The position numbers were made by a program, and so were the translations under genes. Below are positions 1-40,552 of a DNA stretch of 40,552 nt, piece by piece. Source of the DNA: a virus; the IMG/VR virus record IMGVR_UViG_3300005832_000025, positions 1 through 40,552 of that record. One strand, 5' to 3'. The notes beneath the pieces are model-generated. The model ran no database searches and had not been told where the DNA came from. It was given only the letters and a program-made list of their open reading frames with translations. Numbering within the stretch: position 1 is the stretch's first letter; each line of letters opens with the position of its first letter.

Positions 1-15
1 AACGGTGCGCGTGAT
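1..15. repeat. 15-bp inverted repeat, left arm (right arm 394-408)
   Basis: AACGGTGCGCGTGAT at the very start of the window is the exact reverse complement of positions 394-408. The two arms bracket the small leftward gene 43-357. The left arm begins at base 1, so it may continue beyond the window, or it may be a fold-back assembly artefact at a contig end. Confidence 0.5.
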
Positions 16-42
16 GAGCGGAACGACGGATTTGACGATGGG

Positions 43-357
43 TCACGATTCATCCTGGGTAACGGTAATTTCCTGCCCGATTTTTGGGGCGCAAGTTGGA
101 CATTGATTGGGGTGACTATGTAGTATCCATCCCGTTCCTTTGCAAGTAGGGCAGGCGTCATTTGTACTATCTTCTTTTATCGGAGATGAATCGGCAACCG
201 TCGAATCCGCTCCATTACGTTGTTCGACGGCGCGACGAATATCTTGCAAGTGAACATCCTTGAGATAGTCATATACTTCTTGCAACATATTACAACTAAA
301 ATGTAAGACGTTTTCGCCATTTATGCTGACATCATCTGTCAAAATTATTTGGGTCAT
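43..357 (-). CDS. Small protein with a DnaJ-like CxxCxG zinc-binding segment
   Basis: 104 residues. The function is not known. The C-terminal half carries CPTCKGTGW followed by CPTC, the spacing seen in half of a DnaJ-type zinc finger, so a single zinc site is likely. The N-terminal half looks helical and is not recognised. The start is ATG at 357, with AAAGGAAAAT just upstream. It lies leftward downstream of another small zinc-ribbon gene (452-781) with a hairpin between them, and opposes the rightward structural genes. It may be a small accessory (moron) pair. The zinc site is visible in the sequence; any role is a guess. Confidence 0.6.
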   Translation of the reverse strand: MTQIILTDDVSINGENVLHFSCNMLQEVYDYLKDVHLQDIRRAVEQRNGADSTVADSSPIKEDSTNDACPTCKGTGWILHSHPNQCPTCAPKIGQEITVTQDES

Positions 358-405
358 ATTTTCCTTTCATAAGAGCGACTAGTACAACGGAATATCACGC
401 GCACC

Positions 406-452
406 GTTCGATGTCCAAGACCCCTGCACTTGGGGTCGTAGCGACATCGAAC
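406..452 (-). terminator. Nested hairpin between two leftward genes
   Basis: Outer arms GTTCGATGTC (406-415) and GACATCGAAC (443-452) enclose inner arms GACCCC (419-424) and GGGGTC (432-437). It begins at the stop codon of the 452-781 gene. There is no T-run, so it could be a processing or attenuation structure rather than a true intrinsic terminator. Confidence 0.45.
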
Positions 453-781
453 TAGGGTATAAGCCGCAATGTATGACTATTATATAGTGTTAGTGCAGAC
501 CTGACAATTTGTGATTTTGTATTTGAATACTCTTCTTCTAACAAAGTTGCCTGTTCTCTTGTAATCCAGAATGTGGCTCTCACCATATCACGGTTTGGAG
601 CTCCAATAGGAACAATCGAATAGGTTTTCGAACCATCAGTCTTTTCGTGAATGATATATAATGATTTTCTATTGCAGGCAGCACATTGACTATATAGCCT
701 ACTACCACTCATTTGTGGTCGCTGTAATTTTTGCTCTCCACAACGCGGGTACGGGCATGGAATTTCAAGATATGTAGTCAT
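452..781 (-). CDS. Zinc-ribbon protein of unknown function
   Basis: 109 residues. The N-terminus has CPYPRCG and then CAACN about 20 residues later, a four-cysteine zinc-ribbon arrangement. The rest includes a segment (REQATLLEEEYSN) that could be helical. Start is ATG at 781. There is no convincing Shine-Dalgarno, but a promoter-like pair at 790-818 would place the transcript start almost on the ATG, so the message may be nearly leaderless. It is divergent from the connector/tail genes starting at 826. The function is unknown; nucleic-acid binding is possible from the ribbon. Confidence 0.55.
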   Translation of the reverse strand: MTTYLEIPCPYPRCGEQKLQRPQMSGSRLYSQCAACNRKSLYIIHEKTDGSKTYSIVPIGAPNRDMVRATFWITREQATLLEEEYSNTKSQIVRSALTLYNSHTLRLIP

Positions 782-789
782 ACATAATT

Positions 790-818
790 ATCTTAGTCTT
801 AGAGCAAACAATCTTCAA
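790..818 (-). promoter_or_regulatory. Candidate leftward promoter for the 452-781 gene
   Basis: On the minus strand TTGAAG (813-818) and TAAGAT (790-795) are separated by 17 bp, each matching four of six sigma70 consensus bases. The ATG at 781 lies only 8 nt past the -10 box. This is moderate evidence only. Confidence 0.35.
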
Positions 819-825
819 GTGATAA

Positions 826-1179
826 ATGTCATATTTCTCGTGGATAAATGCTATAATAAATGAGATGGAATTGCCGTGGCGCTGTAGAACGTGCAATCAT
901 GAGAATATGGTTGACATGAATAGCCTTACAATTTGGCCAGTTGATAAGGTGATGCGCGCCAAGGGATTCAAGTGCGAAAGCTGCGGGATGATGGAAGTCG
1001 TTGCTTATGTGACGATCTCGCTATTAGAACAGAAGCGCAAGCTGGTTACTTACCCGCCTGGGCATCCGAAGTTTTATTATCTTTTCTATAAAATACTTCG
1101 GAAGGCAAAGGGAATCAACTTGCGCGGAGAGGCCTTATATGGCGAGATCAGACATCAAGACTTGGCTATCGCTAGATAG
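826..1179 (+). CDS. Zinc-ribbon protein at the head of the connector/tail operon
   Basis: 117 residues. Paired cysteines CRTCN near residue 20 and CESCG near residue 50 form a likely zinc ribbon. The C-terminal half is basic and aromatic. The last 41 nt overlap the next gene (1139) in another frame, which suggests co-translation. The start at ATG 826 has no strong ribosome binding site; an in-frame ATG about 13 codons in (before ELPWRC) is an alternative. I do not recognise a family. It may be a small head-completion accessory or a regulator of the late operon. Confidence 0.6.
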   Translation: MSYFSWINAIINEMELPWRCRTCNHENMVDMNSLTIWPVDKVMRAKGFKCESCGMMEVVAYVTISLLEQKRKLVTYPPGHPKFYYLFYKILRKAKGINLRGEALYGEIRHQDLAIAR

Positions 1180-2362
1180 ATGGGCTGCAATTGTAGGAAT
1201 ACACCCATTGCATTGGAATGGGTTAGCTTCCAATGATCTGATTCCTAATACGGTATGTGGGGATGTGTGGTTTACTTATTCGTGGCAACACTCTGACCGC
1301 GTTGGGCATGAAGATGTGGCCATGGCTATCCAGCAGGCGGAGATGGAAATCTCTGCTGAGGTTGGGTTCAATCTGTTGCCAGATTGGACTGTTGCCGAGC
1401 GCTTGACGTATCCCCAACCGGGAGTACCGGGAATCTATAATTTACAGGGTTTCAATCCACGGGGACAATATATTTCGGTGGAGCTCAGGAAGGGGCATGT
1501 GCTTTCCGGGGGGGTGAAAACGAAAGCGGTAGTGGAAGCAGGCGTGGCCTACGTGCGAAGCGATGTAGACTCGGATGGGTTCCAAGAGACCTGTACGGTG
1601 ACGGTAGCGACCACAGTGACAGACCCGAACGAAATCCATTTGTATTATCCAGCACAGAGCGGGGATGATGGCTGGGAGATACGCCCTATCAAGGTGAATA
1701 TATCCGGCGGGAATGCGATTATCACGTTCAAGATATGGCAGATTGCGGCGGCGAATAAGATGGACGTGTTCAATCCAAACCCGCTAGATGCTGAAGATGA
1801 CCATAATTATGAAGACACTGTGGATGTGTACAGAATTTACAATGATCCTTCGGTGCAGGTGCAGTTTATGTGGGAAAACCTGCCATGGGCAAAAAGCTGC
1901 GGTTCGTGCTATGCGTGCCAATTTGGAACTCAGATGGGTTGTTTTCACTTGCGGGAACCGAGATTAGGGCTTGCAGTGCCAGGCCCAGGAAGCTGGGATG
2001 ACAGCACAGAACAATTTACCGTGGCGGAATGGGGCGTGTGCCGGGCGCCGGACCAAGTGCGTTTCTGGTATTACAGCGGATACGAGGACAGAAGCCTGAC
2101 ACGCTCGAGAGTGGAGATGGCTAAATTTTGGGAATATGCAGTGGCGTTTTATGCGGCTTCGAAATTAGACCGGCCTGTGTGCGGATGCTCAAATGTACAG
2201 GAGTTCATTGACCGCTGGCGCATCGATGCGATGGCAAACGATAATGAAAATGTGAGCATTCAGGTGACGCCTGAATTGCTTTCGAATAAACTGGGTACCA
2301 CAATGGGCGCGATCTTTGCTTATAAGCGGGTACACCAAAACGGAATGAGGGTGATCAAATAA
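1139..2362 (+). CDS. Head-tail connector-like structural protein
   Basis: 407 residues. The first third has the helical pattern of gp6/HK97-type head-tail adaptors (AMAIQQAEMEISAEVGFNLLP). The remainder is beta-rich with six clustered cysteines near residues 250-270 (CGSCYACQFGTQMGC). That is far longer than a usual 100-150 aa adaptor, so it is probably an adaptor with an appended domain. Start ATG 1139 has GGAG nine bases upstream. It is followed at once by a 97-aa gene and the tail-tube gene, the usual place for head-completion proteins. The role is inferred from position and the N-terminal pattern. Confidence 0.55.
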   Translation: MARSDIKTWLSLDRWAAIVGIHPLHWNGLASNDLIPNTVCGDVWFTYSWQHSDRVGHEDVAMAIQQAEMEISAEVGFNLLPDWTVAERLTYPQPGVPGIYNLQGFNPRGQYISVELRKGHVLSGGVKTKAVVEAGVAYVRSDVDSDGFQETCTVTVATTVTDPNEIHLYYPAQSGDDGWEIRPIKVNISGGNAIITFKIWQIAAANKMDVFNPNPLDAEDDHNYEDTVDVYRIYNDPSVQVQFMWENLPWAKSCGSCYACQFGTQMGCFHLREPRLGLAVPGPGSWDDSTEQFTVAEWGVCRAPDQVRFWYYSGYEDRSLTRSRVEMAKFWEYAVAFYAASKLDRPVCGCSNVQEFIDRWRIDAMANDNENVSIQVTPELLSNKLGTTMGAIFAYKRVHQNGMRVIK

Positions 2363-2655
2363 TGCAGGAGATCATCCATTCTGACGAGCGAGGCCGTAAA
2401 TATAAAGCCTACCAGGATGGCGAGAACATTTTGATTGTGGGGCCGCCTGAAGATTTGGTGGACGAGTTCGGACTGCCGGAGTCGTTTGCCACGAATTTGC
2501 ACAACATCCTTTTCCAGCGCGGAATCTATACTTACAAGGATGTGGTGCGCAACCAAAACAATTTGATTGGAGCACTACAGGAGGCTTACTGCCTGGATGT
2601 GCAAAAACTGATAGAAGCCCTGTATAGGTACGACCAGGAGGTACGACATGAGTGA
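2362..2655 (+). CDS. Small conserved structural/head-completion protein
   Basis: 97 residues, acidic, no recognised domain. Its ATG overlaps the upstream stop (TAATG) and its stop overlaps the start of the tail-tube gene, so the three genes are translationally coupled. Its position between a connector-like gene and the tail tube suggests a head-tail joining, tail-completion or tail-terminator protein. This is a context call only. Confidence 0.55.
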   Translation: MQEIIHSDERGRKYKAYQDGENILIVGPPEDLVDEFGLPESFATNLHNILFQRGIYTYKDVVRNQNNLIGALQEAYCLDVQKLIEALYRYDQEVRHE

Positions 2656-4150
2656 CAAAAGAGCAATAACCGCCATCAACACGCGGGTGTGGTATGTGGA
2701 GGGTGGTGTGCATCCTTCTCGCTCCCCAGAGTTTTTGGCACTGGGTAAGTTCAGCACAGACCCTACGCACACAATTGGAGAGTCTACACGTATTACGGCG
2801 CCTGACCCGAACTCGTTCAACCGGGATGTGCAGGTTGGCACCGTGGAAGCCTCGGAGGAACGGGCAACTGTTTCTGTTGGGGCGCGCTATACGGCAGCCA
2901 TGGCAATCTTGATGCAATGGAAGCAGAAGAAATGCCGTGTGGATCTGTTTGGCTTGACCGGCTTATGCGGCAATCCGCAGGATTTCACCGAGGGCGGAGA
3001 GAAGTGGACGTACTTCCCGGACGGGCGTATTTCAAGCCACAGCCTGGAAAATTACAGCGCCTATGGCCTGGACGAGAATAACCCCACCAATGAAATGGTG
3101 GACATGACCGCCGAGGACTACTGGGAATACCTGTATATGGGCCAGGAACAGATCGGGAGCGCATACACCACGCGCGAGATTTACACCATCGATGTGTACA
3201 CAGGCAACGATTGCGAGAACTGCCCGGACCCGTGTGACCGCGTGCTGGCGACCATGGCAGGCGCAAGCGCTACCCCAGGCACCCAGCCGATCTTGCTGTA
3301 TTCAAATGATGGCGGCGAGACTTTCAGCCAGGATACGATCGACACATTATTCTCGACTGAGGATATTGCGGATGCCGAGATCATCGGCGGAGATTTTGTG
3401 CTGATCACGAATGCTGGCAACGAGATCCATTATACGGACATCGAACTTTTGTATGACGAAATAAACACATGGCAGCAAACCGATACTGGATTTGTGGTGG
3501 CGCATGGGCCGAATGCGATTAGCTCGGCGGACGCGCGGCATAGTTGGATTGTGGGCGATGGCGGTTACATCTACTTCTGTAAGAACCACAAGATAAAAGT
3601 GACCGTGCAGGATGCGGGCGTGGCTACCGTGCAGAACCTGAACAGCGTGCATGCCTACGACTCTGAGAATGTGTTGACAGTTGGCAACAGCAATGCCGTG
3701 ATCTATACCGTGAATGGCGGCGTGACCTGGAAGACTGCGACCGGCCCGGCTGTAGGCGTGAACCTGGGCGCGTGCTGGATGTGGGATGAGGAAACCTGGC
3801 TGGTTGGAGAAGGAGCGGGCGGCACCGGTAAATTGTGGCTGACCGTAAACTCTGGATTGAGTTGGACTGAGATTGGCCTGCCTGCCAGCTATGACGAGAT
3901 TTACAAGATAAAGTTCATCTCGGAGGCCGAAGGTTTCATTTCTGCGCACGCTGGCGGCCAGAGCTATGTGTTACGCACGATCACAGCCGGGAACGAATGG
4001 ACTGTGATGCCACAAGGCAAACGCGCCGTAGCAGTAGATAACACCTATCTGAAGGATATTGCTGTTTGCAGCAAGTATGGTAACACTGCTTTCGCGGCTG
4101 GCCTGGCCGACAATGGCACGGCTGGAATCATCCTGAAGATGGCTGCGTAA
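2648..4150 (+). CDS. Tail-tube-like protein fused to a YCF48-type beta-propeller
   Basis: 500 residues. Residues 1 to about 180 look like a phage tail-tube subunit: beta-rich, in the tail-tube position just before the chaperone and tape measure. Residues from about 190 to the end carry repeats of the photosystem-II-stability/BNR kind (for example LLYSNDGGETFS, VIYTVNGGVTW, LWLTVNSGLSWTEIG), which form a beta-propeller. A propeller on every tail-tube ring would decorate the tail and could bind host glycans. Start ATG 2648 has AGGAGG six bases upstream. The fusion is visible in one uninterrupted frame; the glycan role is inference. Confidence 0.65.
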   Translation: MSDKRAITAINTRVWYVEGGVHPSRSPEFLALGKFSTDPTHTIGESTRITAPDPNSFNRDVQVGTVEASEERATVSVGARYTAAMAILMQWKQKKCRVDLFGLTGLCGNPQDFTEGGEKWTYFPDGRISSHSLENYSAYGLDENNPTNEMVDMTAEDYWEYLYMGQEQIGSAYTTREIYTIDVYTGNDCENCPDPCDRVLATMAGASATPGTQPILLYSNDGGETFSQDTIDTLFSTEDIADAEIIGGDFVLITNAGNEIHYTDIELLYDEINTWQQTDTGFVVAHGPNAISSADARHSWIVGDGGYIYFCKNHKIKVTVQDAGVATVQNLNSVHAYDSENVLTVGNSNAVIYTVNGGVTWKTATGPAVGVNLGACWMWDEETWLVGEGAGGTGKLWLTVNSGLSWTEIGLPASYDEIYKIKFISEAEGFISAHAGGQSYVLRTITAGNEWTVMPQGKRAVAVDNTYLKDIAVCSKYGNTAFAAGLADNGTAGIILKMAA

Positions 4151-4179
4151 AACAATTTACAATTTAGAAAGAGGAAGCA

Positions 4180-4716
4180 ATGACGGAAGCAATTGACGAG
4201 AAAGTTGTCGAGGCGGTTGAGGAGACTCGGAAGCCGAAAGACAATACGATCACGCTCTCGACCGGGGTTGTGCTGAAAGGGAAGCAAGCCAACCCGCTGG
4301 TGTTGATCGATGTGATGTCCAGTTTCCAACGTCCGAAGCCACCCATTTGGAAAGACCCGAAGATGGGACGCGAGATGGAGAACCCGGACGACCCGGACTA
4401 CCGCGACAGATTGAAGGCGTGGGAGATGGAGATGAGCTCGGCCACGTTGAACGCGATGATCTTGCTGGGAACGGAACTGGTGAGCGTGCCGAAGAAGTTC
4501 CCGGGACCGCAGGCAAACGAATGGCTGGACGAGTATGAACTTTTGAACCTGCCCATGCGCCCGGACAACACAAGCTGGCGTTACCTGAAATGGGTGACGT
4601 TCAAGGCTGTGCGAGACGAGAAGGATCTGGAGAAGATACGGGATGTGGTGGGCAGACTCTCGGGCGTGAGTGAACGCTCGGTAGACTCTGCCGCCAACTT
4701 TCCTGGGAGCGAATAA
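4180..4716 (+). CDS. Tail assembly chaperone, G-like
   Basis: 178 residues. It is acidic and helical, with an N-terminal ITLSTGVVLKGK strand pair typical of small tail assembly chaperones that coat the tape measure. It lies directly between the tail-tube gene and the tape-measure gene, the invariant chaperone position in siphophages. GAGGA four bases before ATG 4180 supports the start. The following short frame (4736-5002) has only a weak TTG start and is open back to 4685, overlapping this gene's end in the +1 frame, so ribosomal frameshifting may create a longer G-T product. Confidence 0.7.
   Translation: MTEAIDEKVVEAVEETRKPKDNTITLSTGVVLKGKQANPLVLIDVMSSFQRPKPPIWKDPKMGREMENPDDPDYRDRLKAWEMEMSSATLNAMILLGTELVSVPKKFPGPQANEWLDEYELLNLPMRPDNTSWRYLKWVTFKAVRDEKDLEKIRDVVGRLSGVSERSVDSAANFPGSE
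4699..4704 (+). other. Candidate +1 programmed frameshift site
   Basis: The chaperone frame reads AAC TTT CCT GGG AGC GAA TAA. TTT C allows a phenylalanyl-tRNA to slip from TTT to TTC, moving the ribosome to the +1 frame. That frame is open from 4685 to 5002. The product would be about 273 residues (174 + 99). A -2 slip would reach the same frame. The mechanism is known from other phage G/G-T pairs; the exact slip site here is inferred. Confidence 0.4.
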
Positions 4717-4735
4717 GCGCCTTGACGGGCGTTAT

Positions 4736-5002
4736 TTGCCCGTAACGGAGATCGAGCTACAGCACGGGATCAGCGCAGGGGTCGAGTTGTGGCCGATGGC
4801 CAGGGGCATCGTGCCAATTTACGAAGAGCATGAGGCGCGCCTGGAGCGCGGAATCGGTGTGGATGCGTGGATGGAGATGGATGAACGCGAGAAGGCGCTG
4901 ATCATTGCGGCCAGGCGCACCCGGATTGCAATTGCGAACTTGCAGGCTGAAGCTGAGATAGAGCAATCTAACCGTGAGATGAAAAGGAAAAGCAGGCGAT
5001 AA
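4736..5002 (+). CDS. Tail assembly chaperone T-domain, probably made by frameshift
   Basis: An 88-residue frame from TTG 4736, open back to 4685. It starts VTEIELQHGISAGVELWP and ends in a highly charged tail. No Shine-Dalgarno precedes the TTG, and its stop directly abuts the tape-measure ATG at 5003. Position, size and overlap match the T portion of G/G-T chaperones, which recruits tail-tube subunits to the coated tape measure. It is probably translated as an extension of the 4180 gene and not from its own start. Confidence 0.55.
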   Translation: MPVTEIELQHGISAGVELWPMARGIVPIYEEHEARLERGIGVDAWMEMDEREKALIIAARRTRIAIANLQAEAEIEQSNREMKRKSRR

Positions 5003-7102
5003 ATGGCGTTGCAAGAAGTTGGCGTAGAAGCAATCGTAAAAGGACTGGCAGCCTTTCAGGGGGACATGAAGAAGATGAACTCCTCGCTGCAAGGTTTGCG
5101 CGGGGAGGGTACGCTTTTGCAACGCGCCTTCGGCTCGATCACGGAGGGGATCGTCAACTTTGGGGCCAGTCTTGTGCGGGTGGCAGAGGTTGCACTGGGA
5201 GTATTATTGCGGGATGCAATAAGGGCGGCAATAGATTTTGTGCGCGAATTGATAACAGCAACGATAGATGCTGGGAATGAATTTCAGGTGTTGGAAATAA
5301 GACTGGAAAGATTGAATTTCAACACATTGATTGAGTCTGGAACAGATTACAACCAGGCCGCCAGTGAAGCCGTGAAGTTGACCAAGGAACAATTGAAATG
5401 GCTACAACTGCTGGCAGCACAATCGCCTTACGATGCTACCGACGTAGCAAATGTGTTCACGCTTGCACGCTCGTATGGCTTTGCTGGAGAGCAAGCGCAA
5501 GGGATGACTCAGGATATCTTAGACTTTGCAGCCGGGATGGGTTTGGGCAGCCAGGAAATTCAACGTATTATTGTAAACTTTGGGCAAATGGTTCAGCAGG
5601 GGAAAGTGACACAGCGAGAAATGAATGACCTGGCACGAGGTTCATTTGTGCCGGTGAACGATGTATTGAAGATCATGCAGAAAAGAACTGGCCTGGCTGG
5701 GAAAGAATTCGATGCTTTCAGGAATAGCGGGGAAGGCGTGACTATGTTCATGAGCGCCTTTTCTGAATTGGTAGAGAAACGCTTTGCGGGGGGTGCTGAA
5801 CAAATGTCCAATACTTTCAAGGCGGCTACCGATAATGTGATGGACTTGGTAAAAGGTATTTTTGGTTTGAATACCGTGCGGCCAATTTTAGATAGTTTAG
5901 GAAAACGGGCGGCTGCATTTGCCAATGCTTTTACAGATGACCCGCAGCGCTGGGATAGATTGGTGGCGGCGGCCAGCAGACTGGGCACTGCGTTGACATC
6001 TGTACTCACTAGCCTATTCGACCTGATGCCTTCGACAGAAGGATTGGCGGATTCAGTTATCCAGGTAGTGGAACGCGCAGCGGCATGGGTGGAAGATAAC
6101 CGCGAGAACATCATTGGGTTTTTCGTTGACATTGCCGACACAATCCGCAATGAGATCGTGCCATGGATACGGGACCAACTTATTCCGGCAATCGGCCAGA
6201 TGTTTGCATGGATCAACGACAACAAGGATTTATTCTTACAAGTATTTCTCACGTTGGGAGAGGTGATTCGAGATGTAGTGGTGCCAGCGTTAGTGGAAGA
6301 GGTTATTCCGGCCTTGCAGAATTTGCTGACCTGGATCACAGAGAACAAAGAAACCGTGAAAATATGGATTGACTTTTTGATCAAGGCTTTCCTGGCATGG
6401 CAGGTAATTTCTACAGTATTGAACGTAGTTATCGGAATCATTCTAAGTGTGATTGGATTTGTTCTCGGACTGGTTGCAACAATCAGTGGCTTGATCAGTA
6501 TTATTAGTTTCTTGGGAAGCGGTTTTTTGACCTTGATCACAGTGGTTGGAGCAGTGATTGGAATTTTTACGGCGTTCAAGATGCAGCTTGAAATTGTGAA
6601 AACTGTAGTAGGAGGAGTGACAACTTACATTGAGCAACGTTTTGGAATTACCAAAGATGCAATTGTCAATAACTTACGCTGGGCATGGGAAATAGCAAAG
6701 AATTTAGATTGGGGAGGGTTAGGTCGTGCAATTGTTTCTGGAATTGCAAACGGCATTGTAACAATGGTCGGATATTTAGCGCGTGTGGCAGCGAATGCAG
6801 CTATGAGTGCTTACAATGCGGCCCGTTCCGCACTTGGAATCCAATCCCCCTCCAAGCTATTTATGGATATTGGCGCCGAGACAATGCAGGGGATGGCGCT
6901 GGGTATCCAGAAGAGCGCGGGGCTGGCGGCACTGACGATGCAGGGGGCGATGGCGAGGGTTTCGAGCGCGGCGGTGCCGAGCGTGACGAACTCGACGGTG
7001 TATAACAGCACGGCGAACTATAACCTGACAGTGAACTCGGGTGCGCCGACTGAGCCAATCTTGCAGGATTTCAATATGATGAGCTCGCTGGCGGGAGTGT
7101 AA
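5003..7102 (+). CDS. Tape measure protein
   Basis: 699 residues. It sets tail length and fills the tail tube until DNA ejection. The protein is largely helical. There is a phage tape-measure core near residues 120-260 (QSPYDATDVANVFTLARSYGF, NDLARGSFVPVNDVL), repeated amphipathic stretches (WIRDQLIPAIGQMFAWINDN), and strongly hydrophobic segments near residues 460-530 expected to contact the membrane. A length of 699 aa suggests a short tail, of the order of 100 nm. ATG 5003 follows the upstream stop with no gap. Confidence 0.85.
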   Translation: MALQEVGVEAIVKGLAAFQGDMKKMNSSLQGLRGEGTLLQRAFGSITEGIVNFGASLVRVAEVALGVLLRDAIRAAIDFVRELITATIDAGNEFQVLEIRLERLNFNTLIESGTDYNQAASEAVKLTKEQLKWLQLLAAQSPYDATDVANVFTLARSYGFAGEQAQGMTQDILDFAAGMGLGSQEIQRIIVNFGQMVQQGKVTQREMNDLARGSFVPVNDVLKIMQKRTGLAGKEFDAFRNSGEGVTMFMSAFSELVEKRFAGGAEQMSNTFKAATDNVMDLVKGIFGLNTVRPILDSLGKRAAAFANAFTDDPQRWDRLVAAASRLGTALTSVLTSLFDLMPSTEGLADSVIQVVERAAAWVEDNRENIIGFFVDIADTIRNEIVPWIRDQLIPAIGQMFAWINDNKDLFLQVFLTLGEVIRDVVVPALVEEVIPALQNLLTWITENKETVKIWIDFLIKAFLAWQVISTVLNVVIGIILSVIGFVLGLVATISGLISIISFLGSGFLTLITVVGAVIGIFTAFKMQLEIVKTVVGGVTTYIEQRFGITKDAIVNNLRWAWEIAKNLDWGGLGRAIVSGIANGIVTMVGYLARVAANAAMSAYNAARSALGIQSPSKLFMDIGAETMQGMALGIQKSAGLAALTMQGAMARVSSAAVPSVTNSTVYNSTANYNLTVNSGAPTEPILQDFNMMSSLAGV

Positions 7103-7103
7103 T

Positions 7104-9563
7104 GTGGCTGCCAGACTGAGACTATTGGTGCCGGAAGGCACGACCAACTACATCACGAACCCGGCTGCACGGTTTGTGGCAACTGGGGCGACGGCGGTTG
7201 GCGCGACTGTAACACGCACGCTGACTGAGGCGCGCTTTGGGGTGGCCAGCTTTAGAGTGGTGACGAACGGGGCGGCGCTGCATGAGGGATTCTATTACCG
7301 GGTAAACGATCTGGCAGGAATACAGGATGTGTTGACAGTGAGCGCCTACGTGCGCGGTCCTTCGGCTACGCTCAGGACAAATGCTTTCGTGCGCATACGA
7401 TTGATCGACAACCCGATAGGCCGGGAGTGGGTTTCTCAGAGAGTGGAACTCTTAGCCGACCGCTGGCAGCGCGTGGAAGTGATGGGCAGGTGCAGCGGCT
7501 CGAATGACGTGCGGCTGTATTTGGAGACAGATGGAGAGGCAGCGCAAAGCGTGACTTTTTATGCCGACGGACTCCAGATGGAACGCCAGGAAGAGGCGAC
7601 TACCTATTGTGACGGGGACCAGTCGGGTTGCCGCTGGACGTTGCTCGAGCACGGGAGTCAATCTATCCGCAGCCCATATACCCGAGCGGGCGGGCGATGG
7701 GTGGAGATCGCCGGGCCGAAATGCGAAGAGCAGGGCCTGTATATGACGGTGATCGGGGGGATGGGAACTGCCCCGATGCAGAACCAGATCCAGCCTTATG
7801 CGGATGCGCCGGGAGCCTACTTCCAAAATGTGAAGGTGCTCTCGAGGCCGATCACGCTTTCATTCCACGCAAAAGTCCAGTATCGTCATGCAACCAAAGC
7901 ACTGCCCTCCCTGCGGGCATTGCACAAATTACGAGAGCAATTATTGGATGTGGTGAAGCCAGATAAGACAGCGGGCGCCGAGGCGTTTACGCTGGAGTAC
8001 CAGGATGGTGAGATCCCGCTGTACTTGAAGGTGCGCTACGACGGCGGGATGGAAGGGGAATGGGATGTGCGCAATGCGTTTGTGAACTCTTTCCCGATGC
8101 GACTGCTGGCGGTGAGTCCTTTGTTTACAGAGGATGACCGGGAAGTGGATGCGCTGAATTTCAGGAGCCGACAGACGATCAATTATATTGTGGGGCGCGT
8201 GGACGGGGAATGGAGCGAGATGAACGGCGGCTTCGATGCGCAGGTGCGTGAACTTGAGGTGGGCAGCCGGGGCGAGATCATTGCAGTGGGTGATTTCTCG
8301 CTGGCGAATAATAAGGTGGGTGCGATAAACCCGATGATCTTTGCCAACCATATTGCGTATTGGGATGGGGAGCAGTGGCGTGGATATGGCAGCGGCGCGA
8401 ACACCATCATCCGGGCGGTAGCGATTGCACCCAACGGATATATCTATGTGACCGGAGATTTCACTTCGATCGGCGGGGTGGCATGTAACCGGGTAGCATA
8501 TTGGAACGGTACAACCTGGAACGCGATGGGCAGCGGTTTGAATGGGATTGGCTATACCATCAAAGTAGCTCCGAACGGGGATGTGTATGTTGGAGGGGCT
8601 TTCACAACTGCGGGCGGAATCGCTGCCCCCTACTTCGCGCGCTGGCGCACTGGCACCTGGAGCGCATTGGGGGCGGGCGGGTTAGATGGACTGGTGTATT
8701 CCATCGACATCAGCCAGGATGGAGCGGAAGTGGCAATTGGCGGCCAGTTCACTACCGACCTGGATGACTTGAATTATGCGGGGATTTATGACCCGGCGAT
8801 AAACCAGATTTACGCGCTGGGAAGCGGCTTCGATACTTATGTGCGTAAGATGCTCTTCCTGCCATCTGGACGGTTGTACGCAGGCGGGGACTTCACAGAG
8901 GACAACGACGGGAACCTGACCTTGCTCTATGTGGCCTATTGGAACGGGGCAAGCTGGTCGGAAGTGGGTGTGGGTGCTAATAATACAGTGCGCGACTTAG
9001 CGGTTTCTCCACGCGGGAATATCTTATTGGGCGGCGACTTCACCGTGGCTGGAAGCTCTGACTCTTCCTATGTGGCATTATGGAACGAGGCAAGCTGGGT
9101 GAACCTGGATGTGGAGCTCGGCAACGCAGTGTATGCGGTGGCACTGGACAAGAAGGAAAATATGTTCGTGGCACCGAACGGGACGCTGGCAGACTTTGCG
9201 GCGATAACGACCATCGAAAATATTGGCAGCGCGGAGACGAACCCGACTGTGTATATTGTGGGGCCGTGTACATTGAAATGGATCGAGAACCAGACAACCC
9301 AGAAGCGCGTTTATACTGACCTTGACATTGCGCAGAACGAGGAAGTGATCATCGATTTCTCGCAGGGGACGGTGATGAGCAACGTGCGGGGAAATCTGGC
9401 GTATGCGATCAACCCTGGCTCTGACCTGCGGGCGTGGACGCTGGTGCCGGGAGATAACAAGATTGCGGTGCTGATGACAGAAGATGTGGCGGCTACATTG
9501 TATATCTCATACGTGCCCAGGCATTGGAGCGTGGATGCGACGGCGCGTGTTGAGGAGCTCTAA
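7104..9563 (+). CDS. Distal-tail/baseplate protein with delta-60-type beta-propeller
   Basis: 819 residues, GTG start at 7104 with GGGAG six bases upstream. Residues 1-170 resemble a carbohydrate-binding jelly roll often found at phage tail tips (NLITNPAARF-type opening, VTFYADGLQME). The middle part is distal-tail-like. Residues from about 390 to 690 hold repeated blades (IYVTGDFTSIGGVACNRVAYW, VYVGGAFTTAGG, LLGGDFTVAGSS) of the delta-60/YncE-like propeller class. It follows the tape measure, where the Dit protein normally lies. The propeller is probably a receptor-contact module, by inference. Confidence 0.7.
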   Translation: MAARLRLLVPEGTTNYITNPAARFVATGATAVGATVTRTLTEARFGVASFRVVTNGAALHEGFYYRVNDLAGIQDVLTVSAYVRGPSATLRTNAFVRIRLIDNPIGREWVSQRVELLADRWQRVEVMGRCSGSNDVRLYLETDGEAAQSVTFYADGLQMERQEEATTYCDGDQSGCRWTLLEHGSQSIRSPYTRAGGRWVEIAGPKCEEQGLYMTVIGGMGTAPMQNQIQPYADAPGAYFQNVKVLSRPITLSFHAKVQYRHATKALPSLRALHKLREQLLDVVKPDKTAGAEAFTLEYQDGEIPLYLKVRYDGGMEGEWDVRNAFVNSFPMRLLAVSPLFTEDDREVDALNFRSRQTINYIVGRVDGEWSEMNGGFDAQVRELEVGSRGEIIAVGDFSLANNKVGAINPMIFANHIAYWDGEQWRGYGSGANTIIRAVAIAPNGYIYVTGDFTSIGGVACNRVAYWNGTTWNAMGSGLNGIGYTIKVAPNGDVYVGGAFTTAGGIAAPYFARWRTGTWSALGAGGLDGLVYSIDISQDGAEVAIGGQFTTDLDDLNYAGIYDPAINQIYALGSGFDTYVRKMLFLPSGRLYAGGDFTEDNDGNLTLLYVAYWNGASWSEVGVGANNTVRDLAVSPRGNILLGGDFTVAGSSDSSYVALWNEASWVNLDVELGNAVYAVALDKKENMFVAPNGTLADFAAITTIENIGSAETNPTVYIVGPCTLKWIENQTTQKRVYTDLDIAQNEEVIIDFSQGTVMSNVRGNLAYAINPGSDLRAWTLVPGDNKIAVLMTEDVAATLYISYVPRHWSVDATARVEEL

Positions 9564-9566
9564 CGA

Positions 9567-10850
9567 ATGCCTTCCTCATACGAATTCTGGTTGCTGGATG
9601 ACTCAGGGCGGCGGATGCTCCTATTGACCAACATGGCATTCTTCAGTTATTCGAGAGCGGTGCGGGGATATGGAACGCTGCTGGTGGGACTACCCTACCA
9701 AGATTATGTAGAGAAGGTATTCCCGATCTTCCAACCGGACTGGCGTGTGGATGTGTGGCGCTCACCAGATACGGGCTACCCCCTGCGAAGAGAAGGAACT
9801 TACCTGTTGCGGATGCCGAAAATCTATACGAGAACGACAGACAATATGCAGATGATTTCGTTTTATGGACGCGACCTGAAGGACTTGCTGAGGCGCAGAT
9901 ACATCATCCAGCCAGCGGGATATTCCCAGACCTATAAAACAGATTACATCGACGACATGATGAAGGAGATCGTGCGGGAGCAGATGCTGTATAACGAAGC
10001 TCTGGATGCGGACGCGGTACAGGATAACAGCAGGGCATGGCCAGAGGGAGAGTTTATTGTGCAGGGAAATGTTTCACTGGGACCGCTAAAGACTTTCACC
10101 TTCCCGGACAGGAACGTGTTGGATACGCTGAAAGAATTGCAGGATGCTTCTTTTCAATTACATGAGGAAGCTCCGTTATTAAACAACAGGATATTTTTCG
10201 ATGTGATTGCACAGGATCTCGATGGTTTCTCATTGTATATTCTTGACCTAGATGGAGATCCGATTTTAGATGAGGGGGGAGAGTTTGTTTTAGAAGAACG
10301 TTCTAGCGAGGGTACTTTCACACAGGGTTTCAAGTTCGTAACCTTTGCCGACCTACGCGGACAAGACAGGACAGCCAGCGCGTTGATCTTCAGTATAAAG
10401 AACAATAACCTGGAAGGGCCATACTATACACGCGATCACATGAGCGAGGTGAATTCTGTGGTGGTGAAAGGCTTTGGGCGCGGAGACAGCCGACCGAGCG
10501 CCAGGGTGACGGACACGCAGCGCGCAGGAGCCAGCCGCTGGAACCTATGCGAGGGACTGGAAGATGCCAGCACGGAACCTGACCAGGCCAGCCTGGAAGA
10601 TTATGCCTATCCCCCACTTTACGAGGGAGCACCCAAGGAAGAGATAAGCGCGGTGTTCCTGAACGTGCCAGGGAGCGAGGATACGCCGAGGAGCCTGTAT
10701 GGAGTGGACTGGGACCTGGGAGACCTGCTGCCGGTGGAATATGCCGGGAAGCAATGGAATGTGGAGGTAGATATTGTGTATGTGGCAGTAGATGAGAACG
10801 GGGCCGAGACTATTACCGGAAGGAATAAGGTAGATGCCAGTTATCAGTAA
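9567..10850 (+). CDS. Tail-tip protein, Gp37-like siphovirus family
   Basis: 427 residues. The N-terminus (EFWLLDDSGRRMLLL ... FSYSRAVRGYGTLLVGLP) and the later VDVWRSPDTGYPLRREGTYLLR match the pattern of the Gp37-like (ReqiPepy6-type) tail proteins that follow the distal tail protein and build the tail tip. ATG 9567 has GGAG nine bases upstream and starts right after the previous gene. It ends in a small overlap with an extended upstream frame of the next gene. A family call by pattern and position. Confidence 0.6.
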   Translation: MPSSYEFWLLDDSGRRMLLLTNMAFFSYSRAVRGYGTLLVGLPYQDYVEKVFPIFQPDWRVDVWRSPDTGYPLRREGTYLLRMPKIYTRTTDNMQMISFYGRDLKDLLRRRYIIQPAGYSQTYKTDYIDDMMKEIVREQMLYNEALDADAVQDNSRAWPEGEFIVQGNVSLGPLKTFTFPDRNVLDTLKELQDASFQLHEEAPLLNNRIFFDVIAQDLDGFSLYILDLDGDPILDEGGEFVLEERSSEGTFTQGFKFVTFADLRGQDRTASALIFSIKNNNLEGPYYTRDHMSEVNSVVVKGFGRGDSRPSARVTDTQRAGASRWNLCEGLEDASTEPDQASLEDYAYPPLYEGAPKEEISAVFLNVPGSEDTPRSLYGVDWDLGDLLPVEYAGKQWNVEVDIVYVAVDENGAETITGRNKVDASYQ

Positions 10851-10914
10851 GGCAATAGATGCGTTTCTTATTTTTATGCTGCTATTTGGAACAAGCAGCG
10901 AAAGGAATATGACC

Positions 10915-11775
10915 ATGCCTGCTATTCGACATGATGATGTTTTATTGCGATTGATCAAGGATGTGAGTTATATCCGCTCAATCTTGAACCGCGTGACGGT
11001 GAATTTGCCTTTGTATGACCTGCAAAATGAAAATACACCCACTCAAATAGATAGCGATGAGAATAATTATAATCCTGGATATTATGATGTTTTGCGGTTA
11101 GCCAGTGATGTTGCTGGAAGAACAATTACGGGATTTAGGGGGGGGGTCAAGGGTAGATTCCTAAGATTGTTCAATGTAGGAAATTATGAAATTATTCTGG
11201 CCAATCAAAGTGCTTCATCAACAGCAGCCAACAGAATTGTAACTCCTACTGGATTTGATCTGATTTTGAACGCTGGTGGCGAGATTGCATTATATTATGA
11301 TGCTACTCAATCACGCTGGATATCTTCTTATTCTTCGAATACTGATAGGATATCTGTTGAATTGCAACTTGCTGGAGCTCAAAGTATAGGGAATGCGGCA
11401 TATACTCCAATTTCATGGACAACTGAAGTGTTAGATACTGGAAATTTCTTTGATGCTGCCACTCCAACATACATCACCATTCCAGAAACTGGTTGGTATA
11501 ACATCTCTGTCAATATTGCTTGGGATGCAAGTGCTGGGGGAAACCATCGAGAAGTTATGGTAGAACGTTCAACATCATCACCCTATCTAAATATTATGAC
11601 GGATGCTCGCTATGCCTCTAACGTGGCAATCAATGTAAACTTATCAAGACAATATTATTTTGATATTGGAGAGAAGATTTATGTTACTGTATGGCAGAAC
11701 TCTGGAGGAAACTTGAATGTTGCCGTCAACGGCCCTCGACAATCTGCCACCAGAATTATTGTGACAAAAATGTGA
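10915..11775 (+). CDS. Tail-fibre protein with C-terminal C1q/TNF-like fold
   Basis: About 286 residues from ATG 10915, chosen because AGGA lies eight bases upstream; the open frame reaches back to 10834 without a better site. The N-terminus is helical (LLRLIKDVSYIRSILNRV), suiting trimer formation. The C-terminal ~130 residues (TPISWTTEVLDTGNFFD ... YITIPETGWYNISVNIAW ... IIVTKM) have the strand pattern of C1q-like jelly-roll tips seen in phage fibres. It probably contacts the host surface. It has a lower GC content than the neighbouring tail genes, which may indicate recent exchange. Confidence 0.6.
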   Translation: MPAIRHDDVLLRLIKDVSYIRSILNRVTVNLPLYDLQNENTPTQIDSDENNYNPGYYDVLRLASDVAGRTITGFRGGVKGRFLRLFNVGNYEIILANQSASSTAANRIVTPTGFDLILNAGGEIALYYDATQSRWISSYSSNTDRISVELQLAGAQSIGNAAYTPISWTTEVLDTGNFFDAATPTYITIPETGWYNISVNIAWDASAGGNHREVMVERSTSSPYLNIMTDARYASNVAINVNLSRQYYFDIGEKIYVTVWQNSGGNLNVAVNGPRQSATRIIVTKM

Positions 11776-11783
11776 GGTGAGCT

Positions 11784-12266
11784 ATGGCTAAGATTAGCTC
11801 TTATCCAGATGGTGGTCCGCTTCAGGCGACGGACGAAGTTTTCATTGCCCGGGCGGGTACTAACAGGAGATTGACAGGGGACGCCCTGGCAGAGGGCATC
11901 CGTATTTTTGCGGTGCTGGTGAATGATGACGCTCCTTTGACCACTGGGAATGGAAAGGCATATTTTACGCGGATCCCTGCACAGTTGAACGGCTGGAATA
12001 TCATTGCCGTGGCAGCCAACCGTGTCTCTGGGACGGGAGTGGTAACGATCCAGATTTACAACCTGACACAGACAGCCGACATCTTGAGTACCGAGATCAC
12101 GATCGACGATGGAGACCTGGACAGCAAGGATGCGGCGGCACCCGCAGTGATCGACGCGGCGCAGGATGATTTACAAACCGGCGATAGACTGCGGGTAGAT
12201 GTGGACGGCGCCGGGACGACTACGACCTGGCTGGATGTACAATTTGTAGCACAGAAGGCTCCATAA
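11784..12266 (+). CDS. Small fibre-associated structural protein
   Basis: 160 residues. It opens with KISSYPDGGPLQATDEVFIARAG, a short motif common at the start of phage minor structural proteins and fibres that attach to a tail tip, followed by a beta-rich domain. GAGG six bases before ATG 11784 supports the start. It lies between the C1q-like fibre and the LamG gene and is probably a fibre component or adaptor. No enzymatic motif is visible. Confidence 0.55.
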   Translation: MAKISSYPDGGPLQATDEVFIARAGTNRRLTGDALAEGIRIFAVLVNDDAPLTTGNGKAYFTRIPAQLNGWNIIAVAANRVSGTGVVTIQIYNLTQTADILSTEITIDDGDLDSKDAAAPAVIDAAQDDLQTGDRLRVDVDGAGTTTTWLDVQFVAQKAP

Positions 12267-12267
12267 A

Positions 12268-12963
12268 ATGCCCGCTCTCGATGCTAATGTTAGTGCAATG
12301 TTGCACATGGATGGGGCGGATGCCTCGACTACGTTTACGGATGAAACAGGTAAAACCTGGACTGCGAATGGGAATGCCCAGATAGATACGGCGCAACAGA
12401 AATTTGGTACTGCATCCGGTCTTTTCGATGGTACTGGAGATTATATCGATACTCCTGACCATGCCGATTTCGATATAGGATCTGGCGACTTTACAATTGA
12501 TTTTTGGGTGCGCAGAAATGCTGTAGGCTTGCATCGTATTTGTGGACAAGGCGACAACTTAGCTACTGCGACTACAATCTCATGGGCTATGTACTTCAAT
12601 GCAGGAACCAACACGCTAACCGGCGGCTTCAATGTCGTAGCAGTTACTAAAGCGGCAACATCTACTGGAACGGTAACGGCTGATGGAATCTGGCATCATA
12701 TTGCAATGGTGCGTTATGGCAATACAATGACCCTTTATATCGATGGAACAGCCGACGGGACAGTAGATGTAACTGGAGCAACAGCTAACAATTCGGCTTA
12801 TAAGCCCACTATAGGCAGGCTTGGAGAATTGGCTGGACAAAATTATAATGGCTGGATCGATGAATTCAGATTCAGCAAAGGGATTGCCAGGTGGACAGCC
12901 AATTTCACACCCCCCACAAAAGCATACTATAGTTTCCTGCCGCACGTTTCAGGAATTATTTAG
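12268..12963 (+). CDS. LamG / concanavalin A-like lectin domain protein
   Basis: 231 residues made mostly of one LamG-like jelly roll: LHMDGADASTTFTDETGKTW, FGTASGLFDGTGDYIDTPD, DFTIDFWVRRN, WHHIAMVRYGNTMTLYIDG and GWIDEFRFSKGIARW are the characteristic blocks. It has no signal peptide. As the last rightward gene of the tail module it is probably a sugar-binding tail-tip or fibre protein. ATG 12268 lies one base after the previous stop. A hairpin at 12970-12996 ends the operon. Confidence 0.75.
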   Translation: MPALDANVSAMLHMDGADASTTFTDETGKTWTANGNAQIDTAQQKFGTASGLFDGTGDYIDTPDHADFDIGSGDFTIDFWVRRNAVGLHRICGQGDNLATATTISWAMYFNAGTNTLTGGFNVVAVTKAATSTGTVTADGIWHHIAMVRYGNTMTLYIDGTADGTVDVTGATANNSAYKPTIGRLGELAGQNYNGWIDEFRFSKGIARWTANFTPPTKAYYSFLPHVSGII

Positions 12964-12969
12964 ACATAG

Positions 12970-12996
12970 AAATACCCCACGGAACATGGGGTATTT
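12970..12996. terminator. Hairpin between convergent operons
   Basis: Arms AAATACCCC (12970-12978) and GGGGTATTT (12988-12996), loop of 9 nt, between the end of the rightward tail operon and the end of the leftward RecU gene. Short A/T ends on both sides suit a bidirectional terminator, though neither side has a long T-run. Confidence 0.6.
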
Positions 12997-13037
12997 CAGG
13001 GGGAAGGAGTCTGTCCATGTCTAAGCGGACAATTCTA

Positions 13038-13472
13038 TTATACATGGATATTCAGTTTTTGTGCAATAGCTGGTGTAATGGATTTGCCGTGATAAAAGTC
13101 ACTAATTGGCCATTCAAGAATATAGATACCAGTGGAGTGAACCCAGACTAATAGACTCCACCCCCCTAGTTCGGCATGTTGGGAGAGTCGCCCTGGCTGA
13201 TGCGGACGGAGATCGGACCAGCGCAGATTGCGATCGAGGATAGTTTTAGTTTCAATCAAGACAGCGCGGCCACCTGGCAGAATACCTCGTGTATCGCCGC
13301 TAACTTTTTCTCCCCAGACGATCTGATACCAGGTAGAATTATATATAATTTTAGTCTTGATGATTTTGAAAGGTGTACCAATGCGCTCGACCATCTCGAC
13401 GCCTAGTGCTTCGACAGCGCGCATAGCGTGTTCCTCGCCAGCCTTACCGAGCTTGGCTTGTGCTCTAGCCAT
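13038..13472 (-). CDS. RecU-like Holliday-junction resolvase
   Basis: 144 residues. It would cut four-way junctions during phage recombination or replication. The nuclease core is visible: GEEHAMRAVEALG near residue 12, GRAVLIETKT at 69-77 with the E-x-K pair (E74, K76), and HQ at 91-92 followed by GGWSLLVWV, the RecU/PD-(D/E)xK order (acidic residue, ExK, then HQ helix). RecU proteins are usually about 170-200 aa, so this one is short. It is the last gene of the leftward replication cluster and overlaps its upstream neighbour by 8 nt. Confidence 0.65.
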   Translation of the reverse strand: MARAQAKLGKAGEEHAMRAVEALGVEMVERIGTPFKIIKTKIIYNSTWYQIVWGEKVSGDTRGILPGGRAVLIETKTILDRNLRWSDLRPHQPGRLSQHAELGGWSLLVWVHSTGIYILEWPISDFYHGKSITPAIAQKLNIHV

Positions 13473-13623
13473 CCACTTTTCTCCAGCCGTGCATAAAGAG
13501 TCGTGAGAAACCTTGCAGGATGATCAGGCGATAGCCACAATATTTGCAGACTGGCTCGAGTTTGGCGCTGAACTCGTCGTAGATATATCTAACGTCTTTT
13601 GAGCTTAGATTGCGATTGCACAT
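13465..13623 (-). CDS. Small protein with a CxxC pair
   Basis: 52 residues from ATG 13623, chosen because GGAGG lies six bases upstream; a longer open frame to 13653 has no such site. The sequence (MCNRNLSSKDVRYIYDEF ... CKYCGYRL) has one CxxC motif, perhaps half of a zinc site. It overlaps the SH3 gene upstream and the RecU gene downstream. No family is recognised. Confidence 0.55.
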   Translation of the reverse strand: MCNRNLSSKDVRYIYDEFSAKLEPVCKYCGYRLIILQGFSRLFMHGWRKVDG

Positions 13624-13969
13624 TGCAGGCCTCCACATAATGAGAATGGACATAGCCGGTTTGTTTGCCAGTGTCTACGAGGTACCAATCAGCCTTCATG
13701 ATAATTCCCCTGACTTCCTGGCCAGTGTCGAGCCAGGCAGACACTGGCCAGGAAGTGGACGGTCCGCTGCGCAGGTTGAGGGATTTGGATGCGGTGACAA
13801 CCAGGCAAGCGGGCGCCTGTGTCGGGGTCGACACAGGCAAAACGACTTTTACTGATGTGAGTGTTGGCAAAACTGTGGCGGTTGCCAACGGTACCTGGGA
13901 GATGGCAGGCATGGACATGCAGGATAATATTACAAAGATTGCCAGTGTCGGGATAAGCAAACGCTTCAT
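13589..13969 (-). CDS. Secreted bacterial SH3-domain protein
   Basis: 126 residues. It has an N-terminal hydrophobic signal (LLIPTLAIFVILSC, possibly a lipoprotein cysteine), a Thr/Pro-rich linker, then an SH3_3-type domain (LNLRSGPSTSWPV ... GYVHSHYVEAC). Such domains bind peptidoglycan or peptides. The SH3 region contains DNA copies of the GCCAGTGTC repeat encoding LVDTGK, WLDTGQ and WPVS, one 17-bp perfect palindrome, and a covarying repeat pair in the linker. The start overlaps the HTH gene stop. A superinfection or cell-wall role is possible but not shown. Confidence 0.65.
   Translation of the reverse strand: MKRLLIPTLAIFVILSCMSMPAISQVPLATATVLPTLTSVKVVLPVSTPTQAPACLVVTASKSLNLRSGPSTSWPVSAWLDTGQEVRGIIMKADWYLVDTGKQTGYVHSHYVEACNVQSQSKLKRR
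13713..13756. repeat. 17-bp perfect inverted repeat built on two 9-mer copies
   Basis: Arms ACTTCCTGGCCAGTGTC (13713-13729) and GACACTGGCCAGGAAGT (13740-13756) with a 10-nt loop, inside the SH3 coding region. Nearby GCCTGTGTC (13815-13823) and GACACAGGC (13830-13838) form another perfect pair in which the fourth base has changed on both arms. GTTGGCAA/TTGCCAAC pairs at 13863-13889. Confidence 0.8.
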
Positions 13970-14274
13970 CGGACGCGCTTCCCGTCTCGACTATAGATGC
14001 GTTTCTGTATTGGGGGTGCTTTCGCTTCCAGTGCTGCCAGTGTCTGGGTGGCCTGGATAACCCAAGGGGCAATCTCTTCGCGGACTTTGGCGGGCAAATA
14101 CAATTTGGCGCGCAGGGTTTTATTGCGGGGTTCTTTGCCCTTCACGAGCAAGTTATGGATATGAGCCTTGTTGATCTCCAGGCGCCTGGCAAGCTCGCTC
14201 ATATTGCATTTTGCGGCTTCAAAATCCGCAATCAATTTTTCGGGTACATTGGGAGGAAATTGATTATGGGGCAT
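13966..14274 (-). CDS. Helix-turn-helix DNA-binding protein
   Basis: 102 residues. Residues about 10-45 (KLIADFEAAKCNMSELARRLEINKAHIHNLLVKG) form a clear helix-turn-helix, with a charged C-terminal half. It overlaps the SH3 gene start (ATGA). It carries one 9-mer copy (reading TLA). It lies in the middle of the repeat field and is therefore a candidate for the protein that binds the repeats, by proximity only. The ribosome binding site is weak. Confidence 0.65.
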   Translation of the reverse strand: MPHNQFPPNVPEKLIADFEAAKCNMSELARRLEINKAHIHNLLVKGKEPRNKTLRAKLYLPAKVREEIAPWVIQATQTLAALEAKAPPIQKRIYSRDGKRVR

Positions 14275-14311
14275 AAATGTATCACTTCTTGTTTTTCGTA
14301 GCTCTAAGCAG

Positions 14312-14330
14312 CCGTTATTTTTGATAACGG
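14312..14330 (-). terminator. Short hairpin after a stop codon
   Basis: Arms CCGTTAT (14312-14318) and ATAACGG (14324-14330), loop 5 nt, just downstream of the stop of the leftward gene 14332-14691. There is no T-run; it may be a weak terminator or an mRNA-stabilising hairpin. Confidence 0.45.
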
Positions 14331-14331
14331 G

Positions 14332-14691
14332 CTATGCTGGCTTCCATCCGGTAACTGGCTTGTCATCCAATAGAATATGGCCTTTGCCAGTGTCCAACCT
14401 GTGACCGGGAGGATTGGCTATAAAAATGATGCCGTCATTGTTGAAGTGCATCACGATTGCCTGTTGGGACACTGGCAAGAACGGTGCCAGTGTCTCCTGA
14501 TATCTTCTGCAATCTTCCTGTATGAGGCTCAATAACTCTGCCAGTGTCTCTAAGGAATTGTTGTCTACGGGCTTCATCGGGGCAGGAGTGGAAGGATTTG
14601 CCACCGACTCTTTTACGCTTGCCAGTGTCTGGATCTCGGTAGACTCGTTGCCAGTAGAAATATCCGTTGCCGTGCCAGTGTCCATGTTCAT
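14332..14691 (-). CDS. Unknown protein with 9-mer-encoded peptides, overlaps next entry
   Basis: 119 residues from ATG 14691, with AGGA six bases upstream; the frame is open to a TTG at 14709. The middle is amphipathic helix (SLETLAELLSLIQEDCRRYQETLAPFLP) and the end is IVMHFNNDGIIFIANPPGHR. Six 9-mer copies lie inside it, reading as DTG, TLA or PVS. It overlaps the 14435-14845 frame by 257 nt in another phase. Both frames look protein-like. No family is recognised. Confidence 0.5.
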   Translation of the reverse strand: MNMDTGTATDISTGNESTEIQTLASVKESVANPSTPAPMKPVDNNSLETLAELLSLIQEDCRRYQETLAPFLPVSQQAIVMHFNNDGIIFIANPPGHRLDTGKGHILLDDKPVTGWKPA

Positions 14692-14845
14692 CTTGTTTCC
14701 TGCCTTCAAAAAAGTGGTAGGTGGTGCCTTCGGCTATCGTGCCAGTGTCTGTTTGTTCGACACTGGCAGCCTGGCGCATCTGTGCCAGGATTTCGTCAAA
14801 GTCAAGGTTGCCAGTGTCAACCGTGCCAGTGTCTGACACTGGCAC
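14435..14845 (-). CDS. Unknown protein with aromatic/basic core, repeat-rich
   Basis: 136 residues, GTG start at 14845 with a purine-rich stretch about 12 bases upstream. The core YFYWQRVYRDPDTGKRKRVGGKS resembles small aromatic/basic domains (Y-x-W-R ... GGK) found in phage and cyanobacterial proteins, but I cannot name it. Nine 9-mer copies are read as DTG, HW or ASV. It begins inside the 33-nt palindrome at 14818-14850. It overlaps 14332-14691; the two may be separate genes or parts of one gene joined by a frameshift. Confidence 0.5.
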   Translation of the reverse strand: MPVSDTGTVDTGNLDFDEILAQMRQAASVEQTDTGTIAEGTTYHFFEGRKQDEHGHWHGNGYFYWQRVYRDPDTGKRKRVGGKSFHSCPDEARRQQFLRDTGRVIEPHTGRLQKISGDTGTVLASVPTGNRDALQQ

Positions 14846-14850
14846 GGTTG
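14818..14850. repeat. 33-nt near-continuous perfect palindrome
   Basis: Arms CAACCGTGCCAGTGTC (14818-14833) and GACACTGGCACGGTTG (14835-14850), 16 bp each with a single central T. It covers the start codon of the 136-aa gene, so in RNA it would fold over the translation start. Two 9-mers form its core. Confidence 0.85.
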
Positions 14851-14892
14851 TAATTCTCTCCGCCTCCAGGATTGGCGCTACTGGGACGGGGA

Positions 14893-15837
14893 CTAAGGGT
14901 CCAGGTCAACGTCATCGGGGGGGAGCGGGGTGCGAACGGTCTGAGCCATGGCAGCCGCGCGCATGCGCCCGTTGCTACGCTGCCTTGGGGCACCTATATG
15001 ACCATCGCCGTCAATATCACGTCCTAATTGACCCTCTAGCTGGCTGAGAGTTTTGCCAGCACGGATAGCTGCCTGGGCCGTAGCCGCTGAAACGCGGCCT
15101 TCTTCGACCATCTGCTTGTAGAGTTTCAATTCAGCGGCTTGTAACTGTTCTTGCGCAATCTGTTCGACAGCACGCTGACGGGTACGGTGATCCAATTCGA
15201 GTTCGCGCATTTGTTCGCGGGTGATACGCTCAGAGGCGGCGGCATCGGATGACAGGTGGTAGGCTGTGACTAAGAAGGTGTAGGCAGCAAGCAGAACGGG
15301 GATGACAATCACCACCCAGCGCTGGGCAGCTTCTGGAATGTGGACAAAGGCAGTCATAAAGCTGATATTCGAGGCGATAACCATACCACCGGCAATGCCT
15401 GTGAAAACGATTGAGAGTCCAGCAATGCCCATCATGAAAAGCATTGTCCACTGCTGCGTGGAGTTTTTCTCTTCGCGAGTGAAGAAGCGTCGCTTAGCAA
15501 GCGCAAAAGCACCCTCGGTGACTGTGACAAAAGCAGTAAGATATGCAAAGGCCAGGAACAAGTGCATGGGATCGGTCTGGAAATATAGGCCGCTCTCAGT
15601 AGGATAGGGAGCCAATCCCATGTAAAAGCCCAGCGTGCCTGTGAATAGCGCAGAGACAGCCAAAAACAAGTACACATACCAGTATTCTTGCAACTCGGCT
15701 TCCCAGGACATTTCGGTGGCTTTCTTACGCTTGTTTTGCCCCTTCAGTTTCTTGACAAGCGTAGGGCGAGCCATGTGGTCCTGAATTTCACGATCGAGTT
15801 CATCCAGGTCGGTGGTGTCAAATTTACTATTGTTCAC
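14893..15837 (-). CDS. Four-helix membrane protein with coiled-coil tail
   Basis: 314 residues from GTG 15837, with GGAG six bases upstream and a GTGA overlap with the WYL gene stop. There is a charged cytoplasmic N-terminus, then four hydrophobic segments (LFLAVSALFTGTLGFYMGL; LFLAFAYLTAFVTVTEGAF; LFMMGIAGLSIVFTGIAGG; VVIVIPVLLAAYTFLVTAY), then a long charged coiled coil with RQRAVEQIAQEQLQAAELK. DIDGDGHIG near the end is a calcium-loop-like motif. The function is unknown. Translational coupling to the WYL protein suggests a shared pathway. Confidence 0.6.
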   Translation of the reverse strand: MNNSKFDTTDLDELDREIQDHMARPTLVKKLKGQNKRKKATEMSWEAELQEYWYVYLFLAVSALFTGTLGFYMGLAPYPTESGLYFQTDPMHLFLAFAYLTAFVTVTEGAFALAKRRFFTREEKNSTQQWTMLFMMGIAGLSIVFTGIAGGMVIASNISFMTAFVHIPEAAQRWVVIVIPVLLAAYTFLVTAYHLSSDAAASERITREQMRELELDHRTRQRAVEQIAQEQLQAAELKLYKQMVEEGRVSAATAQAAIRAGKTLSQLEGQLGRDIDGDGHIGAPRQRSNGRMRAAAMAQTVRTPLPPDDVDLDP

Positions 15838-16163
15838 TTCTTTCTCCTTTTCTGGCCAGGATTTCGCCGGGGAGTAAGCCGGCAAATGATGGTTTTGATA
15901 GTTGTGTCATTAGGGTTGAAGCCCGGGCGGGCGTTCTTGAAACTGCGATTGGTGGCATCGATTGAGGTCATTTTTTCTACGTGGTAATCGCGCCAGCCTG
16001 AGCCGGTGGCGCCTGATAGTTGCCAGGCGCTGAGGGTGAGATCCCCGCTCTCGTCCCTGCCGAGAAGATGGGGCTCCACCACACGGAGAGAATCAGCATA
16101 CATGAACATGATGACTTCTTTGCGGCGGATATAGTTACACAGATTAGTTGTGGGGGTTGGCAT
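15834..16163 (-). CDS. Stand-alone WYL-domain protein
   Basis: 109 residues from ATG 16163; AAGGAGG lies 12 bases upstream, so the exact start is uncertain. The pattern RRKEVIMFMYADSLRVVEPHLLG, AWQLSGATGSGWRDYHVEKM and NARPGFNPNDTTIKTIICR matches WYL domains, which sense nucleic acids or nucleotide ligands in transcription factors and defence systems. There is no HTH, so it may bind a ligand alone or pair with another protein. It overlaps the gene on each side, suggesting co-translation with the membrane protein. Confidence 0.65.
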   Translation of the reverse strand: MPTPTTNLCNYIRRKEVIMFMYADSLRVVEPHLLGRDESGDLTLSAWQLSGATGSGWRDYHVEKMTSIDATNRSFKNARPGFNPNDTTIKTIICRLTPRRNPGQKRRKK

Positions 16164-16374
16164 CAGTATCAGAATCCTCCTTATCCTTTGGAAATGGTCT
16201 GTCTGGAAAAACCAGCTTCCAGACATCACGCAACATTTTCCGAAAGACTGCGACCTCGGTCGTAGCTGGAAATGGGTAATTGACTGCGATGAGCTCGGCG
16301 AGGGCTTGTTCCTCGCCAGAGGTCACTTCAAAGAGTTTGCCTTTTCTGGCTTTTCTGGCTTTTTTAGGGGGCAT
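16144..16374 (-). CDS. Small basic/acidic protein, possibly from a leaderless message
   Basis: 76 residues. It has a lysine-rich N-terminus (PPKKARKARKGK), a helical middle and an acidic tail. No family is recognised. A consensus promoter ends 6 nt before its ATG, so transcription would start at about the A of the ATG. It overlaps the WYL gene by 20 nt and heads the sub-operon with the WYL and membrane proteins. Confidence 0.6.
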   Translation of the reverse strand: MPPKKARKARKGKLFEVTSGEEQALAELIAVNYPFPATTEVAVFRKMLRDVWKLVFPDRPFPKDKEDSDTDANPHN

Positions 16375-16380
16375 ATTTTT

Positions 16381-16408
16381 ATTATATAGACTTTAGATAT
16401 TTTGTCAA
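16381..16408 (-). promoter_or_regulatory. Consensus sigma70 promoter, leaderless
   Basis: On the minus strand TTGACA (16403-16408) and TATAAT (16381-16386) are perfect consensus boxes with a 16-bp spacer. The expected start point is about 16374, the first base of the ATG of the 76-aa gene. Confidence 0.75.
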
Positions 16409-16442
16409 GCCCCCGATTATGATAATTATATACCAATTGTTG

Positions 16443-17006
16443 CTACCACGGCGCCTCGTAATGGTCAGTGTCGGGGATGGGCGTTAGGACAAAGGGAAGA
16501 TTTGCGCGACGCTTTTCGGGGGGAACCCAGCCGATCTTCAGGAATTCAAGAAAATCTTGTTCAGAGTAGAATTCCAAGGGCTTGCCACTTCCCAATTTCC
16601 ATACCTGCCCATGTTTGACATTGCAATTCGAGGGGAGCGCACCGCCATATTTCCGTTTTGTAACAATCCAGTGCGAGAATTCTGCGGGGCCGGTTCGGAT
16701 CACAAACTGGACAGCCCAGGTATGGGGCTGGACTATGAATAAGTCCAGGTTGAGGCCTTCGGCTAAACTAAGCTGTTTATATTTTGAGCCGCCTTTGATG
16801 ATGGAACACAATTTTTCATTTACAGCTTCTGTTATTGCCCTCTCGAGCGGATCGAAGATGCCGCCTTTGGAGATACAAACGAGCTCAATGTCTTTTACTT
16901 GCGGCTTCTGACGGCGGATACTGCCGGCAATCTCTATGCGCTGGCAGGCAGGGGCAAGGCGGCTGACCCATGTTTCTGCGATTACGCTAGCTTCTTCCAA
17001 ATCCAT
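16443..17006 (-). CDS. Stand-alone PolX-type nucleotidyltransferase (palm/thumb only)
   Basis: 187 residues. The nucleotidyltransferase signature is complete: GSIRR at 28-32, KDIEL with D39 and E41, and LDLFI with D88, then a thumb-like RTGPAEFSHWIVTKRKYGG. It lacks the N-terminal lyase/HhH domain of DNA polymerase beta, so it would be a minimal gap-filling or end-adding enzyme. The start codon follows the DnaC-like gene stop with no gap. It probably works in repair or replication. Pol X calls are solid by motif; the exact activity is inferred. Confidence 0.7.
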   Translation of the reverse strand: MDLEEASVIAETWVSRLAPACQRIEIAGSIRRQKPQVKDIELVCISKGGIFDPLERAITEAVNEKLCSIIKGGSKYKQLSLAEGLNLDLFIVQPHTWAVQFVIRTGPAEFSHWIVTKRKYGGALPSNCNVKHGQVWKLGSGKPLEFYSEQDFLEFLKIGWVPPEKRRANLPFVLTPIPDTDHYEAPW

Positions 17007-17744
17007 TTAGTGTTTCCAATCTGCTGGCATAAACTGACGCCCATCTGGACCATCCAAATGGACAATTGGCCCAAGGCGCTTATCGCGCAAGCGGCTTGTC
17101 AGGTATCCATCTAGCTCCCCATCGCCGCGATTGCTGGCGATTACGGTCAAAGCCTCTTGGCGGATAGCCCGCGAGTAGCGTTGATCAAGTAACTGAAATA
17201 GACGTTCGCGCGCCCAGGGGGTATCATTGCTTTTATCGAGCTCATCTATGAACAATACATCACGCTGAATCCAGTAGTCCATACGGCGCAGTAGTTCTGT
17301 GGTTTTGTGTTCCTGCTCATCGAAGGCTAAACGGATGTCGTCCAGGACAGATGATACATTGGCATAAGCAGCGTGTTTGCCATCACGCAGGGCAGTTGCC
17401 ACTAGAATCTTGCCGACCAGTGTTTTTGCCTGGCCATAACTACCCCACAAAAAGACCAAGCCCCAGCCATTTTGATAGGCTAGGCGTACAGCCTGGACTG
17501 CCTTATGACCATCGGAGAAATTGGGTTTTACGGCGCTCCATGCCAATTCCAATTCGTCTTCTCGGACGCCGATGCGTTGCAGATTTTCTATTCTGTTTTG
17601 CCGTGCTTGCTCTGCTTCTTTCTTTGCAATGGTCGCATAATTGCTAGCTACCCAGGCTTTATATTCTTCATCGGTTACTTTACTGGAGCCGGCTTTTCTC
17701 AGCTTTGCTTTTAGATTTTCAGATGCTTCTTCAAACGTTTGCAT
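17007..17744 (-). CDS. DnaC/IstB-like helicase loader ATPase
   Basis: 245 residues, AAA+ fold. Walker A is at 101-108 (GSYGQAKT) and Walker B at 163-171 (VLFIDELDK), followed by a sensor-1 VIASN and a C-terminal arginine-rich region (LTSRLRDKRLG). It would load the host or phage helicase at the origin next to the DnaD-like initiator just upstream, with which it overlaps by 14 nt. Odd point: the residue before the Walker A lysine is alanine, not glycine. Confidence 0.75.
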   Translation of the reverse strand: MQTFEEASENLKAKLRKAGSSKVTDEEYKAWVASNYATIAKKEAEQARQNRIENLQRIGVREDELELAWSAVKPNFSDGHKAVQAVRLAYQNGWGLVFLWGSYGQAKTLVGKILVATALRDGKHAAYANVSSVLDDIRLAFDEQEHKTTELLRRMDYWIQRDVLFIDELDKSNDTPWARERLFQLLDQRYSRAIRQEALTVIASNRGDGELDGYLTSRLRDKRLGPIVHLDGPDGRQFMPADWKH

Positions 17745-18507
17745 TGGGCACCATTTGCTCTTTTGCTAATTCACATAATCGATCAATTTCTTCAGTGGAT
17801 AATCTCTTTGGTTCTGGTTCCCTGCTTTTACCATTTTTGCGACCGTTCTTTCTCTCAGGTTTCCATCCGAAGCCGTTGCGTTTCCAGCTATCCAGAATTG
17901 CATCAACGTAATTCCAGGAGCGGGCGTTGTTTTTGACTGCGATGGCAAAGGCGGGTTGATACCAGGTTTCTATGGGGTAGTCGATGGTGGCGTTGCGAAG
18001 GATATCGGCCATGAGGGGGGTGATAGCTCCGATGTTTTCTTCATAAAGGGTGGCAAGAGTTTTCGTGCGGTGCGTGAGCCCCTCATCATCATCATCATTC
18101 TTAATTGGTTGATTCTTTAGTTCACCACATGAACACCCCTGTTCACCACATGAACACCCCTGTTCACCACATGAACACTTTGAATACATTTGAAAGTTCT
18201 CCTGCCATTTGTTTACTGGCGTAATATCTAAGGTGCCAAAATCGGTCTGTCCCTTTATAATTATCCAGCCCTTATCATTCAAGCCCTCGCGTGCTTTCAC
18301 AACCATGCCAATGCTCATATTGCAGGCTTTAGCTGTGCTCCTGACGCCTTCCCAGCAATTCCCTCGACGATAATAGTGGACTAATAAACGGAATTCAAAG
18401 GGAGTCAGATTGGAATCATCGAGCATATTTGGCAATTCTGTGCGCCATTTTCTGAGATCAGGCGTGGATCCTATTTTCTGTTGTTGATCAATGTCATGTG
18501 TTTTCAT
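17731..18507 (-). CDS. DnaD-like replication initiator with internal tandem repeats
   Basis: 258 residues. The N-terminal winged helix (TPFEFRLLVHYYRRGNCWEGVRSTAKACNMSIGMVVKAREGL) and C-terminal DnaD-type domain (LYEENIGAITPLMADILRNA ... WYQPAFAIAVKNNARSWNYVDAILDSW) flank a linker with CSCGEQG repeats (KCSCGEQGCSCGEQGCSCGE). The linker is encoded by the 21-nt DNA repeats at 18121-18178, which look like origin iterons. This is the order seen in phage initiators such as lambda O, where the origin lies inside the initiator gene. GAGG five bases before ATG 18507. A structured leader precedes it. Confidence 0.75.
   Translation of the reverse strand: MKTHDIDQQQKIGSTPDLRKWRTELPNMLDDSNLTPFEFRLLVHYYRRGNCWEGVRSTAKACNMSIGMVVKAREGLNDKGWIIIKGQTDFGTLDITPVNKWQENFQMYSKCSCGEQGCSCGEQGCSCGELKNQPIKNDDDDEGLTHRTKTLATLYEENIGAITPLMADILRNATIDYPIETWYQPAFAIAVKNNARSWNYVDAILDSWKRNGFGWKPERKNGRKNGKSREPEPKRLSTEEIDRLCELAKEQMVPNANV
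18121..18178. repeat. 21-nt iterons with internal dyads, candidate phage origin
   Basis: Unit TTCACCACATGAACACCCCTG: full copies at 18121-18141 and 18142-18162 and 16 nt of a third at 18163-18178. Copies 2 and 3 contain the dyad TGTTCA-CCACA-TGAACA. A CAT run (18083-18098) and an A/T-rich stretch near 18099-18120 lie alongside. Tandem dyads plus A/T-rich DNA in the initiator gene fit a replication origin. Confidence 0.55.
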
Positions 18508-18679
18508 CTAAACCTCGTAGAACACAAAACTCTTCTTGGGAGGCCTACATCCTGCGCCCGTGACGATGCCGGCAGGCCAAGTAGCAAAGGACACAAGAGC
18601 AGGACTCCCAAGAAGAGTCTTTTCCCTGCCGGCGCCGGCGTCACACCGGGGCGCTTTCGCGCTGAATTGTGACTATATA
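18508..18679 (-). promoter_or_regulatory. Highly structured leader of the initiator gene
   Basis: A 172-nt gap packed with stems. ACTCTTCTTGGGAG (18529-18542) pairs with CTCCCAAGAAGAGT (18605-18618). Inside are CCTGC/GCAGG and GGCCT/AGGCC pairs. Further out are the palindrome GCCGGCGCCGGC (18628-18639), CCGG(7)CCGG, and GCGC-TTTC-GCGC (18651-18662). On the minus strand this is the 5' leader of the DnaD-like gene, 22 nt before its start. It may be a cis-regulatory RNA or a small RNA. Confidence 0.5.
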
Positions 18680-18937
18680 TTACGCCTGATCTTCTGTTTC
18701 GTCAATATAAAATTGCTCAATCGCTTGCGCCAGGGCGACAGGAACGATATTTCTGGCCATCCCTTTCGCACGAGGCTGAATTAGTTGCAAGCGAAATTCC
18801 AAACCCAGTAAATAATAATTGATTACTGAGGTGCTTGTTCGAAAATGATCAGCAATTTCACGAACGGAGGGAGAAAAACGATTCTCCTTCCAAAAAGCGT
18901 GGATGAAATCGAGGACTTCTTGAGGTTCGCGGGGCAT
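18680..18937 (-). CDS. LexA-like winged-HTH regulator without peptidase domain
   Basis: 85 residues from ATG 18937 with AAGG seven bases upstream. The sequence EVLDFIHAFWKENRFSPSVREIADHFRTSTSVINYYLLGLE matches the LexA N-terminal DNA-binding domain (PSVREIA and the recognition helix). The S24 self-cleavage domain is absent. It would repress or activate without cleavage. It heads the leftward replication cluster and is divergent from the holin gene, so it is a likely regulator of that intergenic region. No target site was identified. Confidence 0.65.
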   Translation of the reverse strand: MPREPQEVLDFIHAFWKENRFSPSVREIADHFRTSTSVINYYLLGLEFRLQLIQPRAKGMARNIVPVALAQAIEQFYIDETEDQA

Positions 18938-19139
18938 CAATCGACCTTTCAGGTTAGAGAGAATACGATGATGCCTAAAATGAGCGGCAGGGCGATCGAC
19001 AGCCAACTCAACAAGTAAAGGCGTCTGTTCATGCAGGTAGCATAGCATTTATGGGTTATGGATGACAAGTGACGAATATCATATAAAATATTGTATAATA
19101 ATCACAGTGATTTCTTTTCAAAAATGATAGGAGAAAAAA

Positions 19140-19484
19140 ATGGAACTAACCGAAGTTCAAGTTTTCTTGATTGGCGCCGTTGCCAGTGTTATCGTGTGGC
19201 TGGTGAAGTTTGCACGCGATAAATGGGGTGGTATTTCTTCAGGCTGGCTCACGGTCGGTGTGTATATCATGTCGGGTATCCTGGCGTGGATCTTCGCACC
19301 ATTGAGCCTGCCGGCGTTGCCGCCCTTTGTCGATCTGGCCAGTTTTGTGCCGGCCTTGTTGGAGTGGTTCGGTGCATTGCTAATCCCACTTTCTGCATTC
19401 GTCGGGTTTGCAACGTTTGTCTATAATGCGCTCCTGAAGAAAGTGCTCGATGACATAGGTGTTCGCATACGAGAAAGAGGATAA
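19140..19484 (+). CDS. Holin-like membrane protein
   Basis: 114 residues. It has three hydrophobic segments (VQVFLIGAVASVIVWLVKF; WLTVGVYIMSGILAWIFAPL; LLEWFGALLIPLSAFVGFATFVYNALL) and a short charged C-terminus, the class I holin pattern. AGGAG seven bases before ATG 19140. It opens the rightward lysis module, followed by an XhlA-like coiled-coil/membrane protein. It would form the membrane lesion that times lysis. Assignment rests on topology and position. Confidence 0.65.
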   Translation: MELTEVQVFLIGAVASVIVWLVKFARDKWGGISSGWLTVGVYIMSGILAWIFAPLSLPALPPFVDLASFVPALLEWFGALLIPLSAFVGFATFVYNALLKKVLDDIGVRIRERG

Positions 19485-19489
19485 ATAAA

Positions 19490-19519
19490 AAGGGGCACGG
19501 ATGAGAGTCCGTGCCCCTT
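19490..19519. terminator. 12-bp perfect hairpin after holin gene
   Basis: Arms AAGGGGCACGGA (19490-19501) and TCCGTGCCCCTT (19508-19519), 6-nt loop. Read leftward it is followed by TTTTTATTTA, so it is a good terminator for leftward transcripts. Read rightward there is no T-run, so it may only reduce expression of the next gene. Confidence 0.6.
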
Positions 19520-19567
19520 GGAATTGAGCTTTACTATGGGAATAAAATGGCAAAGGAGCCAGTTACA

Positions 19568-19981
19568 ATGCCGCAAAACAAGCCATTTTCTTTTGACGAT
19601 GGGGTGACGCTCAAGGAATACTTTGAACAAAAATTCGAGCATGTGGAAAAAAAGTTCGAGCAACTTGAAAAAGAGAGAGACCAAACACAACGCGCCCTGG
19701 AAAAACGCCTCGACGGAATGAATGAAATCCGAGAGGCATTGAAAGACCAGGCTGCCAGAGTGCCAAGTAGCAAAGAGATGGAGCAGAAGATGGAAACTCT
19801 CAGGACTGAATTTAAGGGCGATTTGCTCTTAGTGGCCAAAGATGTAAGGGTTTTGTTGGATAATTTGAATCAACAGAAAGGGATGGCAACGGCTGAGGAT
19901 GTGCGAACTGCGAGAGTGGCAGGATATGGAGGAATTTTAATCGGAGTCATTAGTCTTTTGCTAAAGATATTTTGGCCCTAA
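19568..19981 (+). CDS. XhlA-like coiled coil with C-terminal membrane anchor
   Basis: 137 residues from ATG 19568, chosen because AAAGGAG lies nine bases upstream; an earlier in-frame ATG at 19547 is less likely. A long coiled coil (EYFEQKFEHVEKKFEQLEKERDQTQRALEK) is followed by one terminal membrane helix (GYGGILIGVISLLLKIFWP). This is the layout of XhlA/haemolysin-like lysis proteins that work with a holin. It could also be a spanin-like or tail-assembly helper. The location next to the holin favours lysis. Confidence 0.55.
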   Translation: MPQNKPFSFDDGVTLKEYFEQKFEHVEKKFEQLEKERDQTQRALEKRLDGMNEIREALKDQAARVPSSKEMEQKMETLRTEFKGDLLLVAKDVRVLLDNLNQQKGMATAEDVRTARVAGYGGILIGVISLLLKIFWP

Positions 19982-19998
19982 AAGCTCAAGGAGTTGAT

Positions 19999-20373
19999 AT
20001 GGATATAATTGTTTGGGTAGGCAAGTCAAAGGTAAATCGCCTGAACATACGCAATGCCCCGGCTGGGGAGGCATACGGCGAATATATGAATACCGGGAAC
20101 ACATTCGTGGCAGACCTAAAAGTAAATCAGTGGTTCCATCTGATCGAACGGAATGGTTATATGATCGTCCGCGAAGAATGGATCTCTGAGGGCAGGGAAC
20201 CGATGATGTATCTCGATTATCATACCGAACAGGTTGTCGAGCCGCCCGTGGACCCGCCGCCTATAGACCCCCCGGCCACAGAGAGACAGATTGTAAGTTT
20301 CACCCTGACTCCCATTTATGACGATGGGAGCATCGGACTGCCGCAGGAGTTTGTGCCAAAGGAACCAAAGTGA
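19999..20373 (+). CDS. SH3-like domain protein with proline linker
   Basis: 124 residues from ATG 19999 with AAGGAG five bases upstream. The first 70 residues read like an SH3-type domain (VNRLNIRNAPAGEAYGEYMNTG ... GYMIVREEW), then a proline-rich stretch (VEPPVDPPPIDPPA) and a short beta tail. There is no catalytic motif and no signal peptide. It lies in the lysis cassette and could be a cell-wall-binding partner of an unrecognised endolysin. Confidence 0.5.
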   Translation: MDIIVWVGKSKVNRLNIRNAPAGEAYGEYMNTGNTFVADLKVNQWFHLIERNGYMIVREEWISEGREPMMYLDYHTEQVVEPPVDPPPIDPPATERQIVSFTLTPIYDDGSIGLPQEFVPKEPK

Positions 20374-21149
20374 GTATAGTACAACTGCGTTATGTTGACG
20401 GCAGTCAGCAGGAATTTATCTCGTCCACGCCGACGATGGGGCGGTTCTGGGTTCCCCATGACTGGCTGCGCGCAGAACTGAATTATGATATGCGCGAAAC
20501 AGATTTACCGGGCTGCCCGGAAGTGTATCGTTTCGGGCATGCTGAGAATAACCGCCGATTTGAGCGGTCTATTTTCACGGAGGCATGGCAATGGTTCGCC
20601 ATCGACGTGCTGGCAATGTGGCGCTACCGAAAACTGTATAGGGATTTGTCCAGAGATGAGCATGATCATATTTTGAGAACGTTCAACGGTTTATTTGCCG
20701 ACCATTTATTTATCACGAATAAGGCCGGGGTACTTACTCGCAATAATTATCCAGACGGGGAAACGGACAGGGGCGACGATCCGCGCATTGACCCGTTCGT
20801 GACAGGCGGCAACACCCTGGCCGGGACGATCATAGATAATGCTGTCAAGCTGTATGCTTTCCGTGAGAAGGATAAGCCGCCAGTTGTGACGTATGAACTT
20901 GTTGCCTACGATCCGCGCATCTGCTGGGCGACCAACATCAAGCGCGTGACTGTGGAAAATTCCCCGCTGGCGAATAAAAATGGATTATCATACAAGGTGC
21001 ATAAATTTCCAAATTACCAGGACGGTACCGAAGTTCCATACCCGTTCATCGTGCATGATGATACGAACGGATGGAATCCATTGAGTGACCTGTGGCAGTA
21101 CGGATGGTTGGAGCCTAAGAGACCATTATATAACCCACCGGAAGTATGA
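20370..21149 (+). CDS. Unknown 259-aa protein in the lysis module
   Basis: GTG start at 20370 overlapping the previous stop. The sequence is rich in Trp/Tyr and Asp (WVPHDWLRAELNY; YRDLSRDEHDHILRTFNG; FADHLFITNK), with no signal peptide or membrane helix. I do not recognise a family. As the largest soluble protein of the lysis cassette it is a candidate for a novel lytic enzyme, but it could equally be a structural protein. It is coupled to the lipoprotein gene after it. Confidence 0.55.
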   Translation: MSIVQLRYVDGSQQEFISSTPTMGRFWVPHDWLRAELNYDMRETDLPGCPEVYRFGHAENNRRFERSIFTEAWQWFAIDVLAMWRYRKLYRDLSRDEHDHILRTFNGLFADHLFITNKAGVLTRNNYPDGETDRGDDPRIDPFVTGGNTLAGTIIDNAVKLYAFREKDKPPVVTYELVAYDPRICWATNIKRVTVENSPLANKNGLSYKVHKFPNYQDGTEVPYPFIVHDDTNGWNPLSDLWQYGWLEPKRPLYNPPEV

Positions 21150-21150
21150 T

Positions 21151-22923
21151 ATGAAAAAGATAATTATTGTCATGATTGTAGTTTTATTCTTGACGGCCTG
21201 CGCTCCGCAATTTCTTTTATCACGGGCAGTCGTGTATTATGTTTCACCCACTGGCAGCGACGCCAATCCGGGAACACAAGCATCACCTTGGAGAACCATC
21301 CAAAAATGTGCTAATGTCGCGCCGCCTGATAGTACCTGCATTGTTTTAGCAGGCAGCTACAATGAACGGGTATCGGTTGAGCGGGGCGGGATAATCTTTC
21401 AGGCACAGGGAGCGATTGTAAAGGGCTTTGTCATCCGGGCTGATAACACAACGATAAAAGACTTTGAGATTGCAGATACAGACCGTCTAAACGCGGGGGT
21501 GTATGTCAAGGGTGCTTACAATCTCATCGAGAACAACTATATCCACCATGCAGCCAGCCGGGGGATTGAGTTCGGCGCATACAAAGCTGATAACACGATC
21601 CTTTTAGTACACGATAATATTGTTAGAGATAACCGCCTGTACTACAACGGGAGTTCTGGAATTTTCGTCAACGGTCGTACTAACCTGATAGAAAACAACG
21701 AGATTTGGGAAACGCAACAATGCCTGCCAGTAAGCGGGACGTGCCGGGATGCTGATGGCATTCTGTTTTTTGGTCAGGGACACATAATAAAAAACAATTA
21801 CATTCACGACATTTCATACGGCCCGCCCGGTATCAACCCTGAGATTGGGGATTACAATGACAACCCCCATATTGATTGTTTCCAGACTTACGACAATTCA
21901 CTATACACAGAGCAGGCAGTTAATATTTTATTCGAGGGGAACATTTGCGACAATCTTCAATTTCAAAATGACTATGAAAAGGGTCAGGGCTGGATGATGG
22001 AGGGTAATGCAAATAATATCACGATTAGAAATAATATTGTCCGTGCGTACCGGGGGATAAACACGCGCGGAGGGTCAGGAACACAGGCCGACCATTTGTA
22101 TATTTATAACAATACCTTTGTCAATAATCTTGCCTTTCCTGCTCAACCGAATGTAGCTGAGTTGTACAATGCAACCTATTCTGTCATCAAAAATAACATC
22201 TTTTACGACCAGAGATACGGGACGCTTGACTTGGCCGGAGATACTCCCGGAATAGTTATTGACTACAATCTTGTGTACAACACAGACGGGAGTTTACCCC
22301 TGTATTTACCTTATCCGATTCTGCATGAGTTGAGAAAGGTTGATCCAAAATTCGTCAACCCGGCGGCGAGTGATTATCACTTGCAGTCTACTTCACCCGC
22401 TTGTGATGGTGGCGAGGCCGGTACATACATAGGCGCATTCCCGTGTGATGGGATACCGCCGACGTTTACACCGACTGCAACTAAAACTATCACCCCAACA
22501 CCAACGCGCACGCCAACTAAGACGGCGACGGTAACAAGAACAAATACACCGGTGCCGCCGACTTATACGCCGACGCGCACGCCAACGGTAACCAATACAG
22601 CAACACCCACCCCGACCGCAACACCTACCCAGACTAGCACACCTACCTGGACTAGCACACCAGTTCCCCCGACGCCCGAACCTGGGCCGGTGTGTTTGGA
22701 TGTACTCCTGAAAACGGGAGTAAGATACGGCCCATCGATGTGGTTTGAAAGTTGGCATTATCTCTATCCAGAAGAGCGGGCGGTAGCCGAATATATCACA
22801 TTGAATAAAGACCCGGACGGTCTACCTGACGTTCCGGCTACGTTCGCCTGCATGGGCAGGTGGTCATGCTTTGCGATGACATACAGGGGTAAGGAGTATG
22901 CGCGGGTTGTCCCGTGCCCATGA
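21151..22923 (+). CDS. Beta-helix lipoprotein with Thr/Pro linker
   Basis: 590 residues from ATG 21151. The signal peptide has a lipobox LTAC, so it is probably anchored on the membrane outer face. Residues about 60-400 are a right-handed parallel beta-helix: repeats such as YNLIENNYIHHAASRGIEFG, TNLIENNEIWE and HIIKNNYIHDI. A Thr/Pro-rich linker of about 80 residues follows, then a 70-residue C-terminal domain with four cysteines. Beta-helix proteins bind or cut polysaccharides; no catalytic residues were assigned. It may change the lysogen surface (by inference). The linker style is the main clue to the host. Confidence 0.65.
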   Translation: MKKIIIVMIVVLFLTACAPQFLLSRAVVYYVSPTGSDANPGTQASPWRTIQKCANVAPPDSTCIVLAGSYNERVSVERGGIIFQAQGAIVKGFVIRADNTTIKDFEIADTDRLNAGVYVKGAYNLIENNYIHHAASRGIEFGAYKADNTILLVHDNIVRDNRLYYNGSSGIFVNGRTNLIENNEIWETQQCLPVSGTCRDADGILFFGQGHIIKNNYIHDISYGPPGINPEIGDYNDNPHIDCFQTYDNSLYTEQAVNILFEGNICDNLQFQNDYEKGQGWMMEGNANNITIRNNIVRAYRGINTRGGSGTQADHLYIYNNTFVNNLAFPAQPNVAELYNATYSVIKNNIFYDQRYGTLDLAGDTPGIVIDYNLVYNTDGSLPLYLPYPILHELRKVDPKFVNPAASDYHLQSTSPACDGGEAGTYIGAFPCDGIPPTFTPTATKTITPTPTRTPTKTATVTRTNTPVPPTYTPTRTPTVTNTATPTPTATPTQTSTPTWTSTPVPPTPEPGPVCLDVLLKTGVRYGPSMWFESWHYLYPEERAVAEYITLNKDPDGLPDVPATFACMGRWSCFAMTYRGKEYARVVPCP

Positions 22924-22933
22924 AATTAAATAA

Positions 22934-22982
22934 AAAAAGCGCCGCATCGGCCTGAGGGGGGCAGGCAAACGCGGCGCTTTTT
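22934..22982. terminator. Bidirectional terminator
   Basis: GCGCCGC (22939-22945) pairs with GCGGCGC (22971-22977), extended by A5 on the left and T5 on the right. Both strands end in a T-run. It separates the rightward lysis operon from the leftward glycosylase gene. Confidence 0.85.
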
Positions 22983-23006
22983 ATTATAGGACTTTTGGGG
23001 TAGCTG

Positions 23007-23552
23007 TCAAGGTTGGGAACGCTTTACAGATGGGCGGCAGGTCTGGCAGTATTTGCGAGGTTTACCGCATGAGGTGAGCTCGACGGGATTGCCGCAAGCG
23101 CATTTCGTATAATCATTATGGTAAAGCTGTTCCCAATCCTCGACCGCCCCCCTGACAAGAGAGAAAACGGGGTGAATCTCATGTTCGGAGATGCTCCAAA
23201 ATTTGATATAGTGTGGACCGCCCCCCCTACCTTTGACGAGCAGGCTACCAAAAAGCCAGACTTCGAGCTCAAGTTGGCCAGCGGTGACGTTTATGTTAGT
23301 GTTCCCCCGTTGGCATGGGATGGCATTATATTCGATCGAGATAAGCTCGGGGAATCGACAGGCAACATCAGCAATTGGGTAAAGATAGTCCGATATTGCT
23401 TGCAGGGGATGGCGCTGCCTTTGGAAGCGAATAAGTTGTGGATGGCCAGGCACCCCATTGGCCAGTGCGCGAACGGCTTCCAAGCCATCATCCCAGACAG
23501 CCAGGAGGCTTTTTGGATCGAGGTATTTTGGATGGAATGACCAAAGTCGCAT
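23007..23552 (-). CDS. Pyrimidine-dimer DNA glycosylase with C-terminal zinc ribbon
   Basis: 181 residues from ATG 23552 with AAGGAG five bases upstream (the open frame extends further but this start is clear). MRLWSFHPKYLDPKSLLAVWDDGLEAVRAL ... HPQLIRF ... AISDYLYPIADVACRF is the endonuclease-V/Pyr_excise family pattern, which removes UV dimers. The C-terminus carries a four-cysteine ribbon (KCACGNPVELTSCGK, YCQTCRP) that is not part of the usual family and may bind DNA. It would help phage DNA survive UV. Confidence 0.75.
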   Translation of the reverse strand: MRLWSFHPKYLDPKSLLAVWDDGLEAVRALANGVPGHPQLIRFQRQRHPLQAISDYLYPIADVACRFPELISIEYNAIPCQRGNTNINVTAGQLELEVWLFGSLLVKGRGGGPHYIKFWSISEHEIHPVFSLVRGAVEDWEQLYHNDYTKCACGNPVELTSCGKPRKYCQTCRPSVKRSQP

Positions 23553-23566
23553 GGGGACTCCTTCTT

Positions 23567-23722
23567 TCAGCGGCTTTTCTTGGGAACTACCGCAGGCTTC
23601 TTTACAACGACAACTCGACGGGGGTTCTTCTGAATCTTGTCCAGATTTCTTACCCAAGTCACACTTTGGTTGGGCTTACGGTTGGGGTTGACGGGTTGTT
23701 GTGGATATTTTTGATTTGTCAT
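23567..23722 (-). CDS. 51-residue basic protein upstream of the glycosylase
   Basis: ATG 23722 has AGGAG seven bases upstream. It reads MTNQKYPQQPVNPNRKPNQS, then KPAVVPKKSR at the end, and stops 14 nt before the glycosylase start. It is basic and proline/asparagine-rich, probably disordered or DNA-binding. The ribosome binding site and tight spacing support it as a real gene; the function is unknown. Confidence 0.5.
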   Translation of the reverse strand: MTNQKYPQQPVNPNRKPNQSVTWVRNLDKIQKNPRRVVVVKKPAVVPKKSR

Positions 23723-23733
23723 GACGATTCTCC

Positions 23734-23749
23734 TATAGAATTATAGAAT
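23734..23749. promoter_or_regulatory. Tandem TATAGAAT in a divergent promoter region
   Basis: TATAGAAT occurs twice head to tail (23734-23741, 23742-23749) between the leftward 51-aa gene and the rightward 81-aa gene. It provides -10-like boxes (leftward TATAAT at 23740-23745) and the dyad CTATA/TATAG. No clear -35 with good spacing was found, so this is a regulatory candidate only. Confidence 0.35.
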
Positions 23750-23778
23750 GTTGTGGTAAGATATTTTTGGAGGCACTT

Positions 23779-24024
23779 ATGCCAAAAGGCAAACCCAAAT
23801 TCAGTAAAAGGCTGGACTTTTACACGACAACTGAAGCGCGTGCGCAGCTTGAGGCACTTTCGTTTCTGCTGGGGATGAAAGGGGAAAAATCTAAGATATG
23901 CCGGAAAATCTTAGACCTGGGGCTAAAGACTTTCATCGATGGTTTAGAACCTAAGAAGAAAGCAGAATATGAGTTCATCCTGAATCGCGTGAAACTGGCA
24001 GAAGAGCAGGAGCATGCACGTTAG
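23779..24024 (+). CDS. Small basic protein, possibly ribbon-helix-helix-like
   Basis: 81 residues from ATG 23779 with GGAGG five bases upstream. It begins basic (PKGKPKFSKRLDFYTT) and continues with two helices (EARAQLEALSFLLGMKGEKSKICRKILDLGLKTFIDG), a pattern seen in ribbon-helix-helix regulators. It is convergent with the GGDEF-like gene and divergent from the glycosylase pair. It could control that region. The family is not certain. Confidence 0.5.
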   Translation: MPKGKPKFSKRLDFYTTTEARAQLEALSFLLGMKGEKSKICRKILDLGLKTFIDGLEPKKKAEYEFILNRVKLAEEQEHAR

Positions 24025-24488
24025 ACTAGGTGCCCGGTTTTGTGGGCTGCCACGATCGCGGCGGCGGTGCGCACGTCTGACTCCAGGTTGCCGCTAAACG
24101 ACACAGCGGCCATGGAAGCCGCCAGGCCGACATTTTTCAGGGCGATGTGCAGGCGCTGGACAAATCCGTCGGGGTCGCCCTTCAGGATGATGATGATCTC
24201 ATCGCCAGAGAACCAGCGGGCGCGCATGAGCACGTCAGCATGGCGCACCTGAATGGCGCGGCGGATCTTCTTATTGACTTCATCGTAACCATATTTTGCG
24301 TTGGCGCCTTTACAATCGTCGATGTCCAGAAAGACAACGAAACGGGCTCGCTTTTTGATGCGGGGGAGTTCAATGGGGACGGCTTGGCGGGTTAGAATTC
24401 CGTACTCGCGGTCGGTTTTCAGGGCTGTGATCATTTGCATGAGCATACTGTTTTGAGCTTTGAGTGCTTTATATGACGGGGTAGGCAT
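24021..24488 (-). CDS. GGDEF-like domain protein with degenerate motif
   Basis: 155 residues. The N-terminal helix is followed by YGILTRQAV (the LTG-NR-like start), FVVFLDIDDCKGANAKYGYDEVN at 50-72 (metal/substrate aspartates and N), and RWFSGDEIIII with SGDEI in place of GGDEF at 94-98. The nucleotide-binding fold therefore looks kept while the first glycine is serine. It may be a weak or inactive cyclase, a nucleotide sensor, or a minimal polymerase-like fold. Start ATG 24488 overlaps the preceding stop (TGATG). Confidence 0.6.
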   Translation of the reverse strand: MPTPSYKALKAQNSMLMQMITALKTDREYGILTRQAVPIELPRIKKRARFVVFLDIDDCKGANAKYGYDEVNKKIRRAIQVRHADVLMRARWFSGDEIIIILKGDPDGFVQRLHIALKNVGLAASMAAVSFSGNLESDVRTAAAIVAAHKTGHLV

Positions 24489-24865
24489 CAGGCCTCCTTT
24501 GCTTTTCTAATTCTCTCGGTGATAAGGCGTTCTATCTCTGCTTTGCTCACCTGACGGCTGATTTCGTCTGTGAGTATGCAGTGGTAGATGGGACCATCTT
24601 CGGGCCAGAGTTCGAGCGCTCCGAGATGGGCGCAAAACCCTTCGGGGGCAATGCCTTCGGGGAGCGGCCAGCCATCTGGACGGATATCCACCAAGTCGTG
24701 ATAGTAATGGGGGAGTTTACCGAGGACGGTTGCCGTCAGCATGGGGTTCGCGTTGAGATGCACGACCAGGCCGCTGATCCCCAGCGAGGCGGCTTCGAAG
24801 CCATGCTCGCTGGGGTGGAAACAGACGCGGGTGCCGGGGGGGAAGTCGGAGCGGGATCTTGTCAT
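24488..24865 (-). CDS. Small protein after the integrase, unknown
   Basis: 125 residues from ATG 24865, GGAG five bases upstream, overlapping the integrase stop (ATGA). The N-terminus PPGTRVCFHPSEHGFEAASLGISGLVVHLNANP suggests a small SH3-like beta barrel, and the end is a charged helix. No family is recognised. Co-translation with the integrase and the GGDEF-like gene suggests one operon. Confidence 0.55.
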   Translation of the reverse strand: MTRSRSDFPPGTRVCFHPSEHGFEAASLGISGLVVHLNANPMLTATVLGKLPHYYHDLVDIRPDGWPLPEGIAPEGFCAHLGALELWPEDGPIYHCILTDEISRQVSKAEIERLITERIRKAKEA

Positions 24866-25836
24866 TTTATCTCCGGGATGTGCAACTTTCTGATGGCGGC
24901 TTTGCGGGTGCGCTCGGGGCGGCGGTCGTAGTTGGCGGTGGTAGTGGGCGAGGCGTGGCCCATGAGTTGCTGGACGGTGGCCAGGTCGTTTGTGTCGAGC
25001 AGTTGCCCGGCGAAGGTGCGCCGGAAGTCGTGCCAGGTCAGGTGCTTGAGAGTGGTCTGGGCCAGGCGCTTTTCGACGATTTTGCGCAGGGCTTCGCCCG
25101 TGATTCCATGGCCGGGGACGATGGTGCCATCTTTGCGGATGGGGCAAAAGATATTGCCGGGGGTATCGCCACGTACATCAAGCCAGGCGAGCAGTGCATC
25201 CAGGGCGCCGTTGAACATATAGGCAGTGCGGGACTTGCCGCCCTTGCCATGCACAACGAGGTCGGCTTCGGTTTCGCCGGTCGCTTCGGTGTTTTCGTAC
25301 AGTACAAGGTCTTCGAGGCGCAGGCGTGAGAGTTCGGCACGGCGCAGGCCGGTGGTCCAGGCGGTGGCGAAGAGGGCGGCATCACGGACTCCGGCGGGAG
25401 ACTTGTCTTCGAGGCAGGCGCGCAGGAGCTTGATGAGCTCGGATTGGCGCAGGTGCCGGCCAGCTTTGGGGCTATCGCCTTTGACATCTTCCACGGCGAT
25501 GACGCGGGCGGCCTGTTCGGAGACGCGGGCGGCCTGTTCGCTGGGCAGGAATTCGAAGGCATAGTCAACCATCTTGCGAGCCCACCAGCGGATACAGGCG
25601 AGCTTGTGATTGATGGTGCTGGGCGCTAACCCATCGCGCTGTAGTTTGGCGGCGTAGGCTTCGACCAACATCTTTGTGATGGGGGGCATGCCCTGATTGA
25701 GCCGCCAGGCTTCGAAGGCTTTCAGATTTGAGCGGTATTGGTTGCGGCTGTGATCGCTCGTAAAAGCCGGGTCGGTGTAGAGGGCTTTGTCGAGCACGTC
25801 GGGGAGGTTGGGGGTGGTGGCCAGGGTGGTGGTCAT
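24862..25836 (-). CDS. int: Tyrosine recombinase / phage integrase
   Basis: 324 residues. An N-terminal core-binding SAM-like domain (NQYRSNLKAFEAWRLNQG) is followed by the catalytic domain: R165 (TGLRRAEL), K near 198-201 (HGKGGKS), H269-R272 (WHDFRRTF), H294 (LMGHASPTTTANY) and Y303. All catalytic residues are visible. It would integrate the phage at a host site, or resolve genome dimers like XerC/D. No attP core was identified. A 21-nt tandem duplication (25501-25540) encodes SEQAARV twice. Confidence 0.85.
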   Translation of the reverse strand: MTTTLATTPNLPDVLDKALYTDPAFTSDHSRNQYRSNLKAFEAWRLNQGMPPITKMLVEAYAAKLQRDGLAPSTINHKLACIRWWARKMVDYAFEFLPSEQAARVSEQAARVIAVEDVKGDSPKAGRHLRQSELIKLLRACLEDKSPAGVRDAALFATAWTTGLRRAELSRLRLEDLVLYENTEATGETEADLVVHGKGGKSRTAYMFNGALDALLAWLDVRGDTPGNIFCPIRKDGTIVPGHGITGEALRKIVEKRLAQTTLKHLTWHDFRRTFAGQLLDTNDLATVQQLMGHASPTTTANYDRRPERTRKAAIRKLHIPEIK

Positions 25837-25837
25837 G

Positions 25838-26044
25838 TTATCTCCCTTCTTCCAGAATGTGGATAAGCCAGGCGGCGATTTTCTTGGCTTCGTTCTTGCC
25901 GGTGTAAAATGCGTGGATGGTCGAAGGATCGAGGCCGCCCTTGAATTGCAGGGCTAAACCTTCGGCATCGACTTCGAAGCAGATATCTGCCACGGTGCTG
26001 CGGGGGGTGGGCTTTGTAACTACCCAGAGGGTTGTTAGTTTCAT
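25838..26044 (-). CDS. Small conserved-looking early protein
   Basis: 68 residues, ATG 26044 preceded by AAGGAGTC. It is a two-part alpha/beta protein (TTLWVVTKPTPRSTVADICFEVD ... IAAWLIHILEEGR). It ends one base before the integrase start, so it is in the same operon. No domain is recognised. A hairpin (26057-26074) abuts its ribosome binding site. Confidence 0.55.
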   Translation of the reverse strand: MKLTTLWVVTKPTPRSTVADICFEVDAEGLALQFKGGLDPSTIHAFYTGKNEAKKIAAWLIHILEEGR

Positions 26045-26056
26045 GTTAGACTCCTT

Positions 26057-26074
26057 CCCGCCCTTGCGGGCGGG
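26057..26074 (-). promoter_or_regulatory. Hairpin abutting a ribosome binding site
   Basis: CCCGCCC (26057-26063) and GGGCGGG (26068-26074) with a 4-nt loop. In the leftward message the stem directly touches AAGGAGTC of the 68-aa gene and could limit ribosome access. Confidence 0.45.
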
Positions 26075-26082
26075 CGTAGTTG

Positions 26083-26439
26083 TTAGATAGTGTGAGGCAC
26101 GTTGTCAAAATCATCGTATCCGGCTGGGACAGGTTCGCCCAACAATTCACAGACGCGCTTTTTCCCATGGGCGGCTTCGAGTTCGAGGCGCAATTGAATG
26201 TTGAGCAGTTCCAGGCGCTGATTCTCTGCTACGAGCTTACACTCCCGTTCCACTTTCAGGCGGGTATCAGTGCTGACGTTCTCAGTGCGGGCGATGGTGT
26301 AGGCTTCTTTTCCAGCGCCGCCGCCATACACGGCAAAGAAGCGCAGGAAGTTGGTACAAACATCACCCAGGGCGAAAAGTTGCCGGGTTGTGTGGTACAG
26401 TGCCGGCTTGCGGGTGCGTTTGATCTTGAACTTTTTCAT
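26083..26439 (-). CDS. Small early protein with coiled-coil middle
   Basis: 118 residues from ATG 26439 with AAGGAGTC upstream. It has a basic N-terminus (KKFKIKRTRKP), then a hydrophobic segment, a coiled-coil-like stretch (LKVERECKLVAENQRLELLNIQLRLELEAA) and an acidic tail. No family is recognised. It shares the AAGGAGTC start context of the early operon. Confidence 0.5.
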   Translation of the reverse strand: MKKFKIKRTRKPALYHTTRQLFALGDVCTNFLRFFAVYGGGAGKEAYTIARTENVSTDTRLKVERECKLVAENQRLELLNIQLRLELEAAHGKKRVCELLGEPVPAGYDDFDNVPHTI

Positions 26440-26450
26440 GGTGGACTCCT

Positions 26451-26681
26451 TTACTGCTCGGGTGAATAATTGGGGCGCTCGCCGCCATGCAACCATTCAT
26501 TATGAGCATCAACGATTGGTAGTGTAATGTAAAGTTCATCCCGGGTGCCTCCCCATTGCTGCCAGGACTCATAGCATGATTCGGCGGTAACAGTAGAACC
26601 AGATGACAACTTGATTTTCAGTTGGCGCCGGCTAGGTACATTTTCGTACAAGTAACGGACTGATTTGATATAGGTGTTCAC
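26451..26681 (-). CDS. Small early protein, unknown
   Basis: 76 residues, GTG 26681, AAGGAGTC just upstream. It is mixed alpha/beta (VRYLYENVPSRRQLKIKLSSGSTVTAESCYESW). It lies directly under the promoter at 26701-26729 and would be the first gene of that transcript. No family is recognised. Confidence 0.55.
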   Translation of the reverse strand: MNTYIKSVRYLYENVPSRRQLKIKLSSGSTVTAESCYESWQQWGGTRDELYITLPIVDAHNEWLHGGERPNYSPEQ

Positions 26682-26700
26682 GATAGACTCCTTTTTTTAT

Positions 26701-26742
26701 AGTGTAGCAAATTTGGGGGCGGGTTTCAAATGTCAAATGTCA
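26701..26742 (-). promoter_or_regulatory. Leftward promoter with upstream 12-mer TGTCAAATGTCA
   Basis: On the minus strand -35 TTGAAA (26724-26729) and -10 TACACT (26701-26706) are 17 bp apart. TGTCAAATGTCA on the plus strand (26731-26742) begins one base upstream of the -35 box. The same 12-mer has the same offset at the second promoter (30880-30921), so it is a candidate activator or operator site. Confidence 0.6.
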
Positions 26743-26758
26743 GGTATTGTGGATGATG

Positions 26759-27817
26759 TTAGTCTGGTCTCTTCGGCATAATCAGGGCTTCGCGGGCGCC
26801 ATCGGTCAAGTAGACCGCATTCGAGGGACGCACGGCATCGGGGGACTCTTCGGGGCATGGTACATATTCCGGGAGCGTAATCAGTACCTCGCCAGTGAAG
26901 CCGGCCAGGGCTTCGGTCAAGAAGCGGGGGTCAATCAGGATCTCGGCGTCGGGGCCGCTCTTGTTGTAGCCTTGCGAGGCTTCCAGACCGACGCGGGTAT
27001 CCCCGAATTCTACCGACTCGCTCCAAACATCCAGGCGCCCATTGGCAAACAGGTGGACGGTCTCTTTATTGGTGCTCTTGGCCAGCTTGACGGCCTTGGC
27101 CAGTTCTTTGGCGTCGATGGTAATCAGGGTTTTGTTGTCCTGGGCATCAGCCAGCAGGCGCGCGATTGAGCCGCGATAGTGCTCGATGTCGCTCTCGCTG
27201 GGGCGTTCGTATTCTTCGAGCTCTGCGAATGTGCGCGGGGGCAGGTGGCGGTCGATGTGGGCACGAATGCCATCGGTAGCAAAATCACCCCATGGGATGC
27301 AAATGGAGGGGCGGGCGTCGTCTTTGCTTACGGCCTTGAGAATCCAGGGATCGGAGGGGGTGACGCTCTCGCTCGCGCGTAGGCGTTCGCTTTCGTCGCT
27401 GCCATCGTCAAAGGCGAAAGGCACGGCGGAATATTTGCGGCAGGCATATTCGACTTCTGCATCACCGGCTTCACATACGCACTTGATTTCGGTCCGTGAT
27501 GTAAACTTGATGCCATTCCAGCCGCTCTCGATTTGCAGGATTGCAACGCTCAGGTCGAGGGTGGCACGAATGAAGTAGGGTTCATCCTTCCACAAGCGCG
27601 CCAGTTCGAGCAGGATGCGGGCGGGGATGAAATAGCTGCGGCCATTGCCCTGCCAGTGCAGGTGATCGGGCGCCAGGGTGGGTTGTATGCCTTTGTATAG
27701 CTTCTCGGGTAGGATATCCCATACAGGATGATTGCCTTGCTCGCGCTCTTTGCGGGAGGTCTGGGCGCGGCAGGCCAGGATGATCGGTGCGGGGGTTTCG
27801 TTCTTGTTGCGTTTCAT
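26759..27817 (-). CDS. Sliding-clamp-like (DnaN-fold) protein
   Basis: 352 residues from ATG 27817, AAGGAGTC upstream. The C-terminal third (ILIDPRFLTEALAGFTGEVLITLPEY ... SNAVYLTDGAREALIMPKRPD) follows the pattern of the third beta-clamp domain, which ends in a hydrophobic-MP-R motif. KTLITIDAKELAKAVKLAKSTNKETVHLFANG resembles the middle domain. The N-terminal part is not recognised. A phage clamp would tether the polymerase. The family call is by pattern only. Confidence 0.5.
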   Translation of the reverse strand: MKRNKNETPAPIILACRAQTSRKEREQGNHPVWDILPEKLYKGIQPTLAPDHLHWQGNGRSYFIPARILLELARLWKDEPYFIRATLDLSVAILQIESGWNGIKFTSRTEIKCVCEAGDAEVEYACRKYSAVPFAFDDGSDESERLRASESVTPSDPWILKAVSKDDARPSICIPWGDFATDGIRAHIDRHLPPRTFAELEEYERPSESDIEHYRGSIARLLADAQDNKTLITIDAKELAKAVKLAKSTNKETVHLFANGRLDVWSESVEFGDTRVGLEASQGYNKSGPDAEILIDPRFLTEALAGFTGEVLITLPEYVPCPEESPDAVRPSNAVYLTDGAREALIMPKRPD

Positions 27818-27853
27818 GGGTTTGACTCCTTCCAAAAGTCTGGGGGGATATGA

Positions 27854-27908
27854 GGGCTAATCTTGCCCTTCCTGCCATGGACTCGCACGGTTGGGAGTCC
27901 ATGGCAGG
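27854..27908 (-). repeat. Intergenic two-hairpin element, copy A
   Basis: Core GGGCTAATCTTGCCC (27854-27868, GGGC/GCCC stem) next to a large hairpin with 14-bp arms CCTGCCATGGACTC (27871-27884) and GAGTCCATGGCAGG (27895-27908). It lies between the 86-aa gene and the clamp-like gene, in the leader of the latter's neighbour. Confidence 0.65.
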
Positions 27909-27917
27909 CGGGGAGGG

Positions 27918-28178
27918 TTAGAGATTGGCTGTAGCTTCGTTCAGCAGGCGCTTGTATTCAGCATAGGGCAGGCGGTTTTTCTTATCGCCTTCGTCAATCC
28001 AGTTCAGGTGCTTGCCGGTGGTGGTGCCCCATACATTCTCGCTGACAACTTTGTCTTGCCCGCTCACACGAAAGGCCACGACGGTATCATACGAATACCA
28101 AAGAGTTACTCCGACTTCTGGGTAGTCTTCGCGGCGGGTGTTCTTCTGTGTTCCATAATAGGAAATTTCGGGTTTCAT
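27918..28178 (-). CDS. Conserved-looking small early protein
   Basis: 86 residues, ATG 28178, AAGGAGTC upstream. The sequence (EISYYGTQKNTRREDYPEVGVTLWYSYDTVVAFRV ... NVWGTTTGKHLNWID) resembles small DUF8033-like virus proteins of unknown function. It is an all-beta core with a helix at the end. It lies between two-hairpin elements A and B. The family resemblance is from memory of pattern only. Confidence 0.5.
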   Translation of the reverse strand: MKPEISYYGTQKNTRREDYPEVGVTLWYSYDTVVAFRVSGQDKVVSENVWGTTTGKHLNWIDEGDKKNRLPYAEYKRLLNEATANL

Positions 28179-28214
28179 GATTTGACTCCTTTTGTATCAA
28201 TAGGTTGGATTTGT

Positions 28215-28259
28215 GGGCTAGTGCTGCCCGCACTGCCTACAATCGGAATTGTAGGCAGT
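28215..28259 (-). repeat. Intergenic two-hairpin element, copy B
   Basis: Core GGGCTAGTGCTGCCC (28215-28229), then arms ACTGCCTACAAT (28232-28243) and ATTGTAGGCAGT (28248-28259), 4-nt loop. The 35 nt on its right-hand RBS side (28184-28214) nearly match those next to copy C. Confidence 0.65.
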
Positions 28260-28276
28260 AGGGAAAGTCTAGCAGG

Positions 28277-28639
28277 TTATTGATCGATTTCAGCGCGCGC
28301 GACCTCTTCGAGGGCGAACCAGGCCAGCGCGTTAGGAACATTTGTATCCCCAGACTGAAGCCGGCCATAAATCGCGCGACCTATTTCGTCGCGAGTTTCG
28401 GGGTCATCGTTCAGGCAATTGAAGCCAGCCACGAATGAGATTGGACCTTGCCCGAATTCATCGGAATATTCCTTGACAAGCTCGATGATTTCGGTACGGT
28501 TGCGCTTGAAAAATGCGATGGTGTCGCTGTAGTACGTGAAGCCGGGAAAACCACCTGAAGCGCCGTGATTGGCTACATCTTCGAGATAGTCACGGCCTCC
28601 CAGTTGGCGGATAACGGCGCGGGTTAGTTTTTTGTTCAT
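28277..28639 (-). CDS. Small early phage protein, DUF7222-like
   Basis: 120 residues, ATG 28639, AAGGAGTC upstream. The string LTRAVIRQLGGRDYLEDVANHGASGGFPGFTYYSDTIAFFKRNR is a well-kept block I recall from phage early proteins of unknown function, followed by a helical half with conserved Asp/Glu. It may act on host physiology early in infection. The function is unknown. Confidence 0.5.
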   Translation of the reverse strand: MNKKLTRAVIRQLGGRDYLEDVANHGASGGFPGFTYYSDTIAFFKRNRTEIIELVKEYSDEFGQGPISFVAGFNCLNDDPETRDEIGRAIYGRLQSGDTNVPNALAWFALEEVARAEIDQ

Positions 28640-28675
28640 TGTAAGACTCCTTTTGTGTCAATAGGTTGGGTTTGT

Positions 28676-28721
28676 GGGCTAAACTTGCCCATGCTGCCAT
28701 GCTCACGGGGAGCATAGCAGC
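28676..28721 (-). repeat. Intergenic two-hairpin element, copy C
   Basis: Core GGGCTAAACTTGCCC (28676-28690), then GCTGCCATGCTC (28693-28704) pairing with GAGCATAGCAGC (28710-28721) with one mismatch. Confidence 0.65.
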
Positions 28722-28737
28722 GGGGGATCTTTAGCGG

Positions 28738-28947
28738 TTATACGTTGCCGGCTTTTATATCGTTCAAAAGCTCTTGCAATTGATTGACCAGTTTCTGATC
28801 GATGACCAGTTCGGTGCCATGGGGCAGGCCCCCGAGCAATGAGAATTCATTGTGGGCGGGTGAGTACCAAATTGTCACATTGCGGGGTTCTTTTGTATCG
28901 CAGCTTGTCTGGGTGTAGGTTTTGAGGGTAATTGATCGGGCGCTCAT
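28738..28947 (-). CDS. Small early protein; its 3' end is duplicated downstream
   Basis: 69 residues from ATG 28947, AAGGAGTC upstream. Sequence SARSITLKTYTQTSCDTKEP ... ELVIDQKLVNQLQELLNDI is alpha/beta without a recognised family. The last 41 nt, together with the adjoining intergenic bases, are copied exactly at 30268-30327, so this locus took part in a recent duplication. Confidence 0.5.
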   Translation of the reverse strand: MSARSITLKTYTQTSCDTKEPRNVTIWYSPAHNEFSLLGGLPHGTELVIDQKLVNQLQELLNDIKAGNV

Positions 28948-28960
28948 GTTGACTCCTTTT

Positions 28961-29212
28961 TTATAGTGGGCAGTATGCCCGGGGTTGGCGTCCGCTCGCG
29001 CTCTTCGTATTGGCTGCGGCGGGCGTTGGGAATGTGGTACCAGGTCCAGCGGGGAGCAGGAGCCAGTGACCGTTACGAAAATATATGACATGCGAGGCAT
29101 GGGGGAATTCTGCCCGGATTTTTTCGGCTAGGGCGTCAATTTTGGCGAGCGCTGGGCACTGTGTACCCAGTTCGCCGGCCAGGAGGGAGGGGAGGGAGGG
29201 GTAATATTTCAT
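28961..29212 (-). CDS. Small early protein, partly duplicated
   Basis: 83 residues, ATG 29212 overlapping the previous stop. LAKIDALAEKIRAEFPHASHVIYFRNGHWLLLP is the only structured part; the C-terminal third is Ala/Pro-rich and weakly conserved. Positions 29027-29093 recur at 30328-30394 with two mismatches. The function is unknown. Confidence 0.45.
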   Translation of the reverse strand: MKYYPSLPSLLAGELGTQCPALAKIDALAEKIRAEFPHASHVIYFRNGHWLLLPAGPGTTFPTPAAANTKSASGRQPRAYCPL

Positions 29213-29661
29213 TTGCTATTACGCTTTCCTTTGATGAATTCAATCCAGCGCTCGGCTTGTTTGTCTGTTTTGAAGTTTGCAATGTTGGTACTGCCAGCGT
29301 AAACACATGCTTTATAACCAGCATGCAATAATGCGCTATGGGGGGCACCGCGTGAGAATACAGGCTGATGGTAATGAGGATGCTCATATATAGTCCGCTT
29401 GTTGACCGTGATCTTGACGATGCAATGTGTCAAAATGGCGCCACCGCCTAATGAGCGGCGATTGTTGACTAACAGGGCAATGGGTTTTGTGCCAGTACTA
29501 CGGCCAATATAGCCTTGAGTATCATACTCTTCTAACCAATCGCGCCCGGTTTTGGCGTCGCCGTAAAATATTCTGACTCTCGTGTTGGTGTGCAAGTACC
29601 GTTCTAAAATCTCGCGCACTTGCGGGGGGGTGTTCTTGTTATAGTGAAAAATTGTATTCAT
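29209..29661 (-). CDS. Small early phage protein, unknown
   Basis: 150 residues, ATG 29661 with AAGGAGTC upstream. Blocks: NTPPQVREILERYLHTNTRVRIFYGDAKTGRDWLEEYD, then GYIGRSTGTKPIALLVNN, then a basic C-terminus (DKQAERWIEFIKGKRNSK). The pattern of short strands suggests a small alpha/beta domain. No catalytic motif is recognised. It is the first of a coupled pair with the 83-aa gene. Confidence 0.55.
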   Translation of the reverse strand: MNTIFHYNKNTPPQVREILERYLHTNTRVRIFYGDAKTGRDWLEEYDTQGYIGRSTGTKPIALLVNNRRSLGGGAILTHCIVKITVNKRTIYEHPHYHQPVFSRGAPHSALLHAGYKACVYAGSTNIANFKTDKQAERWIEFIKGKRNSK

Positions 29662-29673
29662 GATTGACTCCTT

Positions 29674-29862
29674 TTATGATCTGCGCACAATCCATGCGCC
29701 GGATACACTGAAACAGATTTGACCAGATTCAAGCAGGCGCTTGACTTCTGCGCGCTCTTCAGCGGGCAGGGTTGAGACCGTGCCGGCGTTGAGGGCGTCG
29801 GCATAGTGCTGTTTGATTGCGCTTACACAAACTTTCAGACCGTGCTTTGCTAGGTTGCTCAT
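29674..29862 (-). CDS. Small early protein, unknown
   Basis: 62 residues from ATG 29862, with AAGGAGTC upstream; the longer frame lacks such a site. Sequence SNLAKHGLKVCVSAIKQHY ... EERAEVKRLLESGQICFSVSGAWIVRRS. No family is recognised. The upstream gap 29863-29955 holds an imperfect 10-bp hairpin around 29910-29937. Confidence 0.5.
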   Translation of the reverse strand: MSNLAKHGLKVCVSAIKQHYADALNAGTVSTLPAEERAEVKRLLESGQICFSVSGAWIVRRS

Positions 29863-29955
29863 GCTAGACTCCTTTAGTATGTTTAGTTGGTCGGGCATTC
29901 GTGCCGGCCATGGCGCCCGGGACCTGGGCGGTCCTGGGCGTTCGGGCAGGTCGAA

Positions 29956-30105
29956 CTATAATGCTTCTTTTATTTCTTTGCGTAGACGTTCTACAACGCC
30001 AGCCCAATAAGCCAGGCCGTGAAAGTCAACGCTAGTATCGGCGTTCTCTAGGCACGCAAGAACAGCCTTTTTTGCCTTTTCAAGTTCTTCGAATTTCTCG
30101 TTCAT
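29956..30105 (-). CDS. 49-residue early protein
   Basis: ATG 30105 with AAGGAGTC directly upstream (30110-30117), stop at 29956. Sequence MNEKFEELEKAKKAVLACLE then FHGLAYWAGVVERLRKEI: two helices with charged faces. It has the same start context as its neighbours, which is the main support. The function is unknown. Confidence 0.55.
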   Translation of the reverse strand: MNEKFEELEKAKKAVLACLENADTSVDFHGLAYWAGVVERLRKEIKEAL

Positions 30106-30127
30106 TACTGACTCCTTTTAGTTAGTT

Positions 30128-30177
30128 GGGCTAGACTTGCCCATGCTGCCATGATTGGAGGAGGCAACCATAGCAGC
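30128..30177 (-). repeat. Intergenic two-hairpin element, copy D
   Basis: Core GGGCTAGACTTGCCC (30128-30142), then GCTGCCATG (30145-30153) pairing with CATAGCAGC (30169-30177), one mismatch. Confidence 0.6.
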
Positions 30178-30267
30178 GGGGGATTTCTAGCGGCTTGTGT
30201 CCGTGCCGGCCTGTACATTCGATGCAGTAGGTTATTATGAGGGCAGTACAGGCGCGGGGATCTTGCA

Positions 30268-30394
30268 AGCGGGGGATCTTTAGCGGTTATACGTTGCCGG
30301 CTTTTATATCGTTCAAAAGCTCTTGCATGGGAATGTGGTACCAGGTCCAGCGGGGAGCAGGATCCAGTGACCGTTACGAAAGTATATGACATGC
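30268..30394 (-). pseudogene. Recombined remnant of two early genes
   Basis: 60 nt identical to 28719-28778, joined directly to 67 nt matching 29027-29093 with two mismatches. The 248 nt between them (28779-29026) are missing. The result has no intact start-to-stop version of either parent gene. It shows a recent duplication followed by an internal deletion. Confidence 0.75.
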
Positions 30395-30401
30395 TAAGTT
30401 T

Positions 30402-30551
30402 TTAGCCGAAAAGATAAAATGCAATCTCGAGGATCGTTGGCCACTGGACCGGGTAGCAGACCGTAGCAAGATTTTGACTTATGCACTCGTGGTAATACTG
30501 GTTCACGAATGCCGGCGCGATTTTTATAAAAATGAAGATGAGGGTGTACAT
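30402..30551 (-). CDS. Small hydrophobic early protein
   Basis: 49 residues from ATG 30551, AAGGAGTC three bases upstream. The N-terminal YTLIFIFIKIAPAFVNQ could be a membrane-inserting segment. It is the first gene after the leftward promoter at 30880. The function is unknown; the shared start context is the main support. Confidence 0.45.
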   Translation of the reverse strand: MYTLIFIFIKIAPAFVNQYYHECISQNLATVCYPVQWPTILEIAFYLFG

Positions 30552-30586
30552 TGTGACTCCTTCCGAAAGTCTGATTTTATTTTTTG

Positions 30587-30675
30587 ATCTTGCTATCCTG
30601 ACCGCCATCCACGGATCGAACGTGCCGGGCTATCATCCGGGGAACATTTTCCAATAGCGGGCAGCATAGCAAGAT
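30587..30675 (-). promoter_or_regulatory. Large stem-loop in the early operon leader
   Basis: ATCTTGCTAT (30587-30596) pairs perfectly with ATAGCAAGAT (30666-30675) and encloses smaller stems, including GGAA/TTCC and CGGAT/ATCCG. It lies in the untranslated leader between the promoter at 30880 and the first early gene, so it may be a structured 5' leader. Confidence 0.5.
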
Positions 30676-30879
30676 TTCTCTTGTATGCTGATTTTATTTT
30701 GATAACCAAGCCTTAGAGGATTTTTGACCTGTATTTACAGCGTCCCCTGTTCCAAGGTGCCGCTTTCCGCTTTACCTTGGATCGTGTCCTATTATGCTGA
30801 TAACTGGGGTACTCTTGCGAGATTTTGCCCGGTCGGTCTTGGTTATTCTTTTGTCAAGGTGCTTTGTTTCTCTATATAT

Positions 30880-30921
30880 AATATAGCATTTCTATATACT
30901 GATTACAAGTGTCAAATGTCA
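30880..30921 (-). promoter_or_regulatory. Second leftward promoter with the same 12-mer
   Basis: Minus-strand -35 TTGTAA (30903-30908) and -10 TATATT (30880-30885), spacer 17. TGTCAAATGTCA at 30910-30921 lies one base from the -35, as at 26731-26742. It probably drives the early operon from 30551 leftward. Confidence 0.6.
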
Positions 30922-31135
30922 TGTATTCAATATGACGACAAATGTTCTATGAACAGGCGTTCTATATCCTGATCTGGTGGGGTAGGTATATATACCCCCC
31001 TTGCACATTGACTTACACATTCTCAAAAAGTCCTATAAAAAGATTTATTCCCCCCATGTAATGCAGTGCAAATTATATATAATATATAATTTTACATGCT
31101 CAAAACAGGCTGTATTTAGTGCTTTACTATGTGCC

Positions 31136-31165
31136 TAGTTGTTATAATCTACATTGTAACAACTA
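31136..31165. promoter_or_regulatory. 13-bp dyad, candidate operator
   Basis: TAGTTGTTATAAT (31136-31148) and ATTGTAACAACTA (31153-31165), 4-nt centre, one mismatch, with a TATAAT at 31143-31148 inside it. It lies in the divergent control region, suggesting a repressor site over a rightward -10 box. Confidence 0.5.
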
Positions 31166-31337
31166 ATATACAGCCATGCCATAGTTTTATTTTTATTGGA
31201 ACAATTGTGCGAAATAAAACGGTTTTTATTCGTAAACTTGCTCAAACACATGCACTCCCTGAGTCGCACAATTTGGGAAAATACCAATTTGGAATAGTGC
31301 CTTCCCACAACATTTTGTGAACAAGAAAGGTAAAATC

Positions 31338-31880
31338 GTGTACAATGAGGACATGAAATACCAACAGATTGGCTCACATTTTGCAGAATTATCAGCGGCG
31401 CTACTCTCGGTTGACCGGGAGGAACTGCGCAAAGCAATCGAACTCCTGAAGAAAGCCAAACAACTGAATAGCAGGGTCTGGATTGTCGGGAACGGCGGTT
31501 CTGCGGCCACGGCTGCCCATTTTGCAAATGACCTAGTGAAGATGGGCGGTTTGCGTGCTATGGCACTGCCTGCACAGGTGCCGACCGTGACAGCCTTCGG
31601 GAACGATGAGGGTTGGGAATATATGTTCTCGCACGCACTGGATGTATTTCAGTCCCCCCAAGACGTGCTGGTAGCCATCTCTTGCAGCGGGGCGTCCCGT
31701 AACGTGTTGGAAGCAGCCCGGGGCGTGGAGAACCTGATCGTGCTGACCGGGAACAACCTGCAAAGTCCATTGTGCGGCTTCAGCACAAAAGCCTTCCTGC
31801 ATGCGGCCAGCGACGACATCACGATCCAGGAGGATATCCACCTGGCTATATGCCATGCGATTGCAAAGGCACTGGGATGA
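31338..31880 (+). CDS. SIS-domain sugar-phosphate isomerase, GmhA-like
   Basis: About 180 residues from GTG 31338, with AAAGG seven bases upstream (an ATG at 31353 is the alternative). VWIVGNGGSAATAAHFANDLVKMG, AISCSGASRNVLEAARG and ILLTGN-like VLTGNN are the three hallmark blocks of sedoheptulose-7-phosphate isomerases. A C-terminal EDIHLAICHAIA helix completes the family pattern. It would make heptose precursors. Located ahead of the terminase genes and upstream of two glycosyltransferases, it may serve a phage glycosylation pathway. Confidence 0.75.
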   Translation: MYNEDMKYQQIGSHFAELSAALLSVDREELRKAIELLKKAKQLNSRVWIVGNGGSAATAAHFANDLVKMGGLRAMALPAQVPTVTAFGNDEGWEYMFSHALDVFQSPQDVLVAISCSGASRNVLEAARGVENLIVLTGNNLQSPLCGFSTKAFLHAASDDITIQEDIHLAICHAIAKALG

Positions 31881-31881
31881 G

Positions 31882-32634
31882 ATGCGGTGCAGCTATGTCT
31901 TCCGAAGATGCAAAGAGTGCGGACATGAATACAAAAAGGGCGACCACTGGGTTACTCCTTGCTCGAATTGCGGAGCCGACCGCCAGTGTTCGAATAATTG
32001 CCATCCTGGATATAAGCGTTGTGGCGCACGCGGGCATGGCGGCCCAGCACCAGGCAGAAATTATTACGGGCAGGGTAAATTGACAGACGGTTCAACTTCT
32101 AACTTCCCATTGACCAGACTGGCCTCCAAGCGGGCTGAGATGCAGCGCAGCGGCATGATCCTCTCTAATCGCAAGTCGATTGAGATTGTGCGCATGCGCG
32201 TTGATGAATTGTTGGAGCGCATTGACGCTAACCAAGCACCGGATAGATTGGAGAATCTATCCAGGTTGTGGAAGAAGTTCAAAAAAGCGCGCTACCAAGG
32301 CAGCGATTTGGATGTTCTCTCACTTGAGAAAGAACTAGAGGCCGAATTCGAAGCGGCCTACCACGATTATGCAGCCTGGCAGCAGATGATGGAAGTGTTG
32401 GATTTAGACCGCAAACTGGTTGAGTCGGAAGTGAAGATTGCCAAGGATTTGCATGCTATTCTGACTGCTGAGGATGCTTACGAACTGGTAGCCGAGATAT
32501 TCGCTGTGATCTTGCGGATCGAAGAAGACCCGCTAAAACTAAAGAGGTATCAATTTGAGCTTACGAGACTCGTTGGTGACGGATCTGTCGTTGAAGCTGA
32601 ACGAAGCGACGGAGAAGTTAGAGACGAAGTATGA
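31882..32634 (+). CDS. Small terminase subunit-like protein with N-terminal zinc ribbons
   Basis: 250 residues from ATG 31882. The N-terminus has several cysteine pairs (CKECGHEYKKG, CSNCGADRQC, CHPGYKRCG) for zinc binding, then a long helical region with charged coiled coils ending in VEAERSDGEVRDEV. It lies just before the large terminase, with an 80-nt overlap, the usual place for a small terminase subunit. The DNA-recognition role is inferred; no HTH was identified. Confidence 0.55.
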   Translation: MRCSYVFRRCKECGHEYKKGDHWVTPCSNCGADRQCSNNCHPGYKRCGARGHGGPAPGRNYYGQGKLTDGSTSNFPLTRLASKRAEMQRSGMILSNRKSIEIVRMRVDELLERIDANQAPDRLENLSRLWKKFKKARYQGSDLDVLSLEKELEAEFEAAYHDYAAWQQMMEVLDLDRKLVESEVKIAKDLHAILTAEDAYELVAEIFAVILRIEEDPLKLKRYQFELTRLVGDGSVVEAERSDGEVRDEV

Positions 32635-34126
32635 CCCGATAGAATGGATCAAGCGGGAATTCTTTATCCCCGAGACCAAAAATGACCCCAAGTTGCGGGG
32701 ACATTTGCATTTAGAGCCTTATCAGGAAGACACGCTACGCGAGGCACTTTCACGGGATGCAGACGGGAATTATAAATATTCGATCATTATATGGTCAGAT
32801 ATCAAGAAGTCAATCAAAAGCACAATTGCAGCAGCAGTGAACCTGGCGCGCGCCCATGGAACGGAATGGGGTGAGTATTACATCGTCGCCAATGACCTGA
32901 AGCAAGCTGACAGCCGTGTGGCTCGCTATGTACGGCGCTCGATCATCCTGAACCCAAAAACAAACCCACAGAAGAACAAAGAATACAGGGTAAACGGCTA
33001 TCGCATCGAGCTCCCCACTGGCAGCTTCCTGGAGGCTATCCCTGTCGATCCCACTGGCGAGGCTGGTTCGAACGCTGATCAAATCACCTGGTCGGAGCTC
33101 TGGGGTTCGAACGAAAAGGCCAAGCAGAATATGTGGGCTGAGATGACGTTGAGCCCGACCAAGCAAGGCCAGTCCTTTAGATGGGTGGAGAGCTACGCTG
33201 GATTTGCGGAGGAAAGTGACTTACTATATTCACTATACGAAATGGGCGCAAGATCGGGGGAAATGCTATGGCCAGAGAGACTTTATAACGTAACTGGCGG
33301 GGAGCCTGCCCCCCTGGAACTGTTCGTAAACAGAGAGGCGCGTATGCTGTGCCTTTGGAACACAAAACCGCGTAACCCGTGGCAAACCAAGGAGTATTAC
33401 GCGGCTGAGGCGGCTGTATTGCCACCGAACCAATTCCAGCGCATGCACCGGAATCAGTGGGTATCTTCGACCGAGACATTTGTTCCGATGGAGTGGTGGC
33501 ATTCCTGCCGTCGTTCCGATACGGAATGGCCGAACTGGGAAGATGAACCTTCGAGAATCGATCCTAGTCATAGACCCTTCACAAAACAACGCTGGCCAGT
33601 AATTATTACACTGGATGCGGCAGTGAGCGGGGCTGCTTTGGGGTTGTGGATGGGGTGCCGGCATCCGTTATATCCTAGTGAGATTATAACCCTATATGCA
33701 CAAAAATGGGAGCCTTCTGGTGTAGATCACAAAATCGACTTCTATGGCACCGACGAAAACCCGGGCATGGATAAAGTCCTGAGAAAGTTACTTTCTGAGT
33801 ATAATGTTATTGAGGTTGCTTACGATGAATTCCAACTGCACTCTTACGTTTCGAAGCTAAACCAGGAGCAACTTATCTGGTGCCATTCCTTCCCGCAGGG
33901 CAATGAACGGCTGGTGAGTGATAGCCTGTTCCGGGATATGATCCGGGAACGGCGCTTCTGGCACCGTGGAGAGAAGGATTTGCAAGATCATGTGCAAAAC
34001 GCAGATGCCAAGATCGACCCGGAAGATCGCAAAGTGCGCATTGTGAAGCGCGCCGAGAGGTTGAATGTTGACCTGGCAGTATGTGCAGCCATGGGATGCA
34101 GAGAGTTGATGAGGTTGAACCTATGA
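32555..34126 (+). CDS. terL: Large terminase subunit
   Basis: 523 residues, TTG 32555 with GAGG seven bases upstream. It packages DNA into proheads. The ATPase part has Walker A-like SDIKKSIKST at 81-90 and Walker B/acid ADQITWSELWG near 174-184. The nuclease part has VIITLDAAVSGAALGLW near 355 and a downstream DxxxD-type region. Unusual: the Walker A residue before the lysine is isoleucine where related terminases have glycine. It overlaps both neighbouring genes. Confidence 0.85.
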   Translation: MSLRDSLVTDLSLKLNEATEKLETKYDPIEWIKREFFIPETKNDPKLRGHLHLEPYQEDTLREALSRDADGNYKYSIIIWSDIKKSIKSTIAAAVNLARAHGTEWGEYYIVANDLKQADSRVARYVRRSIILNPKTNPQKNKEYRVNGYRIELPTGSFLEAIPVDPTGEAGSNADQITWSELWGSNEKAKQNMWAEMTLSPTKQGQSFRWVESYAGFAEESDLLYSLYEMGARSGEMLWPERLYNVTGGEPAPLELFVNREARMLCLWNTKPRNPWQTKEYYAAEAAVLPPNQFQRMHRNQWVSSTETFVPMEWWHSCRRSDTEWPNWEDEPSRIDPSHRPFTKQRWPVIITLDAAVSGAALGLWMGCRHPLYPSEIITLYAQKWEPSGVDHKIDFYGTDENPGMDKVLRKLLSEYNVIEVAYDEFQLHSYVSKLNQEQLIWCHSFPQGNERLVSDSLFRDMIRERRFWHRGEKDLQDHVQNADAKIDPEDRKVRIVKRAERLNVDLAVCAAMGCRELMRLNL

Positions 34127-34608
34127 GCAAAAAGACGAAGTTCAAGCCTACTGTGCGTACACGTGAGATGTTGCCGTTGGCCAAGAAAACCAAGACCGGA
34201 GTTCTACTCTTATGCCCATTCTGCACCCCTGCACACCCGATTACACCCGGACAGTCTTCTAGCTGCGGGACCAGCCTGCGGGTGACAGCCGTGCAACAGG
34301 TTATCAGCGCCCGCACAGCACGCCAGGAGAACCTTGTGTGCGTAAAGTGTAAGGGAATTGGGGGGGGAGAGATGGTGCAGTACCTGAATGGCTATATCCA
34401 TGTAAATGAGTGCGCGCCAGATGTGCAACTACTGCGGGAAATCCCGAAATATTCGAAACTAGCTGCCCTTGCTTATAAATTACCTGAGTCTGTGCGCTCC
34501 TTAGTAGAAAAACGCACCGGAGTCGTACAGATGGTGCGTGAAATTACACCTGATGGCGAAGAGACGGGTAATATCCAAGGTTATTTCTTCCGTAGGAAAG
34601 AAGCGTAA
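34123..34608 (+). CDS. Cysteine-rich zinc-binding protein
   Basis: 161 residues from ATG 34123, GAGG eight bases upstream, overlapping the terminase stop (ATGA). Cysteine pairs CPFCTP, CVKCKG and others suggest one or two zinc ribbons, followed by a helical C-terminal half. It lies between terminase and portal. It may help packaging; no family is recognised. Confidence 0.55.
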   Translation: MSKKTKFKPTVRTREMLPLAKKTKTGVLLLCPFCTPAHPITPGQSSSCGTSLRVTAVQQVISARTARQENLVCVKCKGIGGGEMVQYLNGYIHVNECAPDVQLLREIPKYSKLAALAYKLPESVRSLVEKRTGVVQMVREITPDGEETGNIQGYFFRRKEA

Positions 34609-34610
34609 TT

Positions 34611-36071
34611 ATGCCTAGACCACCCACCCTAGCCCCTGACAACCAATTCCCTGAAGACGCGCTAAAGAGTACAATCCAGAAATTCCCGGATGCTGACCAG
34701 GCATGGCCGGGCGGCGGTTCGATCTTCACCTGGAATATCGCTACCTCGGCAGATGCAATCACGCCATGGGGACGAAATGTAGCGCAGCGCGATCGGCAAC
34801 TGCGCGACTTCTGGCCGACCGAGACGTATTTGGCTGGCACCGTAGCATCCACATCCTTCCGCAATGCAACATTGGATTGGGAAATACGGGGAACATCCCA
34901 GAAGGTGATACAGTCGGTAACAGATACATTGAATGCGGCCATCGCAGGCGACAGCTTTGGCTGGGTAAACTACATGCTGAAATTCAGCCAGGATTTGTTC
35001 ACCCAAGACAATGGCGCCTTTATAGAACTGATCCGCGAACCTACCGAAGATGCTGCCAGTCCATTCAAAAATGAGCGTGCGCCCGTGCTGGGAATCGCAC
35101 ACATCGATGCAAACCAATGCACACGCACTGGGGACCCGGAATATCCTGTTTTATACACTGATCGGAACGGGGATGTGCATAAGATTGCCTGGTACAACAT
35201 CATCCCCTTCTCAGATTATCCGTCAGCTATCGAACGTATGAACGGCGTTGGGTATTGCGCTGTGACCCGAGCACTCAGGGTTTCCCAGATTATGCGCTCG
35301 ATCATGATATTCAAGGACGAGAAGATTTCAGGCCGGCAATACAAGCAGATCCACTTTGTTTCGGGAGTCTCGCGCCAGGAAATCAGAGATGAGTTAGTAC
35401 GTGGACAGGAAGAAGCCAATAATAGCGGCTTCATCCGCTTTATTTTACCGGCTGTGCTGGCCTCGCTAGATCCCGAGAAGCCTGTGAGCGTGGCATCGAT
35501 TGACCTGGCTAACCTGCCAGATGGTTTTGACTTCGACGTAGAAATGCGCTGGTATATTTCAGGACTAGCTCTTGCCTTTGGAATCGACTATCAGGAGCTA
35601 GCTCCCCTACCGGGCGGGAATATCGGCTCGAGCTCGCAGTCTATGATATTGCACCGAAAGACATCCGGGAAAGGTCCGGGAGTCAGGATGCGCAGCCTGA
35701 CAGAAGCATTCCACAATTACGGTGTGCTACCGCGCGGATATACCATGCGCTTCAACGACAAAGACGAGCAGGAAGAACTGGAGCGCCAGGAAGTGCGCAC
35801 CAAGGCTATGGAAGAGATGGCCATTGCCGTAAACCAGGGCATTTTCTCACCAGAAGCAGCAGCCAAGGATCTGGTACGGCGCGGAATCCTGGAGAAAGAA
35901 GCTATCGAAGGACTGGAAGAATTCTGGAAACTGTCTCTGAAAGAACGTAAGCAGACGGTCGGGGATCGTGGTGGTAATACCATCCGCGAGGATGCCGGGC
36001 GACAGGAGACCGGGAAAAAGAATATGACCAGCGGAGATCGACTGCGAAAGATTTTCAGACGTGAAGAATGA
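34611..36071 (+). CDS. Portal protein
   Basis: 486 residues. It forms the dodecameric DNA gate of the capsid. Typical portal features: a long beta/alpha clip-and-wing core (AFIELIREP, GIAHIDANQCTRTGDPEYPVLY, YWYNIIPF-like stretches), a stem helix region (VSRQEIRDELVRGQEEANNSG), AFGIDYQELAPLPGG and a long charged C-terminal coil. It comes just after the terminase in the standard packaging order. The downstream protease and capsid genes are not found in the window. Confidence 0.85.
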   Translation: MPRPPTLAPDNQFPEDALKSTIQKFPDADQAWPGGGSIFTWNIATSADAITPWGRNVAQRDRQLRDFWPTETYLAGTVASTSFRNATLDWEIRGTSQKVIQSVTDTLNAAIAGDSFGWVNYMLKFSQDLFTQDNGAFIELIREPTEDAASPFKNERAPVLGIAHIDANQCTRTGDPEYPVLYTDRNGDVHKIAWYNIIPFSDYPSAIERMNGVGYCAVTRALRVSQIMRSIMIFKDEKISGRQYKQIHFVSGVSRQEIRDELVRGQEEANNSGFIRFILPAVLASLDPEKPVSVASIDLANLPDGFDFDVEMRWYISGLALAFGIDYQELAPLPGGNIGSSSQSMILHRKTSGKGPGVRMRSLTEAFHNYGVLPRGYTMRFNDKDEQEELERQEVRTKAMEEMAIAVNQGIFSPEAAAKDLVRRGILEKEAIEGLEEFWKLSLKERKQTVGDRGGNTIREDAGRQETGKKNMTSGDRLRKIFRREE

Positions 36072-36964
36072 GCAAAGTCAGCATCATCATCCCGGCACGG
36101 CATGAGCTTTACTTACAGGAGACCGTACAGGACATATTCGAGAAGGCTACAGGGGACATCGAAGTAATTGTGGTGCTAGATGGATATTGGCCAGAGCCTA
36201 TTCTGGATGATCACCCTAACCTAACTATCATCCATCGTGAGCGCATGGGAATGCGGGCAGCAATCAACGGGTCGGCAGCCATCGCTAAAGGTAAATACCT
36301 GATGAAAGTGGACGCGCATTGTATGTTTGCCGAGGGCTTCGATGAAGCTCTGCAAGCAGACTGCGAGGATAACTGGGTGGTCATCCCCCGCAGATACTCC
36401 CTGGATGTTGATAAATGGTGCAGGAAACGTGACAGACCAAAGACAGACTACGAATACCTGGCATGGCCATGGCACGGCGGCACGGCAGTGCATGGAAGCA
36501 AGGTTGGGCTACATGCCAAGCATTGGGGAGAGCGGAAGGGGGAACGTGCGGAGTTCGAGATCGATGAGAATATGAGTTTCCAAGGTTCGTGCTGGTTTAT
36601 GCCGGCAGAACACTTGGAAAAACGCATTGGGAAGCTCCAGGAAGAAGGCTATGGAACTTTTATCGGGGAGCCGCAGGAAATCGGACTAAAAACATGGCTA
36701 GGTGGCGGAAAGATCATGACCAATAAGAGGACGTGGTACGCGCATCTATGGAAAGGCAAACCCTACCGGGAACGTTTCAAGAAAGTACACGGATTCGGAT
36801 ACACGCGCATTGGCTACCACGAACGGGAAGACGGGAACGCCTTCTCTGTTGACTTCTGGATGAATAACCGCTGGAAAGAGCGCAAATATGACATCGAATG
36901 GCTGGTAGAACGCTTCTGGCCAGTCCCCACGTGGCCGGAGGATCGAGGCTTATGGATACCCTGA
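36068..36964 (+). CDS. GT-A family 2 glycosyltransferase, copy 1
   Basis: 298 residues, ATG overlapping the portal stop. It starts VSIIIPARHE, has VIVVLDGYWPEP, and the metal motif DAH at 82-84 (KVDAHCMF) in place of DxD, as in GalNAc-transferase-like enzymes. Then comes a C-terminal acceptor-binding half rich in aromatics. It would transfer a sugar to a phage or host target. Its paralogue lies at 37891-38781. The substrate is unknown. Confidence 0.8.
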   Translation: MSKVSIIIPARHELYLQETVQDIFEKATGDIEVIVVLDGYWPEPILDDHPNLTIIHRERMGMRAAINGSAAIAKGKYLMKVDAHCMFAEGFDEALQADCEDNWVVIPRRYSLDVDKWCRKRDRPKTDYEYLAWPWHGGTAVHGSKVGLHAKHWGERKGERAEFEIDENMSFQGSCWFMPAEHLEKRIGKLQEEGYGTFIGEPQEIGLKTWLGGGKIMTNKRTWYAHLWKGKPYRERFKKVHGFGYTRIGYHEREDGNAFSVDFWMNNRWKERKYDIEWLVERFWPVPTWPEDRGLWIP

Positions 36965-37590
36965 CTTATATCTTGAAGAAATACAAACTGGAAGGCTTCA
37001 AGCGCATGCCAGTGGAGATCCCCAACATGGGGCGTGATAACCTGGGAGGCTTGTTCCGTGAACTGGGCTTCAAGACGGGCGCCGAGATCGGTGTGGCTTC
37101 TGGCAGGTTCTCAAAATCATTGTGCAAGGGAAACCCTGAGATGCTACTGTACTGCGTGGATGCCTGGAAAATATACCCCCCTGATTACCGAGATTATCTG
37201 GACCAGACGATACTCGACCGAGCATACGCAGATGCGCAGAAACGCCTGACGAACTTCAACGTGGAAATCATCAACGGCTGGAGCATGGATGTGGTCAAAA
37301 AGTTCGATGATGCCTCGTTGGATTTTGTGTATATCGATGCAAACCATGAATACCCGTATGTGACGATGGATATCATCGAATGGAGCAAGAAAGTGCGCAG
37401 CGGCGGGATTATCTCAGGACATGATTATTACGAGAGTACGCGCAAACGCAGCAAGTGTCATGTGATCCCGGCTGTGCAGGGTTACACGCGGGCTTACCGC
37501 ATTGTGCCATGGTTTGTGATTGGGACAAAAGCAAAAACTCCCGGAATGATCCGGGATACAAGCCGTTCGTGGATGTGGGTGAAAGAATAG
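36952..37590 (+). CDS. Class I SAM-dependent methyltransferase
   Basis: 212 residues from ATG 36952; GAGG lies three bases upstream. The Rossmann core is visible: TGAEIGVASGRFSKSL (motif I), YCVDAWK, LDFVYIDANHEYPYVTMDI and SGGIISGHDYY. This is the Methyltransf_24 style of small-molecule/sugar methyltransferase. Lying between two glycosyltransferases, it may methylate the transferred sugar (by inference). It overlaps the first glycosyltransferase by 13 nt. Confidence 0.75.
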   Translation: MDTLTYILKKYKLEGFKRMPVEIPNMGRDNLGGLFRELGFKTGAEIGVASGRFSKSLCKGNPEMLLYCVDAWKIYPPDYRDYLDQTILDRAYADAQKRLTNFNVEIINGWSMDVVKKFDDASLDFVYIDANHEYPYVTMDIIEWSKKVRSGGIISGHDYYESTRKRSKCHVIPAVQGYTRAYRIVPWFVIGTKAKTPGMIRDTSRSWMWVKE

Positions 37591-37818
37591 TTAGACGATT
37601 ACCCAGTCCTCCCCTACCATATCGCCATCATTCACGAGCCAGCGAGAGAATGAGCCATTTTCTTGATGCAGACTGAGAAAACCATTATTCATACAACCAT
37701 AAATTTTATCGTTCTTCCATTCTAATTTGGTGATTTTTCCACCGTTTCGAACGACCATGATAGCTTCGGGGAAATCTAATTGAGTTCTATTTTCTTTTTT
37801 CTTTTTTGGACTTGGCAT
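37591..37818 (-). CDS. DUF2829 / Tad2-like anti-Thoeris candidate
   Basis: 75 residues, ATG 37818, AAGGAG upstream. After a lysine-rich start, it follows DUF2829: FPEAIMVVRNGGKITKLEWKNDKIYGCMNNGFLSL ... WLVNDGDMVGEDWVIV. The family members known as Tad2 sequester gcADPR-type signals made by the Thoeris defence system. It is the only leftward gene in the rightward packaging module and lies directly against the methyltransferase stop, a typical moron position. The pocket residues were not checked, so the function is inferred from family. Confidence 0.6.
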   Translation of the reverse strand: MPSPKKKKENRTQLDFPEAIMVVRNGGKITKLEWKNDKIYGCMNNGFLSLHQENGSFSRWLVNDGDMVGEDWVIV

Positions 37819-37831
37819 AATTTTCTCCTTA

Positions 37832-37850
37832 TACCCTTATAATAAGGGTA
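37832..37850. promoter_or_regulatory. 19-nt palindrome upstream of the DUF2829 gene
   Basis: TACCCTTAT-A-ATAAGGGTA, 9-bp arms, 14 bases above the ATG at 37818. A TATAAT lies inside it on the plus strand. It may be an operator for self-regulated moron expression. A weak stem AAGTGA/TCACTT with a T-run (37867-37890) lies just to the right. Confidence 0.45.
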
Positions 37851-37890
37851 ACGCAAATATCTTGGAAGTGACAAAAATCACTTTTTTGCC

Positions 37891-38781
37891 ATGATAGATT
37901 TGTCCATCCTGATCCCCGCCAGAAATGAAATGTTCCTCGCTCGAACGATCGAGGATATTTTGGGACACATGGAAGGGAACACGGAAATCATCGCTGTAAT
38001 GGATGGGCAATGGACTGAGCCGCCAGTGCAAGACCATGAGCGGGTGCAATTGATTTATCACTCGGAGTCTATCGGCCAGCGGGCAGCCACGAATGAGGCA
38101 GCTAGGTTATCGAGCGGGAAATACCTGATGAAATGCGATGCACATTGCGCCTTCGACCAGGGATTTGATGTCAAGATGATAGCGGACATGCAACCGGATT
38201 GGACGATGGTACCCGTAATGCGAAACCTACATGCCTTCGATTGGGTATGCCCGGGTGGGCATAGACGCTACCAAGGGCCATCCGGGATTTGTACGGAGTG
38301 CGGTCAGCCCACCGAGCGAGATGTAGTCTGGATTGCGAAGAAAAACCCGCAAAGCACATCGTATAGATTTGACAAAGATTTGCATTTTCAATATTGGCGG
38401 GAGTACAAGGAGCATCAAAAGGGAGATTTAGTCGAAAGCATGAGTTTGCAAGGCTCTTGCTTTATGGTGACGCGTGAAAAATATTTTGAACTCGACTTGT
38501 GCGACGAAGCACACGGCTCGTGGGGCCAGCAGGGAACGGAGGTGGCCTGCAAGACCTGGCTTTCAGGCGGGCGCGTGGTTGTCAGCAAAAAGACGTGGTA
38601 TGCGCACTTGTTTCGCACACAGGGCGGGGATTTCGGGTTTCCATATCCCAATCCGGGCATTGGAAAAGCACGGGAGTATTCGCGCGATTTGTGGCTCAAT
38701 AACAAATGGGACAAGGCCATCCACCCGTTGAGTTGGTTGATTGAAAGATTCGCGCCAGTCCCAGACTGGAGTGGAGAATAG
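37891..38781 (+). CDS. GT-A family 2 glycosyltransferase, copy 2
   Basis: 296 residues. LSILIPARNEMFLARTIEDIL, IIAVMDGQWTEPP and DAH at 83-85 parallel copy 1, while the C-terminal half differs (a likely zinc site CPGGHRRYQGPSGICTEC), suggesting a different acceptor or sugar. No good ribosome binding site precedes ATG 37891. The pair probably arose by duplication, with the methyltransferase and DUF2829 gene between them. Confidence 0.8.
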   Translation: MIDLSILIPARNEMFLARTIEDILGHMEGNTEIIAVMDGQWTEPPVQDHERVQLIYHSESIGQRAATNEAARLSSGKYLMKCDAHCAFDQGFDVKMIADMQPDWTMVPVMRNLHAFDWVCPGGHRRYQGPSGICTECGQPTERDVVWIAKKNPQSTSYRFDKDLHFQYWREYKEHQKGDLVESMSLQGSCFMVTREKYFELDLCDEAHGSWGQQGTEVACKTWLSGGRVVVSKKTWYAHLFRTQGGDFGFPYPNPGIGKAREYSRDLWLNNKWDKAIHPLSWLIERFAPVPDWSGE

Positions 38782-40552
38782 ATGGCATCACCCTCTAAGG
38801 CCGCGAGATTAGCTGCCTTCGCTCTTGGATTTACTGAGATTGTAAATCGAGGGCGTGGACATCTAAAAACGTTCAATCCTGCCACTAACCGCTTTGCGTT
38901 AGATACGGGAATTGGTGGTAGGGGCTGGCATTTGCCAGACGGAACGGAAATTGATAGCGACTGGCAAGCAGGCGACGGTGCTCCCTGGCTCCATAAAATG
39001 GAGCTTGCGGAGTATCATGCCTATTTCGGGCCTGGAACGATAGAGTTTGACGCTGGCGAGATTATAAAATACATACACCCCGAAAGCGGGGAGGGGGTGA
39101 CATTCCAACCACAGCAACTTCAATGGACAAACAACCTGAATCAAATATCTCCAATCGGCAACCCCGGCTCAATTCCTGCGATTGTAACTGGAGACGTGCT
39201 GCACTGGAATAATGCCTTTGGATCTGGGATACATTTTGAGTGGGAAACTCAAACGGTTCGATTGCAAAAACGGTTGATTATCGATAGTCTGGCATCCCTG
39301 CCCGTCCCGCCACAGTTCATCATAGATGGGGGTAATCCAGTTCTTAAGTTATCGTTTATTTTTGCTGTTTCAGGAAATGTTGATATTCTGGTTGATGGTC
39401 AAATATGGGACAAAAAAGCCAATAATCCGCAGGTCACTGACGGACATATTGAATTTGTGGTAGACGGTCAAACAGTTTGGAATTTTGTAAAACCCAGAGT
39501 TGGATCGTCAGATAAGCAGAATATTCTACCAAGCGTACAGCAACGTTTAAGAGCGCAAGCTGCCAACCTGTTTGTAGACATTCTCGTTCCCTGGTCATGG
39601 TTACAGACCGCTGATTATCCGGTAATAATTGACCCAACAATCGATGAACAGATTAGCGGAACTACTTATGACGGGTGCGAACAAGATGATACAACTTGGC
39701 GTGAGGATGGTATTGATTCTGATGGCTGGATGGTTGGCTATGAAAGTCTAGGCGGCCCGGCTTATACCGCCGATGGTGCCCTAATATTCACGAGCGTCAA
39801 CGTTCCTGCCGGGGCTACCATTGATACTGCTTATTTCACGCTCTATCGCATGTGGTATGGCGCGGGCGCGGTAGGTGTTAATATCAAGGCTTTTGACGAG
39901 GATAATCCAGCAGCCTTCGCCACTGATGGAAGCAATAGACCATCAACGCGCTCAAAACTAGGAACAGTCGCATCCGACGATTTGGCCGTAGGCGCAGATG
40001 GCTGGGTGAATTTATTTGAAATAAAAACGGTTGTACAGGCAATTATTGACAGGGGGGGGTGGACACAAAACAATAATATGGGGTTTGTGATTGAGGACGA
40101 CGGGGGCAATACAGGTGGAAGAAACGCCATTCAGTACAACGATTACACCTATTCTTCCACAAATGCAGGAAAACTGCATATTGAATATACTATTGTGAGC
40201 GAAAGTGCCAGCCCATCGGCATCTCCGAGCGCGAGCCCGTCTGCATCCCCATCAGCATCTCCAAGTGCCAGCCCCTCGGCCAGCCCGAGCGCGAGCCCTT
40301 CAACCTCCCCGTCTGCATCCATCTCGGAGTCTGCTTCTGAGAGCGCTTCACCAAGCGCAAGCCCATCTGCCAGCCCCAGCGCGAGCCCTTCGGCCTCCCC
40401 GTCTGCATCCATCTCTGAGTCTGCCAGCGAGAGCGCTTCGCCAAGCGCAAGTCCCTCGGCCAGCCCCAGTGCGAGCCCTTCAACCTCCCCGTCTGCATCC
40501 ATCTCGGAGTCTGCCAGCGAGAGCGCCTCGCCAAGCGCAAGCCCATCTGCAA
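38782..40552 (+). CDS. Large surface/structural protein, cut off by the window end
   Basis: Open from ATG 38782 (GGAG five bases upstream) to the window end, at least 590 residues, with no stop. The N-terminal part is a beta-rich domain of unknown family; residues about 310-470 (GALIFTSVNVPAGATIDTAY, STNAGKLHIEYTIV) follow a DNRLRE-type beta-sandwich pattern. From residue about 475 the chain is Ser/Ala/Pro repeats with a 30-aa period. It is probably a fibre or decoration protein. It follows the second glycosyltransferase, so it may be its substrate (speculative). Confidence 0.65.
   Translation, partial: MASPSKAARLAAFALGFTEIVNRGRGHLKTFNPATNRFALDTGIGGRGWHLPDGTEIDSDWQAGDGAPWLHKMELAEYHAYFGPGTIEFDAGEIIKYIHPESGEGVTFQPQQLQWTNNLNQISPIGNPGSIPAIVTGDVLHWNNAFGSGIHFEWETQTVRLQKRLIIDSLASLPVPPQFIIDGGNPVLKLSFIFAVSGNVDILVDGQIWDKKANNPQVTDGHIEFVVDGQTVWNFVKPRVGSSDKQNILPSVQQRLRAQAANLFVDILVPWSWLQTADYPVIIDPTIDEQISGTTYDGCEQDDTTWREDGIDSDGWMVGYESLGGPAYTADGALIFTSVNVPAGATIDTAYFTLYRMWYGAGAVGVNIKAFDEDNPAAFATDGSNRPSTRSKLGTVASDDLAVGADGWVNLFEIKTVVQAIIDRGGWTQNNNMGFVIEDDGGNTGGRNAIQYNDYTYSSTNAGKLHIEYTIVSESASPSASPSASPSASPSASPSASPSASPSASPSTSPSASISESASESASPSASPSASPSASPSASPSASISESASESASPSASPSASPSASPSTSPSASISESASESASPSASPSA
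40206..40552 (+). repeat. Ser/Ala/Pro-coding tandem repeat with 90-nt period
   Basis: GTCTGCATCC recurs at 40311, 40401 and 40491, a 90-nt period (30 residues of the type SISESASESASPSASPSASP). The array reaches the window end, where short-read assemblies commonly break. Confidence 0.8.

Follow-up and report, generated by a model that had tools for sequence, protein, structure and literature searches.

In REP/RAYT systems, a gene is surrounded by a cluster of a short word that forms inverted pairs; the REPs lie outside genes, bear GTAG/CGTC tags, and are accompanied by a Y1 transposase. Some phage arrays are bound by proteins of the host, for example DnaA or IHF. In iteron origins, such as those of SaPI Rep, SCC Cch2, PLE RepA, and the satellite phage P4, an element-specific short sequence is repeated near the gene of its binder (PMC7581432, PMC7145576). 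The parS of pSM19035 is composed of 7-bp non-palindromic repeats in mixed orientation, which are recognized by the ribbon-helix-helix protein Omega (PMC9499535). Stoperators of the L5/Bxb1 type are asymmetric and lie mostly off promoters, and both their consensus and the repressor differ between related phages (PMC6550527).

A viral record of 40,552 bp (IMG/VR IMGVR_UViG_3300005832_000025), the whole of which was analyzed and is called the window here, contains 16 exact copies of the 9-mer GCCAGTGTC, all within 1.18 kb (positions 13667–14843). The positions and strands that an earlier sequence-only reading had assigned to them are all exact, and its estimate of about 0.3 chance copies agrees with dinucleotide shuffles, which average 0.34 copies and never exceed 3. 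That reading had considered that the 9-mer might be a general motif of the phage; there are zero copies in the rest of the window. In a de novo scan of all 9-mers, the window maximum is these 16 copies per 1.2 kb, versus two to three in sequences simulated with an order-3 Markov model. Twelve copies are on the plus strand and four on the minus strand. With a T directly before it in 14 cases out of 16, the actual word is TGCCAGTGTC. It is an asymmetric 9–10-mer and not a 16-bp palindrome of the parS kind. The copies are spaced irregularly, from 1 to about 340 bp apart, and do not form the contiguous repeats of a pSM19035-type centromere. The irregular spacing, the use of two strands, and the occupation of three codon phases also distinguish the array from tandem repeats and from the coding sequence of a repetitive protein.

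The array extends over four leftward open reading frames (ORFs). The first encodes a 126-residue protein with an N-terminal hydrophobic segment and a bacterial SH3 domain (13589–13969; PF08239, E=1.1e-10), and it contains plus-strand words at 13667–13675 and 13721–13729, which both encode DTG, a minus-strand word at 13740–13748 within WPVS, and a plus-strand word at 13941–13949 within PTLA. The words at 13721 and 13740 are located in the two arms of a perfect inverted repeat with 17-nt arms and a 10-nt gap (13713–13756). An inverted pair of one-base variants, GCCTGTGTC at 13815 and GACACAGGC at 13830 (13815–13838), carries the identical A-to-T change in each arm and may be a relic or an alternative site. 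The second ORF encodes a 102-residue helix-turn-helix (HTH)-like protein (13966–14274) with one plus-strand word at 14036–14044, within QTLA. The third and fourth ORFs, P0003 (14332–14691) and P0004 (14435–14845), overlap in different frames. The plus-strand words in this region are at 14386–14394 (DTG in P0003), 14486–14494, 14540–14548, 14621–14629, 14674–14682 (DTG in one frame and GHWH in the other), 14741–14749, 14810–14818, and 14825–14833, and those on the minus strand are at 14468–14476, 14759–14767, and 14835–14843. The last of these is positioned at the putative GTG start of P0004, the TG of the start codon being part of TGCCAGTGTC. The words at 14825 and 14835 belong to a second perfect inverted repeat, which has 16-nt arms and a 1-nt gap and covers the start of P0004 (14818–14850). 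The arms of both perfect inverted repeats are far longer than the word, which suggests local template switching.

The array genes are followed downstream by a gene for a RecU-like Holliday-junction resolvase (13038–13472, minus strand). Its assignment in the sequence-only reading is supported by a profile match (PHROG 843, E=2.4e-8), whereas the HTH assignment made alongside it is weak, with only sub-threshold profile matches. On the other side, the array is adjoined by a leftward gene for a 312-residue protein with hydrophobic, probably multi-transmembrane, segments and a charged C-terminal part (14893–15831). Further upstream are a leftward 76-residue ORF, which by eye resembles a ribbon-helix-helix protein (16144–16374), and, just upstream of it on the minus strand, a perfect sigma70 consensus, TTGACA-16-TATAAT (16381–16408), which is likely to be the promoter of the module. 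Genes for DnaC-like and DnaD-like proteins are located at 17007–18507, 2–4 kb from the array. An integrase gene at 24862–25836 indicates that the phage is probably temperate.

The words occupy all three codon phases and are translated as DTG, TLA, PVS, ASV, or GHWH, in agreement with the previous observation that they fall in several leftward genes and in more than one phase. Inside the array, the tripeptide DTG is encoded by GACACTGGC in 10 of 10 cases and TLA by ACACTGGCA in 5 of 5, whereas none of the three DTG and none of the seven TLA tripeptides in the remaining ORFs of the phage use these codons. Words are present in two overlapping frames in the window and between ORFs in a related phage, L009. 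The array is thus not explained by codon choice, and the distribution of the codons supports a constraint on the DNA rather than on the peptides. The proposal that selection acts on the nucleic acid is thereby upheld.

Two phages that share the module were identified in IMG/VR, a 58-kb contig found through the HTH protein (L009) and a 61-kb contig found through the membrane protein (L033). The window and L009 have essentially this module alone in common. By contrast, L009 and L033 are collinear sister phages with 69–86% DNA identity in aligned blocks. Neither relative contains a cluster of GCCAGTGTC. Instead, L009 has 15 copies of TGCCAACAG in 0.78 kb at the array gene slot (17 in the contig), and L033 has eight copies of GCCATTAGA in 0.56 kb at the same slot (10 in the contig). 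The strongest local 9-mer cluster of each genome is in this slot: 16 copies of GACACTGGC in the window, 15 of CTGTTGGCA in L009, and eight of GCCATTAGA in L033. The sequence-only reading had missed that other phages have an array in syntenic position, with a different word in each of them. The three words share the form (T/A)GCCA, followed by GTG, ACA, or TTA and then by TC, GA, or GA, respectively. In all three phages, one of the words extends over the putative start codon of the P0004-like gene (GTGCCAGTGTC, GTGCCAACAG, and ATGCCGTTAGA; ATGCCGTTAGA differs from the L033 word at one position). The alignment of L009 with L033 breaks over the array, including P0004, P0003, and the HTH gene (12283–13494 of the L009 contig). 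The two phages are mosaic, and there are further non-alignable stretches between them, so a swap is not unique to the array site; the break alone is not special, but the presence of the array within it is. The family of the 312-residue protein (14893–15831 in the window, L009:8179–9108, L033:9998–10924) has no significant match among known families, and its members adjoin the array in each of the three phages; the window protein is 50% identical to those of L009 and L033, which are 80% identical to each other. The 16th copy of the L009 word is located in an SH3-like gene, and it is probably coincidental because it is also found in L033 and encodes conserved residues. In the SH3-like gene of L033 (12553–12562), the L009 word GTGCCAACAG lies within a conserved C-(V/M)-P-T-D motif, either as a coincidence or as the relic of an older word.

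Like the iteron origins of SaPI Rep, SCC Cch2, PLE RepA, and P4, the three loci contain arrays of a short element-specific sequence, with 16, 15, and eight copies of the phage-specific words, and the nearby gene of a binder is here a candidate. Described iterons differ in being few and non-coding, whereas the 8–16 copies found here are mostly intragenic, irregular, on both strands, and without an AT-rich stretch. The likeness to the pSM19035 centromere is in the short non-palindromic repeats in mixed orientation; however, the pSM19035 repeats are contiguous, overlap promoters, and function with a ParA ATPase, whereas the words are 1–340 bp apart and intragenic, and no ParA was found in their module. 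As in the L5/Bxb1 stoperators, the sites are asymmetric, most are off promoters, and the word differs between related phages. Stoperators are, however, distributed genome-wide and oriented with transcription, whereas these sites are local and in both orientations: all 16 copies of the window are in 1.18 kb, 16 of 17 are clustered in L009, and 8 of 10 in L033, with strand ratios of 4:12, 9:7, and 4:4. The ratio of 12 copies to four, noted previously, is thus exact in the window but loses its value as a clue in the relatives. The mixed strand use argues for recognition of DNA over RNA and against stoperators. REP/RAYT elements are similar in their short word and inverted pairs, and differ from the array, which is intragenic, has no GTAG/CGTC tags, and has no identified Y1 transposase in its module.

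The copies appear to have arisen in more than one way. The alignment of the SH3 domain with the solved SH3 domain 2kq8 runs through three words without a gap, and that of the HTH protein with its homologue in L009, which lacks the word at 14036, is likewise gap-free at this site. Therefore, these copies were not inserted and are most likely the product of substitution in place. The comparison with homologues proposed in the sequence-only reading as a check for insertion thus shows replaced codons and no indel in the SH3 and HTH genes, which does not support the self-spreading element, as an insertion, that it had listed among its candidates. Moreover, the isolated words in these two genes have no common flanking sequence. 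Other parts of the arrays show duplication: a composite unit of 40 bp occurs three times in L009 (9223, 9569, and 9862).

Distances between words on the same strand cluster at multiples of approximately 10.5–11 bp (pooled P ~0.0005 with jitter that preserves the codon phase, in a test chosen post hoc, once the distances were known). This helical phasing is present in L009 and L033 and absent in the window. Phased, dense, and asymmetric sites suggest, by analogy, a cooperative assembly such as those at origins or centromeres. The GC content of the array is 0.42–0.58, and there is no AT-rich unwinding region within it; the AT-richest 60-mers (0.70–0.77) are located 0.3–2 kb from the array. The GC skew is nearly monotonic and provides no origin signal. 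No ParA, ParM, or TubZ motor was found among the module proteins or, for the rest of the window, among the PHROG matches listed. With no AT-rich element in the array and no motor found in the module, the anatomy of an origin is incomplete, as is that of a centromere, and the function of the array can only be inferred. Some proteins of the L009 contig (L030–L032) match PHROG families of ParB-like partition proteins.

Which protein reads the word can be narrowed down by comparing the cassettes. The HTH protein, which had been put forward as the binder, is a poor candidate: it is 59% identical to its L009 homologue (10001–10303), and the HTH region is nearly invariant in a phage that uses another word. 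The 76-residue protein is 43% identical to its counterparts in L033 and L009, and these are 94% identical to each other, which is too alike for proteins reading different words. A winged-HTH protein has the segment STSV(I/V)N in identical form in the window, L009, and L033. The conservation of these three proteins does not easily explain the switch of the word. By contrast, the P0004-like proteins diverge in every pair: the similarity of the 136-residue orphan P0004 to its L033 homologue is 29% over 104 residues (E=1e-9), that between L009 and L033 is undetectable, and no clear homologue of P0004 was found in L009. The overlapping P0003 has weak similarity to L033 (E=0.007). By elimination, P0004 is the leading candidate for the reader. 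The co-variation of P0004 with the word amounts to three points, one for each phage; for the L009 protein, homology to the other two is not demonstrable, and the reader may be encoded elsewhere in the phage genomes. Profile searches with P0004 gave no match to a known family. AlphaFold models of P0004 are poor (pLDDT 47–52); they suggest a core of three strands and a helix, which is unreliable, and a Foldseek search with the low-confidence model returned no match. P0004 resembles AP2-like arm-binding domains only by eye, and no such relationship is claimed.

The interpretation that accounts best for these observations, with a probability of roughly 0.5, is that the 16 words are an array of binding sites for a protein of their own cassette, with P0004 as the best candidate, which would form an iteron- or centromere-like complex for the start of replication or for maintenance. 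The words would be asymmetric sites of approximately 10 bp for a sequence-specific phage protein, and each phage would have a private word that changes together with the array-bearing cassette, inside which the reader is most likely encoded. Several copies of the reader could assemble along the array into a single large nucleoprotein complex of the kind known from iteron origins and plasmid centromeres, and this complex may serve the initiation of phage DNA replication or the maintenance of the DNA. A link to the membrane is possible through the neighboring membrane protein. The word over the putative start codon of P0004 would enable the reader to limit its own expression. Protein-binding sites, one of the explanations offered in the sequence-only reading, are the preferred class of explanation.

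The asymmetric sites within genes, the word over the putative P0004 start in three of three phages, and the putative strong promoter upstream of the module would also be expected of a regulatory operator array, in which a phage regulator represses the operon or blocks its transcription in the manner of stoperators, with the word and the regulator diverging between heteroimmune sister phages. The difference between the sister-phage words resembles that between heteroimmune stoperator consensus sequences (PMC6550527). However, stoperators are found throughout the genome in the direction of transcription (PMC6550527), whereas nearly all copies of the words are located within 0.6–1.2 kb, the orientation is mixed in the relatives, and there is no word at the module promoter (16381–16408), which makes an operator array rather unlikely. 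A mutation-driven or self-spreading repeat, whose copies multiply through duplication and local template switching and do not benefit the phage, has a still smaller chance of being correct. The perfect inverted repeats that continue beyond the words (17- and 16-nt arms), the identical substitution in both arms of the variant pair at 13815 and 13830, and the triplicated 40-bp unit of L009 all agree with it, but it does not account for the words that stand alone in the SH3 and HTH genes, without indels or common flanks, for related but different words in one slot of three phages, or for the helically phased spacing in L009 and L033, and none of the module genes was identified as a transposase.

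It is very improbable that the word acts in RNA, as hairpins or linear motifs of the operon mRNA that are bound by a phage protein or control translation. Inverted pairs can fold into strong hairpins, and in each of the three phages a word covers the putative start codon of P0004; however, sense and antisense copies are about equally frequent in the relatives (9:7 and 4:4), many copies are without a partner nearby, and there is no match to an Rfam family. Sites for a nucleoid or replication protein of the host, instead of a phage protein, would fit the GCCA that the words have in common, but the words of the sister phages differ and change with the phage cassette. A host switch could produce such a difference, yet this origin of the array is likewise highly unlikely. 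In sum, the 16 words are a real array of sites that is specific to the phage and constrained at the DNA level; it is a variant of the iteron, centromere, or operator kind and is most likely bound by a protein of its own cassette.

The location in coding genes and the rewriting between sister phages set this case apart. It is possible, although doubtful, that the arrays represent an undescribed private-address system, in which a small DNA-binding protein that belongs to no known family is paired with its own array of 9–10-bp addresses in neighboring reading frames. The addresses, composed of GCCA and variable bases, would be rewritten copy by copy when the specificity changes, which would bar sister phages from using the sites of one another. 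Sister phages with all copies of an array rewritten in the same slot would be a natural experiment in the joint change of specificity of a protein and its many dispersed sites, to which single steps do not readily lead. Such a case would further demonstrate that a large cis-acting array can be written into coding sequence. Since the words are known and the small proteins of each cassette number just three or four, the reader is readily testable.

Searches for further relatives covered several collections. Scans for inverted pairs in 2.9 million viral contigs found none of the three words as an array elsewhere, and other contigs contain just scattered copies. Searches of viral contigs with the module proteins and a degenerate scan for TGIAGGMVIA gave no relatives beyond L009 and L033, and scans of genome collections were empty. 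There was no match in tblastn searches of INPHARED phages with P0004, its L033 homologue, the L033 membrane protein, and TerL, in a tblastn search of PLSDB plasmids with the L033 homologue of P0004, or in a blastn search of phages with the module. No module protein matched a transposase above the threshold in profile searches, the Rfam and tRNA scans were empty, and the literature matches listed for the 9-mer are all unrelated to it.

Approximately 72 viral contigs in which the three words had matched by chance provided controls. The clusters in four of them (L029, L060, L070, and L072) are near-tandem repeats on the same strand, mostly 12–15 bp apart, and are not interspersed. By contrast, contig L055 contains an unrelated interspersed array of GGTAACCA, with 15 copies on both strands in 0.75 kb (5891–6636), mostly non-coding and directly after a gene for a P4-like primase/helicase. 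By analogy, it looks like a classical iteron origin. Interspersed arrays are therefore uncommon but not unique. Another short sequence, AAAGGAGTC, occurs eight times in the whole window and is possibly a favored ribosome-binding sequence.
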